Positions 1 to 64,000 of a stretch of 64,000 nucleotides of DNA are shown piece by piece. The notes below the pieces were generated by a model. It searched no databases, was not told the DNA's origin, and saw only the letters and a program-made list of their open reading frames with translations. Every line of letters starts with the position of its first letter. Position 1 is the first letter of the stretch. The DNA lies in contig NZ_BBCJ01000007.1 in assembly GCF_001311985.1 (NCBI RefSeq), positions 62,001 through 126,000 of the forward strand, given 5' to 3'. This stretch comes from Geotalea toluenoxydans JCM 15764. GTDB taxonomy: Bacteria > Desulfobacterota > Desulfuromonadia > Geobacterales > Geobacteraceae. A program made the translations under genes and the position numbers.

Positions 1-1
1 G

Positions 2-394
2 TTTCACCATCTCTTGCCGGAATTCACCGCCCTGGAGAATGCGATGATGCCGCTTCTGATCGGCGGCACTAAGCGGAGCGAAGCGGAACCCATCGCTGCC
101 GGCCTTTTACGCGATGTGGGGCTGTCCCACCGCCTGACCCATAAGCCGGGGGAGCTTTCCGGCGGCGAGCAGCAGCGGGTGGCAATCGCCCGTGCCCTGG
201 TCCGTTCACCAAAGCTGCTTCTGGCCGACGAACCGACGGGTAATCTTGATATGAAAACCAGTGACGAGGTCCATGATCTCTTGATGGACATTCATGTCAA
301 AAGGGGACTTACCCTGATCATTGTTACCCACAATGAAAAGCTGGCGGCCAAGATGGCCAGGACCATCCGCATGGTTGATGGCAGGATCAGCTGA
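2..394 (+). CDS. lolD: LolD-type lipoprotein-releasing ABC ATPase (5' end cut by window)
   Basis: C-terminal part of the ATPase that powers LolCDE extraction of lipoproteins from the inner membrane. The reading frame is open from base 2. Visible are the [13 protein letters not shown] segment of the Q-loop region, the ABC signature [15 protein letters not shown], Walker [13 protein letters not shown] and the switch histidine in [10 protein letters not shown]. It ends at TGA 392-394, about 50 bp before bamA, a pairing expected for an envelope-biogenesis operon. A MacB-like ATPase would look similar in this fragment; the position before bamA favours LolD. Confidence 0.85.
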
Positions 395-446
395 TCAGAA
401 CATCTGTTGTTCAATTTAACGACTGACCGACTTTTTCGGGGGATGC

Positions 447-2745
447 TTGTTACGGATAGCCAATAGACTTCTTTTTCTGATGACAATGATTGCCATCTTC
501 TGTGGTTCAGCTTTTGCCGATGGGGAAAAAATCTCCCAGCTGCAGATCAAGGGAAACCGCAGGATCGAATCCGCTGCCATACAGAAGGTAATCAAGGTGA
601 AGGAGGGTGATACCCTCTTTGCCGACAAGGTGGACAGTGATGTCCGTGCCATCTATAAGCTGGGCTATTTCGAAGACGTGAAGGCATCCCTGGACAAGAC
701 CGATGCAGGGGCCACTCTAACCTACCAGGTGACGGAAAAACCGGTGGTGCGAGAGGTAAGGATCGAAGGCAACAAGGAACTTTCCGTCGACAAGATCAAG
801 GAAGCCCTTGAGATCAAGCAGAACACGATTTTTACCCCGAAGGATCTGACGAAGAGCATCAGTAAGGTAAAAAGCTCTATGCAGACGAAGGGTATTATCT
901 TGCTGAAATAGGCAGCAGCGTTGAGAAGCGTTCGGCTACTGAAATCAGGATTGTGCTGAAAATAAATGAGGGTAAAAAGGTCCTGATAAAGACCATCCGC
1001 TTTGAGGGCAACAAGGCTTTCTCCGACAGAAGACTGAAAAAGGCCATGGAGACCTCGGAACGTTGGATTTTCTCCTGGCTCACCGGCGCAGGCACCTATA
1101 AGGAAGAGGTGCTGAAGAACGATGCCAATCTCATTTCGGACCTTTATTTCAATGATGGCTATATAAACGTCAAGGTCGGGGAACCTGCGGTCCGCGTTCT
1201 GGATGACAAAAGCGGCCTGGAGGTGCTGATCGGCATCACCGAAGGGGACCAGTACAAGGTGGGAACGCTGGGATTCAAGGGGGACATGCTGGACTCCCAG
1301 GAGAGTTTCTCCAAGATGCTGAAAATCAAAAGCGGAGAGGTCTTCAACCGCAGTACCTTGAGAACGGATGTTTTCACCCTGACCGATTTCTATGCCGACA
1401 AGGGCTATGCCTTTGCCAATATAACTCCTCTGACCAAGGTCAATCCTGAAGCAAAGATCATCGACATCACCTTTGATATGGAAAAAGGTGAAAAGGTATA
1501 TATCGACCGCATCAATATCAGCGGCAACACCAAGACCCGCGACAAGGTCATCCGCCGGGAATTGAAATTTGCCGAAGGTGATCTCTACGGATCTACCCCC
1601 TTGAAGCGGAGCAAGCAGAACCTGATGAACCTTGGTTTTTTCGAAGAAGCCAACCTGGTCACGGCTAAGGGAAGTGCCGATAACAAGCTTGATCTGAATG
1701 TGGATGTGAAGGAAAAAGCTACCGGCACCTTCAGTATCGGTGCAGGCTACAGTTCCCTTGACGGGATTATCGGTCAGGGCTCCGTTCAGGAGGCGAACTT
1801 TCTCGGCTTGGGCTTAAGGCTACGCTTTCGGCTTCCCTTGGCGCCAAAACCCAGACCTACAATGTGGGACTGACCGATCCATATTTCCTTGACACCAGAT
1901 GGACTGTCGGTGCTGATATTTATCGCACCGAACGGGACTATACGGATTTTTCCCGGCGGGTTACCGGTGGCGACATCAAGGGGGGCTATCCCCTGAGCGA
2001 CACCCTGAGCACTTTCTGGATCTACAAGTATGAGCAGAAGGAGATCTTCGACGAATCCGTATCCCTGCTGGAAAGTATCAAAAACGGTACCGTCACCTCC
2101 GAAACAACCGGCACCACCAGTTCCATAACCGCCAGTCTGACCAGCAACACCACCGATTACCGTCTCGATCCTTCCCGTGGGATGATGAATACCATTTCCG
2201 CTGAATTCGCCGGACTTGGCGGCACCAACCGGTTTGCCCGCTATATTACCGAGAATGCCCTCTATCTCCCTGCCGGTTGGGGTGGTGTATTTTCCCTGCG
2301 TGGCACCTTCGGCTACATCCAGAGTGTGGGGAAAGAGGTCCCCATCGACGAAAAATTCTATCTTGGGGGGATCAACACCCTGCGCGGCTATAGCAGCAGA
2401 ACCGTCAGCCCTTACAAATTGGTGTCCACCACCAACAGCGATGGAACGATCAGTTTCGACAATTTGTACCTGGGGGGGGATACTGAACTCATTTTCAATG
2501 CCGAGTATCAGTTTCCTCTTTTGAAGGATGTGGGGCTTAAGGGGGTAGTATTCTTCGATGCCGGGAATTCATACGGCAGTATCGGAGATATATTTACCCG
2601 CTTCCAGACCAGTTATGGCGCCGGCATCCGCTGGTTTTCACCCATCGGACCCTTGCGTCTCGAATACGGAATACCCGTTAATCCCCGTACTGGTGTAGAC
2701 AGTGCCGGCGGTAAACTGGAATTTTCAATAGGAAGCTTTTTCTAA
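447..2745 (+). CDS. bamA: BamA outer-membrane assembly factor (two frameshifts)
   Basis: Omp85 protein that folds beta-barrel proteins into the outer membrane. A signal peptide (LLFLMTMIAIFCGSAFA) is followed by successive POTRA domains and a C-terminal barrel with the LGGINTLRGY motif; the last residue is Phe, as in outer-membrane proteins. The first usable start is TTG 447 behind GGGGGATG. The frame breaks near 870 (an A missing from an A-run) and near 1815 (a C missing before TTAAGG). Restoring both gives about 767 residues, a normal BamA length, so this is probably an intact gene with sequence errors. ompH follows 22 bp later. Confidence 0.93.
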
Positions 2746-2767
2746 CCATGTTCATAAGGAGAAACGG

Positions 2768-3292
2768 ATGAAAAGAATTATTATTCTTGCGGCAGTATCT
2801 ATCTTTTCGCTGGGCATCACCTCGGCTGTTTTTGCTGCTGACGGGGCCAAAATCGGTTCGGTCGATGTGCAGAAGGTGCTCCTCCTGTCCAATTCGGGCA
2901 AAGAAGCAAAGGAACAACTTGCCCAGAAGGCCAACAAGTACGAAGCAGAGAAGAACGCCAAGGATGAGGAGCTGAAAAAACTGAAGACCGACCTGGAAAA
3001 ACAGAGCGTTCTGCTTTCAGAGTCGGCCCGGAGCAGCAAAGAACGTGACTATCAGCAGCGGCTCAAGGAATATCAGCGTTTTCTCAAGGATGCCCAGGAT
3101 GACCTGCAGGCCAAGAATGACGAACTGACCAATCGCATAGTCGACGAGGTCGTCAGGGTTACCCAGGACTTTGCCCGCAAGAACGGCTACACGGTCATCT
3201 TCGTCAGGAACGAGACCATGATTTACCTGGATGACAAGGCTGACCTTACCGACCAGATCCTGAAACTCTTCAATGACAGCAAGAAAAAATAA
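2768..3292 (+). CDS. ompH: OmpH/Skp family periplasmic chaperone
   Basis: 174-residue periplasmic chaperone that holds unfolded outer-membrane proteins for BamA. It has a clear signal peptide (MKRIIILAAVSIFSLGITSA, cleavage after AVFA), then a short beta segment IGSVDVQKVL and a long charged coiled coil (about residues 45-135), as in Skp. An AAGGAG site lies 7 bp before ATG 2768. The bamA-ompH-lpxD order is the usual one. It is followed directly by a heptad array. Confidence 0.9.
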   Translation: MKRIIILAAVSIFSLGITSAVFAADGAKIGSVDVQKVLLLSNSGKEAKEQLAQKANKYEAEKNAKDEELKKLKTDLEKQSVLLSESARSSKERDYQQRLKEYQRFLKDAQDDLQAKNDELTNRIVDEVVRVTQDFARKNGYTVIFVRNETMIYLDDKADLTDQILKLFNDSKKK

Positions 3293-3293
3293 T

Positions 3294-3418
3294 GCCGTGA
3301 GGGTGAAGAGTGAAGAGTGAAGAGTGAAGAGTGAAGAGTGAAGAGTGAAGAGTGAAGAGTGAAGAGTGAAGAGGGGCAACTGCTTTTTTTCTCCTCACCC
3401 CTAACTCCTTACCCCTCT
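3294..3418 (+). repeat. Heptad array, 10 exact GTGAAGA units plus inverted arm
   Basis: Ten perfect tandem copies of GTGAAGA run from 3303 to 3372, preceded by a degenerate unit starting right after the ompH stop. After a short T-rich loop comes a degenerate opposite arm of CTCACCCCTAACTCCTTACC type (3392-3417). This is the first of at least a dozen such intergenic arrays in the window. Confidence 0.95.
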
Positions 3419-3440
3419 CTGTTTACCGAAAGGTGATGAC

Positions 3441-4482
3441 GTGGGAAAAACACTGAAGGAAGTGGCTGAATACCTGGGTGGACGGGTAATCGGCGACGAA
3501 AATGCCGTGGTAGGAGGTCTGGGCACCCTTGACGATGCCGGGGAGGGGCAGATAACCTTCCTTGCCAATCCCAAATATGCGCAGAAGGTTGCCACTACCA
3601 GGCTACTGCTGTCATACTGCCCCCCGGCGCGCCGGGGCACGGCAGGAATGTGATCGAAGTTGCAATCCCTATTTGGCCTTCGCCAAACTGCTGACCCTGT
3701 TCTACATGCTCCGCCAAAGGCCCTGGGTGTAATGGATGGCGCTGTCATCGGCCAGGGGGTCGTCATGGGCAAGGATATTTCCATCTATCCCGGAGCCCAT
3801 GTGGCCGACGGGGTCAAAATGGGAGACCGGGTTACCCTTCATCGGCGTTGTGCTTTATCCCGGGGTCGAACTGGGAAGCGATGTCACTCTCCATGCCAAT
3901 GTGGTCATTCGTGAGCGCTGCCGGATCGGCAACCGGGTCACCGTTCACAGCGGCACAGTGATCGGCACCGACGGTTTCGGCTATGCCCCCGACGGACAGG
4001 AATGGTACAAGATTCCGCAGATCGGCATTGTCATCCTTGAGGATGATGTGGAGATCGGTTCAAATACGGTGATCGACCGGGCAGCACTTGAAGCGACCAT
4101 AGTCAGGCGCGGGACCAAGATCGACAACCTGGTGCAGATCGCCCACAACTGCGTCATCGGCGAGAACTGCATGATCGTGTCCCAGGTGGGGATTTCCGGC
4201 AGCACCAAGGTCGGCAATCACGTGACCATGGGAGGACAGGTGGGGGTCGCAGGGCATATCCAGATCGGCGACAATGTCATGGTCGGAGCCAAATCCGGGG
4301 TGCCGGGCAACATTCCGGCCAACCAGATAGTCAGCGGCATACCGGCTTTTGCCCACAGGGACTGGCTCAAGGCATCGAGCGTCTTTCCCCGGCTGCCGGA
4401 ACACCGGAAAACTTTGACCTCTCTGGAAAAACGGGTTCAGGAGCTGGAAGAAAAGCTCAAGGCGGATGGAAAAGTTAAATGA
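3441..4482 (+). CDS. lpxD: LpxD UDP-3-O-acylglucosamine N-acyltransferase (several frameshifts)
   Basis: Third step of lipid A synthesis: adds the second acyl chain to UDP-3-O-acyl-GlcN in the cytoplasm. Starts at GTG 3441 behind GAAAGGTGATGAC. An N-terminal uridine-binding domain is followed by left-handed beta-helix hexapeptides ([17 protein letters not shown] onward) and the catalytic-region motif [11 protein letters not shown], ending in a short coiled coil. The frame is broken near 3602, 3665, 3710 and 3842. Each break is repaired by returning one base to a short run (two at the last), giving about 348 residues. Five missing bases in 1 kb is the highest density in the window and points to poor sequence here rather than decay. 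Confidence 0.9.
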
Positions 4483-4517
4483 TAGTACTGTTTTAATTGC
4501 CTCTTAAGGAGCCTGTT

Positions 4518-4958
4518 ATGATGGATATCAATGAAATTATGAAGATATTGCCCCATCGCTACCCCTTTCTCCTGGTGGACAGGATAGTGGAGATGGAACC
4601 GGCCAAGCGCATCGTCGGACTGAAAAACGTGACAATCAATGAGCCCTTTTTCCAGGGCCACTTCCCCGGTCACCCGGTTATGCCGGGTGTGCTCATAGTT
4701 GAAGCCATGGCCCAGGTTGCCGGAATCATGGCTTACCTGGCTTCCGATGAGGAAACGCGGAAAAAGGTCAGCTATTTCATGTCCATCGACAGCGCCAAGT
4801 TCAGAAAGCCGGTGTTCCCCGGGGACCAGTTGCGGATCGAGATTGAAACCATCTTCCATCGCCGTGGCATCTGGAGTGTTGCCGGAAAGGCTTTTGTTGG
4901 CGACGTTCTCGCCACGGAAGCTGAACTGAAAGCAACCTTTGCCGAAAAATCAAACTGA
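4518..4958 (+). CDS. fabZ: FabZ 3-hydroxyacyl-ACP dehydratase
   Basis: 146-residue hot-dog-fold dehydratase of fatty-acid elongation, acting on 3-hydroxyacyl-ACP and competing with LpxA/LpxD for that pool. The active-site His and Glu are in GHFPGHPVMPG and LIVEAMAQ. ATG 4518 is chosen because AAGGAG lies 8 bp upstream; a tandem ATG at 4521 and an upstream TTG at 4497 are possible but less likely. It sits between lpxD and lpxA as in most Gram-negative lipid A operons, 15 bp before lpxA. Confidence 0.95.
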   Translation: MMDINEIMKILPHRYPFLLVDRIVEMEPAKRIVGLKNVTINEPFFQGHFPGHPVMPGVLIVEAMAQVAGIMAYLASDEETRKKVSYFMSIDSAKFRKPVFPGDQLRIEIETIFHRRGIWSVAGKAFVGDVLATEAELKATFAEKSN

Positions 4959-4973
4959 AGGCCGGAGAAAAAA

Positions 4974-5783
4974 ATGATACATTCGACTGCAGTGATACAC
5001 TCCGGGGCAGAGCTTGCCGCTGATGTTGAAATAGGACCCTATGCCATTATCGGCGAGCACGTGAAGATAGGCCGGGGAACAAAGGTAGGCGCCCATGCAG
5101 TTATCGACGGCTGGACCACTATCGGCGAATACAACCAGATTTTTCACCTGGCGTCCGTCGGTGCTGTGCCCCAGGATCTCAAGTACAAGGGTGAGGAGAC
5201 CCATCTGAAGATCGGCGACCGCAATATAATACGCGAATTCGCCACCTTGCATCTGGGGACGGTAACCGGAGACGGTGAGACAACGGTAGGCAACGGCAAC
5301 CTCTTCATGGCCTATTCCCATGTGGCCCATGACTGCCATGTGAGAAACGGTGTAGTCATGGCCAATGCGGCAACCCTGGCTGGTCACGTGACGGTGGAAG
5401 ATTACGCCATTCTGGGAGGGTTGTGCGCCATACATCAGTTTACCCGGATCGGCGCCCATGCCATGATCGGTGGCGGCACCTTGGTCGGTATGGACATCCC
5501 TCCGTACACGATTGCCACCGGTGATCGCCGGGATGCAAGATTGCGGGGGCTTAACCTGGTGGGACTGAAGCGACACAACGTCAGCGAAGAGGTTGTCTCG
5601 TCCCTGAAAAAGGCATACAAGATCCTTGCTTTGTCAGACATGAAACTGAAAGACGCCATTGAAAAGATCAAGACAGAGATTCCTTCCTCCCCCGAAATGG
5701 AGCATTTCATCACCTTCATCGAATCGGCAGAGGGGTATCTGCCGCTGATTTTAACCATTGTATCCACGTTTATCCGAAGGTGA
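4974..5783 (+). CDS. lpxA: LpxA UDP-GlcNAc acyltransferase
   Basis: First enzyme of lipid A synthesis, moving a 3-hydroxyacyl chain from ACP to UDP-GlcNAc. Hexapeptide repeats run from residue 1; the catalytic His region is AYSHVAHDCHVRN and the C-terminal helical domain starts near RRDARLRGLNLVGLKRH. The frame runs to 5783, but the last 18 residues look unlike LpxA. A shift near 5732 would give the common ending GICR with TGA at 5746-5748, so the true stop may be there. Confidence 0.93.
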   Translation: MIHSTAVIHSGAELAADVEIGPYAIIGEHVKIGRGTKVGAHAVIDGWTTIGEYNQIFHLASVGAVPQDLKYKGEETHLKIGDRNIIREFATLHLGTVTGDGETTVGNGNLFMAYSHVAHDCHVRNGVVMANAATLAGHVTVEDYAILGGLCAIHQFTRIGAHAMIGGGTLVGMDIPPYTIATGDRRDARLRGLNLVGLKRHNVSEEVVSSLKKAYKILALSDMKLKDAIEKIKTEIPSSPEMEHFITFIESAEGYLPLILTIVSTFIRR

Positions 5784-5840
5784 CGGTTGTTATCGTCGCC
5801 TTCGCCAATTTTTGACGTGATTTTTTCCCAGGAATTATCT

Positions 5841-6998
5841 TTGGTTCAAGGCGCAAGAAAAATAATGATATCTGCCGGCGAGGCATCCGGCGACATGTAC
5901 GGAGCCGTGCTCGCAAGAGAAATCTCCGCTCTTGATTTGAAAACCGCGTTTATCGGCATGGGTGGACCGGGAATGCGCGCTGCCGGTGTCAAGACAGTGG
6001 TCGACGCCAACGAAATGGCTGTGGTCGGATTGGTAGAGGTGGTTGCCCATTTTCCGGTTATCGTCAAGGCCTTCAACACGCTCAAAAACATCCTGCATTC
6101 GGACCCGCCGGACCTCCTCATCCTTATCGATTACCCCGATTTTAACCTGCGCCTGGCCAAGGTTGCCAAAAAGGCCGGTGTGAAGGTTCTTTACTTCATC
6201 AGTCCACAGGTCTGGGCATGGCGGGCCGGGCGGGTGAAGAAAATAGGCCGCGTGATAGATCAAATGGCGGTGCTGTTTCCCTTTGAGGTGCCATACTACG
6301 AAAGGGAGCAGGTGCCGGTTACCTTTGTCGGGCACCCACTGCTGGATATGGTCCGTCCCGCCATGACGAAGGCTGAGGCAACGACCAAATTCGGTCTGGC
6401 CGATGGGCGGAGGGTGATCGGCCTCTTTCCGGGCAGCCGGCGCGGTGAAATAAAGAGCCTGCTTCCGGTGATCCTTCAGTCAGCGCGCCTGCTCAAGGAT
6501 CGTCACCCCGACATTGAATTCGTCCTGCCTCTGGCATCAAGCCTGAAGAGGGAAGAGCTCCAGCCGTCACTGGATGCCTGTGGGCTTGAGATAAAGGTGG
6601 TGGAAAATGCCACCCATGACGTGATACAGATCTGTGATGCCATCATCACCGTTTCGGGAACGGTTACCATGGAGATAGCCATTCTCGGCGTGCCCATGGT
6701 GATCATATACAAGGTGTCGCCCTTCACCTATGCGGTGGGCAAGCGCCTGATCAAGGTTGATCATATCGGCATCTGCAACATAGTTGCTGGGGAGCGTGCG
6801 GTCAAGGAGCTGATTCAGCACGACGCCGAGCCGGAGAAAATTGCAGCCGAAATTACTGCCATACTGGAAGATACAGAATACGCAAATAAAATCCGCAAGA
6901 GCCTGGCAGCGGTTCCGGCAAAACTCGGCAACGGCGGGGCTCTGCACCGGGTGGCGCAGCTGGCGCTGAGCCTGATGAGAGAGAATGAAAAGACATGA
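5841..6998 (+). CDS. lpxB: LpxB lipid-A-disaccharide synthase
   Basis: GT19 enzyme joining UDP-diacyl-GlcN and lipid X into the lipid A disaccharide at the inner membrane. The N-terminal MISAGEASGDMYGA motif, QVWAWRAGRVKKIG, LFPGSRRGEI and the GVPMVIIYKVSPFTY segment are typical. The frame is open from TTG 5787. TTG 5841 is preferred because an AGGA lies 7 bp upstream; ATG 5865 would clip the first strand. No lpxI or lpxH gene lies between lpxA and lpxB, so that hydrolase must be encoded elsewhere. It overlaps msbA by 4 bp. Confidence 0.93.
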   Translation: MVQGARKIMISAGEASGDMYGAVLAREISALDLKTAFIGMGGPGMRAAGVKTVVDANEMAVVGLVEVVAHFPVIVKAFNTLKNILHSDPPDLLILIDYPDFNLRLAKVAKKAGVKVLYFISPQVWAWRAGRVKKIGRVIDQMAVLFPFEVPYYEREQVPVTFVGHPLLDMVRPAMTKAEATTKFGLADGRRVIGLFPGSRRGEIKSLLPVILQSARLLKDRHPDIEFVLPLASSLKREELQPSLDACGLEIKVVENATHDVIQICDAIITVSGTVTMEIAILGVPMVIIYKVSPFTYAVGKRLIKVDHIGICNIVAGERAVKELIQHDAEPEKIAAEITAILEDTEYANKIRKSLAAVPAKLGNGGALHRVAQLALSLMRENEKT

Positions 6999-8709
6999 GT
7001 TTATTCAGCCGCATTGTTTCCTATAGCCGCCGTCACTGGTGGCGGATTCTGATAGCCGCAGTGGCTTCCATAGGTGTCGGGGCCATGGACGGCGCCTTTG
7101 CCTACCTGGTCGAACCGACCTTGAAAAAGATATTTGCCGGCAAGGACATGTTCATTTTCACCCTGTTGCCCGTTGCTATTATTTTCCTCTTTGCCTTGCG
7201 CGGCGCCTGCCGTTTTACCAATGACTACTTCATGCGCACTGCAGGCCAACTGGCAGTCCAGGATGTGCGCAATCAGATTTACCAGCGTAACATGGGACTT
7301 GGCCTTGGATTCTTCAACCGCAACCCGACCGGAGTTTTGATGTCGCGGGTCCTCAATGACGTGAGCATGATGCAGGAAGCAGTCGGCAATATCATCACCG
7401 GCCTCTTCCGCGACGGGTTTTCCGCAATCTCGCTCCTGACGGTCATTTTTTACCGCAACTGGAAGCTGGCCCTCATTACCTTCATCGTCATTCCTCTTAC
7501 GGTGTTGCCGGCGCAAAAGATTGGCCGGCGCATCAAGAATCTGCCAAGCATGGTCAGGAAAAGATGGGTGAGATAGCCAGCGTTCTGCAGGAGACCTTCT
7601 CCGGCATCAAAGTGATCAAGCGTTTGGCCTGGAAGAACGTGAAATCCGGAAATTTTTCGCCATAAACCGCCAATACTACTTTTTTACACGCAAGAATATT
7701 AAATACGAGGCGCTCTCGCGCCGATCATGGAGATTATCACCTCTTTGGGCATTGCCGCCGTCATCTGGATCGGCGGCAACGACGTCATGCAGGGGAGGAT
7801 GAGCGCCCCCGAGTTCTTCTCGTTCATCACGGCGATGGTTCTGGTATATACGCCGATCAAGAGATTGATCAATGCGTACAATGCAATGCAGCGCTCACTT
7901 GGGGCTGCTGAACGGGTCTTCGAAATCATCGATGAGAAGCCTGAAATAGTGGATCGTCCGGATGCGGTTGAATTGGAGCGGGTTAGCGGAAATGTGGCGT
8001 TACAAGAAGTTTCCTTTCGGTATAACGACGATTACGTGTTGAAAAATGTCAACCTTGAGGCGCGCAAGGGGGAAGTGGTAGCCTTTGTCGGCCCGTCCGG
8101 CGGGGGGAAGACGACCCTGGTCTCCCTGATCTCCCGTTTTTACGATCCGACCGAGGGGGCTGTCCTCATGGACGGCAAAGACATCCGGCAATTCAAGCTG
8201 AAGAGTGTGCTCAGGCAGATCGCCCTGGTCGACCAGGAGACGATCCTGTTCAATGACACCCTGGCCAACAACATCCGTTACGGGATGACCGACGCCACCG
8301 ACGCCAGGTGGAGGCCGCTGCCAGAGCTGCCTTCGCCCATGATTTCATCATGGATATGCCCATGGGATATGAAACCGGCATCGGCGACCGGGGGGTCAGG
8401 CTGTCCGGAGGGCAGCGCCAACGGATTTGTATTGCCAGGGCTATTCTCAAGGATGCGCCGATCCTCATCCTGGACGAGGCGACCAGTGCCCTCGATACCG
8501 AGAGCGAGCAGATGGTGCAGAATGCCCTCAATAACCTGATGGCCAACCGCACCACCTTCGTCATCGCCCATCGTCTTTCCACCATTCTCCATGCCGGCAA
8601 AATCGTCGTTCTGGACAAGGGTGAAATCGTCGAATCCGGCAACCATGAAGCCCTCCTGGCCCATGGCGGCCTCTACTCGAAGCTTTATGAGATGCAGTTT
8701 CAGGACTGA
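6995..8709 (+). CDS. msbA: MsbA lipid A flippase, ABC transporter (frameshifts)
   Basis: Fused membrane-ATPase half-transporter that flips lipid A-core across the inner membrane. Six-helix exporter domain, then the ATPase: Walker [11 protein letters not shown], signature [14 protein letters not shown], Walker [13 protein letters not shown] and the switch histidine in FVIAHRLS. Frame breaks near 7540, 7622, 7714 and 8306 are each fixed by one base (for example CTCTCGCGCC for CTCTCGGCGCC), restoring about 571 residues. ATG 6995 overlaps the lpxB stop. A heptad array begins 6 bp after its TGA. Confidence 0.92.
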
Positions 8710-8714
8710 GAAAC

Positions 8715-8785
8715 GGTGATTGGTGATTGGTGATTGGTGAAGGGTGAGGAGTGAGGAGTGAGGAGTGAGGAGTGAGGAGTGAGGC
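8715..8785 (+). repeat. Heptad array between msbA and lpxL
   Basis: Three GTGATTG units, one GTGAAGG, then five GTGAGGA units and a final GTGAGGC, all in 7-bp register, starting CGGTGATTGG just after the msbA stop. No opposite TCAC arm is seen before the lpxL start codon 8 bp downstream. The array fills the whole gap. Confidence 0.93.
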
Positions 8786-8792
8786 GGGGTCA

Positions 8793-9698
8793 ATGAGAAA
8801 GCTGCGGTGGCGTTTGGAAACAGCGATCTTTATCCTGTTTTCTTTTGTCATTTCCCTCATCCCGAATAGGATTGCCCTTTTCCTGGGGAACATGCTGGGG
8901 CGCCTGCTTTTCAATCTGCTGAAGCGTCGCCGGAAAATTGCCATTGACAATATCACCGCTACGCTTCCTTTTCTTCAGGGATGTGAAGGGTGGAACCCTG
9001 CCCACGGTACAGCTCAGGCAATTGCCAGGAGAACCTTCGAAAATCTTGGCAGGTCCCTGGTGGAGGATTGCAAAATTTACCACGGCCGGGGCAGCCACAT
9101 CATAGATAACGTCCAGTTCAGAGGGCTTGAGCATTACGAGAATGCTCTGGCGAAGAATAAGGGAGTTGCCTTTATAACCGCCCATTGCGGCAACTGGGAG
9201 GTCATGGCGTTATCATTCGGTGTTCGAATCAAAGAGCTGTCGGTGGTGGCCAGACGTCAGGACAATGCTTACCTGAACAATGTGCTGGAAAAAATCCGCA
9301 GCGGTTACGGGAACAGGATCATCTACAAGCACGGGGCACTGAAACCGATGATCGCCGAGTTCAGGAAGAACAATATTGTCGGTGTCCTCGTCGACCAGGC
9401 TGTTATGCCCGATGAAGGGGTGCTTGTGGAATTCCTGGGTCGCAACTGCTGGACAACGAAGCTACCTACTGTTATTTCCCGCAAGACCGGGGTACCTTTG
9501 ATTCCGGCATTTGTCCACCGGGAAGGGGACAGCCACGTGGTACAGTTCTATCCGGAGATTGAGCCTGACCTGGAGAAGGAAGGTGATGACGGGGTCCGAA
9601 CAGATACGGCGGCTCTTTTGTCAGTGCTCGAGGATTACATCGTCAGGTATCCCGATCAATGGTACTGGATACATAACCGCTGGAAGAGAGTTCCCTAA
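8793..9698 (+). CDS. lpxL: LpxL/HtrB family lipid A acyltransferase
   Basis: 301-residue membrane-anchored acyltransferase adding a secondary acyl chain to Kdo-lipid A. One N-terminal membrane helix (TAIFILFSFVISLIPNRIAL) is followed by the catalytic HX4E motif in ITAHCGNWEVM and the late YPDQWYWIHNRWK motif. ATG 8793 lies at the end of a heptad array, which leaves GAGGCGGGG as its ribosome site. It is not possible to say from sequence whether it is LpxL- or LpxM-like in position. Confidence 0.88.
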   Translation: MRKLRWRLETAIFILFSFVISLIPNRIALFLGNMLGRLLFNLLKRRRKIAIDNITATLPFLQGCEGWNPAHGTAQAIARRTFENLGRSLVEDCKIYHGRGSHIIDNVQFRGLEHYENALAKNKGVAFITAHCGNWEVMALSFGVRIKELSVVARRQDNAYLNNVLEKIRSGYGNRIIYKHGALKPMIAEFRKNNIVGVLVDQAVMPDEGVLVEFLGRNCWTTKLPTVISRKTGVPLIPAFVHREGDSHVVQFYPEIEPDLEKEGDDGVRTDTAALLSVLEDYIVRYPDQWYWIHNRWKRVP

Positions 9699-9740
9699 CC
9701 CTCACCCTTGCCCTCTGGGGGAGAGATAGAGAGAGGGCTG
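9696..9740 (+). repeat. Short CCCTCACCC / GGGGGAGAG palindrome-like insert
   Basis: Between lpxL and waaA, CCCTCACCCTTGCCCTCTGG is followed by GGGAGAGATAGAGAGAGGGC. The two halves are partly complementary and the first contains the TCACCC unit of the opposite heptad arm. It may be a worn relative of the heptad elements or a separate palindromic repeat. Confidence 0.45.
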
Positions 9741-9752
9741 CCTGAGATATCC

Positions 9753-11040
9753 ATGATCATTTTCCTTTATAACCTGCTGGCCGTCATTTCCATCCCCTTT
9801 GTCGTATCCTACCACCTCTACCGCTCCATTTCCCGTGGCAGAAAAACGGCTTTCATAGAACGTTTCGGTTTTATCCCGGCCTCCGAACTTAAGACACTTG
9901 CCGGTAGCGAGGTGATCTGGCTGCATGCGGTTTCGGTCGGGGAAACAATCGCCGCGGTGCCGCTGGTGAAGGCGCTGCGTCAGCGCTATCCCCGGAAGAA
10001 GATTGTCGTTTCCAACGTTACCGAAACGGGGCGGGAAGTGGCGGAGAAAATAGCCGGCGTCGATCTTTGCATCTATTTTCCCTTCGATTATCCTTTGCCG
10101 TGGCCGGGGCGCTGAACAGGGTCAGGCCCTCACTGGTGCTCATCATGGAGACGGAGATCTGGCCCAATTTCATCCGCAAGGCCCGGGCTCTCCATATCCC
10201 GGTAGTGCTGGTCAACGGGCGCATTTCCGATCGCTCCTTCAGACGCTATTTGAAGCTTTCCTGGTTCTTCGGCCCGGTTTTGAGGCTGCTGAGCGCCATC
10301 TGCATGCAAAGCGGCGAGGATGCCCGCCGCATCCAAGCCGTCGGTGCGCTGCCCGCCCAGGTGCAGGTGACCCGGAACCTGAAGTACGATATTGCCGTAC
10401 CGACCCGTTCAGTGACCGAGCGTGAGCAAATAAAAGCAAGCTACTGTCTGCCCGGTGATGTCCTTATTTTTACCGCCGGCAGCACCCATGAAGGGGAGGA
10501 AATGCCTGTGATCGCCGCTTACCAGGCTGCACAGACAGGGGATAAGGGGTTAGTTATGGTGCTGGTGCCCCGCCATCCGGAGCGCGCCAGGCAAGTGGCC
10601 GGACTCCTGGCTGCAGCAGGGATTTCTTACCGCTTCCGTTCAGCTCTCCATGAGAATGAAGGTGCCCTTGCTGCGGGCGAGGTCCTGCTGGTGGACACGG
10701 TCGGCGAGCTGCTGAACCTCTATGCCGTATCGGATCTGGTCTTTGTCGGGGGAAGCCTGGTGCCGACGGGGGGGCATAACGTCCTTGAACCCGCAGCCTT
10801 GAGCGTACCGGTCATCTTCGGTCCCCATATGGACAACTTCAGGGAAATATCGGCACTGGTGCTGGCCGGCGGCGCCGGCATACGGGTGGCTGACGGAGAT
10901 GAACTGGCCGCGCAGCTGCAGGCCCTGCTGAAGGACAGTGGCAGACGGCGCAGATGGGGGCATGTGGAGCCATGCTCATTGCGGAAAACAGCGGGTCTGC
11001 AGACCTGCATTGTACGGTCATTGAACGGTTTATTCGGTGA
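9753..11040 (+). CDS. waaA: WaaA/KdtA Kdo transferase (two frameshifts)
   Basis: GT30 enzyme that adds Kdo from CMP-Kdo to lipid IVA at the inner membrane. An N-terminal membrane anchor is followed by HAVSVGET (catalytic Glu), the METEIWPNF motif, and FVGGSLVPTGGHNVLEPAA in the C-terminal domain. The frame breaks near 10092 (C-run) and near 10957 (G-run). With both corrected the protein ends ...IERFIR at TGA 11038-11040, and that TGA is itself the first GTGATTG heptad of the following array. Confidence 0.9.
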
Positions 11041-11153
11041 TTGGTGATTGGTGATTGGTGACGAGTGACGAGTGACGAGTGACGAGTGACGAGTGACGAG
11101 TGACGATTCCACCGTCTTTTTACCGTCACCTGTTACTTGTCACCTGTTACTTG
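11036..11153 (+). repeat. Heptad element with both arms, waaA-lpxK gap
   Basis: Three GTGATTG units then about five GTGACGA units (11037 to about 11104), a loop containing CCACCGTCTTTTTACCG, and an opposite arm of CACCTGT/TACTTGT units (11128-11153). The arms are imperfect inverted repeats, so single-stranded DNA or RNA could fold into a long hairpin. The first unit supplies the waaA stop codon. Confidence 0.92.
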
Positions 11154-11162
11154 TGGACCCTT

Positions 11163-11291
11163 TTTACAACCACGAATAACACGAATGGACACGAATAAAG
11201 GCAAAAATAGTGAGGGGTAAAGGGTAAAGGGTAAAAACCTCGAACCTCTAACTTCGAACATAGAACATAGAACATAGAACATAGAACATTT
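11163..11291 (+). repeat. CACGAATA repeats and second heptad array before lpxK
   Basis: Three near-copies of CACGAATAA at 9-10 bp spacing (11171-11199), then GGGTAAA units, AACCTCG, AACCTCT, AACTTCG and four AACATAG heptads ending 4 bp before the lpxK ATG. The AACATAG family is distinct in sequence from the GTGA family but keeps the 7-bp period. Confidence 0.85.
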
Positions 11292-11294
11292 TTT

Positions 11295-12377
11295 ATGGCT
11301 GATCTGGAAAAATATTATAAGGAACTGGTGGAGGGGAAAAAACGCAGCTTGACAGGCCGGCTGCTCTTGTCCTTTCTTATCTGCTGCTCCGTCGTCTATG
11401 CCTTTGTCATGCGCATCAGGGCAGTTGCCTACGGCGTTGGGCTTTTCAAGGTGCGGCGACTTGACAGGCCGGTCATTGCCGTGGGGAACATCGTTGCCGG
11501 AGGAACCGGCAAAACCCCAACGGTGGCCTGGCTGGCCCGCCGGCTCATGACGCGGGGCAAACGGGTAGCGGTGCTTTCCCGCGGCTACGGCGGCACCTTT
11601 GCCGGAGCCGTTCATGTTGTCTCGGACGGCAGCTCAATCTGTGCCACTCCCGAAGAGGCCGGCGATGAGCCGCTGCTTCTGGCGCACTCCATACCGGGGC
11701 TGATCGTTGTCGTTGGTGCAGACCGGCATCAGGCCGGACTTGTCGCTCAGGAATGTTGCAATCCGGACATCTTCATCCTCGATGACGGCTTCCAGCACAT
11801 GGGGCTGTACCGGGATTTAAATGTTCTTCTTCTTGATTGCCAGCGACCGCTGGCCAACGGCAGAACCTTTCCCGCCGGACTGCTGCGTGAACCGAAGGCG
11901 GCCCACAGACGTGCCGACTTGATTCTCCTTACCCGTTGCAAAGATGATCAGAGTGCGTCGTTACCCTTCACCACAGACAGCCCTGTTTGTTGTTCCAGTC
12001 ATGAACTTTCAGGCTATGTCCCGCTGAATGGAGGTGAAATGCGCCCATTCAGCGATCTTGAGGGGAAGCGTGGGCTTGCCTTTGCCGGTATCGCCGATCC
12101 GGATGCCTTTTTCAGCTCCCTGGAAACTGTCGGTGTTCATCCGGTAGCCACCCTCGCTTTTTCGGACCACATCTGTTACGATGATCCGGAAATCGCTGCT
12201 CTTTGCCGGCTTGTGGCTGCTTCCCGCTCCGAATATCTCATAACGACCGAAAAAGATGCCGTCAAACTCCATTCCCATATCTCCAGGCTGGGAAACGTTT
12301 ATATGGCTCCGCTGGAGCTGCGCTTTTCCGACCCCCAAATTATGGAAGCTCAGCTGGATACCCTCTTCAGGAGGTAA
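11295..12377 (+). CDS. lpxK: LpxK tetraacyldisaccharide 4'-kinase
   Basis: Inner-membrane P-loop kinase that phosphorylates the 4' position of the lipid A disaccharide. It has an N-terminal membrane helix (residues about 20-45), Walker A AGGTGKTP, then SRGYGG, the ILDDGFQH motif and a C-terminal TTEKDAVKL segment. Length 360 is normal. The start follows the AACATAG heptads with no clear ribosome site (only ATTTTTT), so translation initiation may be weak or depend on the array. Confidence 0.93.
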
Positions 12378-12383
12378 ATTTTG

Positions 12384-12554
12384 ATGACAATTTCCCAAGA
12401 GCTGCTCAGTATTCTCGCCTGTCCGAACTGCAAGGGAGAACTTGTTCTTTTGCCCGACGGTTCCGGCCTGGTCTGCGAAGCTTGCCGCCTCAGGTATCCC
12501 GTTCGTGACGGTATACCGGTGATGCTGGTGGACGAGGCGGAGAAGCTGGATTAA
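12384..12554 (+). CDS. Trm112-like small zinc protein
   Basis: 56-residue protein of the UPF0434/Trm112-like family, usually encoded next to lpxK. Two cysteine pairs, CPNC near residue 13 and CEAC near residue 34, should bind zinc; [12 protein letters not shown] is the family ending. GGAGG lies 8 bp upstream of ATG 12384. Function in bacteria is unclear; the family resembles the activator subunit of methyltransferases. Confidence 0.88.
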
Positions 12555-12587
12555 CGGCTGAACCACATGAATTTATTGAGGAAGTAC

Positions 12588-13799
12588 ATGAAAACAAAGA
12601 TTGTTGCGGTGGTGATTGTCTTAGCCCTTGCGGTTCTGGCAGCTGTCTTCATACCCAGAAAACCTCCCGCATCCGACTATCGTCTGGCAAAGGTTGAGAA
12701 AGGATCGATCGTCTCCAATGTATCGGCAACCGGCACCCTTGCCGCAGTTGTTACGGTACAGGTGGGTACCCAGGTTTCAGGTACCATCAGCAGACTTTTT
12801 GTCGATTTCAATTCGCCGGTGAAGAAGGGTCAGGCCATCGCCCAGATCGATCCTGCCCTCTTTAACGCCAGAGTCGAAGAATCGAGGGGCAACTACATCA
12901 GCGCCCAGGCTAATCTTGACAGGGCAAAGGCCGACCTGGTGGATGCCAGGAGGACTCTGGAGCGTAGCCGCCAGTTGGTCAAGGACGGCATCCTGGCCCA
13001 GAGTGAATTCGACACGGCCGATACCAGATACAAGCAGGCCCTGGCAGCAGTAAAGGCTGCCGAGGGAAGCATTTCCCAGACCCGCGGATCTTACAGCCAA
13101 GCCCAAACGAACCTGAAATATGCCACCATTACCTCGCCTGTGGATGGAATCGTCGTTTCCCGCAACGTGGATGTGGGCCAGACTGTCGCCGCCTCGTTCC
13201 AGACACCCACCCTGTTCACCATCGCCCAGGATCTTACAAACATGAAGATTGACACCAGTGTCGACGAGGCCGATATCAGCAGGGTCACGGTCGGTCAGCC
13301 GGTAACCTTCACCGTTGATTCCTACCCCGAGAACAATTTTTCCGGCAAGGTGACCCAGATACGGAATGCGCCGATCATCAACCAGAACGTCGTCACCTAC
13401 ACGGTGGTGATCGGTGTGGACAACAAGGAACTCAAGCTGAAACCGGGGATGACTGCCAATGTTACCATTGAGACGGCACGCAAGGATGATGTATTGAAAA
13501 TTCCTTCTGCCGCCCTTCGTTTCAAGCCTAAACCTGCAAAAGAGGCCAAGGAGAAGCCGACCGGAAAGGGTGCAGGCAAAAAGAAAAGAGAAGGCGGCCC
13601 GGTGGTGTATGTCCTTGGCCCTGGAAAAGAGCCGGTGCCGGTTCCTATCGTGACCGGTATCGGTAATTCCGGCCATGTGGAGCTGGTGCAAGGCAATCTC
13701 AAGGAGAACGATGAGGTGATAATCGAGCAGGCTTCGGCAAAGAAGAAAACGAACGGTGGCGCCGGCTCGATGCCCAGAGGGCCAAGGGGGCCCATGTGA
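12588..13799 (+). CDS. macA: MacA-like periplasmic adaptor (membrane fusion protein)
   Basis: Adaptor of a MacAB-type efflux or export system. It has an N-terminal membrane helix, a lipoyl-like half motif ([20 protein letters not shown]), a helical hairpin (about residues 90-160), the second lipoyl half [18 protein letters not shown] and a beta-barrel domain. A Lys-rich segment ([19 protein letters not shown]) interrupts the C-terminal region and the tail is rich in Gly/Pro/Arg. ATG 12588 is chosen for the GAGGAAG site; ATG 12567 is in frame too. A separate ATPase and permease follow. Confidence 0.87.
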
Positions 13800-13842
13800 T
13801 GGCAACCGTTATCCACAGGTTCCCAAAGGTTCTTTCCAAGAT

Positions 13843-14538
13843 ATGAACGATGTGGTCAAGGTCAGCAATGTGACCAAGGTATACAGTGTCGGCGAACAGC
13901 GGGTAGAGGCGCTCAAAGGGGTTTCCCTGACGGTCGCCCAGGGTGAATTCGTCGCCATCATGGGGGCTTCCGGCAGCGGGAAATCAACCTGCATGAATAT
14001 CCTCGGCTGCTTGATGTCCCTACCTCCGGCGAATACCTTCTGGATGGAATAAGCGTCGGCAAGCTCTCCGGAAACGATCTGGCGGAGATCAGGAACAGGA
14101 AGCTGGGTTTCGTTTTCCAGGGATTCAACCTGCTGTCGCGTACCACTGCCCTGGAAAATGTTGAGCTGCCGCTGGTTTATGCCAAGTGTCCCGCAGCAGC
14201 CAGAAGGGAAAGAGCCCTGGCGGCGCTTGACCAGGTAGGTTTGGCGGAACGGTCGAACCATTTCAGCAACCAGATGTCCGGCGGACAGCAGCAGCGGGTT
14301 GCCATCGCCCGGGCACTGGTAACCGACCCGGCAATCATCCTGGCCGATGAGCCGACCGGCAACCTGGACAGCAGGACCAGTGAAGAGATCATGGGGCTTT
14401 TTCAGGAACTGAACCGGCAGGGGATAACTATCATCATGGTAACCCACGAGCCCGATATCGCCGCCCATGCCAAGAGGCAGCTAACGTTCCGCGACGCTGA
14501 TCATCGATGACCGGCCGAATCGACAGCTCAAGGTATAA
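13843..14538 (+). CDS. MacB/LolD-type ABC ATPase (frameshifts)
   Basis: ATPase of the same efflux system. Walker [10 protein letters not shown], signature [15 protein letters not shown], Walker [14 protein letters not shown], switch MVTHEPDIA. The frame breaks near 14009 (one C missing, GGCTGCTTGATG) and again near 14493. In the raw frame it stops at 14510; with the second break repaired it reads on to TAA 14536-14538, 2 bp before the permease start. Length about 230 residues is normal for this class. Confidence 0.85.
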
Positions 14539-14540
14539 AT

Positions 14541-15765
14541 ATGGAATTCTGGCAGTCGTTCAAAATAGCCCTGAGGGCGCTACGGGTCAACAAGATGCGC
14601 TCCTTTCTCACCATGCTCGGCATCATCATCGGCATTGCCTCGGTGATAGCATGGTGGCCATCGGTACCGGAGCCCAGAAGAAAATCTCCGAACAGATCGC
14701 CAGCATGGGCAGCAACCTTATTCTGATCATACCCGGATCCACAACCACTGCCGGGGTACGCGTCGGCTCAGGAGCCTCTCCAACCCTGACCTATGACGAC
14801 GCCAGGGCCATAAAAGCTGAATGTCCCTCGGTGGAGGAAGCTGCACCAACCACCCGCGGCGGCGGCAGGTGGTATATGCCAATCAGAACTGGTCAACGGT
14901 CATCATGGGGATAACCGCCGACTTTCTGACGGTCAGGGAATGGCCAATTGCCGAAGGTCGCAATTTCACCCAATCGGATGTGGACGGCATGACCAAGAAC
15001 TGCATTATCGGCCAGACCATCGCCGATAATCTGTTCGGTTCCGTCGATCCCATCGGCAAGGTCATTCGCATCAAGAAGGTCCCCTTCCTGGTGGTCGGCG
15101 TGCTGGAAAAGAAGGGACAGTCCCCCCAGGGAACGGACCAGGATGATGTGGTCAATATTCCCATCCGCACCGCCCAGCGCAAATTATTCGGCAGCCCGTT
15201 TCCCAATGCCGTAAACTCGATCCTGATCCGGGCCACCAGCAGCGAAGATCTTTCACGGGCAGAAGAGGAGGTGACTGCACTTCTCAAGCAGCGCCATCAC
15301 ATCGGCCCCAACAAGGAAAACGACTTTACCGTCCGTAACCTGACAGAGCTCCTTTCCGTGGCGTCATCATCATCCCAGACCATGTCCATTCTCCTGGGAG
15401 CCGTAGCTTCAATTTCCCTGATCGTCGGCGGCATCGGCATCATGAACATCATGCTGGTGTCGGTGACGGAGCGGACCCGGGAAATCGGCATCAGGATGGC
15501 CATCGGCGCCAAGCAGCGGGACATCCTGCTCCAGTTCCTCACCGAGGCTGTCCTGCTGACCTTTTTTGGCGGCGTTATCGGCATTGCCCTCGGTATCGGC
15601 GGAGCAACGGCTGTGTCCAGCCTGGTGGGTTGGCCCACTCTCGTTTCCTTCCAGGCGATTGCCCTGGCTGTCTTCTTTTCTGCTGCAGTGGGTATTTTCT
15701 TCGGTTTTTACCCGGCAAAAAAAGCAGCTGCCCTCAATCCCATCGACGCATTGCGTTATGAGTAA
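14541..15765 (+). CDS. MacB-like FtsX-fold permease (two frameshifts)
   Basis: Four-helix permease of the MacB/LolC-FtsX superfamily. First helix in MRSFLTMLGIIIGIASVIA, a periplasmic domain (about residues 45-270), then three helices including SISLIVGGIGIMNIMLVSV, with the ERTREIGIRMAIGA signature and the PAKKAAALNPIDALRYE ending. Breaks near 14651 and 14866 each need one base. With macA and the ATPase it forms a split MacAB set; substrate cannot be read from sequence. Confidence 0.87.
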
Positions 15766-15909
15766 AGCTTCCGCAGGTCTGGCTGAAGTTCACGCGCACA
15801 TTGCACCTTCGTCTTGCAATTGCTTGTAGAATATGGAAAAATGCAGCGTTTGAGCCGATGGGTTCACTGATTAACTTGAACCCGAAGTTGCTCCAAATGA
15901 TTTTAGGTG

Positions 15910-17010
15910 ATGCTTATAAAAAACGAACAGAAAAAAATACTGGTGATGCGCTACAGGTTCATCGGCGATACCATTCTCACCGTCCCTTTCCTGCGCAACC
16001 TGCGCCGTGCCGAGCCCGACGCTTTTATCGCCTGGATGGTGGCCCCCGGTTCCTCGGAAGTGGTCAAGGGCATCCCTTATGTGGATGAGCTTATTTATTG
16101 GGACCCGGTGACGATTCATGCCGACAGCAGGGGGACGCACCGGACCCTGGCGTCGAAAATTGCCTTTTTCAAGGAGCTTCGCTCCAGACATTTTGACAAA
16201 GTCTATGTGTTGAAACGTTCCTTTTCCAGTGCACTCATTGCATGGCTGAGCGGAGCAAAGGAGCGGATCGGTTTCAACACCGAAGGTCGAAGCTTTTTAC
16301 TCACGAAACAGATACGTTATCGCCATGACCGGCATGAGGTGCAGAACTTCCTGGATGTGCTGCGGGCCGATGGGGTGCCGGTTGGCGACGAATATCTGGA
16401 AGCGTGGATCTCGCCCGAGGAGCAGCGTTTTGCCGACCAGTACTTGACAGAGCGTGGCATCCGTGCCGACGACCTGTTGATGGCAATTCACCCCTTCGCT
16501 GCCAACCCAGACCGTGGCTGGCATCAGGATAACTTCATCAAGGCAGCCAACCGGCTGCAGCAGCTGTATGATGCACGAATCGTCCTCTTCGGCGGCGGAC
16601 GGGATGTGGAACAGGCACAATTTCTGATGGAACGCATCTCTCCTGAGCCGGTCATGGTCGTCGGCAGCACCACTCTGCGCCAGACCTTGGCCATCCTTGC
16701 CCGCTGCCGCCTTCTGGTTTGCAACGACAGCGGCATCATGCACCTGGGGGCGGCCCTTGGCGTACCGCTGGTGGCCGTCTTCGGGCCGCAATCGCCGGTG
16801 AAATTCGGCCCATGGGGAAAAGATTGCCGGGTCCTTTACAGCCGGTTTGACTGCAGTCCATGCAAACAGAAATTTTTCACGGAATGTGCTCCGTCCGAGC
16901 GTGGCAGGCCGCCGTGTGTCGAGGCAATTACAACTGACATGGTCATCGACGCTGCTACTGATCTCATGGCTGAAAGGCATTCGTTCGGATACGAAAAGGT
17001 GGAACAGTGA
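15910..17010 (+). CDS. GT9 heptosyltransferase
   Basis: ADP-heptose:LPS heptosyltransferase family (GT9, WaaF/WaaC type) adding heptose to the inner core. N-terminal MRYRFIGDTILTVPFLRNLR and the donor-site LLVCNDSGIMHLGAALGVPLVAVFG with the later GP-W-G-KDCRVLYS segment are characteristic. Length 366. GTG 15907 is an alternative start directly before ATG 15910. The preceding 140 bp holds no recognisable gene. The next gene overlaps its end by 4 bp. Confidence 0.85.
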   Translation: MLIKNEQKKILVMRYRFIGDTILTVPFLRNLRRAEPDAFIAWMVAPGSSEVVKGIPYVDELIYWDPVTIHADSRGTHRTLASKIAFFKELRSRHFDKVYVLKRSFSSALIAWLSGAKERIGFNTEGRSFLLTKQIRYRHDRHEVQNFLDVLRADGVPVGDEYLEAWISPEEQRFADQYLTERGIRADDLLMAIHPFAANPDRGWHQDNFIKAANRLQQLYDARIVLFGGGRDVEQAQFLMERISPEPVMVVGSTTLRQTLAILARCRLLVCNDSGIMHLGAALGVPLVAVFGPQSPVKFGPWGKDCRVLYSRFDCSPCKQKFFTECAPSERGRPPCVEAITTDMVIDAATDLMAERHSFGYEKVEQ

Positions 17011-18104
17011 AAATTGCATTTATCTTTAATGCCCGTCTAGTGGGCGGTGCCGAAGAGCACTTGTTCGATCTTGCAGAAGAGATGCTCTCCCATGGGATCG
17101 AGCCGGTGTTTTTCATACGCAAAAATGACCAGGTTGAAGAACGGCTGAAGAAGCTGCCGATCAGGTACCATGCTGTGTATGACCCTGAAAACAAACTTTC
17201 ATTCCCGCTGAAGATTGCACAGGCGCTCATACAGGAGCAGCCCGATGTGATATCGGTCAATCGCGAACATAATATTTATGCTTCTCTTGCCGGCTTCTAC
17301 ATGGCATTGCCGTTCCTCAGGAAGCGACCGAAACTGGTCAACGTTTTCCATACACCCACTTCCCGGCGTTATCCTCTTCTTACGACTTGCTTCGATGGTG
17401 TCATCGCCACCTCTGAGTATACCGGCGCCTCCTTCGGCTCTAAGAACCCCGGGCTCGACAAGATGACGACCATCATTCACTATGGCATCAAGCTCTCCCA
17501 ACCCGATCCGACCAGCAGATAGCTTGCGGGAGCGACGGGTGCTGAAGGGGAGAGGGTTTCCCGTTATCGGCATGGTCGGCGAGCTGTGGAAAAATCAGGA
17601 AGAGCTTATCGATGCAGCAGATGCTCTGCGGCGCGTTTTCCCGGACATCACCGTTGCCATTGTCGGTGGTGGGGGAACCCAGCATCTGGAAGAAAAAATT
17701 GCCCGCTACGGTCTCCAACGGAACGTGGTTTTGACGGGGCGGATTCCCCGCCAGCAGATACCCGACCTCTTTTACGACCTAGATCTGTCGGTTTCGACCC
17801 ATCGCAACGAAGGGTTCGGCATCGTTCATCTCGAGTCCCTTGCTGCCGGAACGCCAGTAGTTGCCTACAACAGCGGTGGCCTGGTCGAGATTCTTCGTCG
17901 GGGGGGCGGAGTCCTTGTTGATGGAGTAACCACAGATTTTGTCAGGGAAGTAACGGCGCTGCTCAGGATGATGCGCGAAGATCGGCACTGGGAACTGAAG
18001 GGCAAAAGGTTGTCGAGAATTTCTTTTCGGTCGAGGCGATGACCCAAAAGCACGTGGATTATTATCGTCAAGTGGCTGCAGGAAATTGGAACAAGCCTGC
18101 ATGA
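17007..18104 (+). CDS. GT4 glycosyltransferase, core region (frameshifts)
   Basis: GT-B fold retaining transferase. N-terminal NARLVGGAEEHLFDLAEEM, then IGMVGELWKNQEELIDA and the donor-site pattern HRNEGFGIVHLESLAAGTPV. The raw frames end at 17522 and 18042. Shifts near 17498 (two bases) and 18003 (one G) join them and extend the protein to TGA 18102-18104, which overlaps the next start. Acceptor and sugar unknown; position suggests LPS outer core. Confidence 0.78.
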
Positions 18105-19210
18105 GCGGCGTTATGAAGATTGCCATGCTCAACACCGGCCGCGGCTGGGGAGGCGCGGAAGAGCAGATGCTCTCCATGTCCCTGGAACTGGAGAATCGCG
18201 GGTACAGCATTACGGTTATTTGTCGGCGCGGTAGCCCCGTGGAAAAGCGATTTACCGAGTGCGGCCTTCAGGTGCTGCCGGTGGCGCGCAAAGGGCTTCG
18301 GGCAGTGGTCGATCCGTTCCTTACCGCGTTGCAGGCAAGGAGAGAAAAATTCCATATAATCCACAGCCACCGTGACCATGATCTGCCGCTGGGCAAGTTG
18401 CTGGCTTTGGCAAGTGGGGGGGCGCTCCTCCTCACTCAGCATTGCCTTCCCGGCAAGCCGAGTGCCCTTACCTACAGGACTGCCGATCGCATCATCACCG
18501 TCTCCGAGTACATTGCCTCCGGTATTCGGGGCAAGGTTCCCGGTGTGAGAGATTGCCTTGGCGTTATCGTCAATGGTATTGATCCCGCCCTTTTTACCAA
18601 CCCTGACCGAGAATTCTGGCGGCGCAATCCTTACCTCACCGGGCGTGGTCCATTGCTTGGGGTCGTCGGTGGGTTCTACAAGGGGCAGGAAGAGCTCATC
18701 GAGCTCCTGCCGGACCTGCGCAAGGAATTTCCTGCGATAACTCTGATTTTGATCGGCGAGGATGAAGGGCGAAAACCGCAATTGCAGGGATTGGCCGAAA
18801 GGCTGGGGGTAACTGAAGCGGTCTTCTTTGCCGGCCGTATCCCCCGCGATCAGATGAAACATGCCCTCGCCGGTCTCGACCTGAATGTGAGTGCTTTCCG
18901 CAATGAGGGCTTCGGGCTTACGGTCATCGAGGGATTTGCCGTCGGGACACCTTTTGTCGGTTATGCCGCTGGTGGGTATCAGGAGGTTGTTGAATCTGGT
19001 GTGAACGGAATGTTGGTTACAGACAAAAATGCTTTGATGTGGCAGATCAAAGATCTGCTTGGGGATAGTCAGGGACTTTTATCCCTTCGCATAAACTGTC
19101 ACCAAAGTGTAGTGGGCGGTGAGTTTTTACTTGAGCAGATGGTTAATCGATATGTGCAGGAATATAACAGCATAAGGTTTGCCGACTCACCCAGTGGGAA
19201 CAGGAGATAA
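18101..19210 (+). CDS. GT4 glycosyltransferase, core region
   Basis: Paralogue of the preceding gene: NTGRGWGGAEEQMLSMSLEL, GVVGGFYKGQEELIELLPDL and FRNEGFGLTVIEGFAVGTPF are the same GT4 landmarks in the same order. ATG 18101 overlaps the upstream stop (ATGA); ATG 18113 is an alternative. The two genes probably arose by tandem duplication and act one after the other on the core. Substrate unknown. Confidence 0.82.
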   Translation: MSGVMKIAMLNTGRGWGGAEEQMLSMSLELENRGYSITVICRRGSPVEKRFTECGLQVLPVARKGLRAVVDPFLTALQARREKFHIIHSHRDHDLPLGKLLALASGGALLLTQHCLPGKPSALTYRTADRIITVSEYIASGIRGKVPGVRDCLGVIVNGIDPALFTNPDREFWRRNPYLTGRGPLLGVVGGFYKGQEELIELLPDLRKEFPAITLILIGEDEGRKPQLQGLAERLGVTEAVFFAGRIPRDQMKHALAGLDLNVSAFRNEGFGLTVIEGFAVGTPFVGYAAGGYQEVVESGVNGMLVTDKNALMWQIKDLLGDSQGLLSLRINCHQSVVGGEFLLEQMVNRYVQEYNSIRFADSPSGNRR

Positions 19211-19214
19211 TAGG

Positions 19215-19521
19215 ATGTCACCTCTCACAGTATTTATACCGACATTTAATATATGCAATCTTTGGCGGAAACTCTCAAAAGTTGCCTTCCAGAGGCCCAA
19301 CAACTTGACATTAAAATTTTTTCCGTAGTGAAGATGTTGAAATCCTTGTCGATGGCGGACCATCTGAATTTGCCGATGCCGTTGTCGGGCTTCTGAAAGA
19401 TGATGCGCGTCGCTTTCAGCTCGACACAAACGGCTATGAGCTTGTGAAGCGAAAATATTCCCTGGAAGCGATGGGCCAGACTTACCTGGAGTTTTACAGC
19501 AATCTCCTTGCCCGACAATAA
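19215..19521 (+). pseudogene. Remnant: GT2-like start joined to GT4-like tail
   Basis: A start MSPLTVFIPTFN looks like a family 2 transferase N-terminus, but within 100 bp the sequence becomes a typical GT4 C-terminus (VVGLLKDDARRFQLDTNGYE followed by LVKRKYSLEAMGQTYLEFY) ending at TAA 19519. The middle of both enzymes, about 250 residues, is absent and the frame changes at least twice. This is best read as the scar of a deletion that fused two former transferase genes. Confidence 0.6.
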
Positions 19522-19543
19522 CCAGTCAGAGAAGAGGAAATCC

Positions 19544-20437
19544 GTGAAGACATCCGTAATCGTTCCAACATACAACCGTCCCCGCGAGTTGTGGCTTTGT
19601 CTGTTGAGCCTGGCGCACCAGTCGGTTCGCCCCGATGAGGTGCTGATTGCCGATGATGGCAGCGGCGAAGCAACACGAGAGACTATCGAGCTTTTTAGAA
19701 GGTCGTCACATTGCCCATTCGTCCTCAAGCATATCTGGCAAGAGGATCTCGGCTTCCGAAAACCGAAGATTCTCAATGAAACCGTAAGAAACACCGTCGG
19801 TAGCTACCTTGCCTTTATCGACGGCGATTGTATGGCACATCGCCACTGGCTTCGGAACCACCTGCGCAACGCTGAGCCTGATGCTATTCTGGGGGGCAAA
19901 CGGGTCGACCTGGGGCCACGGCTGTCAGAGAGATTGCTGCTCATTCAGGGGTGGGGAACCGGACTCGGGCTCCGGGTGCTTTGGGATTCAGTTGTCGGCA
20001 ATACACGCAAGGCAGAAGAGTTATTGATTATTGAGGCCACATTGATCAGGAGATGGGGGAAACTCGACCGGATCACCGATGATGGAATATGGGGATGCAA
20101 TTTCAGCCTGTCGAAGGATCTGTTTTATGCAATTAATGGCTGTGACGAAGACTTCCTTGACGGATCCATTGAAGACAATGATCTCGGGATTCGTGTCCTA
20201 AACAGCGGCGGCAAGGTCAAATCGGTCCGTTTCATGGCTAACGTCACGCATCTTTGGCACTCTTCGTCATGGAGTTTCACCAGTCCCAAGTACCAGCACA
20301 ATAAAAAGATCATGGAGCGCAGAATTGCTTTGAAAGAACCATGCTGCCTCAACGGCATTGTAAAGGTGGAGCCGCTGCAGCCTGTTTCGCAGAAAGCTTT
20401 TCAGACGCCGTTGAGATCAGTATCCAACGATCTCTGA
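19544..20437 (+). CDS. GT2 family glycosyltransferase
   Basis: GT-A fold inverting transferase: VIVPTYNRPRELWLCLLSL, nucleotide-binding LIADDGSGE, the DXD-like IDGDCMAHRHWL, and EDNDLGIRVLNSGGK near the base-contact region. GTG 19544 follows GAGGAAATCC and matches the usual start just before the first beta strand; an in-frame TTG lies at 19508. Lies between GT4 and GT9 genes of the core block. The 160 bp after it hold no gene I can support. Confidence 0.82.
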   Translation: MKTSVIVPTYNRPRELWLCLLSLAHQSVRPDEVLIADDGSGEATRETIELFRRSSHCPFVLKHIWQEDLGFRKPKILNETVRNTVGSYLAFIDGDCMAHRHWLRNHLRNAEPDAILGGKRVDLGPRLSERLLLIQGWGTGLGLRVLWDSVVGNTRKAEELLIIEATLIRRWGKLDRITDDGIWGCNFSLSKDLFYAINGCDEDFLDGSIEDNDLGIRVLNSGGKVKSVRFMANVTHLWHSSSWSFTSPKYQHNKKIMERRIALKEPCCLNGIVKVEPLQPVSQKAFQTPLRSVSNDL

Positions 20438-20604
20438 GGATATAAATGGATCAGAAAAATGCAGATGGCGCAGGCCGAAGAAACGTACATTTTGTCGGTA
20501 GCTCGCCCAGTACCGGTACATGAATATGGATGAAATTGTGGCCAAAAGTCTGGAAGTGTTTGGGCTGATAGCCCGGAAACAGCAGGGATGATGGTGGAAG
20601 ATGT

Positions 20605-21634
20605 ATGGGTAACAGTGGAGCAATGGCTGAAAGCAGCATAACTAACATTCTTATCATTAAACCGGGCGCAATCGGCGATCTCCTGCAGATGACCCCGGTC
20701 ATCAGGGCTCTGCACAAAAAGCTGCCTCAGGCCAGAATTTCCATCATGGTTGGGAACGCTGCATCCATAGACTTGTTCCGGCACCATCCTCTTGTTCACG
20801 AGGTGATCGTCTTCGACAAGCGGGGTGAACATCGCTCCTTTCCGGCTTTGTTCAAGCTGTGGCGGCGTCTACGTGATCAGAAATACGACCTGGTGCTCAA
20901 TTACCAGCGCAGCAACCTGATGGCCTGGTTTCTTGCTTCCGCGGCTTTTCCCTGCCGGGTGCTAGTCTACAACAAGGCCAGGGGCAGGACAGTCCATGCG
21001 GTGGTAAACCACCTGGAAACCTTGGCCCCCCTTGACATCGATCTTACTCATGTGGAACAACGGCTGGAGTTTTTTCTCGGGGAGGAGGAATCCTGCATGC
21101 CGGTGAACTCTTCGGAGTCCAAGGCCTTGATGGGAAAAAAGTCATTGCGCTGAACCCCGGTGCCAGCAACCTGATAAAATGTTGGAGTACCGGCCGGTTT
21201 GCCGCCCTCGGCGACCGTTTGGCTATGGAACTGGGGGCGAAGGTTATTTTGGTCGGCGGCGGTGCCGAACGGGAACTGGCCAGGGATATTTGCAGTCAAA
21301 TGAGGTCTGAGCCTCTGAACCTGGTGGAGAAGACTTCCCTGCTGCAACTTGGGGCCGTGCTTGCCCGGTGCAACCTCCTCGTCAGCGGCGACACCGGACC
21401 GATGCACATGGCAACTGCGGTGGGGACGCCGGTGGTGGCCCTTTTCGGCGCCATAGAGCCGTTACGGACCGGACCCGTGGGCAACGGACACACCGTGATC
21501 CGTCATGGGGAGATCGACTGCGTACCTGTAATGGGAAGAGATGCAAGAATCGCCATTACCTGGAATGCATGGAAAAAATAACTGTGGAAGAAGTCTTTGA
21601 TGCGGTGGCTTCCATGCTGGCAAAAGGTCACTGA
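20605..21634 (+). CDS. GT9 heptosyltransferase (two frameshifts)
   Basis: GT9 family: ILIIKPGAIGDLLQMTPVIRAL, then IALNPGASNLIKCWSTGRFA and LVSGDTGPMHMATAVGTPVVALFG. The break near 21094 (one C) joins the halves. Another near 21535 (one T) restores the ending VPCNGKRCKNRHYLECMEKI and a stop at 21634. The Cys-rich tail is typical of heptosyltransferases. The next GT9 gene starts 3 bp later. Confidence 0.83.
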
Positions 21635-21636
21635 CC

Positions 21637-22673
21637 GTGCGGGTCCTGATTGTAAAAATGAGCGCCATGGGGGATATCATCCACGCCCTGCCGGTATTGG
21701 ATTACCTGCACAATGTTTCCCCGGGCATCGAGATCGACTGGCTGGTGGAGGAGCCTTTCCTGGATGTGGTGGACGGGAATCCTCAGATTGCCATGATCCA
21801 TACGGCTCGCAGCAGAGCCTGGCGCAAGAGCCCCTTTTCCTCCAGGACTTTTTCCGAGACGGCGGCATTGAAGCGCGCCTGCGGGCGAGAAACTATGATA
21901 TCGTTTTCGATATCCAGGGGAACATCAAGAGCGGTATTTACGGATGGCTGACCGGCGTGGAGAACCGCATCGGCTTTGATGCAGATGTCCTCCAGGAACG
22001 GCTGAACATGTTGTTTACCACCCGCCGGATACCCCTTCGTCCCCAGGACTCCCACATTACCGAACAATACCTGCGCCTGGTCAGCGTTCCCTTTGGGCGC
22101 GATTATCGGGAGATGCAGCTCGTTTCCGATATCTACACGACTTCCGAAGATGATGATGCTGCCGAGGTCCTGCTTTCCACCCTGGCCGATGCTGGTGTTT
22201 CTCTTCCATTATGGTACTACCTGGCAGACCAAGTTTTGGCGTGAAGAGAGCTGGGTTGCCCTGGGCAGAGATCTGCTCGGCCGCTTTCCCGAATCGTCCG
22301 TTCTCCTTTCATGGGGCAATGACAGCGAACATCAGGTGGTGATGAGGATTGCTGCAGCCATAGGTACCGGTGCCCGGGTCATCGATCGCTACCCCCTGAA
22401 AGGCTGACGGCCCTGCTGAAAAAGGTGGATCTGGTGATAGGAGGGGATACGGGTCCGGTGCATTTGGCGGCGGCCGTGGGCACGGCAACGGTATCCTTCT
22501 ATCGCGCCTCGGACGGCAAGCGGAGCGGGCCGCGGGGAGACAATCATGTGGTCATTCAATCCCCCATGCCCTGTTCCCGGTGTTTCCGGACCAGGTGCGA
22601 CCAGGATGAGGAGTGCCGCCGGAGCATTACCGTCGATGCCGTGGTGCATGGCGTCGAAAAACTTTTGGTGTAG
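21637..22673 (+). CDS. waaC: Heptosyltransferase I-like GT9 enzyme (frameshifts)
   Basis: WaaC-like: MRVLIVKMSAMGDIIHALPV at the GTG start, then FDIQGNIKSGIYGWLTG, HYGTTWQTKFW and the donor-site VDLVIGGDTGPVHLAAAVGT. At least three shifts (about 21815, 22205, 22398) must be repaired to give one protein of about 346 residues. The MSAMGD-IHALP start is characteristic of the enzyme that adds the first heptose to Kdo. Confidence 0.8.
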
Positions 22674-22705
22674 GCAGATGACTTCCAATTAAACGCGAGG
22701 TGACC

Positions 22706-23848
22706 ATGTTAAAGGTCCTTACTGTGTTCGGTACCCGTCCGGAGGCCATAAAAATGGCCCCGGTGGTAAAGGAACTGGAGAAGCACCCGGAATCCTTTAA
22801 AAGCGTCGTCTGTGTGACGGCCCAGCACCGGCAGATGCTGGACCAGGTGCTGGAGCTGTTTGCCATCAGGCCAGACCATGACCTGAACATCATGAAGCCG
22901 GGGCAGGATCTTTTCGACATTACCTGCAATGTGATGCAAGGGCTGAAACCGGTTCTGGAAAAAGAGCGCCCCGACGTGGTCCTGGTCCATGGGGACACCA
23001 CGACGACCATGGCTGCGTCGATCGCTTCCTTTTACTGCCGGACAAAGGTGGGTCACGTGGAAGCGGGGCTCAGAACCCACAACAAATTTGCCCCATTTCC
23101 CGAGGAGATCAATCGCCGCCTTGCCGGTGCCGTTGCCGATCTGCATTTTGCACCGACCGAGGCCTCACGGCAGAACCTGCTCAATGAAGGTGTTTCCGAG
23201 GAAGATATATATGTGACAGGAAACACCGTTGTCGATGCATTGCTCACCGTCTCCAGGCGTATTGAAAGCGATCCGGCACTGGCGGAACGGTTCAGGGGGG
23301 AGTTTTCCTTCCTTGATCCCGTCAAACGCCTGCTACTGGTTACCGGGCACCGGCGGGAAAATTTCGGCGCCGGGTTCGAACACATCTGTGAGGCGCTGGC
23401 AGAAATTGCCCAGTCCTGCCCAGATGTGGAGATCCTTTATCCGGTCCACCTCAACCCCAATGTCCAGGAGCCGGTCAAACGCATCCTGGGGGGCAACAAG
23501 CTCACAAACGTTCACCTCATCGAGCCGGTGGACTATCTCCCCTTCGTTTACCTGATGAACCGCTCCCATCTGATCATCACCGACTCGGGCGGCGTCCAGG
23601 AGGAAGCGCCTTCCCTGGGCAAGCCGGTGCTGGTCATGCGGGAAACCACCGAGCGGCCCGAGGCAGTCACTGCCGGCACGGTCAAGCTGGTGGGAACCGA
23701 TAAGGAAAGAATCATCATCGAGACTAAATTGCTCCTCAATGATGCCGCTGCTTACCGTACCATGAGCATGGCCCACAATCCTTACGGAGATGGCCTGGCG
23801 GCGGAACGGATCATTGAAGTGCTGAAAACGGTGAGGAGTGAGGAGTAA
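22706..23848 (+). CDS. wecB: UDP-GlcNAc 2-epimerase (non-hydrolysing)
   Basis: Interconverts UDP-GlcNAc and UDP-ManNAc. Landmarks are [40 protein letters not shown] and [11 protein letters not shown]. Length 380 is normal. ATG 22706 follows CGAGGTGACC. The last residues (TVRSEE) and the TAA at 23846-23848 are encoded by a GTGAGGA heptad array that has overrun the 3' end, so the native C-terminus was replaced without harming the fold. Confidence 0.92.
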
Positions 23849-23916
23849 GGTGTGAGGTTTTGCCCCTTACTCCTTTCACCTCACCCCTTACGGTAACTTA
23901 CCCCTCACCGTACTAT
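23830..23916 (+). repeat. Heptad element with perfect 10-bp inner hairpin
   Basis: GTGAGGAGTGAGGAGTAAGG (23831-23850) faces an opposite arm CCTTACTCCTTTCACCTCAC starting at 23865. AGGAGTAAGG at 23841-23850 and CCTTACTCCT at 23865-23874 are perfectly complementary with a 14-nt loop. More TCACC-type units follow to 23916. The left arm lies inside the end of wecB. Confidence 0.9.
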
Positions 23917-23929
23917 AGGAAGGTACAAA

Positions 23930-24885
23930 ATGAAATACAGCCCCATCGATCTTTCCGGCGTTAGAACCTACCCCATTGCTGAGCGGCAGAACAAGGTGAG
24001 CATCAAAAACGATTTTGCCTCGCCCATCACTGCCGGCATGTCCGTATCCGAGTTCTTGTCGGCGTTGCCGCCGCAGCTGGGCTCCCAGGCACTCCTGGGG
24101 GTGATCGATGCTGTTGTTGCCGCCCGTGCCAAGGGAAAACCGGTGGTGATGGCCATGGGAGCCCATGTGATCAAATGCGGTCTGCAGCCGGTGCTGAAGA
24201 GCCTCATCGAGGCCGATGCCGTTACCGCCTTTGCCCTGAACGGCGCCGGCTCCATCCATGATTACGAAATATCCCTGATCGGCGAGACCAGCGAAGATGT
24301 GGGCGCAGTGCTCCACTGTGGCACCTTCGGCATGGCTGAGGAGACCGGGCGTGACATCAACCGGGCGCTGAAGGATGGTGTGGCCAAAGGTATGGGGTAC
24401 GGCGAAGCAGTTGCCAGCTTCATCATCGGCAACAAAAACCCCCATCGTGAACACAGCCTGCTGGCAGCTTGTGCCGAGCGCCACATTCCGGTGACGGTCC
24501 ATGTGGCCTTGGGTACCGACATCATCCATCAGCACCCAACCGCCGACGGGGCCGTTATAGGCCAGGCATCCTTCACCGATTTCAAGATTTTCACCTCCAT
24601 TGTTTCGGAACTCGGCGATGGCGGCGTCTATATTAACCTCGGTAGCGCGGTGCTGCTCCCCGAGGTTTTCCTCAAGGCCCTCTCAATAGCCAGAATCTCG
24701 GGCATCATGTGGATCATTTCACCACTGCAAACTTTGACATGCAGCAGCACTACCGTCCCCTGCAGAACGTGGTCAAACGCCCCACTTCAGGCAGAAGCCG
24801 TGGCTACACCATCACCGGCCACCATGAGATAATGATTCCGCTGTTGGCGGCAGGAATACTCGATAGAATCCGTTCTACGTTCTAG
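23930..24885 (+). CDS. Conserved protein of unassigned function next to hldE (frameshift)
   Basis: About 318 residues after repairing one lost A near 24696. It reads MKYSPIDLSGVRTYPIAERQ, then a nucleotide-binding-like VVMAMGAHVIKCGLQPVL and FALNGAGSIHDYEI, and INLGSAVLLPEVFLKAL. Faint similarity to deoxyhypusine-synthase-like NAD proteins is possible but I cannot confirm it. Position between wecB and hldE suggests a role in sugar supply. The stop TAG 24883-24885 and the last residues (RSTF) come from the left inverted arm of the next element. Confidence 0.6.
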
Positions 24886-25373
24886 GTTCTATGTTCTGGG
24901 TTATGAAGCGAGGCCTTGGTGAAAATTGAGAGATTTGAGGATATTGAGTCGTGGAAGGAAGCTCGAATTCTGGTGAGAGAGGTTTATAGATGCCTCTCTG
25001 TTTGCAATGACTTTGGCTTTAAAGATCAGATGCAGCGAGCCGCGATCTCGGTAATGTCCAACATCGCCGAGGGATTCGACAGAGCCAGTAACCGAGAGTT
25101 CATTCAGTTTCTTGTTGTTGCAAGAGGCTCGGCTTCCGAGGTAAAAAGCCAAGCCTACGCAGCTTTGGATATAGGCTATCTTGACGGGGATGCCTTCAAG
25201 GCAATAATTTTCCGATGTACTGCAATTACTAATTTGATCAATGGATTCATCCGCTTCCTGAAAACCTCCGAGAGAAAAGGCTGAAGGGCTACCCAGAACC
25301 CATACCCCAGAACCTAGAACGTAGAACATAGAACATAGAACATAGAACATAGAACATAGAACATAGAACCGAG
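24871..25373 (+). mobile_element. Four-helix-bundle gene bracketed by inverted heptad arms
   Basis: The left arm at 24872-24890 (GTTCTACGTTCTAGGTTCT) is an exact 19-bp reverse complement of 25309-25327. Inside both arms a second match follows (TTCTGGGTTA on the left; TTCTGGGTA in the reverse complement of the right). Outside, the right arm expands into six AACATAG heptads that reach hldE. Only the four-helix-bundle gene lies between the arms. This looks like a small insertion unit, about 500 bp long; no target duplication was recognised. Confidence 0.6.
24919..25284 (+). CDS. Four-helix-bundle protein (23S rRNA intervening-sequence protein family)
   Basis: About 121 residues: FEDIESWKEARILVREVYR, QMQRAAISVMSNIAEGFDR, EFIQFLVVARGSASEV and a C-terminal helix. 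The IAEG motif and the W..A pattern mark the S23/IVP family, first known from insertions in 23S rRNA genes and related in fold to Avd of diversity-generating retroelements. No reverse transcriptase or variable repeat is near. GTG 24919 behind GCGAGG is the likeliest start; TTG 24916 is possible. It interrupts an LPS sugar operon between inverted repeats, unlike its neighbours in role. Confidence 0.85.
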   Translation: MKIERFEDIESWKEARILVREVYRCLSVCNDFGFKDQMQRAAISVMSNIAEGFDRASNREFIQFLVVARGSASEVKSQAYAALDIGYLDGDAFKAIIFRCTAITNLINGFIRFLKTSERKG

Positions 25374-25379
25374 GTAGAC

Positions 25380-26842
25380 ATGGAAAGAAAAGACCTGGAA
25401 TCACTCTTCACCCGTGCCAGGGAGATAAAAGCCCTGGTGATCGGTGACCTTATGCTGGACGAGTATCTGTGGGGGAAGGCGGAGCGGATTTCACCGGAGG
25501 CGCCGGTGCAGGTGGTGGATATAACCCGGGAGGATCTAAGGCTCGGCGGCGCCGGTAACGTGGTCAACAACCTGGTGGCTCTGGGCTGTCAGGTGGCGGT
25601 ATGCAGCGTCATCGGCGGCGATGAAAACGGCACCCACCTGCGCCATGCCTTTACCGGCAAGGGAGTTGATCTGGCAGGCGTCTTCGAGGACCCCTTGCGC
25701 CGGACCAGCAAGAAAACCAGGGTCATCGCCGCCAACCAGCAGATCGTCCGCATCGACCGGGAATCCAAGGATGAAATATCACCGGAATTCCAGGAGAAGC
25801 TGATCGGCTTTATTACTGCCGAGCGTCTCGCTTCAATGTTATCCTTATCTCCGATTACCTGAAAGGGGTCCTGACCGGTAAGGTCCTTGCCGCAGTGACT
25901 GCTAGCGGCAGGCGTCTGGGCATTCCGGTCGTCGTGGATCCCAAGGGAATCGATTACTCCAAATACCGTGGCGCCACTATCCTGACCCCAAACCGCAAGG
26001 AGGCCGAAGCTGCTTCACATATTGTAATCAAGGATGAAGCAGGATTGCTCAAGGCGGGGGAGGCTCTGCTTCGGGGGCTCGATCTGGATGGGCTGCTCAT
26101 TACCCGCAGCGAAGAGGGCATGTCGCTCTTCCAGCAGGATGTGGCGACGACGCATATTCCCACGGTGGCACGCGAGGTCTACGACGTTACCGGTGCCGGC
26201 GACACGGTGCTGTCGGTTCTGAGCCTGGGGCTTGCCTGCGGCCTTTCAATGGCTGAGGCGGCAGGAATCGCCAACGTGGCTGCCGGCATTGCCGTGGGTA
26301 AGCTGGGTACTTCCACCGTTTCTCCTGGCGAGATCATTGCTGAAATTGGCCACGGCCATCCGGACAGCGATGCCAAGATCAAAAACCTGGACGTGCTTGC
26401 TTCACTTGTGACAGAGGAGAAGGTAAAGGGGAAGCGGGTGGTTTTCACCAACGGCTGTTTCGACCTGCTCCATGTGGGGCATGTGAAATATCTGCAGAAG
26501 GCGCGCACCTTTGGCGACCTGCTCATTGTCGGCCTCAACAGCGATGCCTCCGTACGTGCTCTGAAAGGGGAAACAAGGCCTTTGATAGTGGAAACGGAAC
26601 GTGCTCACATTCTGGCGGCCCTCGATTGTGTCGATTACGTGGTGATTTTCGGTGAAGATACTCCCTTAAGGCTTATTGAGGCCTTACGGCCCCTGGTGCT
26701 GGTAAAGGGTGGGGATTATACGCCGGAACGGGTGGTGGGAAAGGATGTGGTCGAATCCTATGGCGGCAGGGTAGAACTGGTAACTTTCGTCGACGGCAAA
26801 TCGACGACAGGAATCATAGAAAAAATTCGAAAAGAGCATTAA
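25380..26842 (+). CDS. hldE: HldE bifunctional heptose kinase/adenylyltransferase (frameshift)
   Basis: Makes ADP-heptose precursor: an N-terminal PfkB-type kinase phosphorylates heptose 7-phosphate (LGGAGNVVNNLVALG near residue 60; DVTGAGDTVLSVL near 268), and a C-terminal cytidylyltransferase-fold domain adds AMP (TNGCFDLLHVGHVKYL). One lost base near 25833 splits the kinase domain; repaired length is about 487. ATG 25380 follows AACATAG heptads and ACCGAGG. Confidence 0.93.
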
Positions 26843-26863
26843 TAATTAACAATGAAGCCTGTA

Positions 26864-26892
26864 TTGAGTTGCCTTTGCAGCCATATTATGGT
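26864..26892 (+). promoter_or_regulatory. Possible sigma70 promoter before gmd
   Basis: TTGAGT and TATGGT are separated by 17 bp in the AT-rich 100-bp gap between hldE and gmd. The -35 matches well, the -10 moderately. It would give gmd its own transcript start. Confidence 0.35.
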
Positions 26893-26942
26893 AACAAACT
26901 AGCACTTTATAGTTGATGCAATTTTATGGAACGAGAGGACTG

Positions 26943-27989
26943 ATGAAAAAGGCGCTGATTACAGGAATTACCGGCCAGGATGGCTCATATTTAGCTGAAT
27001 TGCTGTTGAAAAAAGGTTACGAGGTGCATGGCCTTATTCGACGTTCTTCTTCATTTAATACCGGCAGGATCAACCACATCTATCAGGATCCCCATGAAAG
27101 CGCTGCCCGGCTGTTTCTCCACTACGGCGATTTGAACGATGCCAGCTCTCTCAACAAGGTGCTACGAGACATCCGTCCCGACGAGATCTACAACCTGGGC
27201 GCAGAGCCATGTCAGGGTCTCCTTTGACGTGCCCGAATACACAGGAGAGGTGGATGCCCTGGGGGCGGTGCGTATCCTGGAGGCAATCCGCGAAACTGAA
27301 CTGAATACCAAGTTTTACCAGGCATCATCGTCCGAACTCTACGGCAAGGTCATGGAAACTCCCCAGAAGGAAACGACCCCTTTCTATCCGCGCTCTCCCT
27401 ATGCCTGTGCCAAGGCTTACGCCTATTACATCACCGTCAATTACCGGGAGAGCTACAACCTCTTCGCCTGTAACGGCATCCTCTTTAACCACGAATCACC
27501 CCGCCGCGGTGAGACATTCGTTACTAGAAAGATCACCCGTGCCGCCGCCCGGATCAAGCTTGGGCAGCAGAATTGCCTCTATCTGGCAACCTGGATGCCA
27601 AGAGAGACTGGGGGTTTGCAGGCGATTATGTGGAAGCCATGTGGCTGATGCTCCAGCAGCCGGAGCCTGACGATTATGTGGTTGCCACCGGCGAAACCCA
27701 CGCCGTGCGGGAATTCGCAGAGAAGGTTTTCTCCCGGTTGGATATGCCCCTCATCTGGCAGGGGAGCGGCGTCCACGAAAAAGGGATCGACAGCAAGACC
27801 GGCAAGATCGTCATAGAAATCGACCCCAAATATTTCCGCCCCGCCGAGGTTGATCTCCTCCTCGGCGATCCGACCAAGGCCAAGACCAAGCTCAACTGGG
27901 AACTGAAAACCGATTTTGAAGGACTGGTCAATATGATGGTGGATGCCGACCTGCAGGAAGCCGAGCGGGAGAAGCGAGCCAATGGGTGA
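26943..27989 (+). CDS. gmd: GDP-mannose 4,6-dehydratase (frameshifts)
   Basis: First step of GDP-L-fucose synthesis. NADP-binding [15 protein letters not shown], catalytic SSSELYG, and Y-K pair in [12 protein letters not shown], then GWKPRT-region equivalent [15 protein letters not shown]. Shifts near 27205 (a CA pair missing) and 27590 (one G) must be repaired; about 349 residues. The TGA stop at 27987-27989 is supplied by a GTGAGGA heptad. fcl, the next pathway gene, follows but is separated by a second four-helix-bundle unit. Confidence 0.9.
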
Positions 27990-28411
27990 GGAGTGAGGAG
28001 TGAGGGGGCAGAACCCGGAAGTGAAGCGTAAGCATCACGACCTACTGGTCTGGCAGGAAGCCATGGCTTTGGTTAAAGAGATTTATCAAGTGACAGCCGG
28101 TTTTCCCAAGGAAGAGATCTATGCCCTAACCAGCCAGATGCGTCGTGCAGCTGTCTCAATACCAAGTAATATTGCCGAAGGTGCAGCAAGGACTGGCGAC
28201 AAGGAATTTCTGCAATTTTTGTCCATTACCCGTGGCTCGCTCAGTGAACTTGAGACCCAGGTTATGATAGCTGCCGATCTTGGGTACATGGATGGTTCTC
28301 AAGTTGGCGCAAAGATCGATCAACTATTCGCCCTCTTAGGAGGGCTTATGAAATCAATCAACAGCAGGATTGAAAAATGATGTTTAACTCTTCACCCTCA
28401 CCCCTCACGAG
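27984..28411 (+). mobile_element. Second four-helix-bundle gene between inverted heptad arms
   Basis: The left arm is GGGTGAGGAGTGAGGAGTGA and a GGGG tail (27984-28006); the right arm TTCACCCTCACCCCTCACGA (28391-28410) is its imperfect reverse complement in the same 7-bp style. Only the four-helix-bundle gene lies between. The unit sits exactly between gmd and fcl, normally adjacent genes. Arm sequence differs from the 24.9-kb unit, but the architecture is the same. Confidence 0.55.
28021..28380 (+). CDS. Four-helix-bundle protein (IVP family), second copy
   Basis: 119 residues: HHDLLVWQEAMALVKEIYQ, ALTSQMRRAAVSIPSNIAEG, EFLQFLSITRGSLSELETQ. The same family as the 24.9-kb gene but clearly diverged, so not a recent duplicate. 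GTG 28021 follows GAACCCGGAA. No known role in fucose synthesis; the context argues for insertion into the gmd-fcl operon. Confidence 0.87.
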   Translation: MKRKHHDLLVWQEAMALVKEIYQVTAGFPKEEIYALTSQMRRAAVSIPSNIAEGAARTGDKEFLQFLSITRGSLSELETQVMIAADLGYMDGSQVGAKIDQLFALLGGLMKSINSRIEK

Positions 28412-29366
28412 ATGCCGCGCGAGGCGCGCATCTATGTGGCCGGACATCGGGGACTTGTTGGTTCTGCCATAGTCAGAAAGCTTGAAGCGGAAGGTTACGA
28501 AAACCTGGTTGTCAGGACAAGTGCTGAGCTGGATTTACGCGATCAGCAGGCCGTAGCCGATTTTTTCCGGCAGGAAAAGCCCGAATACGTCTTTCTTGCC
28601 GCTGCCAAGGTCGGGGGCATTGTTGCCAACAATACCTATCCCGCCGAATTCATCCATGACAACCTGATGATCCAGACCAATGTCATTCATCAGTCATGGC
28701 TGAACGGCGTCAAAAGGCTTCTCTTTTTGGGCAGTACCTGCATTTATCCGAAAATGGCTCCTCAACCGATCAAGGAAGAGTACCTCCTCACCGGCCCCCT
28801 GGAACCGACAAATGAACCTATGCCATAGCCAAGATTGCCGGTATCAAGATGTGCCAGGCCTACAATCGCCAGTATGGTACCAGGTTTCTCGCGGCCATGC
28901 CGACAAATCTCTATGGCCCCAATGACAATTTCGATCTGGAATCCTCCCACGTCTTGCCAGCACTAATGCGGAAGTTCTATGATGCGAAGGTGAAAGGTGA
29001 GGACAAGGTAGTTATCTGGGGAACCGGGAGCCGTTAAGGGAATTTCTCCATGTGGACGATCTGGCTGACGCCTCTATATTCCTCCTGAATTTACCTGAAG
29101 ATGTCTTTTCGTCACTCCTCACCGATCACTCCTCACAAGCCTTGATAAATGTGGGCAGTGGAGAGGAGATAAGCATAAAGGAACTGGCGCTTGCCATAAA
29201 GGGTGTGGTGGGATTTGCTGGGGACTTAGCCTTTGATGCCAGCAAACCGGATGGGACGCCGCGCAAGCTTTCCGATGTCTCACGGCTGCATGGCCTCGGG
29301 TGGAAGCATGAGGTACGCCTGATAGAGGGGCTGAGGGAAACATACCAGTGGTACCTCGTGAAATAG
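28412..29366 (+). CDS. fcl: GDP-L-fucose synthase (frameshifts, internal heptads)
   Basis: Epimerase-reductase completing GDP-L-fucose. [50 protein letters not shown] and [19 protein letters not shown] are diagnostic. Breaks near 28817 (one C) and 29028 (one G) repair to about 319 residues. Residues encoded at 29112-29139 (SLLTDHSSQ region) are four TCACNNN heptads located in a surface loop between the helix and the INVG strand, so the repeat has entered coding sequence. Confidence 0.9.
29112..29139 (+). repeat. Four heptads inside fcl coding sequence
   Basis: TCACTCC, TCACCGA, TCACTCC, TCACAAG in exact 7-bp register. In this orientation the units carry no in-frame stop codon, which allows them to be translated. 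Flanking protein sequence resumes normally on both sides. Confidence 0.75.
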
Positions 29367-29474
29367 AATTGCTTCTTGCCGTCAGGGAAAATTAACTGAA
29401 AATTGTTACTCCTGCACAAGATAACAGTCATTATCCATTTTAAAGCCTGATAGTCGCTTGAAAGAAAGATAATT

Positions 29475-30485
29475 ATGAACCTTAGAGGGAAGAAGATACT
29501 AGTAACTGGTGCTGACGGCTTTATCGGGTCACACCTCGTTGAAGAGCTTGTTAAGCGTGGATGCGATGTTCGTGCCTTCGTGTACTATAATTCATTCAAT
29601 TCGTGGGGGTGGCTTGACCAAGCAGCTGTCGAGCTGAAGAATAACCTGGATGTTTTTTCAGGCGATATTCGCGACCCGCATGGTGTGAGAACTGCCATGA
29701 GTGGCTGCGACATTGTTCTTCATCTTGCCGCATTGATTGCTATTCCCTATTCCTATCATTCACCTGACACGTATGTTGATACCAACATTAAAGGAACCCT
29801 TAACATAGTTCAGGCTGCCAGGGAACTCGGCCTATCAAAAGTTGTACACACCTCTACCAGCGAAGTATACGGAACAGCGCGCTTCGTACCCATTACTGAA
29901 GAACACCCGCTACAGGGGCAGTCTCCCTACTCTGCGTCAAAGATTGGTGCTGACCAGATTGCCATGTCCTTTTATTCTTCCTTTGGTATACCGGTGTCAG
30001 TGATACGTCCTTTTAACACCTATGGCCCACGCCAATCTGCCCGTGCCGTGATTCCCACCATCATCACACAGATTGCCAACGGAGCTCGCAGGATCAAGCT
30101 CGGTTCGTTGCATCCAACTAGAGATTTTAATTATGTGGCGGATACAGTGGCTGGCTTCATTGCCGTGGCGGAGTCCGAGCAATCAATTGGTGAGGTCATC
30201 AACATCGGCAGCAACTATGAAATCTCAATTGGTGAGACTGTTGAACTGATCGCTGAAATTATGGGCGTAAAAGTGGAGATAGAAACTGACGATATCAGAT
30301 TGCGTCCCGATAAAAGCGAGGTGGAACGTCTCTGGGCAGACAACGGAAAGGCCCTGTCGATCGCTTCGTGGAAGCCTCTTTATGGTGGCAAAGATGGGTT
30401 GCGACGTGGCCTGGCCGAAACAATCAGGTGGTTCTCCGAACCAGCAAATCTAGCGTGCTACAAGGCAGATCGTTACAATATATGA
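29475..30485 (+). CDS. legB: LegB-like UDP-sugar 4,6-dehydratase
   Basis: Extended SDR enzyme, 336 residues: LVTGADGFIGSHLVEEL, STSEVYGTA, PYSASKIGADQI, RPFNTYGPRQSARAVIPTI. It is closest in character to the dehydratases that open the legionaminic acid pathway (N-acetylhexosamine nucleotide to the 4-keto-6-deoxy sugar). First gene of a ten-gene run with 4-bp overlaps that contains every later step. Its stop overlaps the legC start. Confidence 0.85.
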   Translation: MNLRGKKILVTGADGFIGSHLVEELVKRGCDVRAFVYYNSFNSWGWLDQAAVELKNNLDVFSGDIRDPHGVRTAMSGCDIVLHLAALIAIPYSYHSPDTYVDTNIKGTLNIVQAARELGLSKVVHTSTSEVYGTARFVPITEEHPLQGQSPYSASKIGADQIAMSFYSSFGIPVSVIRPFNTYGPRQSARAVIPTIITQIANGARRIKLGSLHPTRDFNYVADTVAGFIAVAESEQSIGEVINIGSNYEISIGETVELIAEIMGVKVEIETDDIRLRPDKSEVERLWADNGKALSIASWKPLYGGKDGLRRGLAETIRWFSEPANLACYKADRYNI

Positions 30486-31677
30486 ACAGTTTAAACTCTG
30501 AATTTAGTGTGCAGTCTGTACTCAATGTCCTGCAATCCGTCTTACCCCAATCCACCTCATTCCTACCCCTTCACGAGCCCAGTTTTGGCGGCAATGAATG
30601 GCTATACGTCAAGGAATGTCTTGATACCGGATGGGTATCATCTGTAGGGAAGTTCGTAGATCGTTTCGAAGCTGATTTGGCCGCCTACACAGGTGTTAAG
30701 CGTGCAGTTGCGGTGGTGAATGGCACTGCTGCCCTGCATATTTGTTTTTTGCTTGCGGGTGTCAAGGCGGGTGACGAAGTCTCATGCCGTCTCTTACTTT
30801 TATAGCCACTGCCAATGCGGTCTCTTACTGCGGGGCTGTGCCACATTTCGTTGACAGTGAAGAGAAAACCCTCGGGGTAGACCCACATAAACTAGCAAAA
30901 TATCTTGAGGAAATCACAGAGCAAAGGCTTGACGGCTGTTTCAATCGTCATTCCGGGAGACGTATCAAAGCCGTTGTGCCGATGCATACCTTCGGTCATC
31001 CAGTCGATTTGGACCCACTTACTGAGACCTGCAACAGATATGGCATTGAATTAATCGAAGATGCTGCAGAGTCACTGGGTTCATTTTACAAAGGGCGACA
31101 TACCGGCAACTGGGGGCGTTTCGCTGCGCTTAGCTTTAATGGCAACAAGACTATCACCACCGGTGGCGGTGGCACAATCCTGACAAATGATGAAGATTTG
31201 GGTCGAATGGCAAAACATCTTACAACCACAGCGAAAGTTCCTCACCGATGGGAATTCAATCATGACATGATTGGATATAACTACCGAATGCCAAATATCA
31301 ACGCGGCCCTCGGTTGTGCCCAACTGGAACAACTTCCGGGCTTTCTTTCTGCCAAGCGTGACCTTGCTGGTCGCTACAGACAAGCATTCGCCGGTATTCC
31401 CGGCATCAGCTTTTTTTCAGAGCCATCTGGCAGCCAGAGTAACTACTGGCTTAACACATTGATCCTTGACGAGGCACACGCCCACAGTCGGGACACCCTC
31501 CTCCAATTGACAAACGATGCAGGCATCATGACAAGACCCGCTTGGACTTTGATGCACAGGCTGCCCATGTTTGCAAACTGCCCGAAAATGGATACGTCAG
31601 TTGCAGAAAGCTTGGAGCGGCGGATGGTAAATATACCCAGCAGTGCCATGTTAGGTTCAGGACGGACAGATGCGTAA
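30482..31677 (+). CDS. legC: LegC-like PLP aminotransferase (frameshift)
   Basis: DegT/DnrJ/EryC1 aminotransferase converting the 4-keto sugar to the 4-amino sugar. PLP lysine in FNGNKTITTGGGG, VVNGTAALH in the cofactor site, VPMHTFGHPVDLDP, IEDAAESLGS. A lost base near 30780 splits it; repaired length is about 398. ATG 30482 overlaps the legB stop (ATGA). Confidence 0.87.
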
Positions 31678-32824
31678 AATATGCGTTGTCACCGGTACCA
31701 GGGCGGAATATGGGTTGTTGTACTGGCTGATGAAAGAGATTCAGGCTGACGATGAACTACAGCTACAGCTTGTAGTGACCGGAATGCATCTTTCGCCAGA
31801 GTTTGGTCTTACCTACAGAACAATTGAAGAGGATGGATTCAACATTGATGCAAAAGTCGAAATGTTGCTTTCCAGCGATACTCCGGTCGGCATTGCCAAG
31901 TCAATTGGCCTTGGGATCATAGGTTTCGCAGATGCTTTGGACCTTTTGAAGCCTGATGCAATTGTTCTTTTAGGGGACCGTTACGAAGTTCTGGCGGCGG
32001 CACAGGCAGCACTGGTTGCACGTATTCCCGTGGCACATATCCATGGCGGTGAGACGACGGAAGGTGCCATTGATGAAGCTATACGCCATGCTATAACAAA
32101 GATGTCTCATCTTCATTTTGTAGCTGCCGAACCTTATCGTACCAGGGTCATACAGTTAGGTGAGCAACCGGATAGGATATTCAATGTCGGTGCACCAGGT
32201 TTAGACAATGCCAAACGACTTAACCTGCTTGACCATGACCAGTTTGAACAGTCAATCGGACTCAAATTGGGTGAGGTCAACTTCCTGGTTACTTATCATC
32301 CTGCAACACTTGGGACGATGTCATCACGTGATTCAATTCTGGAACTATTCAAGGGTTTGGACCAGTTTCCTGGAGCCAGGATAATCTTTACAAAACCAAA
32401 TTCTGATACGGACGGACGTATTATCGGGCAGATGATCGATGAGTACGCTAAATCCCACAATGAGCGCGTTGTTGTATTTACGTCCATGGGCCAGGTTCGT
32501 TATCTCAGTGCCCTGAGGCATTGCGATGTAGTAATTGGCAACTCATCCAGTGGTATCATTGAAGCGCCAGCTTTCAAAATTCCGACCGTCAATATTGGTG
32601 AACGTCAAGCAGGTCGTTTAAAAGCGGCTTCAATAGTAGACTGTGATGAGAAAGCGGATTCAATCGCAACATGTATAAGCAGGGTTCTTGCACCTGAATT
32701 CTGCAACACTTTGCAAAACGTTCAATCATTGTATGGTTCCGGAGAAACATCACAAAGAATAGTGAAAATTTTAAAAACAGTATCTCTTGATGAACTAACA
32801 AGAAAGCGGTTCCATGACTTATGA
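31670..32824 (+). CDS. legG: NeuC/LegG-like hydrolysing UDP-sugar 2-epimerase
   Basis: 384 residues: VVTGTRAEYGLLYWLMKEI, VLLGDRYEVLAAAQAAL, IHGGETTEGAIDEAIRH, IGNSSSGIIEAPAF. The hydrolysing epimerase class releases the free 6-deoxy-mannosamine derivative used by the synthase. The neighbours favour the 2,4-diacetamido-trideoxymannose substrate of the legionaminic pathway over ManNAc of sialic acid. Overlaps both neighbours. Confidence 0.88.
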   Translation: MRKICVVTGTRAEYGLLYWLMKEIQADDELQLQLVVTGMHLSPEFGLTYRTIEEDGFNIDAKVEMLLSSDTPVGIAKSIGLGIIGFADALDLLKPDAIVLLGDRYEVLAAAQAALVARIPVAHIHGGETTEGAIDEAIRHAITKMSHLHFVAAEPYRTRVIQLGEQPDRIFNVGAPGLDNAKRLNLLDHDQFEQSIGLKLGEVNFLVTYHPATLGTMSSRDSILELFKGLDQFPGARIIFTKPNSDTDGRIIGQMIDEYAKSHNERVVVFTSMGQVRYLSALRHCDVVIGNSSSGIIEAPAFKIPTVNIGERQAGRLKAASIVDCDEKADSIATCISRVLAPEFCNTLQNVQSLYGSGETSQRIVKILKTVSLDELTRKRFHDL

Positions 32825-33896
32825 GTAAAGCATGCTACATAATAGCCGAAGCGGGTGTTAACCATAATGGTTCGCTGGATATGGCAAAAAAATTGATCGA
32901 GGTTGCCGCGGAGGCTGGTGCCGATGCAGTGAAGTTTCAGACGTTCAAAGCTGAAAATTGGTAAGTAACTGTGCACCAAAAGCGGAATATCAGATACAAA
33001 CGACCGATGCCACTGAGTCTCAGTTTGAAATGATTCGCAAGTTAGAGCTTGATGAAGCTGCCCATGATGTTTTGATTGAACATTGCAGGACATGTAGTAT
33101 CGAATTCCTTTCGACTCCTTTTGACGAGGAAAGTGTTGATCTGTTGGCTGGGAAATTAGGGCTGCCACGGCTTAAAATTCCTTCCGGGGAAATCACTAAT
33201 GGGCCATTGCTACTGAAGATTGCTCAAACAGGGAAGCCTGTTATTCTGTCTACCGGAATGTCCACCTTGGGTGAAATTGAGGATGCCTTGGGTGTTTTAG
33301 CTTTTGCCTATCTTGGTTTCAACATCCCCTCAATAGAGGCCTTTCGTGCTGCCTACTGCTGTGCTGAAGGGCAGGCGATCCTGCAAGACAAAGTTACTCT
33401 GTTGCACTGTACTACTGAATACCCGGCTCCAGTGGAAGACGTGAACCTGAAGGTGATGGACACATTGAACAGTGCATTTGGTTTACCTATCGGCTATTCT
33501 GACCATACGGATGGTATTGCAGTGCCGATTGCTGCGGTTGCCCGTGGTGCTGTGACCATTGAAAAGCATTTTACCCTCGACAAGCGTCTGCCTGGTCCCG
33601 ATCATAGAGCGTCCCTGGAACCGGGTGAATTAACACAGATGGTGGCTGCAATTCGACTCGTTGAAAAGGCGGTTGGTTGTGGTCGAAAATTCCCTTCACA
33701 ATGTGAAAAAAAGAACATATCTGTAGCTAGGAAAAGTTTAGTGGCGGCATGTTCGATCAAACAAGGCGAACAATTTACTGCCCACAATCTTACCACTAAG
33801 CGCCCTGGTAACGGGTTGTCACCTATTCAGTATTGGGATCTTCTTAGCAGGAGGGCCTGCCGTAATTTTGATCCTGATGAGTTGGTTTGCTTATGA
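32821..33896 (+). CDS. legI: NeuB/LegI-like nonulosonic acid synthase (frameshift)
   Basis: Condenses the mannose-type precursor with phosphoenolpyruvate. A TIM barrel (IIAEAGVNHNGSLDMAKKLI, AVKFQTFKAE, STGMSTLGEIEDAL, GYSDHTDGIAVPIAAVA, EKHFTLDKRLPGPDHRASL) is followed by a C-terminal SAF domain (SLVAACSIKQGEQFTAHNL). One A is missing near 32957. Starts at ATG 32821, overlapping the previous stop. Length about 358 is normal. Confidence 0.9.
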
Positions 33897-34524
33897 CTAT
33901 GCCAGTTATTGTGCTTGGGGCAGGGGGCCATGCCAAGGTATTGATTGATGCCCTGCTGGCCACATCTGCGTTATAGTCGGTATTGTGGATCCCGATCCGA
34001 AAATGGCAGGTGCCTGCCTGCTTGGAGTTCCTGTACTTGGAGGAGATGAAGTTGTTGATGAATTTCCACCTTCGGAAATCCAGCTCATTAATGGCCTTGG
34101 CTCAGTAGGCCCTCCGATCAAACGCCAACAGCTCTTTGATAGATACAAAGAACGGGGCTATGAATTTGCTCCGGTTATTCATCCGTCTGCGGTGGTTGCT
34201 GCGGATGTTGTTCTTGGTGAAGGATCTCAGGTTATGGCCGGAGTGATTCTACAAGCAGGTAGTTCTATTGGTGTCAATGCTATTATTAACACCAGAGCAT
34301 CAGTGGATCACGATTGCACCATCCAGAAACATGTTCATATAGCCCCTGGCGTGACGATTTCTGGCGGAGTAATTGTTGGCGAATCGAGCCACATCGGCAC
34401 GGGGGCTACAGTGATTCAAGGGATTACTATCGGTAAGAGAGCTATTGTTGCCGCCGGCGCTGTTGTTACCAAGGAAGTGCCTGATTACGCAAAAGTTCGT
34501 GGTGTACCGGCAAGGGAGTTTTAA
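33893..34524 (+). CDS. NeuD/PglD-like sugar acetyltransferase (frameshift)
   Basis: An N-terminal nucleotide-fold subdomain (VIVLGAGGHAKVLIDALL) is followed by left-handed beta-helix repeats (TRASVDHDCTIQKHVHIAPG) and the KEVPDYAKVRGVPAREF ending, as in PglD and NeuD. In this operon it should N-acetylate the 4-amino group made by LegC. One base is missing near 33972. Overlaps legI and the next gene by a few bases. Confidence 0.83.
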
Positions 34525-35570
34525 TGGGTTGGAAAGATGTATTAATTAGCTCAGTTACGACCATCATGAAAGCCATAGAAATCATTGATGCGGGCTCTCT
34601 CCAAATTGCTCTTGTGGTCGATGACTCTAATAGACTTATCGGAACTGTTAGCGATGGTGACGTCCGGCGTGCCATTTTGAAAGGTATAGACCTCGGTGGC
34701 CCTGTGAGCAGTATCATGTCCACCACCCCGACAGTTGCAAGTTGTCACGAAAGCAGAGAAGCTATTTTGGCAAAGATGAAAAACAAGCAACTGCGGCAAA
34801 TACCTCTTGTAGACCAGAATGGATGTGTAGTTGGCTTAGATGCTTGGGATGAGCTGATTAGCATACAAGAACGTGATAATATAGTCGTTCTTATGGCGGG
34901 AGGGCTCGGAAGTCGATTGGGGGAGTTGACGAAGGATTGCCCTAAACCGCTGCTGAGAGTTGGTAACAAACCGGTGCTAGAAACGGTCTTGGAGAATTGT
35001 AAGGAGTATGCTTTCAAGCGTTTTTACATTTCGGTTAACTACAAGGCAGACATGGTTAAGGAATATTTTGGAGATGGCTCCCGCTGGGGGGTTGAAATCA
35101 AATATATAGAAGAGAAGAAACGTCTTGGTACAGCAGGTGCATTAGGCCTTCTGCCTGAAGCTTTGACCCTGCCGGCGCTGGTTATGAATGCAGATGTGCT
35201 TACAAAGGTTAATTTGAAGCACCTCATGGAATTTCATGCAGAGCATAAATCAATTGCCACCATGTGTGTTCGTGAGTATGAATTTCAAGTGCCGTTTGGG
35301 GTCGTCCAGCTCGATAGTCATCGTCTGAAGAACATCCTGGAAAAACCGGTTCACCAGTTCTTTGTCAACGCCGGGATATATGTTCTCAACCCGGAAGCAG
35401 TCTCAATTGTGCCGAACGATGATTATTATGACATGCCCAGCCTCTTTGATGAATTACTCCGAAGAGGGATGGAAACAGCAGCTTTCCCTATTCACGAATA
35501 TTGGTTGGATATAGGGCGCAAAGATGATCTGGAGCGGGCAAACGGGGAGTATGCAGGTGTTTTCTCGTGA
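34524..35570 (+). CDS. ptmE: PtmE-like nucleotidyltransferase with CBS pair
   Basis: An N-terminal CBS pair (residues about 10-115) is fused to a sugar-1-phosphate nucleotidyltransferase domain with VVLMAGGLGSRLGELTKDCP, KPLLRVGNKP and NADVLTKVNLKHL. In Campylobacter the matching PtmE makes the GDP-glucosamine used as the starting nucleotide sugar for legionaminic acid; the same role is inferred here. 348 residues, no defects. Confidence 0.83.
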   Translation: MGWKDVLISSVTTIMKAIEIIDAGSLQIALVVDDSNRLIGTVSDGDVRRAILKGIDLGGPVSSIMSTTPTVASCHESREAILAKMKNKQLRQIPLVDQNGCVVGLDAWDELISIQERDNIVVLMAGGLGSRLGELTKDCPKPLLRVGNKPVLETVLENCKEYAFKRFYISVNYKADMVKEYFGDGSRWGVEIKYIEEKKRLGTAGALGLLPEALTLPALVMNADVLTKVNLKHLMEFHAEHKSIATMCVREYEFQVPFGVVQLDSHRLKNILEKPVHQFFVNAGIYVLNPEAVSIVPNDDYYDMPSLFDELLRRGMETAAFPIHEYWLDIGRKDDLERANGEYAGVFS

Positions 35571-36256
35571 TTGACGGCAAGACTGTACTTGCAATAATTC
35601 CAGCCCGTGGCGGTTCCAAGGGTGTACCTCGTAAGAATATCCGAGACGTTGCAGGTAAGCCGCTTATAGCGTGGACCATAGAAGCAGCCAATCAATCGCT
35701 GCTTGTAGACAGGGTAGTTGTCTCGACAGATGATCAGGAAATTGCTGACACTGCTGTCCGATGGGGGGCTGAGGTCCCTTTCCTGCGGCCAATTGAACTG
35801 GCGCAGGACTCAACTCCGGGAATTTTGCCTGTAATACACATGCTGACCGAGATTTTGCCACATTATGACCTTGTTGTTTTGTTGCAGCCGACATCACCAC
35901 TACGATCCGTTGAAGACATTGATGGGGCTATTGCCCTCATGGTGAGGCACCAAGCCCGTGCCTGTGTATCAGTTGTGGAACCTGATAAAAGCCCCTATTG
36001 GATGTACTCCTTGAGCAGTTCAATGGAGATGATTCCTTTGCTCAAAGGAGATTATGCTTGCCGACAGGACATTCCGCCGGTTTATGCATTGAATGGTGCT
36101 GTATATGTTGCAGAAAGTGAATGGCTGCAAAAAACGCAGGCTTTTGTAACACAGGAAACTATTGGTTATATCATGCCTAAAGAGCGCTCAATTGACATTG
36201 ATACCGAAACAGATCTAGCTCTTTCAAATTTTGTTTTAAGTGGAGGTTTGAAGTGA
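35567..36256 (+). CDS. legF: CMP-nonulosonic (legionaminic) acid synthetase
   Basis: 229-residue NeuA-family enzyme activating the acid with CTP. LAIIPARGGSKGVPRKNIRDV is the CTP-binding signature, VVSTDDQEIADTAVRWGAEV and LQPTSPLRSVEDIDGAI follow. GTG 35567 overlaps the previous stop (GTGA) and its own stop overlaps the next GTG. Specificity for legionaminic over sialic acid is inferred from the operon. Confidence 0.88.
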   Translation: MIDGKTVLAIIPARGGSKGVPRKNIRDVAGKPLIAWTIEAANQSLLVDRVVVSTDDQEIADTAVRWGAEVPFLRPIELAQDSTPGILPVIHMLTEILPHYDLVVLLQPTSPLRSVEDIDGAIALMVRHQARACVSVVEPDKSPYWMYSLSSSMEMIPLLKGDYACRQDIPPVYALNGAVYVAESEWLQKTQAFVTQETIGYIMPKERSIDIDTETDLALSNFVLSGGLK

Positions 36257-37569
36257 AAAAACACCCGGTTCCCCCCCCTGTTGACATTGCCCGTTTTCAT
36301 GTTGCGGAAGACTCTTTGGAGGCCAAATACGGCCTGCCCAATGAGGTAAAATTCTGTAAAAAATGTGTGATATCAAATCAACGTCCTAATTCGGCTGTTG
36401 AATATGAGCATACCAAAGCAAGTAAAAAACAAACCATCAACTTTGACGAAAATGGCGTGTGCGATGCCTGTAAAGTAACAGAACAGAAAAAAGGCACCAT
36501 TGATTGGAATGAACGAGAGCGGGAGCTCAAAGAGTTATGTGACCGCTATCGCAGCAAAGATGGTTCATATGATTGTCTGGTCCCTGGCTCAGGTGGGAAA
36601 GATAGCTTTTACCAGGCACACGTGCTCAAGTACAAGTATGGCATGCATCCCCTGACTGTCACCTGGGCGCCACACGTCTATACCGAATGGGGATGGAAAA
36701 ACTTTCAGGCTTGGATTCATGCAGGATTTGACAATTTTCTTTGTACCCCCAACGGAAGAGTTCATCGCCTGGTGACACGGCTGGCGGTTGAGAACCTGTT
36801 CCACCCATTCCAGCCATTCATGTTCGGCCAAAAGTCGCTTGCTCCAAAAATGGCCATACTTCATAAAATACCACTTGTTTTTTATGGCGAAAATGAAGCC
36901 GAATACGGTAATCCGATCGCCGATACATCCACTGCCAAGCGTGACTGGTCATATTTCACCGCGGAAGACAAGAGCAAGGTGTTTCTGGGGGGAACATCGG
37001 TTACTGATCTCAAATCTGATTTCGGGCTTGATGACAACGATCTGCAGCCATATTATCCGGCAGATCCTGAAATGATCGAAAAAAATAGGATAGAAGTCCA
37101 TTACCTTGGCTATTACCTAAAATGGCATCCCCAGGAGTGCTATTATTATGCGGTGGAGAACGGCGGATTCCAGGCCTCACCCGAAAGAACTCCAGGTACT
37201 TACAGCAAATATAACAGTATTGATGATCGCATCGACGACTTTCACTATCACACAACCTTCATAAAATTCGGAATAGGGCGTGCGACATATGATGCCGCTC
37301 AGGAAATCCGCAATGATGAGATAACCCGGGATGAAGGCGTTGCACTGGTAAAGAAATTCGATGGCGAATTTCCTGAACGTTTTGCGGATGAGATTTTCAA
37401 ATACCTGAGCATCCCGGAGAAGGAATATCCCGTGGCATCCAGGATGTTTGAACAGCCCATCATGAACAGGGATTACTACATGGCTCTTGCCGATCAGTTC
37501 CGTTCCCCTCATCTTTGGAAGTTGGAGAACGGTACGTGGAAATTAAGATATACGGTTTTTGGGGAATAA
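36253..37569 (+). CDS. WbpG/PtmG-like N-acetyl sugar amidotransferase
   Basis: 438 residues with an N-type ATP pyrophosphatase loop (VPGSGGKDSFYQA), preceded by a Cys pair CKKC and a second pair CDAC in the first 75 residues, as in WbpG/PseA-type enzymes. These convert an N-acetyl group of an activated sugar to acetamidino (acetimidoyl), using ammonia delivered by a HisH-HisF pair. Both partners follow directly. This predicts acetimidoyl modification of the nonulosonic acid. Confidence 0.88.
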   Translation: MKKHPVPPPVDIARFHVAEDSLEAKYGLPNEVKFCKKCVISNQRPNSAVEYEHTKASKKQTINFDENGVCDACKVTEQKKGTIDWNERERELKELCDRYRSKDGSYDCLVPGSGGKDSFYQAHVLKYKYGMHPLTVTWAPHVYTEWGWKNFQAWIHAGFDNFLCTPNGRVHRLVTRLAVENLFHPFQPFMFGQKSLAPKMAILHKIPLVFYGENEAEYGNPIADTSTAKRDWSYFTAEDKSKVFLGGTSVTDLKSDFGLDDNDLQPYYPADPEMIEKNRIEVHYLGYYLKWHPQECYYYAVENGGFQASPERTPGTYSKYNSIDDRIDDFHYHTTFIKFGIGRATYDAAQEIRNDEITRDEGVALVKKFDGEFPERFADEIFKYLSIPEKEYPVASRMFEQPIMNRDYYMALADQFRSPHLWKLENGTWKLRYTVFGE

Positions 37570-37576
37570 TGTATAC

Positions 37577-38356
37577 ATGGCTAGTAATATCAGAATAATA
37601 TCAAGATTGGACATTAAAGGGCCAAACCTGATCAAAGGCATTAACCTGGAAGGTTTACGCAAACTCGGCGATCCCAATCTGTTTGCCAAGGGTTATTATG
37701 AACAGGGAATCGACGAAATCATTTACATTGACATCGTTGCCAGCCTTTACGAGCGAAGCAGTCTGCTTAACATTGTCCGCCGTACAACCCAAGACGTATT
37801 TATACCGATAACCGTTGGCGGCGGCGTCCGTTCTGTAGACGATGCCCGCGAAATGTTGCGCGCCGGGGCCGATAAGGTTGCTGTGAATACGGCTGCTGTT
37901 AAAAGACCTGAACTCATTCATGAGATCTCGCAGAAGTTCGGTGCACAGTGCATGGTCCTTTCAATTGAAGCAAAGCGGACTGCACCGAGTAAATGGGAAG
38001 TGTACTACGATAATGGTAGGGAAAAAAGCGGGATTGATGTTCTGGAGTGGGCACAGAAGGGTTGCGAACTCGGAGCGGGGGAGATACTGCTCACCTCTGT
38101 TGACATGGAAGGGACCGGTAGGGGATTCGATTGTGAGTTGACTGCTGCAGTTTCGCGAAACGTTCCGATCCCGGTCATCGCCAGCGGGGGGTTAGGAACC
38201 GTCGATGATTTTGAGCAAGTTGTTAAAGCAGGCCAGGCCGATGCGGTGGCGGTTGCGGGTGCATTACACTATAAAAAACTCACGGTGGGTGATATCCGCG
38301 AAGGGGCTCTTCAACGTGGTATACATGTAAGGAGAGATGTTTTATGTCACGGGTAA
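37577..38356 (+). CDS. HisF-like cyclase paralogue serving the amidotransferase
   Basis: TIM-barrel protein like His[64 protein letters not shown]. Two features set it apart from histidine-pathway HisF. The insert [20 protein letters not shown] follows strand 1, and the second catalytic Asp (Asp130 in Thermotoga HisF) is Glu131 here, in VLSIEAKR. No other his genes are near. It is therefore inferred to act as an ammonia channel for the WbpG-like enzyme. ATG 37577 chosen over TTG 37559. Confidence 0.88.
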
Positions 38357-38986
38357 CGGTTATCGACTATGGAATAGGCAATCTCCTAAGTGTTGCCCGT
38401 GCCTTTGAGCATTGCGGCGCCAATGTAGAGTTGACCGATGACGCCAGAAAAATTGCAGATGCCGATTATCTTGTATTGCCTGGTGTAGGTGCCTTTGCCG
38501 ATGGCATGTCCGGGCTGGTTGAACGTGGACTGATTGAGCCAATAAAGAAATTTGCCGCTAAAGAACGACCTTTCCTTGGCATCTGTCTCGGTATGCAGAT
38601 GATGCTTGACCAGAGTGAAGAGTATGGGGCGAACGAAGGTCTGGGACTGATTCCTGGTAAAGTTGTTGCTATCCCCGCAGTGGGTGTTGACGGTTCTCCC
38701 CATAAAATTCCGCATATCGGGTGGAATGAAATCTATATCTTCGGGTATTTCTTGGGATGGCACGGCGTTGGGCGAAACCGGTAATCAATCATCATTTTAT
38801 TTTGTCCACTCTTTCACGGCCGTTCCCGATCACAAAGAGCACAGGCTGGCCGACTGCTATTACAATGGTCAACTCATTTCGGCTGCCATTAAAAGAGAAA
38901 ACCTGTATGGCTGCCAATTCCATCCCGAAAAAAGTGGAACAGAAGGATTGATGATACTGCGTACTTTTCTGAAGGCAAAAAATTGA
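38344..38986 (+). CDS. HisH-like glutaminase paralogue (frameshift)
   Basis: Class I glutamine amidotransferase subunit: VIDYGIGNLLSVARAFEHCG, nucleophile Cys in LGICLGMQMMLD, and His-Glu in CQFHPEKSGTEG. It splits glutamine and passes ammonia to the HisF-like partner, which it overlaps. A shift of two bases near 38730 (CTATATCTTCGGG region) breaks the frame; repaired length about 214. Confidence 0.87.
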
Positions 38987-40265
38987 TATCTAGAATACTG
39001 TCTTCGTCATTATTCCGTGCTTCAGGTATCTATACTATTTCAGCTGTTATTAATTCTTCTATTCCTTTTCTGATGATGCCTATACTGACACGCTTTCTTA
39101 CTCCGACAGATTATGGCATCGTCTCTATGTTTACTGTTTTGGTCGGTATTGTTAGCCCATTTGTTGGCTTAAACATTCACGCGCCATTAGTGTAAAATAT
39201 TTCGATAAACCCAATTCAGGATTATCCAGATATATTGGTAACGCTTTTCTGCTGCTAGTAATAAGCACTATCATCGTATCGCTTGGGATTTGGATATCTG
39301 CTGGATTTATAAGCCGTCATACCATGTTTCCTTGCGGCTCACTTTGGGCGATAGTTGTCTTCAGCATGTGTCAATTTATTATCCTCGTGATGATGACGTT
39401 GTGGCAGGTTGAAAGCAATGCATTAAAATACAGCCTCTTCCAGAACTTGCAAACAATTGTCAATATCAGTCTTTCGCTTCTCTTTGTTGTCACTCTCGGA
39501 ATGAACTGGAAAGGAAGGATTTATGCCCAGATCATAACAGTCATCGTTTTTGCTTTCATAGGAGCATATATTCTTTTACGTAGTAAAAGAATTGTTTTTA
39601 AATACGACAAAACTGACATCGCTCACGCACTGAAGTTCGGGGTGCCCTTGATACCACATGCTCTAGGGGGAATGTTGATAGCGCAAACAGATAGAATCTT
39701 TATTACCAATATGATTGGCGTATCAGAAACGGGTATTTACACTGTTGGTTTTCAAATTGGAATGATACTACAACTGTTGGCGTCATCATTTAACAATGCC
39801 TATGTCCCATGGCTTTATAATAAACTTTCTGAAAATAAAATGATTACAAAGATCAAAATTGTAAAATTTACATATGTATATTTTATAGTCACATTGTTGA
39901 TTGCTGCGTTCATTGCATTAGTATCACCTTGGTTCCTGAGTTATTTTGTTGGCTCAAAATTTAGCGGAGCTTACCAATATACGACCTGGATAGTGTTTGG
40001 CTTTGCCTTTTGTGCAATGTACTACATGGTTACTAACTATATTTTTTATGCGAATAAAACGCATGTCTTGTCGTTAGTAACTTTTTTTACAGCCCTGTTA
40101 AATGTGGCTTTAAACTATGTACTTATAAAAAGAAATGGGGCGATTGGAGCGGCCCAAGCCTCTGCTCTTGCTTTTTTTGTGAGTTTTATTCTTACTTGGG
40201 TAATTAGCGCGAGAGTCTATAAAATGCCATGGAACATTTTTGATGTAAGCCTAAGTAATACATAA
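38983..40265 (+). CDS. wzx: Wzx-like O-unit flippase (frameshift)
   Basis: Polytopic MATE/PST-type exporter, about 427 residues after repairing one base near 39190 (the break falls in NIHGAISVKYFDK). About 12 to 14 membrane segments; HALKFGVPLIPHALGGMLIA and DRIFITNMIGVSETGIYTVG are typical of the family. TTG 38983 overlaps the hisH-like stop. Base composition becomes AT-rich here compared with the leg operon, marking acquired O-antigen DNA. Confidence 0.85.
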
Positions 40266-40313
40266 TTATATGATACTTCTGTCTTCAAATATTGTAAAGT
40301 CATTGAGATGTAG

Positions 40314-41219
40314 ATGCACGCTTCATCCCAGAAATCATCAAATATAGGTATGAAAATGAAAAAAATAATAATTAATGTTGCCAAAACTTTGTATTCAGTT
40401 ATCCGCGCAGTGAAGAATTGTGGTAACGATAAATTTCTACAACTTGATAACCTGACTAAGAAAGACCTTTGTGTTTTAGGTAATGGGCCTTCTTTAAATC
40501 ATAACTTGATTAATAATATTGATTTTATTACGTCTCGGGTATCTATATGTGTAAATGATTTTATAAGCTCTGATTTTTTCTACACTATCAAACCTAGCTA
40601 CTATCTTTTGCTCGATCCAGCCTACTGGAGGCATGACAGTATTTCAGAGTATATTGAAATTAGAAACTCCATATTCAATAGGCTCAATCAAAATGTGGAT
40701 TGGTGTTTAACAATAATCATACCGTCCATAGGCAAGAAGGAACTGGATTGGGAATCTATATTTGACCAAAATAAAAATCTTAAAGTAGCCTTTATAAACA
40801 CAACTCCTATATCAGGATATGAATGTGTAAGGCATTTTCTCTATAAATATCAATTTGGAATGCCTCATGCACAAAATGTATTGGTTGCAGCGCTTTTTAT
40901 TGGAATTAATTTGGGGTTCAAAAACATTTTCCTTCTTGGGGCAGACCATTCATGGCATGAGGAATTATTTGTTAATAATGACAATGTAGCTTGCATGAAA
41001 GACAGGCATTTTTATGACAATGGTGAGGTTAAAGGCGTACCTTTCCCAATGTACCATGATTCTTCAGAGATACCTAAACTTCACATAATTTTCGATGCAT
41101 TTGCTAAGATGTTTGAAGGTTACCATTACATAGAAAATTACGCAAACTACAGAGGAGTTCAAATATACAACGCAAGCAATAAAAGTTATATTGATGCATT
41201 TAAAAGATGCGCCATATAA
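40314..41219 (+). CDS. DUF115/GT42-like protein, candidate nonulosonic acid transferase
   Basis: About 301 residues. [13 protein letters not shown] resembles the nucleotide-binding start of GT42 sialyltransferases (Campylobacter CstII) and of DUF115 proteins. Later [22 protein letters not shown] matches their second core segment in position. Placed directly after the CMP-legionaminic operon and Wzx, it is a reasonable candidate for the enzyme that uses the CMP sugar. Homology to GT42 versus DUF115 is not settled. ATG 40314 or ATG 40350 could be the start. Confidence 0.6.
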
Positions 41220-41230
41220 GGAAATTCATA

Positions 41231-41908
41231 ATGCTAGGTTCAATTTTCAAAAACCCGTTGACGCTCTATGTGAAGTACGCACTCAACAGCTATAGATTGC
41301 AAATCAAAAACAAACATTGTCGATTAAGAATTGGATACATGTGCTTGATTGTTAAGTGTAAATTTGGCTACAGTAACACTATTAATGACTTTGTCGCATT
41401 GAAAAATGTCGATTTAGGAGATTTTACTTACATTGCGTCCGGCACTAAAATTAATAACGCTATCCTGGGAAAGTTCTGCTCGATTGGACCGGACATACTT
41501 ATCGGATTGGGGAAGCATCCAGCAAACACTTTTGTCTCAACACACCCAATTTTCTTTTCAACACTCGGACAGGCCCAGGAGGTGCTGTGTGATCGTGACT
41601 ATTTTGACGAATTCGCACCTGTCGCCATAGGTAATGATGTGTGGATTGGAGCGAGAGCTATCATCTTAGATGGAGTGACAATTGGCGACGGAGCTATTAT
41701 AGCCGCTGGCTCTCTAGTAACTAAAGATGTGCCGCCATATGCAATCGTCGGCGGTGTTCCTGCAAAAGTAATAAAGTTTAGATTTGAGGTGGAAGAAATA
41801 GAGTTTCTTATGGATTTCAAATGGTGGGACAAAAGCATAAACTGGCTTAACGATAATTATAAGTCCCTGCACAATATAAATGTCTTTAAAGCGAATAGTG
41901 CTATATAG
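41231..41908 (+). CDS. CatB-like hexapeptide acetyltransferase
   Basis: Left-handed beta-helix acetyltransferase of the xenobiotic/CatB type: [20 protein letters not shown], the loop with [45 protein letters not shown]. The catalytic His is probably that of the GLGKHP or STHPIF segment. AGGA 10 bp upstream supports ATG 41231; ATG 41207 is in frame. Likely O-acetylates an O-unit sugar. Confidence 0.85.
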
Positions 41909-41934
41909 TTTTCAATAACGGCAGAAATTGTAAA

Positions 41935-42928
41935 ATGACAACAACCAAGATCACTCTTCCTACCTCAAACCATCCTCCTTTCATCCCTGACGATTCATTG
42001 GGTGTCTTTTGCCTGGATGCATCTTACGCCACCACCCGCTTGGTCACGCGAGAGATGCCAGTTGTAGAAGACTCGCCCGATGCCACGTTTAAAAGCGCGC
42101 TGTACTTGTCGCCAAATCCTGAGCGCAAAGGAGAAGGTGGACTACGAACACAAGGATATTTCAAACGATCTTTTCCAGACAGGCCGTTAATAACTGTCAT
42201 TACAGTAGTTTTTAATGGAGAGAAGTGTCTTGAAGAGACCATTAGAAGTGTTATAAACCAGACATACGATAATGTTGAGTACATCATTATTGATGGCGCC
42301 TCTACTGATGGAACTATTGATATTGTCAAACAGTATGATGGTCAAATTGATTATTGGCTTAGCGAGAAGGACGAGGGAATTTATGATGCGATGAATAAAG
42401 GAATCAACAAAGCCACAGGTGAATGGGTCAATTTTATGAATTCTGGCGACTCATTTTATGGAAATAACGTCGTAGAATTAATTTTTAACAAACAGATTAT
42501 AGCGAGTGTTATCTATGGAAATACACTTTATCAGTATGATTCTGTGTACAAAAAAATACGGAAAGCTGAAAAATTAACGTTCAAGTATGGACTCCCTTTT
42601 TGTCATCAATCTTCTTTCACGAAAACAGAAATTCTTAAAGCAGAAATGTTCTGTAGACTTTATAAAATATTTGCAGATTTTGATTTATTCGCAAAACTAA
42701 AAAAAAATGGTTTCTATATTTGTGTATGCAGATCTTACTGTATCAATATTTAACTGTGACGGAGTCTCCACAGTAAAAAGTACTGAGCACTTAAAGGAAC
42801 TATATGCAATAAATAAAAAATACAATGTTTTCTACGCTGCATTTCTAGTCTTAGATATAATATTTAGGGAGACAATGAAAAGAATATTGCCGAAAAAATT
42901 TGTTAGACAAATTCAGGTTTCAAAATAG
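41935..42928 (+). CDS. GT2 glycosyltransferase (frameshift)
   Basis: GT-A transferase with an 80-residue leader ending EGGLRTQGYFKRSFPD, a lead-in seen in several WcaA-like enzymes, then ITVITVVFNGEKCLEETIRS, IDGASTDGTIDIV, DEGIYDAMNKGI and FMNSGDSF. A shift near 42722, in or near a short T-run, splits the C-terminus (raw stop 42753); the corrected frame ends at 42928. Sugar unknown. Confidence 0.82.
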
Positions 42929-42936
42929 GTCGAACA

Positions 42937-44104
42937 GTGAAAATGATATTAAACCCTGCTTTACTTTATGCTTCGTTGTGGACCCTACTTTTATTTCTCT
43001 ATAGTCTTAGGTTTAGCGACTTGTTGCTTCCACTTTCTACAGATGCCTTCCTTTTCTTCTCAGCATCAATTAGTATGTTTCTTCTTGGCTATATACTATT
43101 TATTATCATTTCAAAGAAATGTCTGATTTATATCAAATTAAATCATGAAATATACAAGGAATGGATATTTTCAAGGCATACGACCAAGGTATTATCAATT
43201 TTAACAAAAGTTTTGATTGTCGGGTTGATTACTGAACTAATTTATTTTCAAAACGTACCATTAGTTTCTTTGTTAGGTATCGGGAAAATAATACGTTATA
43301 CCGAATTTGGCTTTCCAGGAATACATGGCTTATTAAATGCCACCCTATTGGTCATTATTACTATTTTGTTTGTAAGACATTTGTATAAGCCGAGTAAACT
43401 AAATTTTACATTGATTCTATTGGCATTTTCCTGGCCGATATTGCTTGTAACCAGACAACTTTTTCTAACGATTGCGGTACAGCTTATATTTCTCTATATT
43501 CTTATAAAAGGGGCTAGCTTCAAAGGTTTTGTTAAAATAATTTTGATGATATTCGGGCTAATATTTATATTTGGTTACATAGGAGATTTGAGGTCTGGAA
43601 GAGATGGTATTATTGCACTTGCAAGACCCACAATAGAGTATCCAGATTATTTACCTTCTGGACTACTTTGGGCTTACATATATATTGTATCTCCGCTGAA
43701 TAATGTAGTAAACAATGTGAACATAACACCTTACTATGCACCTATTGGAACAATTAGTGGTCTTATACCATCATTTGCAAGAAACTATTTAATAGAACTT
43801 CTGGGTATTTCACCCCCAGCATGGGAACTGGTAAATGAAACACTGAATGTCTCCTCAATGCACGAGAAATTTTTTAATAGACTATGGCCCTTTCTTTAGT
43901 AATTTTATTTATTTTATAATATCATTTTTTTCCTATTTTATAGTAAAGCGATCCTTTAACGATCCAAGATATGGGTTTGCTCTTGTTGTTATTCTGCATG
44001 CAATAGTATTTTCCTTTTTTACAGATTTTATGTTTCACTTAGTGTTTGTTGCTCAGTTTATTTATTATATTACAATATTCAAAAGGCCAATATTAGATGC
44101 CTAG
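42937..44104 (+). CDS. wzy: Wzy-like O-antigen polymerase (frameshift)
   Basis: Very hydrophobic protein of about 388 residues with ten or more membrane segments and a periplasmic loop (RSGRDGIIALARPTIEYPD), matching oligosaccharide-repeat polymerases of the O-antigen polymerase superfamily in topology; sequence signatures are weak, as usual for Wzy. Frame breaks near 43880 (MHEKFFN before DYGPFF). Strongly AT-rich. Confidence 0.75.
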
Positions 44105-44927
44105 GTTCTCTATTTTAATACCCTGCTACAATTGCTCTAAAACACTACCAAATACTTTATCATCATGTTTACAACAAAAATTTGATGATTTTGAAGTTAT
44201 TCTTATAGATGACTACAGCAAAGACAATGTTGTAAGCATTTATAAACATTATTTACCAGCATTTGTACTGAAAAATATTCCCTTAACATATCATAGAAAC
44301 AGTGTTAACTCAGGTGTATCATTCAGTAGGAATACAGCATGGGATCTGGCAATTGGAGAATATATCTGTTTTCTTGATTCAGATGATATTTGGCATGAAT
44401 CAAAATTGCAAATCATCAATCGATTTTTGAGCACAAACAATTGTTACTGCTTATGCCATTCGTACACAGATAATAAGGATATTTTTTTCACCGAACGCGA
44501 TACCTCAAATTATGAAATTTTTAAGCTTAATCTATTAAAACTGCTTTTAAAAAACCCATCTCAGACATCTTGCTTTGTTCTTAAAAGATCTATTACAGAC
44601 AGATTCGATAACACGATGAGCTATTGCGAAGATTATGATCTTTGGCTGAAAGTATCAAAATCTCATCCAGTCTATCAATTGTGCGGGAAACCTTTGACTC
44701 TACTATCAAGACCTCAGAAAACACCTGGTGGGCTTAGCTCAAATCGTGTGAAGATGCGGTTAGGTGAACTAACTGCGTATTTTAATTTTACACAAAGAAA
44801 TAATATATTTATTATATTACTCCCGCTGTTTCTTGCATACTCGATGTTAAAGCATATTCGATCCGAATTTGGATACATAATTCGATTACTGAAACAAAAA
44901 TTAAATAATAGACAAGTGACACCATGA
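44097..44927 (+). CDS. GT2 family glycosyltransferase
   Basis: 276 residues: FSILIPCYNCSKTLPNTLSS, VILIDDYSKDN, NSGVSFSRNTAWDLAIGEYI, CFLDSDDIWHESKL (DXD), and CEDYDLWLKVS near the catalytic base. Overlaps wzy by 8 bp and the next gene by 4. Probable O-unit transferase, sugar unknown. Confidence 0.87.
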   Translation: MPRFSILIPCYNCSKTLPNTLSSCLQQKFDDFEVILIDDYSKDNVVSIYKHYLPAFVLKNIPLTYHRNSVNSGVSFSRNTAWDLAIGEYICFLDSDDIWHESKLQIINRFLSTNNCYCLCHSYTDNKDIFFTERDTSNYEIFKLNLLKLLLKNPSQTSCFVLKRSITDRFDNTMSYCEDYDLWLKVSKSHPVYQLCGKPLTLLSRPQKTPGGLSSNRVKMRLGELTAYFNFTQRNNIFIILLPLFLAYSMLKHIRSEFGYIIRLLKQKLNNRQVTP

Positions 44928-45703
44928 AATCCTTAGACTCCACCGCTTCAATAGTAATTTATGACAACCCTCGTAATATGGTTAGGAACGCTGCCGCCAG
45001 TTTTTTGGGCACAGATTGTGCTGTGCAACTCACTATCGTTGACAATTCACCTACTCCTGCCCTGCGTTCTGTATTTGAAGACCTTCCTGTTGAGTACCAT
45101 TTTAATGATGAAAATGTAGGCTATGGAAGAGGGCATAATTGGGCAATTCAGCGCGTACAAAACTCTAAATATCACCTGATTCTGAACCCAGACATCGTCG
45201 TTTCTCCTTTTACCATTAAAACTCTGACGGAATTTATGGATAATAATCCGGATATAGGGATGGTCTGTCCCAAGGTATTGAATCGAGATGGTTCTATCCA
45301 GCACCTTAATAAACGTTATCCCACGGTATTCGATCTTTTTGCGCGCCGTTTTTTGCCCAAAAGATTTCATGTTGTTCTTGAAAAACGGCTCGCTATGTAT
45401 GAGACCCGCGATATCGGCTACGAAACTGTTCATGACGTTGAATTCATGACGGGGTGTTTCATGTTTTGCAGGACTAGTGTTTTAAAATCTGTTGGTGGTT
45501 TTGATGAACGCTACTTTATGTATTTTGAAGACTGCGATTTAGGGCAAAAATTTCAAAATGTCGGATATCGTACAGTATACTACCCGCATGCAACTGTTAC
45601 ACATCTGTGGGAGCGTGCTTCACATAAAAGCATCAAGATGATGTGGGTGCTTATTGTTAATATGGTACGATATTTCAACAAATGGGGATGGAGATTCTTT
45701 TGA
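44924..45703 (+). CDS. GT2 rhamnosyltransferase-like enzyme (WbbL type)
   Basis: 259 residues: LTIVDNSPTPALRSVFEDL, NVGYGRGHNWAI, ILNPDIVVSP, VEFMTGCFMFCRTSVLKSVG, FDERYFMYFEDCDLGQKFQ. This motif set is typical of WbbL-like deoxyhexose transferases. No rml genes are in the window, so the donor could be another deoxy sugar such as fucose. Confidence 0.85.
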   Translation: MKSLDSTASIVIYDNPRNMVRNAAASFLGTDCAVQLTIVDNSPTPALRSVFEDLPVEYHFNDENVGYGRGHNWAIQRVQNSKYHLILNPDIVVSPFTIKTLTEFMDNNPDIGMVCPKVLNRDGSIQHLNKRYPTVFDLFARRFLPKRFHVVLEKRLAMYETRDIGYETVHDVEFMTGCFMFCRTSVLKSVGGFDERYFMYFEDCDLGQKFQNVGYRTVYYPHATVTHLWERASHKSIKMMWVLIVNMVRYFNKWGWRFF

Positions 45704-46662
45704 TTAGGAATATTTTGGTGACAGGCGCAACAGGTTTCGTCGGTACTGCCCTTATCAAACATCTTGTACGAGAGAATTTTCGGCTTACTGCCGCTGTATT
45801 GGCCGGAGATGACACTGAGCATTTGCCAGCAGTCGTAGAGCAAGCCATTGTAGAACCTCTCTCCGAATCCAGCGACTACACTGCAGCCCTGCATGATGTG
45901 GACATTATCATCCATTTGGCTGCCCGCGTACATGTCATGCAAGAAACTGCCATTGACCCATTGCAGGAATTTCGCAAAGTGAACCTTCATGGAACTGAAC
46001 GTTTAGCGCTGCAGGCTGCACAAGCTGGTGTGAAGCGATTTGTGTTTATGAGTACTATTGGCGTAAATGGTAACAGCACTAATTCAATTCCATTTACTGA
46101 AAATGATGCTCCACATCCACACAACATTTATTCTTTGTCCAAGTATGAAGCGGAATTAGCATTGCGTAAAATTTCAACAGAATCCAAAATGGAAGTAGTT
46201 ATTATTAGGGCGCCTATTGTCTACGGTCCATGTAACCCAGGTAATTTTTTATCACTTCTAAAAATAGTGTCACAAGGAATCCCGCTCCCTCTTGCTTCAA
46301 TCCAAAACAGGCGCAGCCTAATATATGTTGGCAACCTTGTTGATGCACTTGCCATTTCTGCTGTTCATCCTTCAGCCGATGGTAAAACCTATCTTGTCAG
46401 CGATGGAGATGATATTTCCACGCCCGAACTTATTTACCGAACTGCTTCAGCACTCGGCGTCCCTGCTAGGCTCTTTCCCGCTCCAGTAGGCATCATTCGT
46501 CTAGCAGGTAAAGTTACAGGCAAAAGCTCTTCTATCAATGGGCTATTAAGCTCATTGGTGGTAGACAGTTCAGCCATAAGAACTGAGCTTGGATGGAGGC
46601 CGCCCTTTACATTGGATGAGGGGTTGAGGCAAACGGCGCTATGGTTTAGTAAATTCTCCTGA
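45700..46662 (+). CDS. WbpV-like UDP-4-keto-6-deoxy-HexNAc reductase/epimerase
   Basis: SDR protein: ILVTGATGFVGTALIKHL, IIIHLAARVHVM, FMSTIGVNGN, IYSLSKYEAELAL, RAPIVYGP. The HLAARVHVM motif is typical of the WbpV/FnlX-like group that reduces the WbpM product to UDP-QuiNAc or its epimer. TTG 45700 overlaps the previous stop (TTGA); ATG 45682 and 45688 are alternatives. The WbpM-like partner lies 7 kb downstream beyond the transposons. Confidence 0.83.
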   Translation: MIRNILVTGATGFVGTALIKHLVRENFRLTAAVLAGDDTEHLPAVVEQAIVEPLSESSDYTAALHDVDIIIHLAARVHVMQETAIDPLQEFRKVNLHGTERLALQAAQAGVKRFVFMSTIGVNGNSTNSIPFTENDAPHPHNIYSLSKYEAELALRKISTESKMEVVIIRAPIVYGPCNPGNFLSLLKIVSQGIPLPLASIQNRRSLIYVGNLVDALAISAVHPSADGKTYLVSDGDDISTPELIYRTASALGVPARLFPAPVGIIRLAGKVTGKSSSINGLLSSLVVDSSAIRTELGWRPPFTLDEGLRQTALWFSKFS

Positions 46663-46722
46663 GTAATCCCCCGGCTATGGCGGGGGACCCATAAAGTTTG
46701 ACAGTTCGTGCGAAATGTAGAA

Positions 46723-46766
46723 GCCTCCTTAGACGTGAACCGCTCAAAGATCACGAATAAGGAGGC
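46723..46766 (+). promoter_or_regulatory. Hairpin hiding the tnpA ribosome site
   Basis: GCCTCCTTA (46723-46731) is perfectly complementary to TAAGGAGGC (46758-46766), which contains the ribosome site 5 nt before the TTG start of tnpA. A 26-nt loop separates them. IS200 is known to restrain its transposase by such a structure; this copy shows the same design. Confidence 0.75.
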
Positions 46767-46769
46767 CTC

Positions 46770-47204
46770 TTGGACGACAGCCAGAGTTTATGCCACTCAA
46801 AGTGGGAATGCAAGTATCATGTAGTTTGGGTGCCCAAAGGGCGCCGCAAGGCGCTATACGGGCGCATCCGTCAGTATTTAGGCGAGCTGTTTCACAGTCT
46901 TGCAAGGCAGAAAGAATGCAAGGTAGTGGAAGGCCATCTGTGTAACGACCATGTCCATATACTGATATCGATACCACCAAAGTACTCTGTAGCGCAGGTA
47001 ATCGGTTTCATCAAAGGAAAGAGTGCCATACACATAGCCATAATGTACCTTGGGCAGAAAAAGAACTTCACTGGGATGCACTTCTGGGCACGTGGCTATT
47101 TTGTGACAACAGTAGGAGCGGACGAGGAGACAGTCCGCAACTATATAAAGCAACAAGAGATCGAAGATAAACGGCTCGATCAAATGATGTTAGCGGCAAT
47201 GTAA
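46770..47204 (+). CDS. tnpA: IS200-type Y1 transposase TnpA, 3' tail replaced by IS21
   Basis: 144 residues: KWECKYHVVWVPKGRR, the HUH motif DHVHILISIP, FIKGKSAIHIA, HFWARGYFVTTVG and the catalytic Tyr in VRNYIKQQE. Starts at TTG 46770. The IS21 element begins at 47188, so the last five codons (LAAM region) are IS21 sequence. Removing IS21 and one AATGA repeat restores the ending DQMTMFNEG with stop 49183-49185. All catalytic residues are upstream of the insertion, so activity may persist. Confidence 0.92.
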   Translation: MDDSQSLCHSKWECKYHVVWVPKGRRKALYGRIRQYLGELFHSLARQKECKVVEGHLCNDHVHILISIPPKYSVAQVIGFIKGKSAIHIAIMYLGQKKNFTGMHFWARGYFVTTVGADEETVRNYIKQQEIEDKRLDQMMLAAM

Positions 47205-47272
47205 AAATGCCCCACCTTGGAAATTGAATTTTGACCCACTCTTCCATAACCTAGCCGACCTGGAGGGTCGGC

Positions 47273-49088
<1,816 letters not shown>

Positions 49089-49278
49089 CGCAGGGAGGTG
49101 GGTCATTTTTCAATTTCCGATCATCTGGTAAAGTGGGTCACATTTCGATTGCCGTTGACAAATGACGATGTTTAACGAAGGATGACCACCGTCAGGTGGT
49201 CGGATAATCTTTTGAAATAACCGCTTTGAGCGGTCCACGGTTTTCAAAGCCCCCACCTTAGGTGGGGGATGTCTTACT

Positions 49279-49499
49279 TAAGATTGATGTCGGTTTATTC
49301 TGGCTAGCCCTTCAAGAAGCAAGAGAAGCCAGACGGAAGAAACGCCAAGTAGCTAGTTCCCTCAGTTCAACCGTTCAGAGACAGCTGGCTTTCCCTTACT
49401 CAAGCGGCCTGAAAGCCTAGTTCCGACTTAGGCAAAACATAAACGGGTTGAACAACAGCTAAGACTGAATTTTATTCATCTACCCAAGAACCCTTTAGT
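49279..49499 (+). other. Gene-free stretch after IS200, possible folded RNA
   Basis: No coding sequence or heptads are seen in this roughly 220-bp gap; with the IS200 end it makes a 320-bp gene-free interval. It contains GCCTAGTTCCGACTTAGGC (a 5-bp stem with a 9-nt loop) and other short complementary blocks (CTAGCCCTTC, GGCCTGAAAGCC). No known riboswitch class was recognised. It may be a leader for the following genes or debris of older insertions. Confidence 0.35.
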
Positions 49500-49511
49500 G
49501 TGGAGGAAATA

Positions 49512-49733
49512 ATGAAATTATTTACATACAGCTACGTGTTATTTGTAATTAGTGTATATTTAATTTTTTGTAATTATGCTTATGCGTATCTTGACCCTGG
49601 TGCTGGAAGCTATGTTTTTCAAGTAGTGGTTGCAGCCATTGTTGGCGGGGTATTTACCATTAAAATGTTCTGGCAGAAGATAAAAAATCACTTGGTCAAA
49701 TTTTTTCACAAAAACGGCGGCCATGATTTATGA
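49512..49733 (+). CDS. Small membrane protein with YLDPGAGSY motif
   Basis: 73 residues: an N-terminal hydrophobic segment or signal, the motif AYLDPGAGSYVFQVVVAAIV, a second membrane helix and a basic tail (KKNHLVKFFHKNGG-like). Short proteins with this Y-(L/I)-DPG-(T/A)-GS motif are often found in polysaccharide loci, but no function is known to me. GGAGGAAATA precedes ATG 49512. Overlaps the methyltransferase start by 4 bp. Confidence 0.72.
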   Translation: MKLFTYSYVLFVISVYLIFCNYAYAYLDPGAGSYVFQVVVAAIVGGVFTIKMFWQKIKNHLVKFFHKNGGHDL

Positions 49734-51117
49734 ATGCCGAAATCAGCTATCTTTCGAGCTCTTTCAGGGATCCGAGTGGTTTTCTCTTCCTTGAGAACGG
49801 CACTCTCTTCCGATCTATAACCCGCCTATATCAACAAAACTACGATCATCTGATGCAGTCAGGGCTGTACAACAAGCTCGTTGAAAGCAACCTGCTGCTT
49901 CCACACATGGAGGTAAGCCTATCCGGCAAAGACTTTGACCATAATTACAAAGTAATTCAACCTGAATTGCTTTCGTTTGTTTCCTACCCTTATGAATGGT
50001 GCTTCAATCAAATAAAGGATGCGGCGCTCGCGCTGATAGAAATCCAGAAGCAGTCGCTTGCATTCAATATGATTTTGAAAGATGCGAGCGCCTATAATAT
50101 GCAATTTCACAAAGGAAAGCCTATCTTGATCGACACGCTTTCCTTTGAAATCTACAAAGAAGATCAACCTTGGGTTGCCTATCGTCAGTTTTGCCAACAT
50201 TTTCTGGCTCCTCTTTCGCTAATGGCATTCCGGGATGTCAGGCTCAGCCAACTTATGAGGATATACATAGACGGTTTGCCACTTGACCTTACTAGTAAAC
50301 TGCTTCCGATGTCAACTTGGTTCAATTTTTCATTTTTATCACACATCCATCTGCATGCAAAAACGCAAAAAAGATACGAGTCGAAGGCATTACCACGATA
50401 CTCCCACAAAGTTAGAAAAGATTCTCTTATCGCCCTGATCCATCACCTTGAATCGGCGATTACTGGGTTAAAGTGGCTTCCAGCTGGATCAGAATGGAGC
50501 GAATATTATAATGATACTAATTACTCACAAAAAGCAATGCAGCACAAGCAGCAGTTGGTGGACTATTATCTTGTCGAAAGCAAACCACGCACAGTCTGGG
50601 ACCTTGGTGCCAATACCGGAGCATTCAGTCGTATCGCAATGCATAAAGATATTCACACCATAGCTTTTGATCTTGATCCCGCGGCAGTTGAAAAAAATTA
50701 CTTGCAGATGCGAGAAAATAAGGAAACAAAAATATTGCCGCTATGTCTTGATCTCGCTAATCCCACCCCTGCAATGGCTGGGCACACAAAGAACGACTTT
50801 CATTGGTTGAAAGGGGGCCGTCTGATACTGTTCTTGCTTTGGCATTGATTCATCACCTTGCAATCTCCAACAATTTACCTTTCAGCCACATCGCCTTCTT
50901 TTTGAGCCAGTTGTGCCACTATTTGATTATTGAATTTATTCCCAAGAATGATTCTCAGGTACAAAGACTTCTTTGCACTCGAAAGGACATCTTCACACAT
51001 TATTCTCAGGATCATTTTGAAGCTTCTTTTCAAACATATTTTTTAATTCTTAAACGTGAAAAGATAACAGACACGGAACGAACGTTGTATTTAATGGAAA
51101 AACTAAATGTTTGCTAG
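49730..51117 (+). CDS. SAM-dependent methyltransferase of polysaccharide loci (frameshift)
   Basis: About 462 residues. A long N-terminal domain (FRDPSGFLFLENGTLFRSIT, LKDASAYNMQFHKGKPILID) is followed by a class I methyltransferase fold with motif I TVWDLGANTGAFSRIA and acidic IAFDLDPAAVE. A lost base near 50812 separates the last 100 residues (LALALIHHLAIS). Frequently seen with the small YLDPG protein and a sulfatase-fold protein, as here. Acceptor unknown. Confidence 0.78.
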
Positions 51118-52609
51118 GTACAAAATTCTTTTCAATAGCTGGCTTGCCCTGACACTGAGCGTTCTTTTTTTCCACCCGCTGATTGCAACGCTTCACGATA
51201 ATATTATTATTCTTCAGTGGAGAGTCCAAAATAGTCTTGAACTAATTTCTGTAATAGTCCTGTTCACTGTGATCCTCACTGTAGCGCTATTGCTTATTGA
51301 CAAGATTCCCGGTGTCAGGCTTCGCTTTGCCCTTCTCTTTTGCATATTTATCGTTCCTTTTATTTCTTTCTTCATTCATTTTTTACAGCAAGTTGACTAT
51401 AAAAACGCACTTGTAATTTTGGGAGAATATGCACACAAGAATCAATTGCTAGTAGAGATAATAGTTACTTTTTGCGGCGCTGTTTTTTTGGTGTTGGCAG
51501 CTCGGTACACGAGCAAAATGACGCATGTCATCATCATACTAATACTTATTCTTTCTCCACTGAATTTGCTTGCTGGTTGGACTCTGTGGAGCATATGGGA
51601 TGTTAACACAAAAATTGATATTAACACTCCTAATCTTTGTGATAAAAAAACACACACACCAGACCATAATCTTATAATTATACTTTTCGATTCATTATCT
51701 TACGAGTATCTCTATAAAAATGCTTCAGTATCTTCCAGATATACAAACTTTCACCGCTTATCCTCAATTTCCGATAATTACCATAATGCGCTATCACCGG
51801 GTAAACAAACTTTGACAGCAATCCCTGGCTTATTAACAGGTAAGAGTTTCGATAACGTGCTAATGGGATATAGGCAAATTTACAAAATCTCAAAAGAAAA
51901 TAAGAAAGAATATTTAGATATCCTTTCTGAAAATTTATTTTCTATTGCGAAAAAGAGCGGCTATAAAACATTCTTATTTGGCTCCTATCTTCCCTATTGC
52001 GAAATGTTTGATAGATACCTTAATAGGGGGCACTCATTTAGTATCTATAATTACGCAGGTGTAGAAACACATTTTTCTTTATTAAGTCCGATCATGACAA
52101 ATCTGATTATTTGGCCACGCCAGTCACCTCAGGGTTTCATAAAAAATATAGTAGTTTCTCAATGGCAAAAAGAACAAACCATCAAAGTATTTAAATTTTC
52201 GATGGCAGCCCTTGATGAAAAAAATCCCTTTTTTCTGTTCACACATATTTACAGTACGCATGTACCGCTTGTCTTTGATCGTAATGGTTACTTTGACAAT
52301 AAAGAACCCTTCCTTCAAAGTGCTGAAAATTATACGAAAGCAGTTGAATTTGCTGATTATACACTTGGTGAGCTAATAAGAAAAATGGAAAAAAACACTA
52401 TTTTTGAATCTTCTGAAGTCATAGTTCTCTCAGATCACAATAATCGCAGTATGTTTCCTGGTAAGGAAAATCATATACCTTTAATAATCAAGAAACCTTT
52501 TCAACAGATAAAAAATGATCTTTTTGGTCCCGTACATACTGAGGGAATCCTGAATGAAATTATGAAGAAAAATTCCACTATCAAAATCAATGCCAACCCA
52601 GGAAAATGA
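51107..52609 (+). CDS. Sulfatase-fold membrane protein
   Basis: 500 residues: about five N-terminal membrane helices, then an extracytoplasmic alkaline-phosphatase/sulfatase fold with metal motif LIIILFDSLSYEYL, a likely nucleophile Thr in SPGKQTLTAIPGLLTG, HIYSTHVPLVF and VLSDHNN. The layout resembles phosphoethanolamine or phosphoglycerol transferases, so it may decorate the O-unit or lipid A. No Cys/Ser sulfatase maturation motif is seen. Confidence 0.75.
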   Translation: MFARYKILFNSWLALTLSVLFFHPLIATLHDNIIILQWRVQNSLELISVIVLFTVILTVALLLIDKIPGVRLRFALLFCIFIVPFISFFIHFLQQVDYKNALVILGEYAHKNQLLVEIIVTFCGAVFLVLAARYTSKMTHVIIILILILSPLNLLAGWTLWSIWDVNTKIDINTPNLCDKKTHTPDHNLIIILFDSLSYEYLYKNASVSSRYTNFHRLSSISDNYHNALSPGKQTLTAIPGLLTGKSFDNVLMGYRQIYKISKENKKEYLDILSENLFSIAKKSGYKTFLFGSYLPYCEMFDRYLNRGHSFSIYNYAGVETHFSLLSPIMTNLIIWPRQSPQGFIKNIVVSQWQKEQTIKVFKFSMAALDEKNPFFLFTHIYSTHVPLVFDRNGYFDNKEPFLQSAENYTKAVEFADYTLGELIRKMEKNTIFESSEVIVLSDHNNRSMFPGKENHIPLIIKKPFQQIKNDLFGPVHTEGILNEIMKKNSTIKINANPGK

Positions 52610-52687
52610 ATAAAAATGGGAGTAGCTTCAGGCCCGAGAGGTGGCACTGTCAACGTTATTGCTATTGGCAAAAATACGGATATATTT

Positions 52688-53248
52688 ATGAAGAGAGTAT
52701 TTGATTTTATGTTTTCTTTCGTAGTGTTGCTTTTTTTTATCATGCCCATGCTGCTTGTTGCTTTGCTGGTGAAGTGTAGCTCTCCCGGCCCTATCCTTTA
52801 CTGGTCAGATCGGGTCGGTAAGAATAATGCCATATTCAAGATGCCCAAGTTCCGCACCATGCGCACTGACACCCCAGCAATTGCTACACATTTGCTAAGT
52901 GACCCCGACCGCTACCTGACTTCTATCGGCAAGTTTCTTCGTAAATCAAGCTTGGATGAGTTGCCGCAACTATGGAGCATTGTTAGGGGTGACATGAGTT
53001 TCGTCGGACCCAGACCTGCATTGTATAACCAGCAGGACCTGATTCAGTTACGCACTGAAAAGGGAATCCACATATTGAAACCAGGTTTGACTGGCTGGGC
53101 TCAAATAAACGGTCGTGATGAACTGCCAATCCCAGTTAAGGTCCAATATGACGAGTATTATCTGAGGCATCGGTCTTTCTTGCTGGACTTAGAAATTATG
53201 CTCATGACTTTCTTCAAAGTATTGCGCAGTGATGGTGTTCAGCACTGA
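52688..53248 (+). CDS. Initiating sugar-phosphate transferase (PHPT family)
   Basis: 186-residue polyprenol-phosphate hexose-1-phosphate transferase of the small PglC/WcaJ-C class: re-entrant helix MKRVFDFMFSFVVLLFFIMP, then KMPKFRTMRTD, SSLDELPQLWSIVRGDMSF, VGPRPAL and PGLTGWAQINGRDELP. It would start the O-unit on undecaprenyl phosphate, probably with the WbpM/WbpV product. ATG 52688 is the family start; the frame is open further up to ATG 52616. Confidence 0.9.
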   Translation: MKRVFDFMFSFVVLLFFIMPMLLVALLVKCSSPGPILYWSDRVGKNNAIFKMPKFRTMRTDTPAIATHLLSDPDRYLTSIGKFLRKSSLDELPQLWSIVRGDMSFVGPRPALYNQQDLIQLRTEKGIHILKPGLTGWAQINGRDELPIPVKVQYDEYYLRHRSFLLDLEIMLMTFFKVLRSDGVQH

Positions 53249-53261
53249 TGTCGAGTGTTTC

Positions 53262-53326
53262 TTGCATTTTGCTCGGTTAATGCTATTATGTTAACCCTTG
53301 ACTAGCCTTGTTTATGCAATTGTTAT
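53262..53326 (+). promoter_or_regulatory. Two overlapping sigma70-like promoters before wbpM
   Basis: TTGCAT (53262) and TATTAT (53284) are spaced by 16 bp. A second pair, TTGACT (53298) and TGTTAT (53321), is spaced by 17 bp. Both precede the AGGAGGAGATA ribosome site of the wbpM-like gene, so it likely has its own transcript. Confidence 0.5.
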
Positions 53327-53344
53327 TAGCTCCAGGAGGAGATA

Positions 53345-55253
53345 ATGTTTTCTGCTAGAAGGATCCTGGTCTTTCTTTTGGACGTTTGCCTGATTCTGGC
53401 GGCATTTGTCATTTCATTTCTCTTGCGCTTCGACTTCCAGATTCCTGCTTCAGAGCGAGACATTATCCTGAACGGTCTCTGCGTCATCATGATCGTTAAG
53501 CCTCTAGTGTTTGTGGCTTCAGGCATGTATCGGAATATCTGGCGGTATGCTCCCTGCAGGACGCCATCCAAATCTTCAAAGTGGTTACCTTTTCCACTGT
53601 TATTTCAGCGTTTGTCCTCATGCTCATCAAGAACGCTTCTGGTTTACCACGGTCTGTCTATGTTCTCGACTGGTTTGTGCTCTTCTCGTTGGTAGCTGCC
53701 AGCCGCCTTGTCTGGAGGGTGTACCGGGAGGTACATATAATGCCCAAGATCAAGAACGGGCATAGGACATTGATAATAGGTGCAGGCGAGGCAGGAAGCC
53801 TTCTCTCGAAGGAGATTTGGAAACAAGAGAACTCCCCGTATCAAGTAATCGGTTTCATAGATGATGATGCTGGAAAGCAGGGACTGAAACTCAATGGAGT
53901 CCCTGTGCTGGGCAGGATCGAACGGCTCAGGGCATTGGTGAGAAAACACCAGATCGAAGAGGTGATTTTTGCTATACCTTCAGCAAGTCGCGATACCATG
54001 CGCACTGTCATTGGCTGCTGTGAAAAATCATGCATAAAATTCAAGACATTGCCTAGCATTACCGACATAGTGGACGGCAACATATCCGTGCATCAAATTA
54101 AAGATGTTGAGATCGAGGACCTGCTGGGTCGTGAATCAGTGGTACTTGATCAGGCGGCAATCCGTGGTTATTTGACTGACAAGAGGGTCATCGTTACTGG
54201 CGCTGCGGGCAGTATCGGTAGTGAAATCTGTCGGCAGGTGGCGAAATTCAAGCCATCAAAAATACTATTGTTTGATAATGCAGAAACGCCTCTCTATTAC
54301 ATCGAAAAGGAGCTGACGGAGACATTTCCCGAGCTCAGAGTGGTGCCGGTAATCGGCGACGTGAAAAATGTGGAACGGGTGGAAAGCATCTTCGACGAAT
54401 TCGAGCCGGAGGTAGTATTCCATGCGGCAGCATACAAGCACGTGCCGATGATGGAATATAATCCTGTCGAAGCAGTGAATAACAACATCCGCGGCACCAA
54501 AGTGCTTGCCGATGCGGCACGCAAACACAGCGTCAAGAACTTCGTCATGATTTCCACCGATAAGGCTGTCAATCCCACCAATATCATGGGGGCAAGCAAA
54601 AGGGCTGCTGAAATTTATGTCCAGGCGTTGGCTGTCAAAAGCAAAACCAAATTCACCACGGTACGCTTCGGCAACGTCCTCGGCAGCAATGGCAGCGTAA
54701 TCCCCCTGTTCAAAGAGCAGATCAAAAAAGGCGGACCGGTTACCGTTACCGATAGGGAAGTTATCAGATATTTCATGACCATCCCCGAGGCGAGCCAACT
54801 GGTTCTGCAGGCTGGCTGTATCGGCAATGGCGGTGATATCTTTGTGCTGGACATGGGAGAGCCGGTGCGTATTCTTGATCTGGCTGAAGAATTGATCAAG
54901 CTCTCCGGTTTGGTTCCCTATCAGGATATCGATATTGTCTTTACGGCTTACGCCCCGGGGAAAAACTCTTCGAAGAGCTATTGATAGAAGGTGAAGGGGT
55001 CAAGCCGACCAAGCATAAAAAGATACGAGTACTGTCTGCTGTTGAATCAGACATGAATATCATTACCCAAGAAATGGAAACGTTATTTAAAGCAGCTGAA
55101 CATGGAGATTTAACCACCCTTATGTTTTCTCTGAAACAATTGGTCCCTGAATTCACCCCCCGCTACGTGTTTGATGGGCCTGCTCCCGCGGTTTTCCAGC
55201 GCCTTCGTCACGACCTTTTTGTTACTCAGCAATCAGCGATAAATGAGAATTAA
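53345..55253 (+). CDS. wbpM: WbpM/CapD-like UDP-GlcNAc 4,6-dehydratase (frameshifts)
   Basis: Membrane-bound nucleotide-sugar dehydratase. About four N-terminal helices, a first Rossmann domain (LIIGAGEAGSLLSKEI), then the catalytic SDR domain: VTGAAGSIGSEICRQ, FHAAAYKHVPMME, STDKAVNPTNIMGASKR (Met in place of the SDR Tyr, as in this class). Breaks near 53552 and 54955 repair to about 637 residues, ending PGEKLFEELLIEGEGV and a C-terminal tail. Supplies the 4-keto-6-deoxy sugar. Confidence 0.9.
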
Positions 55254-55290
55254 CAGTCTCTGCGGCAGTAGCTGAATTCATGGTATTTAG

Positions 55291-56951
55291 ATGATACAAA
55301 CCTTTAGAAAACCTTTTCCAACGATTGTTCTCACATTCTTTTTACTCATAAACTCCACTAGCTGCTGGGCTCTTTCATCCTCGAACATTCCTCTCGACAG
55401 TCCCGTTTATTCCTATCTGGAAAAGCTTGCCGGCTTTGGTCTGATTAAAAGTGATGTCAAAGGTATCCGCCCCTTCTCAAAGGCAGAGGCGGCAAGACTT
55501 CTGCTGGAAGCAGAAAAGAACCTGGCCGATGCCGATGCCGATGCCGAAAAGCAGCCTTTTGCCAGGGAACTGATTGCGCGGATCAATGAACTAATCCCCC
55601 GTGAAGTATCGCTTCGAAGGAGTCCGGATCAAAAACCAGCTCTTGTGGATTACAATCTGGTCTCCTCCCTTCGTTTCCGTTACGTCTACCTGAACGGCAT
55701 CCCGCGCAGCTATGAGCGACCGGTCCATGATCCCGGCGATGATGGCGTCTTCGGCCTGGGATCAGGTCTGCGTCCCGTTAACCCGTATCCTTCGCTAGTG
55801 CAGCAGCATGGGGCCGAGGGGACGCCGCTTCTTGAAAACAACAACGGCGTTATTTACCGTGACGGCAACAATGCCGAACTTCGTTGGGCTGCCGAAGCCT
55901 ATCTGAGTGATAAGGTGACCGGTCTCATTGAACCGTCCATTCTCATCGGGGATGATAATCGGATCAGGATGAATCGCGGTTACGTCAAGCTTGGAGGCGG
56001 CGGCATTGAGCTCGAGCTGGGTAAGGACGAAAACTGGCTCGGCCAGGGCTACCGCGGCGCTATTACCCTCACCAACAATGCAGAAAATTTACCTTGGTAA
56101 CTTTCCAGCCCAGAGCCGGTCCGGATCAGCTGGCTTTCGTGGCTTGGTGATCTCAAGTACGCCTTGATCGCATCACGATTCAACAAAACCTATACAGGCG
56201 GTGTCGAGCGCCAGCCTGGTTCTATGCTTTAAAGCTGATCTCAAAGCCGACGAACAATGTGGAGATCGGCTTCAATCTTGGCCGGCAAGTGGGGGGGGCT
56301 GGCGTTAAGAGCGGAACCGGCGATATGTTACGTGGGTTGATTGGTGGCACCAGTGCCGACAATTCCAATGGGCTGGCTGGTTTCGAGCTTCGCTATCGCA
56401 TGCCATGGCTGCGCAACACGGAATTATACGGGGAGTTTTCAGGCGAGGATACCGCTTCATTCTGGCCTATAGTTGAGAGCTATGTGGCCGGACTCTATAT
56501 TCCCCGCCTGACGGATGATGGCAGGAATGATTTCCGCTTCGAGTTTTTCCAGGGCAACCAGATTCTCTATACCAACGGCACCTTTCCCGCGGGTTACATT
56601 TACAGAGGAATGCCTATAGGACATTCTCAGGGAGGCGCCACACAGGATTTCTTTGCCCGCTACAGCCACTGGTTTTCTGTACGCAATAATCTGGCCCTGG
56701 AGTATATTTTTACACAGCGTGGAAATCTGGGGAGAGTGAAGGTCGATAGCTCAGGTAATTTTGATGTCAACGGCACATTGCAAGCAGTTGAGCGAAAAAA
56801 TGCCGGCCGGATTCACTGGCGATTGCCGGTTTACGGGGAGCTAGATGCAGAGCTGACCTATGGGTATGAGCGGATAAGCAACTTCGATCTTATGGCAGGG
56901 GCGAAAAGAACCAATCAGCTGTTTATTGCGGAAATGACCTATCGGTACTGA
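55291..56951 (+). CDS. wzi: Wzi-family outer-membrane capsule/O-antigen protein (frameshifts)
   Basis: Signal peptide (PTIVLTFFLLINSTSCWA), an N-terminal helical domain (SPVYSYLEKLAGFGLI), then a beta-barrel rich in aromatic strands, with GYVKLGGGGIELELGKDENW, SGEDTASFW and a C-terminal Tyr (EMTYRY). Matches the Wzi capsule-assembly family that holds polysaccharide at the surface. Raw frame stops at 56100; at least two shifts (about 56092 and 56207) restore about 553 residues. Confidence 0.83.
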
Positions 56952-56958
56952 ACAAACT

Positions 56959-57038
56959 GGTTATTGGTGATTGGTGAATACTAACGCCTTTAAACCCGTC
57001 AACCGCCACCCGTTTCCTGTCACTTATCACTTGTCACC
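56959..57038 (+). repeat. Heptad element between wzi and toxin-antitoxin genes
   Basis: Left arm GGTTATTGGTGATTGGTGA (56959-56977) and opposite arm CCTGTCACTTATCACTTGTC (57016-57035), with a 38-nt loop. First element on the far side of the O-antigen region. Confidence 0.85.
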
Positions 57039-57044
57039 GGCTGG

Positions 57045-57086
57045 TTGACAGACCGTATCATCAATAGTATTGTTTATCATGCGATA
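57045..57086 (+). promoter_or_regulatory. Promoter and possible operator of the toxin-antitoxin pair
   Basis: TTGACA (57045-57050) and TATTGT (57068-57073) are spaced by exactly 17 bp. TATC-ATGC-GATA (57075-57086) just downstream is a small palindrome where an autoregulating antitoxin could bind. Confidence 0.55.
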
Positions 57087-57113
57087 GATAGTGTTGATGT
57101 TAGAGGTGCGGGG

Positions 57114-57374
57114 ATGAAAAACATTGCGGCAAACGAACTGAAAACCAGGGGGGTGACCTCCATTGAGAAGGCCCTTGAAAACAGTGCTGAGGCAATTATT
57201 TCGGTACGTGGACAGGAACGTTATGTGGTCATGGAGATGGAGGAATACAACCGGCTGCGGGTCTGCGAACTGGAAGCCGCTCTTTATGAAACACGTCAGC
57301 AACTCGCTGCAGGGGAATTTGTCGAGGAGAGTGTGGATGAGCATATGGAGCGCATCAGGAATGCTGCAAAATGA
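57114..57374 (+). CDS. Phd/YefM-like antitoxin
   Basis: 86 residues: MKNIAANELKTRGVTSIEKA, then SVRGQERYVVMEMEEYNRL, the fold of Phd/YefM DNA-binding antitoxins, and a Glu-rich C-terminus (EFVEESVDEHMERIR) for toxin binding. ATG 57114 follows GGTGCGGGG; the frame is open further upstream but the family starts here. Overlaps the toxin (ATGA). Confidence 0.88.
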   Translation: MKNIAANELKTRGVTSIEKALENSAEAIISVRGQERYVVMEMEEYNRLRVCELEAALYETRQQLAAGEFVEESVDEHMERIRNAAK

Positions 57375-57646
57375 GCTTCCGCATCATCTATACCCACAGC
57401 TATCTCAAACGAGCCGCAAAGTTCATCAAGCGTCACCCTGAAATCCTATCCCAGTATGAAAAGACCCTGAAGCTGCTGGAGCTCAACCCGTTTCATCCGT
57501 CACTGCGCCTGCATCGCCTTGGCGGACCACTGCAGGAACTGCATTCGGTATCAATCAACATCAGCTATCGTATAACCATCGAATTCATAATGGAAGATGG
57601 GAAGATCGTTCCGGTGAGCATCGGCAGCCATGATGAGGTTTACTGA
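57371..57646 (+). CDS. RelE/YafQ-type toxin
   Basis: 91 residues: IIYTHSYLKRAAKFIKRHPE, LHRLGGPLQELHSVSINISY, RITIEFIMEDGKIVPVSIGS, HDEVY. RelE-superfamily mRNA interferase of the plasmid-stabilisation group; the basic residues and final HDEVY fit. Translationally coupled to the antitoxin. The pair sits between two heptad elements inside housekeeping DNA. Confidence 0.88.
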   Translation: MSFRIIYTHSYLKRAAKFIKRHPEILSQYEKTLKLLELNPFHPSLRLHRLGGPLQELHSVSINISYRITIEFIMEDGKIVPVSIGSHDEVY

Positions 57647-57648
57647 TA

Positions 57649-57700
57649 GTGAAAGGTGAGGGGTGAAGGGTTTTTAACCTCGAACATAGAACATAGAACC
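57649..57700 (+). repeat. Heptad element between toxin and yicC
   Basis: GTGAAAGGTGAGGGGTGAAG (57649-57668) then GTTTTTAACC and AACCTCG, AACATAG, AACATAG, AACC (57676-57700). This is one of three places where a GTGA arm is followed by the AACNTAG family. Confidence 0.88.
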
Positions 57701-57719
57701 AGTTTCACACGGAGATACA

Positions 57720-58597
57720 ATGATCAAAAGCATGACCGGCTACGGCAAAGCTGAGGCAGATTCACAAACGGGAAAGCTGACGGTGGAAATACGGTCGGTC
57801 AATCACCGCTACGGGGAGATATTCGTCAAGTTGCCCCGTCTGTACGTGCCCTTCGAGAATGAGGTGAAAAAGGCGGTTGCCCAAAAGCTGAAGCGGGGAA
57901 AGATCGAAGTCTTCATTCAGCGTGAGGAGACTGCTGCCGGCGGCGCCATGCCCGTTGTCAACCTGGAGCTGGCCAAGGGGTATTATCAGGCTTTTTCCAG
58001 TATCAGGGATGCCATCGGCTTGAAGGAAGAGGTGCCGCTCGCTCTTATTACCGGCCAAAGAGATGTAATTGGCGCGGGTGAAATTGCTGCTGTTCCTGAG
58101 TCTGTTCCGACCGAACTTCTAGCCGCTGTCGAGTCTGCTGCAAGTAATCTGGATGCAATGCGCAGCCGGGAAGGTGAGGCCCTGCTGGATGATCTGCAAA
58201 AAAGGCGGACTTTCCTCTCTGCTCTTATTGCGCGTATTGCCGGGCGTTCGCCTCAGATGGTTGCCGATTATGCCGTCAGGCTCAAAGAGCGTGTGGCCCA
58301 GCTTTCCGGCGACAGTACCGTGACTGAGGAGCGTCTGGCCCAGGAAATAGCCATCATGGCTGACCGTTGCGACATTACCGAAGAATTGGTTCGCTTCAAC
58401 AGCCATCTGCAGCAATTTGACGAAACCATTGCCCTCAATGAACCGGTGGGTCGCAAGCTGGACTTTCTACTGCAGGAGATCAACCGGGAGGTGAACACTA
58501 TCGCTCAAAGGCCAACGATGGGGAAATCGCCGCCTGTGTGGTCGAGCTCAAGGCCGAACTTGAAAAAATCCGCGAACAGGTGCAGAACATCGAGTGA
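57720..58597 (+). CDS. yicC: YicC-family endoribonuclease (frameshift)
   Basis: MIKSMTGYGKAE at the start, SVNHRYGEIFVKLPR, and the C-terminal ELVRFNSHLQQFDETIALNE with GRKLDFLLQEINREVNTIA are diagnostic. One lost T near 58506 breaks the tail; the repaired end is ELEKIREQVQNIE with TGA 58595-58597. Usually next to gmk and rpoZ, as here. About 292 residues. Confidence 0.92.
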
Positions 58598-58601
58598 AAC
58601 G

Positions 58602-58678
58602 GTGAATGGTGAATGGTGAATGGTGAATGGTGAATGGTGAATGGTGAATGGTGAATGGTGAATGGTGAATGGTGAGGG
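58602..58678 (+). repeat. Heptad array, 10 exact GTGAATG units
   Basis: Ten perfect copies of GTGAATG (58602-58671) and one GTGAGGG, beginning 4 bp after the yicC stop and ending 8 bp before the gmk start. No opposite arm. The perfect copies imply very recent expansion. Confidence 0.95.
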
Positions 58679-58686
58679 AAGCGACC

Positions 58687-59295
58687 ATGAAACGTGAAGG
58701 TATTTTGTTTGTTATTTCGGCTCCCTCGGGGGCGGGGAAGACCACGCTGTGCAAGGAAGTAATTGACATTTTCCCGAACTTGCGGCATTCTGTCAGCTAC
58801 ACTACGCGTCCTGCAAGGCCCGGCGAGGTACATGGCCGGGATTATTTTTTTATATCCCTTGATGAATTCAAACGAATGGTGGCAGCGGACGAATTTGCCG
58901 AATGGGCCGAGGTTCATGGCAATTTTTACGGTACCGCCCTCAAAACCCTTGAAGAGTATAAGACCAAGGGGATAGATGTCATACTGGATATAGACTGCCA
59001 GGGTGCACATCAGCTGAAAAAAAGATATAATGGTGCAGTATATCTGTTTGTTCTGCCCCCCAGTTACCAGGAGCTGCGCCGCCGGCTTGACTGCCGCAGT
59101 TCTGATGCCCCTGAGGTCATTGATCGCCGTATCGAGGCTGCTGCAGGCGAAATTAAAGAATCGCGCTGGTATGATTACATCATCATCAACGATGTTTTTC
59201 CCAAGGCGGTCGAAGAGCTGAAGTCAGTGCTGATTGCCGAGCAGTGTAAGACGAACCGCGTACTAACAGGGGTTTCTGAGTTGTTTGAAATATAG
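58687..59295 (+). CDS. gmk: Guanylate kinase
   Basis: 202 residues converting GMP to GDP. P-loop VISAPSGAGKTTLCKEV, GMP-site SYTTRPARPGEVHGRDYFF, and LDIDCQGAHQLKK. Starts at ATG 58687 behind GAGGGAAGCG, which is the end of the heptad array. Gene order yicC-gmk-rpoZ-rsh is classic. Confidence 0.95.
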   Translation: MKREGILFVISAPSGAGKTTLCKEVIDIFPNLRHSVSYTTRPARPGEVHGRDYFFISLDEFKRMVAADEFAEWAEVHGNFYGTALKTLEEYKTKGIDVILDIDCQGAHQLKKRYNGAVYLFVLPPSYQELRRRLDCRSSDAPEVIDRRIEAAAGEIKESRWYDYIIINDVFPKAVEELKSVLIAEQCKTNRVLTGVSELFEI

Positions 59296-59298
59296 AGG

Positions 59299-59433
59299 CG
59301 GTGATTGGTGGTTAGTGATTGGTGATTGGTGAGGTTTTAACTTCGAACTTCGAACTTCGAACCTCGCACCTCGCACCTCGCACCTCGCACCTAGAACCTA
59401 GAACCTAGAACCTAGAACATAGAACATAGAACA
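59299..59433 (+). repeat. Heptad array with stepwise unit series, gmk-rpoZ gap
   Basis: A GTGATTG-type arm (59301-59331) is followed by units in strict 7-bp register: AACTTCG three times, AACCTCG once, CACCTCG three times, CACCTAG once, AACCTAG three times, AACATAG twice, then AACATCT. Each new unit differs from the previous one by a single base (two at the final partial unit). Confidence 0.93.
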
Positions 59434-59453
59434 TCTGTTAAAGGAGTAAATAA

Positions 59454-59663
59454 ATGGCACGAGTTACCGTTGAGGATTGTCTGGAAAAGGTCGATAATCG
59501 CTTCCTGTTGGTGATGCTGGCGTCGAAAAGGGTGAAGCAGCTTTTCAAGGGTGCAAAGCCCCTTATAGACAACCGGGCCGGCAACAAAAATGTGGTGGTT
59601 TCACTCCGTGAGATTGCCGCCGGCAAGGTGAATTTCGAGATTACCAGCCGCAAAAGCCGCTAA
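59454..59663 (+). CDS. rpoZ: RNA polymerase omega subunit
   Basis: 69 residues: [51 protein letters not shown]. Folds onto beta-prime and stabilises RNA polymerase. AAGGAGTAAATAA gives a strong ribosome site before ATG 59454. Followed by an intrinsic terminator. Confidence 0.95.
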
Positions 59664-59677
59664 TTTCGAAAGGCTGG

Positions 59678-59711
59678 AAAAGGGGGGAACATTAAGCTTC
59701 CGCCCTTTTTT
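59678..59711 (+). terminator. Intrinsic terminator after rpoZ
   Basis: AAAAGGGGGGAA (59678-59689) pairs with TTCCGCCCTTTT (59698-59709) around an 8-nt loop, with T-rich sequence following. Separates rpoZ from rsh. Confidence 0.75.
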
Positions 59712-59739
59712 GTCTTTAAAAGACGGTAACGATAAATCT

Positions 59740-59812
59740 GGTGACTGGTGACGGTGTCACATATTACACGTCACATCTTCTTTGTCACGCTTCACCCCTC
59801 ACCCCTCACTGC
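59740..59812 (+). repeat. Heptad element before rsh
   Basis: GGTGACTGGTGACGGTG (59740-59756) faces TCACATCTTCTTTGTCACGC and TTCACCCCTCACCCCTCACT (59771-59810). The opposite arm is longer than the left one. Confidence 0.85.
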
Positions 59813-59827
59813 ACTTGCGGGTTTTAC

Positions 59828-61978
59828 ATGATCAGGCTGAACGACATACTGGAAAAGGTTTCCTCCTACAACCCTTCCTGCGATCTGGAGCTGGTGCGAA
59901 AGGCTTATGTCTTCTGTGCCAAGGTTCACCAGGGCCAGACCAGGCTTTCGGGTGAGCCTTATCTTGTGCATCCCATGGAAGTAGCGGGGATCCTGGCCGA
60001 GTTGAAGCTTGACGTGCCGACCGTGGTTACCGGTCTTCTCCATGACACGGTCGAGGATACCCTTACCACTCTGGAGGAGCTGGAGGAGATGTTCGGCGCC
60101 GAAGTCGCCCGACTGGTTGACGGTGTTACGAAGATCGGCAAGATTCATTTCAAGACCAAGGAGGAGAGCCAGGCTGAAAACTTCCGCAAGATGCTCTTGG
60201 CCATGGCCAACGATATCAGGGTTATCCTGGTCAAGCTGGCCGACCGCTTGCACAACATGCGGACTCTTCAGTACCAGCCGGAACCGAAACAGCGGAGCAT
60301 TGCCAAGGAGACGCTGGATATCTATGCGCCCATAGCCAATCGATTGGGGATCTCCTGGGTGAAAAGCGAGCTGGAGGACCTTTCCTTCCGTTACCTTGAC
60401 CCGCAGATCTATTACGATCTTGCATCCAAGGTGACCAAGAAGAAGAAAGAGCGCGAGACCTACGTGGATGAGGTGATGCAGATCATCAAGGCCAAGCTTG
60501 CTGACCATGGGATAAAGGGAGAGGTATCCGGCAGGAGCAAACACCTGTACTCCATCTACCGGAAGATGCAGAGCCGCAGTGTGGATATAGACGAGATTTA
60601 TGACCTTATTGCCATCCGCGTCATGGTCGAGGATATCAGGGAATGCTATGAAGTCCTCGGCATCATTCATTCCACCTGGAAGCCTATTCCTGGTCGCTTT
60701 AAAGATTACATCGCCATGCCGAAGGGGAACATGTACCAATCCCTTCATACAACGGTGATAGGCCCCTTTGGCGAGAGGATGGAGGTGCAGATCCGCACTT
60801 CGGAGATGCATCGGGTAGCAGAAGCGGGCATTGCCGCGCACTGGAAATACAAAGAAGGCAAAGGTTATGATGAAAAAGAGGTAAAGCGCTTCACTTGGTT
60901 GCGTCAGTTGTTGGAATGGCAGCAGGAACTGGATGATTCACGGGAATTCATGGACACCGTGAAGGTCGAACTTTTTCCCGAAGAGGTCTATGTCTTCACG
61001 CCCAAGGGGGACGTGAAAGGTTACCCCAAGGGATCCACGCCCATAGACTTTGCCTATAGCGTCCATACGGACGTCGGTCATCGCTGTGTGGGCGCCAAGG
61101 TTAACGGCAAGCTCGTGCCGTTGAAATATGAGCTGAAGAATGGCGACATAGTTGAGGTCATCACTTCACCCCACCATACACCCAGCAAGGACTGGCTGAA
61201 AATAGTGAGAAGTTCCCGGGCAAGGAACAAGATCCGTGCCTGGATCAAGACCGAAGAGCGGTTGCGCAGCATAACCCTTGGCCGGGAAATCTGTGAAAAG
61301 GAGTTCCGCCGCTATTCCCAGAACTTTTCAAAGGTGCAGAAAACAGGCGAGCTGAAACGGGTGGTTGGCGAATTCGGTTTCGTCGGCGAAGACGACCTGA
61401 TGGCAGCGGTTGGCTATGGCAAGCTGTCATGCCAGCAGATCCTGGGCAAGCTTTTTCCGGCCGAGAAATTCGAAGAGGCCCAGGACCGCAAGGAAACCCG
61501 CGTCGGCAAGGTCATCCAGAAACTCAAGGGTAAATCTTCCAGTGCCATACAGATCAGCGGTGTGGACGATGTCCTGGTTCGTTTCGGCAAATGCTGCAAT
61601 CCCCTGCCTGGCGACGATATTGTCGGCTTCATTACCAGGGGGCGTGGAGTCACGGTGCATACCGCCGACTGTCCATTTGCCCTGGATAGCGATCCCCAGC
61701 GACGTATCGACGTGGCTTGGAACAAGGGCAAGAAAACGGCCTTGCCGGTCAAGATGCGGATTGCCTGTCACGACGAAAAAGGAATCCTGGCCAACATCAC
61801 CACCGCCATCACCAACTGCGAAGCAAACATCGTTAGTGCATCCATCCAGAGCACCGTCGATAAGAGGGGCATCAATACGTTCGAAGTGGATGTAACCGAT
61901 CTGGATCATCTGAACAGGGTCTTCAACAGCGTCATGAAGGTGAAGGGCGTGATCAAGGTGGACCGGCTCAAGTCTTAG
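59828..61978 (+). CDS. rsh: Rel/SpoT-type bifunctional (p)ppGpp synthetase/hydrolase
   Basis: 716 residues, intact. HD hydrolase domain with GLLHDTVEDT, synthetase domain with IDEIYDLIAIRVMVED and GRFKDYIAMPKGNMYQSLHT (RFKD charge pattern of bifunctional enzymes), TGS domain (VYVFTPKGDVKGYPKGSTPI), Zn-finger region with FGKCCNPLPGDDIVG, and a C-terminal ACT domain. Only one such gene is in the window. Starts at ATG 59828 just after a heptad arm. Confidence 0.95.
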   Translation: MIRLNDILEKVSSYNPSCDLELVRKAYVFCAKVHQGQTRLSGEPYLVHPMEVAGILAELKLDVPTVVTGLLHDTVEDTLTTLEELEEMFGAEVARLVDGVTKIGKIHFKTKEESQAENFRKMLLAMANDIRVILVKLADRLHNMRTLQYQPEPKQRSIAKETLDIYAPIANRLGISWVKSELEDLSFRYLDPQIYYDLASKVTKKKKERETYVDEVMQIIKAKLADHGIKGEVSGRSKHLYSIYRKMQSRSVDIDEIYDLIAIRVMVEDIRECYEVLGIIHSTWKPIPGRFKDYIAMPKGNMYQSLHTTVIGPFGERMEVQIRTSEMHRVAEAGIAAHWKYKEGKGYDEKEVKRFTWLRQLLEWQQELDDSREFMDTVKVELFPEEVYVFTPKGDVKGYPKGSTPIDFAYSVHTDVGHRCVGAKVNGKLVPLKYELKNGDIVEVITSPHHTPSKDWLKIVRSSRARNKIRAWIKTEERLRSITLGREICEKEFRRYSQNFSKVQKTGELKRVVGEFGFVGEDDLMAAVGYGKLSCQQILGKLFPAEKFEEAQDRKETRVGKVIQKLKGKSSSAIQISGVDDVLVRFGKCCNPLPGDDIVGFITRGRGVTVHTADCPFALDSDPQRRIDVAWNKGKKTALPVKMRIACHDEKGILANITTAITNCEANIVSASIQSTVDKRGINTFEVDVTDLDHLNRVFNSVMKVKGVIKVDRLKS

Positions 61979-61983
61979 AGACG

Positions 61984-62082
61984 GTGATTGGTGAAGGGTG
62001 AAGGGTGAAGGGTGAAGGGTGAAGGGTGAAGGGTGAAGGGTGACTAGGTCCACTGTCTTTTGTCACTTGTCACCTGTCACTG
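61984..62082 (+). repeat. Heptad element between rsh and ridA
   Basis: One GTGATTG, seven GTGAAGG units (61991-62039), then GTGACTA, a loop GGTCCACTGTCTTT and an opposite arm TGTCACTTGTCACCTGTCAC (62061-62080). The loop matches that of the 62.5-kb element (GGTCCGGTGTCTTTTGTCAC) closely. Confidence 0.93.
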
Positions 62083-62108
62083 TTTTTAACTGTCTTCAAG
62101 GGGGATAT

Positions 62109-62491
62109 ATGAAAAAACAAATAATCGCGACAGAAAAGGCGCCAAAAGCTATCGGACCTACTCCCAAGGTGTCAAAGCTGGTGGCTTTATCTTTTTTTCC
62201 GGGCAGATTCCTCTTGATCCTGTGACGGGAGAGATACGGGGCGCCACTTGTGCCGAGCAGGCGGAGCAGGTCATGGAGAACATCGGCGCCATGCTGGCAG
62301 CGGTCGGTGTCGATTTTACCGCCGTGGTGAAAACAACCATCTTTCTTACGGACTTGGCAGATTTTGCGGCTGTCAATGAGATTTACGGCAGGAGATTCCC
62401 AGTGGACCCGCCGGCCCGTTCCACTGTGGAGGTGAAAGGGTTGCCCCGGGGGGTAAAGGTTGAGATAGAAGTTGTTGCTTTCGGTGATTAG
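62109..62491 (+). CDS. ridA: RidA-family enamine/imine deaminase (frameshift)
   Basis: About 127 residues: APKAIGPYSQGVKAGGFIFF after repairing a lost T near 62161, then TCAEQAEQVMENIGAMLAAV, VVKTTIFLTDLADFAAVNEI, and PPARSTVEVKGLPRGVKVEI with the substrate Arg. Clears reactive enamines from PLP enzymes. The stop TAG 62489-62491 lies within the first heptad of the next element. Confidence 0.92.
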
Positions 62492-62647
62492 TGACTGGTG
62501 ACTTGAGGCGGTGACTGGTGACTTGAGGCGGTGATGGGTGACTTGAGGCGGTGATGGGTGACTTGAGGCGGTGACGGGTGACGAGGTCCGGTGTCTTTTG
62601 TCACAAGTCACTTGTCACTGCTTTAATGTCACCTGTCACTTGTTTCA
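62484..62647 (+). repeat. Heptad/21-mer element between ridA and rpmB
   Basis: GTGACTG and GTGACTT units alternate with GAGGCG to give a higher-order period of 21 bp (three heptads), repeated four times with TGATGGG and TGACGGG variants (62491-62580). Then a GGTCCGGTGTCTTTTGTCAC loop and an opposite arm with CACTTGTCACTG and CACCTGTCACTTGT (62598-62644). Confidence 0.92.
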
Positions 62648-62663
62648 CCGCTTTAAACCTACG

Positions 62664-62695
62664 AAAAAAAGCCGCCAGCGAATACTCGCGGCGGC
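62664..62695 (-). terminator. Intrinsic terminator of rpmB
   Basis: GCCGCCAGCG and CGCGGCGGC form a strong GC stem with a short loop. On the minus strand it is followed by seven T residues, so it ends rpmB transcription. Confidence 0.8.
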
Positions 62696-62710
62696 TTAGC
62701 TTAAGATTGT

Positions 62711-62735
62711 AACCTCGAACCTAGAACCTCGAACA
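62711..62735 (+). repeat. Three AACCTCG/AACCTAG heptads
   Basis: AACCTCG, AACCTAG, AACCTCG, AAC in register, just downstream of the rpmB stop codon on the opposite strand. A small or decayed array. Confidence 0.8.
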
Positions 62736-62739
62736 GTTT

Positions 62740-62931
62740 TTAGAGCGCCTTCGTTACGTGGCCTGAGCGGATGCAGCGGGTGCAGACCTTAATGCTGCGA
62801 ACGGTACCGTTTTTAACGGTTTTTATCTTCTGCAGGTTGGGGTACCAGGTTCTGCTGGTTTTGTTATTGGCGTGGCTGACGTTGTTACCGAAGCTCGGAC
62901 CTTTACCGCATATTTCACATACTTTGGACAT
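62740..62931 (-). CDS. rpmB: 50S ribosomal protein L28
   Basis: 63 residues: [58 protein letters not shown]. Four cysteines in two CXXC pairs mark the zinc-binding form. ATG at 62931 is supported by GGAGGG 8 bp upstream; the frame is open further upstream but lacks L28 features. Confidence 0.95.
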
Positions 62932-62965
62932 ATCTCTGTACCCTCCGAATTTACTGAAGCTGCTA

Positions 62966-62994
62966 CTTATAGCAAAAACACGGTCGTGATGCAA
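62966..62994 (-). promoter_or_regulatory. Sigma70 promoter of rpmB
   Basis: Read on the minus strand, TTGCAT and TATAAG are separated by exactly 17 bp, about 35 bp before the rpmB start codon. Confidence 0.7.
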
Positions 62995-63024
62995 GTTAAT
63001 TTTGCGTAGTTACTTTAAAGGATT

Positions 63025-63627
63025 ATGAAAATGGCCTTTTTGCGTGGCATATTCTCTTTATTTGTCATAGTTATGCTGGTAATTGTCGTGCTGTTTGTTG
63101 ATTTTACCTATAAAACTTTTTCCCAACGGCAGCGGGATCTGAACTGCGATGCCATTGTCGTTCTTGCCGGGGGAAGGGGACGTATCGAAGAAGGCAGCCG
63201 CTTATACCGGGAAAACCATGCCCGCTGGCTTTTTCTGATCGGTGTCGATCCTTCGGTGCGCAAAAGCGATCTTTTCCGGGAGCGGAAGGGGGAGCGAAGC
63301 GGGGAAGGGGTTTATCTGGAGAAAGTATCCCGCAACACCCTCGAAAATGCACTCTATGCCAGGGAAATGATAGTACGGCGAAATATCGATTCCATCGAAC
63401 TCATCACATCGCGCTATCACATGAAGCGGGCCACTCTCATTTTCCGCCACGTCCTGCCGAAAGACATCGCCATCTATCCCCATCCGGTGGATACGAAAAA
63501 CCTGAAGGAGGAATGGTGGAATCACAGCGGCAGTTTCCGGCTGCTCTTCAGCGAGTTCTACAAGTATTGCCTTTTTAGGGTTTTCTTCCTCTTTGCCCCG
63601 ACCGAGCTGCAGTCTGCCGTCAAATAG
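63025..63627 (+). CDS. YdcF/ElyC/SanA-family (DUF218) membrane protein
   Basis: 200 residues with one N-terminal membrane helix (FLRGIFSLFVIVMLVIVVLF), then DAIVVLAGGRGRIEEGSRLY, VSRNTLENALYAREMI and ELITSRYHMKRATLIF, the DUF218 core. Members affect envelope carbon-lipid or peptidoglycan precursor use in E. coli; role here unknown. AAAGGATT precedes ATG 63025. Divergent from rpmB. Confidence 0.85.
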   Translation: MKMAFLRGIFSLFVIVMLVIVVLFVDFTYKTFSQRQRDLNCDAIVVLAGGRGRIEEGSRLYRENHARWLFLIGVDPSVRKSDLFRERKGERSGEGVYLEKVSRNTLENALYAREMIVRRNIDSIELITSRYHMKRATLIFRHVLPKDIAIYPHPVDTKNLKEEWWNHSGSFRLLFSEFYKYCLFRVFFLFAPTELQSAVK

Positions 63628-63659
63628 GGCCGACTATGGGGTTGTTCCCTAAGTTTACC

Positions 63660-64000
63660 CTATTCTGATTTTTCTTCTATCCTGGGGAATAATGCTTCGG
63701 CTTTGGTAACCTGTGTTCCCGATTCCAGTCCGCCCCACTGCAGGCCATTTTCATTCGGTGCATCGGTAACGCCCAGGTAGGAGAGGGCTTTGACCGCTGT
63801 CTGGGGCATGAATGCGGAGATAAGTTGATAGACGATGCGCTGGGACTCCAGCAGGCAGTACATGACCGTTGCCAGCCTTTCCTTCTGGGCCGGATCCTTG
63901 GCCAGGGTCCATGGGGCGGTCTCGTCAATATACTTGTTGCCGGCTGAGACAACTTCCCATATGGCTTGCAATGCCTTGCTGAAAGCCAGTTCTTCCAGGT
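63660..64000 (-). CDS. metG: Methionyl-tRNA synthetase, C-terminal part (cut by window)
   Basis: The frame is open to the window edge. Anticodon-binding helical domain: AIWEVVSAGNKYIDETAPWT, LAKDPAQKERLATVMYCLLE, ISAFMPQTAVKALSYLGV, ending EALFPRIEEKSE at 63660. It has no C-terminal EMAP-like tRNA-binding domain. Convergent with the DUF218 gene. Confidence 0.93.
   Translation of the reverse strand, partial: LEELAFSKALQAIWEVVSAGNKYIDETAPWTLAKDPAQKERLATVMYCLLESQRIVYQLISAFMPQTAVKALSYLGVTDAPNENGLQWGGLESGTQVTKAEALFPRIEEKSE

Follow-up and report, generated by a model that had tools for sequence, protein, structure and literature searches.

Among the closest described relatives of the element analysed here are the intervening sequences (IVSs) of 23S rRNA that carry an S23p/IVP open reading frame, in which a gene of the same family lies, as here, within stem-forming inverted repeats. 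In the Coxiella IVS, tandem heptamers are found directly upstream of the S23p ORF (PMC4990558). The elements described below differ from the 23S IVSs in that they lie between protein genes, that their arms are tandem heptads whose unit varies, and that in relatives they come with a 5-bp duplication. Also already known are the REP/RAYT systems (REPtrons), in which a small gene lies between inverted hairpin repeats and related gene-less repeats are scattered in the genome; RAYTs encode a Y1 transposase, and the repeats around them are non-tandem. The IVP element is like them in that gene-less repeats are related to the gene-flanking ones, clearly so in two genomes (G000 and G002) and also in G012 with its six arrays, and unlike them in lacking a Y1 transposase and in having periodic arms: inverted arms were present at 17 of 28 PF01797 loci, and 0 of these 17 were tandem.

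Movement of a whole unit, with inverted ends and a short duplication, is known transposon behaviour and is not new. Terminal inverted repeats are shared with DNA transposons and insertion sequences, as is the duplication, of 5 bp at two cyanobacterial sites and 3 bp at a third; unlike those elements, the IVP unit encodes no transposase (PF05635 only). MITEs are short inverted-repeat units without a transposase and with a target duplication, from which the IVP unit differs in carrying a conserved ORF and in having ends set by a period and not by a fixed sequence. IVSs (PMC4990558) and heptameric repeats are both already known, the latter from Nostoc, Xanthomonas, Geobacter and Beggiatoaceae (GGGGA(C/T)T, GGGAATC, GGGACCG, TAACTGA; PMC4692102, PMC2700814, PMC4679880), where they are intergenic period-7 arrays like those here and, in Xanthomonas, often inverted pairs. 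The arrays described here are linked to IVP genes as the probable ends of an element, whereas the portions of these three papers that were available name no such gene. In the open-licence PubMed Central literature, among the matches listed, there was no prior description of a link between heptads and IVP genes other than the heptamers of the Coxiella IVS. We call the class new because its ends are set by a period linked to the gene family, because it has no transposase and because it extends over many bacterial phyla, and it is best read as a widespread transposon-like element whose ends are set by periodicity.

An IVP gene and its arms upstream of hldE

The window, by which we mean the whole 64-kb stretch of DNA analysed, belongs to a genome of 4.2 Mb in 77 contigs, 84% complete, with three PF05635 genes over the cut-off. 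The element (Table 1) lies between an upstream protein gene and hldE, not within a 23S rRNA gene. A sequence-only reading had described two exactly reverse-complementary 19-bp segments around one small gene, and both the letters and a check of the reading frames agree with it: GTTCTACGTTCTAGGTTCT on the left is the exact reverse complement of its partner on the right, and the space between the arms contains a single ORF of 60 aa or more on the + strand. By chance, 64 kb of random sequence would be expected to contain about 1e-4 exact 19-bp inverted pairs no more than 600 nt apart. The same reading had taken the arms to be 19-bp heptad repeats. The inverted heptads are real, but there is no fixed 19-bp sequence; each arm is a period-7 array with a locus-specific unit. 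An imperfect inverted match spans 34 nt at 85% (24872-24905 with 25294-25327), and the right side of the element is an AGAACAT array of 8.7 units (25309-25369), longer than had been stated.

Table 1. Positions, in the window, of the two IVP genes, their arms and gene-less heptad arrays.
Feature	Position	Strand	Remarks
Left arm, ~5 heptads of GTTCTAN	24872..24905	+	exact 19-bp part 24872-24890
IVP / four-helix-bundle gene	24919..25284	+	GTG start 24919; TTG 24916 also possible
Right arm, inverted heptad array (AGAACAT on + strand)	25291..25369	-	exact 19-bp part 25309-25327
Left heptads (GTGAGGA) of second IVP gene	27986..28005	+	
Second IVP gene	28000..28380	+	GTG start overlaps heptads; internal start possible
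Possible right arm of second IVP gene (TCACCCTCACCCCTCAC)	28392..28408	-	IR score 11.5, weak, below 15
Gene-less short-loop heptad hairpin, GTGAGGA unit as beside second IVP gene	23831..23884		IR score 12.5
Gene-less heptad array with short inverted partner (GGTGATT / GTGACGA)	11036..11144		score 11, weak
Gene-less heptad array: AACTTCG, ACCTCGC, GAACCTA and GAACATA units in succession	59339..59434		

The gene between the arms has 121-122 codons and belongs to PF05635/TIGR02436; profile searches gave 104.2 bits for PF05635 (E 5e-30; cut-off 33.8) and 98.9 bits for TIGR02436 (cut-off 24), and 2gsc, the structure of Xanthomonas XCC0516, is a relative of its protein in the PDB. ORF and profile searches found no transposase inside the unit, PF05635 being the sole family there, and a profile search specifically found no Y1 (HUH) transposase gene in the element. 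Elsewhere in the window, an IS200-like Y1 transposase domain (PF01797) occupies 46800-47156. The element in the window itself shows no 5-bp duplication. The upstream gene, which has a weak ArgZ-like match under the cut-off of that profile, terminates within the left arm (CGT TCT ACG TTC TAG, stop at 24883-24885), so that the arm does supply its final codons and stop, as had been noticed before; in genome G004 the end of this gene likewise lies inside the left arm, with the frame intact. The upstream gene (23930-24885) and hldE (25380-26842) each look frameshifted here and several relatives read through; the frameshifts are probably assembly errors.

A second IVP gene 3 kb downstream of the first also belongs to the family by score (PF05635 124.9 bits, E 2e-36, cut-off 33.8; TIGR02436 121.9 bits, cut-off 24), with a weak inverted partner on the right (scores 11.5 and 12.5). 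Its weak matches to bAvd and Avd suggest that IVP proteins and the Avd proteins of diversity-generating retroelements may form one superfamily; compared by profile score alone, its 26.4 bits fall far short of the 80 bits required for Avd. The window has 18 period-7 arrays, so heptads in themselves are no rarity here, and GAACATA, the last-named unit of one gene-less array (59339..59434), is as in the right arm of the element upstream of hldE. The telling feature is that two arms match each other around an IVP gene, not the presence of heptads alone.

Matched arms and their period across IVP genes

A PF05635 profile search of the window's genome and 38 relatives, 31 of which had matches over the cut-off, gave 74 such rows including those of the window's genome. 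We used 71, leaving out a fragment (G008:C179) and two matches that scored about 35 bits, lay in frames of 200-300 aa and showed no array (L033, L034). Each left flank was aligned to the reverse complement of the right flank, with a cut at a score of 15. The expectation that other Geobacterales copies would also lie between inverted arms held for 53 of 70 own pairs at a score of at least 15, against 3.8% of swapped pairs. Mean scores over the 70 loci were 20.6 for own pairs, 8.4 for swapped pairs and 10.8 in direct orientation; the own partner ranked first at 38 loci and among the top three at 58, and the sum was reached by none of 10000 permutations. For the window element the own right flank ranked second among the 70, because related elements have similar units. 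The 17 genes below 15 include the second IVP gene of the window and the single one of G005 (14.0).

The 68 Geobacterales IVP genes with both flanks had period-7 arrays on the left in 44 cases, on the right in 44, on both sides in 37 and on neither in 17, and any other period from 4 to 12 gave at most 5 arrays per side. Matched arms are nevertheless present at several of the 17 genes with no period-7 array, and some of these arms have, by eye, a period of 8 or 9; such periods were seen at L042, L044 and L064. The figure of 37/68 with arrays on both sides compares with 8/124 for other genes of the same loci (P 1.5e-13). Beyond the order, among the best 80 of 582 relatives from named genomes, 77 of which were usable, 51 had a match of at least 15 (swapped pairs, 1.9%), 30 had arrays on both sides and 46 had their own partner first; these loci include Bacteroidota, Acidobacteria, Clostridia, candidate-phyla bacteria, Chloroflexi, Planctomycetes, Fibrobacter and Vreelandella. 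A hold-out of 59 genomes of the phylum had 28 usable loci out of 29, of which 22 matched at 15 or more and 13 had arrays on either side. From 33 matched plasmid records, eight loci were taken, all of them cyanobacterial; they gave 7 matches of at least 15 and 6 with arrays on both sides, the swapped partner being slightly better than the own one at L402 (20.0 against 19.0). Viral contigs had 12 armed loci out of 14 usable (15 found), among which two pairs look like duplicates, and 4 loci had arrays on both sides. At 151 IVP loci, a crude scan for motifs gave no sign of adjacent 23S sequence.

It could be argued that heptads are generic products of polymerase slippage and thus uninformative beside IVP genes, as in many genomes no long simple repeat is commoner than the heptamer and a 7-nt slippage footprint has been proposed (cited in PMC4679880). 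This is barely credible in view of the controls (0 of 29 loci for the family PF05016, in addition to the 8/124 other genes), the matching of the arms in inversion (0/10000 permutations) and the position of the arms inside an inserted unit, described below. The matched controls rule out heptads as mere genome-wide background.

The best period of the 105 arms scoring at least 15 was 7 nt in 90, 8 in 9, 6 in 3, 9 in 2 and 5 in 1, and their median length was 33 nt (quartiles 28-42). With a self-match of at least 60% required, 91 arms are periodic, 80 of them with period 7. The unit varies from locus to locus, with rapid turnover, while the two arms within one locus match, and G exceeds C in the left arm (49/53 and 44/51). 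Units are shared mainly among close relatives, as a Mantel test indicates: none of 2000 permutations reached the value for all pairs, 6 did for pairs below 0.6 protein identity and 139 did below 0.5. A unit sequence serving as recognition signal, or fixed for each IVP subfamily, is unsupported, the sharing being mainly among close relatives. Of 63 units, 25 have AGT (13.5 expected) and 23 have TGA (13.2 expected), a mild enrichment. At two loci (L407 and L444) the right heptad arm encodes the end of the IVP frame (NSDS and TSDS, each followed by a stop). The arms would be terminal inverted repeats read by their period and strand polarity rather than by a fixed sequence, the G-rich unit being directed at the gene from either end.

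A different view of the matched arms is that they and the ORF form an RNA stem-loop cut by RNase III, as in the 23S IVSs, and that selection on this RNA keeps the arms matched, which would be compatible with a mobile unit. The window element does fold with its arms paired (z -3.2), and its anatomy is that of the Coxiella IVS, in which heptamers adjoin the ORF (PMC4990558). IVP genes also tend to run in the direction of both neighbours (of 122 with both neighbours called, 92 the same, 7 opposite, 23 mixed), but ordinary neighbouring genes are mostly co-directional too (88 vs 18), only mildly less so (P 0.03), and the co-direction of IVP genes may reflect the need for a promoter. Selection on a stem in the sense RNA should moreover favour G.U, which is not in excess over A.C among arm mismatches (143 against 187, a slight A.C excess, P 0.018). 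We regard this explanation as unlikely.

The period itself appears to follow the gene. Among 30 loci of the GxxExxY family (PF13366; L342-L371), 21 had inverted arms, 14 of those clearly tandem with units such as ACACGGAG, and the period was 8 in 7 of them, 9 in 4 and 10 in 3; a period-7 array on one side was found at no more than 2 of the 30. Under the same rule, period 7 against other periods was 80:11 for IVP arms and 0:14 for GxxExxY arms (P 5e-11), and the hold-out alone gave 15:3 for IVP arms (P 1.5e-6 against GxxExxY). The result depends on these 30 loci and not on the plasmid ones, of which four, from 8 matched records, gave one inverted match of at least 15, not clearly tandem, and thus no added support. 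Mainly because unit length follows gene family, we suggest that the arms are read by the encoded protein or by something linked to it.

Filled, empty and exchanged sites

Cyanobacterial plasmids provide sites with and without the element. Site T is common to ten conjugative-plasmid records that are 95-100% identical over 241 bases: six are uninterrupted (N. linckia, N. carneum, Microchaete diplosiphon, Aulosira laxa and two Tolypothrix), three are filled (two T. variabilis and Scytonema) and one is decayed (Nostoc C052). Some of the six empty records may be strains of one lineage. Three empty sequences (L430, L431 and L438) have no heptads on reading and the other three align in one piece, whereas filled sites have heptads, the IVP gene, inverted heptads and then a second copy of GTAAT, for a net insert of 428 or 414 bp. 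Site F, in Nostoc sp. ATCC 53789, is empty in pNsp_c; in pNsp_a it has a related element (95/121 residues identical) flanked on both sides by TTCTA, with one G of length difference next to the junction. pNsp_c carries another element at site E, one gene downstream of F, where the C052 plasmid is empty; this junction (L439 vs L443) is clean, the net insert is 506 bp, the shared bases are ATG (3 bp), and about 36 bases that are not heptads follow the right arm. Site N (N. edaphicum vs Calothrix NIES-4105) is empty and without heptads at 85.5% identity, the empty allele of site D differs by a replaced stretch and not by a clean insertion, and at sites A and C the sequence is replaced or has diverged too far for the junction to be judged.

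Arm, IVP gene and inverted arm thus come as one piece, which measures 414-428 bp at two sites and is bounded there by a 5-bp direct repeat, and some copies have decayed by deletion. In the empty alleles the genes are tightly spaced, which favours gain rather than loss by precise deletion between short repeats. As the clean empty sites have no heptads and a 5-bp duplication bounds the insert, we take the arms to be the ends of a mobile unit: from these comparisons, in which insertion is seen in cyanobacterial relatives, an IVP gene and its two heptad arms very probably move together. The earlier suggestion that a terminal inverted repeat of heptads defines a unit for this family thereby gains support, most other copies being armed and the clean empty sites in plasmids having no heptads. 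On cyanobacterial plasmids, three IVP genes lie within CRISPR-cas operons (L404, L405 and L409; cas6-cas4 twice and cmr2-cmr3 once), and at the cas6-cas4 junction of Dolichospermum UHCC 0315A (L429) another insert, with AGGTTGGGTT inverted ends, replaces the IVP element.

The region upstream of hldE was compared across 28 genomes (L075-L102). Orthologous armed IVP genes are present in G000, G004 and G002, an armed IVP gene in two pieces, perhaps frameshifted, in G039 and G043 of another genus, and an IVP copy with an internal deletion in G003. G001 has a weak heptad-like stretch alone (IR score 6.5), L082 and L085 have gene-less short-loop heptad hairpins (scores 16.5 and 13.5), L099 has a PF13366 (GxxExxY) gene, and L101 and L102 have RAYT-like genes between inverted repeats; in L102, the only one of these scanned, the PF01797 score of 21.0 bits falls just below the cut-off of 23. 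Depending on the genome, this one intergenic site is thus occupied by a gene-less heptad hairpin, by an IVP element, or by a gene that is either GxxExxY or RAYT-like. Between G000 and G004, identity is 0.906 in the IVP gene against 0.832/0.863 in the flanks, and between G000 and G003 it is 0.684 (over 133 aligned bases) against 0.886/0.939; as gene and flanks disagree, the allele seems, from these identities, to have been exchanged independently of its neighbours. The search for orthologous empty sites therefore had a divided outcome: near-identical cyanobacterial plasmids have clean ones, but at the hldE site none of the genomes compared showed a clean empty allele, so the proof of insertion comes from the cyanobacterial relatives and not from the window locus.

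The hairpins of L082 and L085 bear on the idea that IVP genes home into the loops of pre-existing heptad hairpins, as IVSs do into rRNA helix loops, in which case the arms would belong to the target. Gene-less short-loop heptad hairpins do exist, these two among them, and the 23S rRNA IVSs take the place of helix loops (PMC4990558). Heptads are absent, however, from the clean empty sites T, F and E, and G010, G013 and G018 have no arrays in the 80 kb sampled from each, which suggests that target hairpins are scarce there; even so, 10 of the 11 IVP genes in these genomes are armed at a score of at least 15. Homing of this kind appears improbable, and we continue with arms that are part of the mobile unit.

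Gene-less arrays and proposed recognition by period

Gene-less arrays resemble the arms of resident IVP genes. In G002, 400 kb hold 21 period-7 arrays, several of them short-loop hairpins, and in each of G000 (15 gene-less arrays), G002 (21) and G012 (6) the arrays fit the arms of the resident IVP genes more closely than chance would give: random sets of elements from other genomes reached the own-genome match in 0/300, 0/300 and 2/300 cases, respectively, and unit-permuted arm sets did so in 0/200 each for G000 and G002. For only 3/15 gene-less arrays of G000 and 11/21 of G002 does the one best match come from the same genome, and the arms of some other genomes in the genus gave scores in between for the arrays of these two. 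Some IVP-bearing genomes have no gene-less array in the 80 kb sampled. Pooled heptad density was 31 arrays per 1100 kb in 11 IVP-bearing genomes against 2 per 684 kb in 10 IVP-less ones, a difference that is not significant in a per-genome test (P = 0.14), 18 of the 31 arrays coming from one genome; counted as IVP-less were G027, with one broken copy, and G009 and G020, with matches of only about 35 bits. The gene-less arrays would be non-autonomous derivatives or deletion remnants of IVP elements, and those that match the arms of resident IVP genes look, by analogy, MITE-like.

PF05635 has, to our knowledge, no known catalytic motif or domain, and a 5-bp duplication with inverted ends is typical of transposition; both would fit a unit that is mobile wholly in trans through an unrelated host transposase, with the IVP gene a passenger whose protein has some other role. 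On the other hand, the arm sequences are too varied for one transposase to recognise readily, and the 7-nt period goes with IVP genes and the 8-10 nt periods with GxxExxY genes, which suggests a role for the encoded protein. We consider mobility wholly in trans a substantial possibility, if on balance a doubtful one.

If the encoded protein has that role, the IVP protein itself would recognise the heptad arms. The entries of two solved relatives, 2gsc and 2rld, each contain five chains, which we take to form a pentamer, and Avd is a pentamer. It is tempting to conjecture that each subunit would contact one heptad, which fits arms of about five units. Extending this, we propose, tentatively and with rather less than even confidence, that PF05635 proteins would be the recognition, perhaps recombination, proteins of minimal mobile elements found across bacteria, in which a ring of five subunits would read about five heptads per arm (median 33 nt) and ends would be set by spacing and not by sequence. 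The heptamers of cyanobacteria, Xanthomonas and Geobacter would then be gene-less derivatives, the rRNA IVSs would be copies that landed in rRNA, and GxxExxY elements would form a second class with units of 8-10 nt.

The finding joins two old puzzles, namely how the IVP genes of 23S IVSs spread and why tandem heptamers are strewn over many bacterial genomes. If both belong to one mobile unit, annotations as "four helix bundle protein", and possibly as "GxxExxY protein", would become those of mobile-element genes. Recognition of ends by period instead of sequence would, if true, become testable, and the sets of filled, empty and decayed plasmids are ready material for tests of such recognition.
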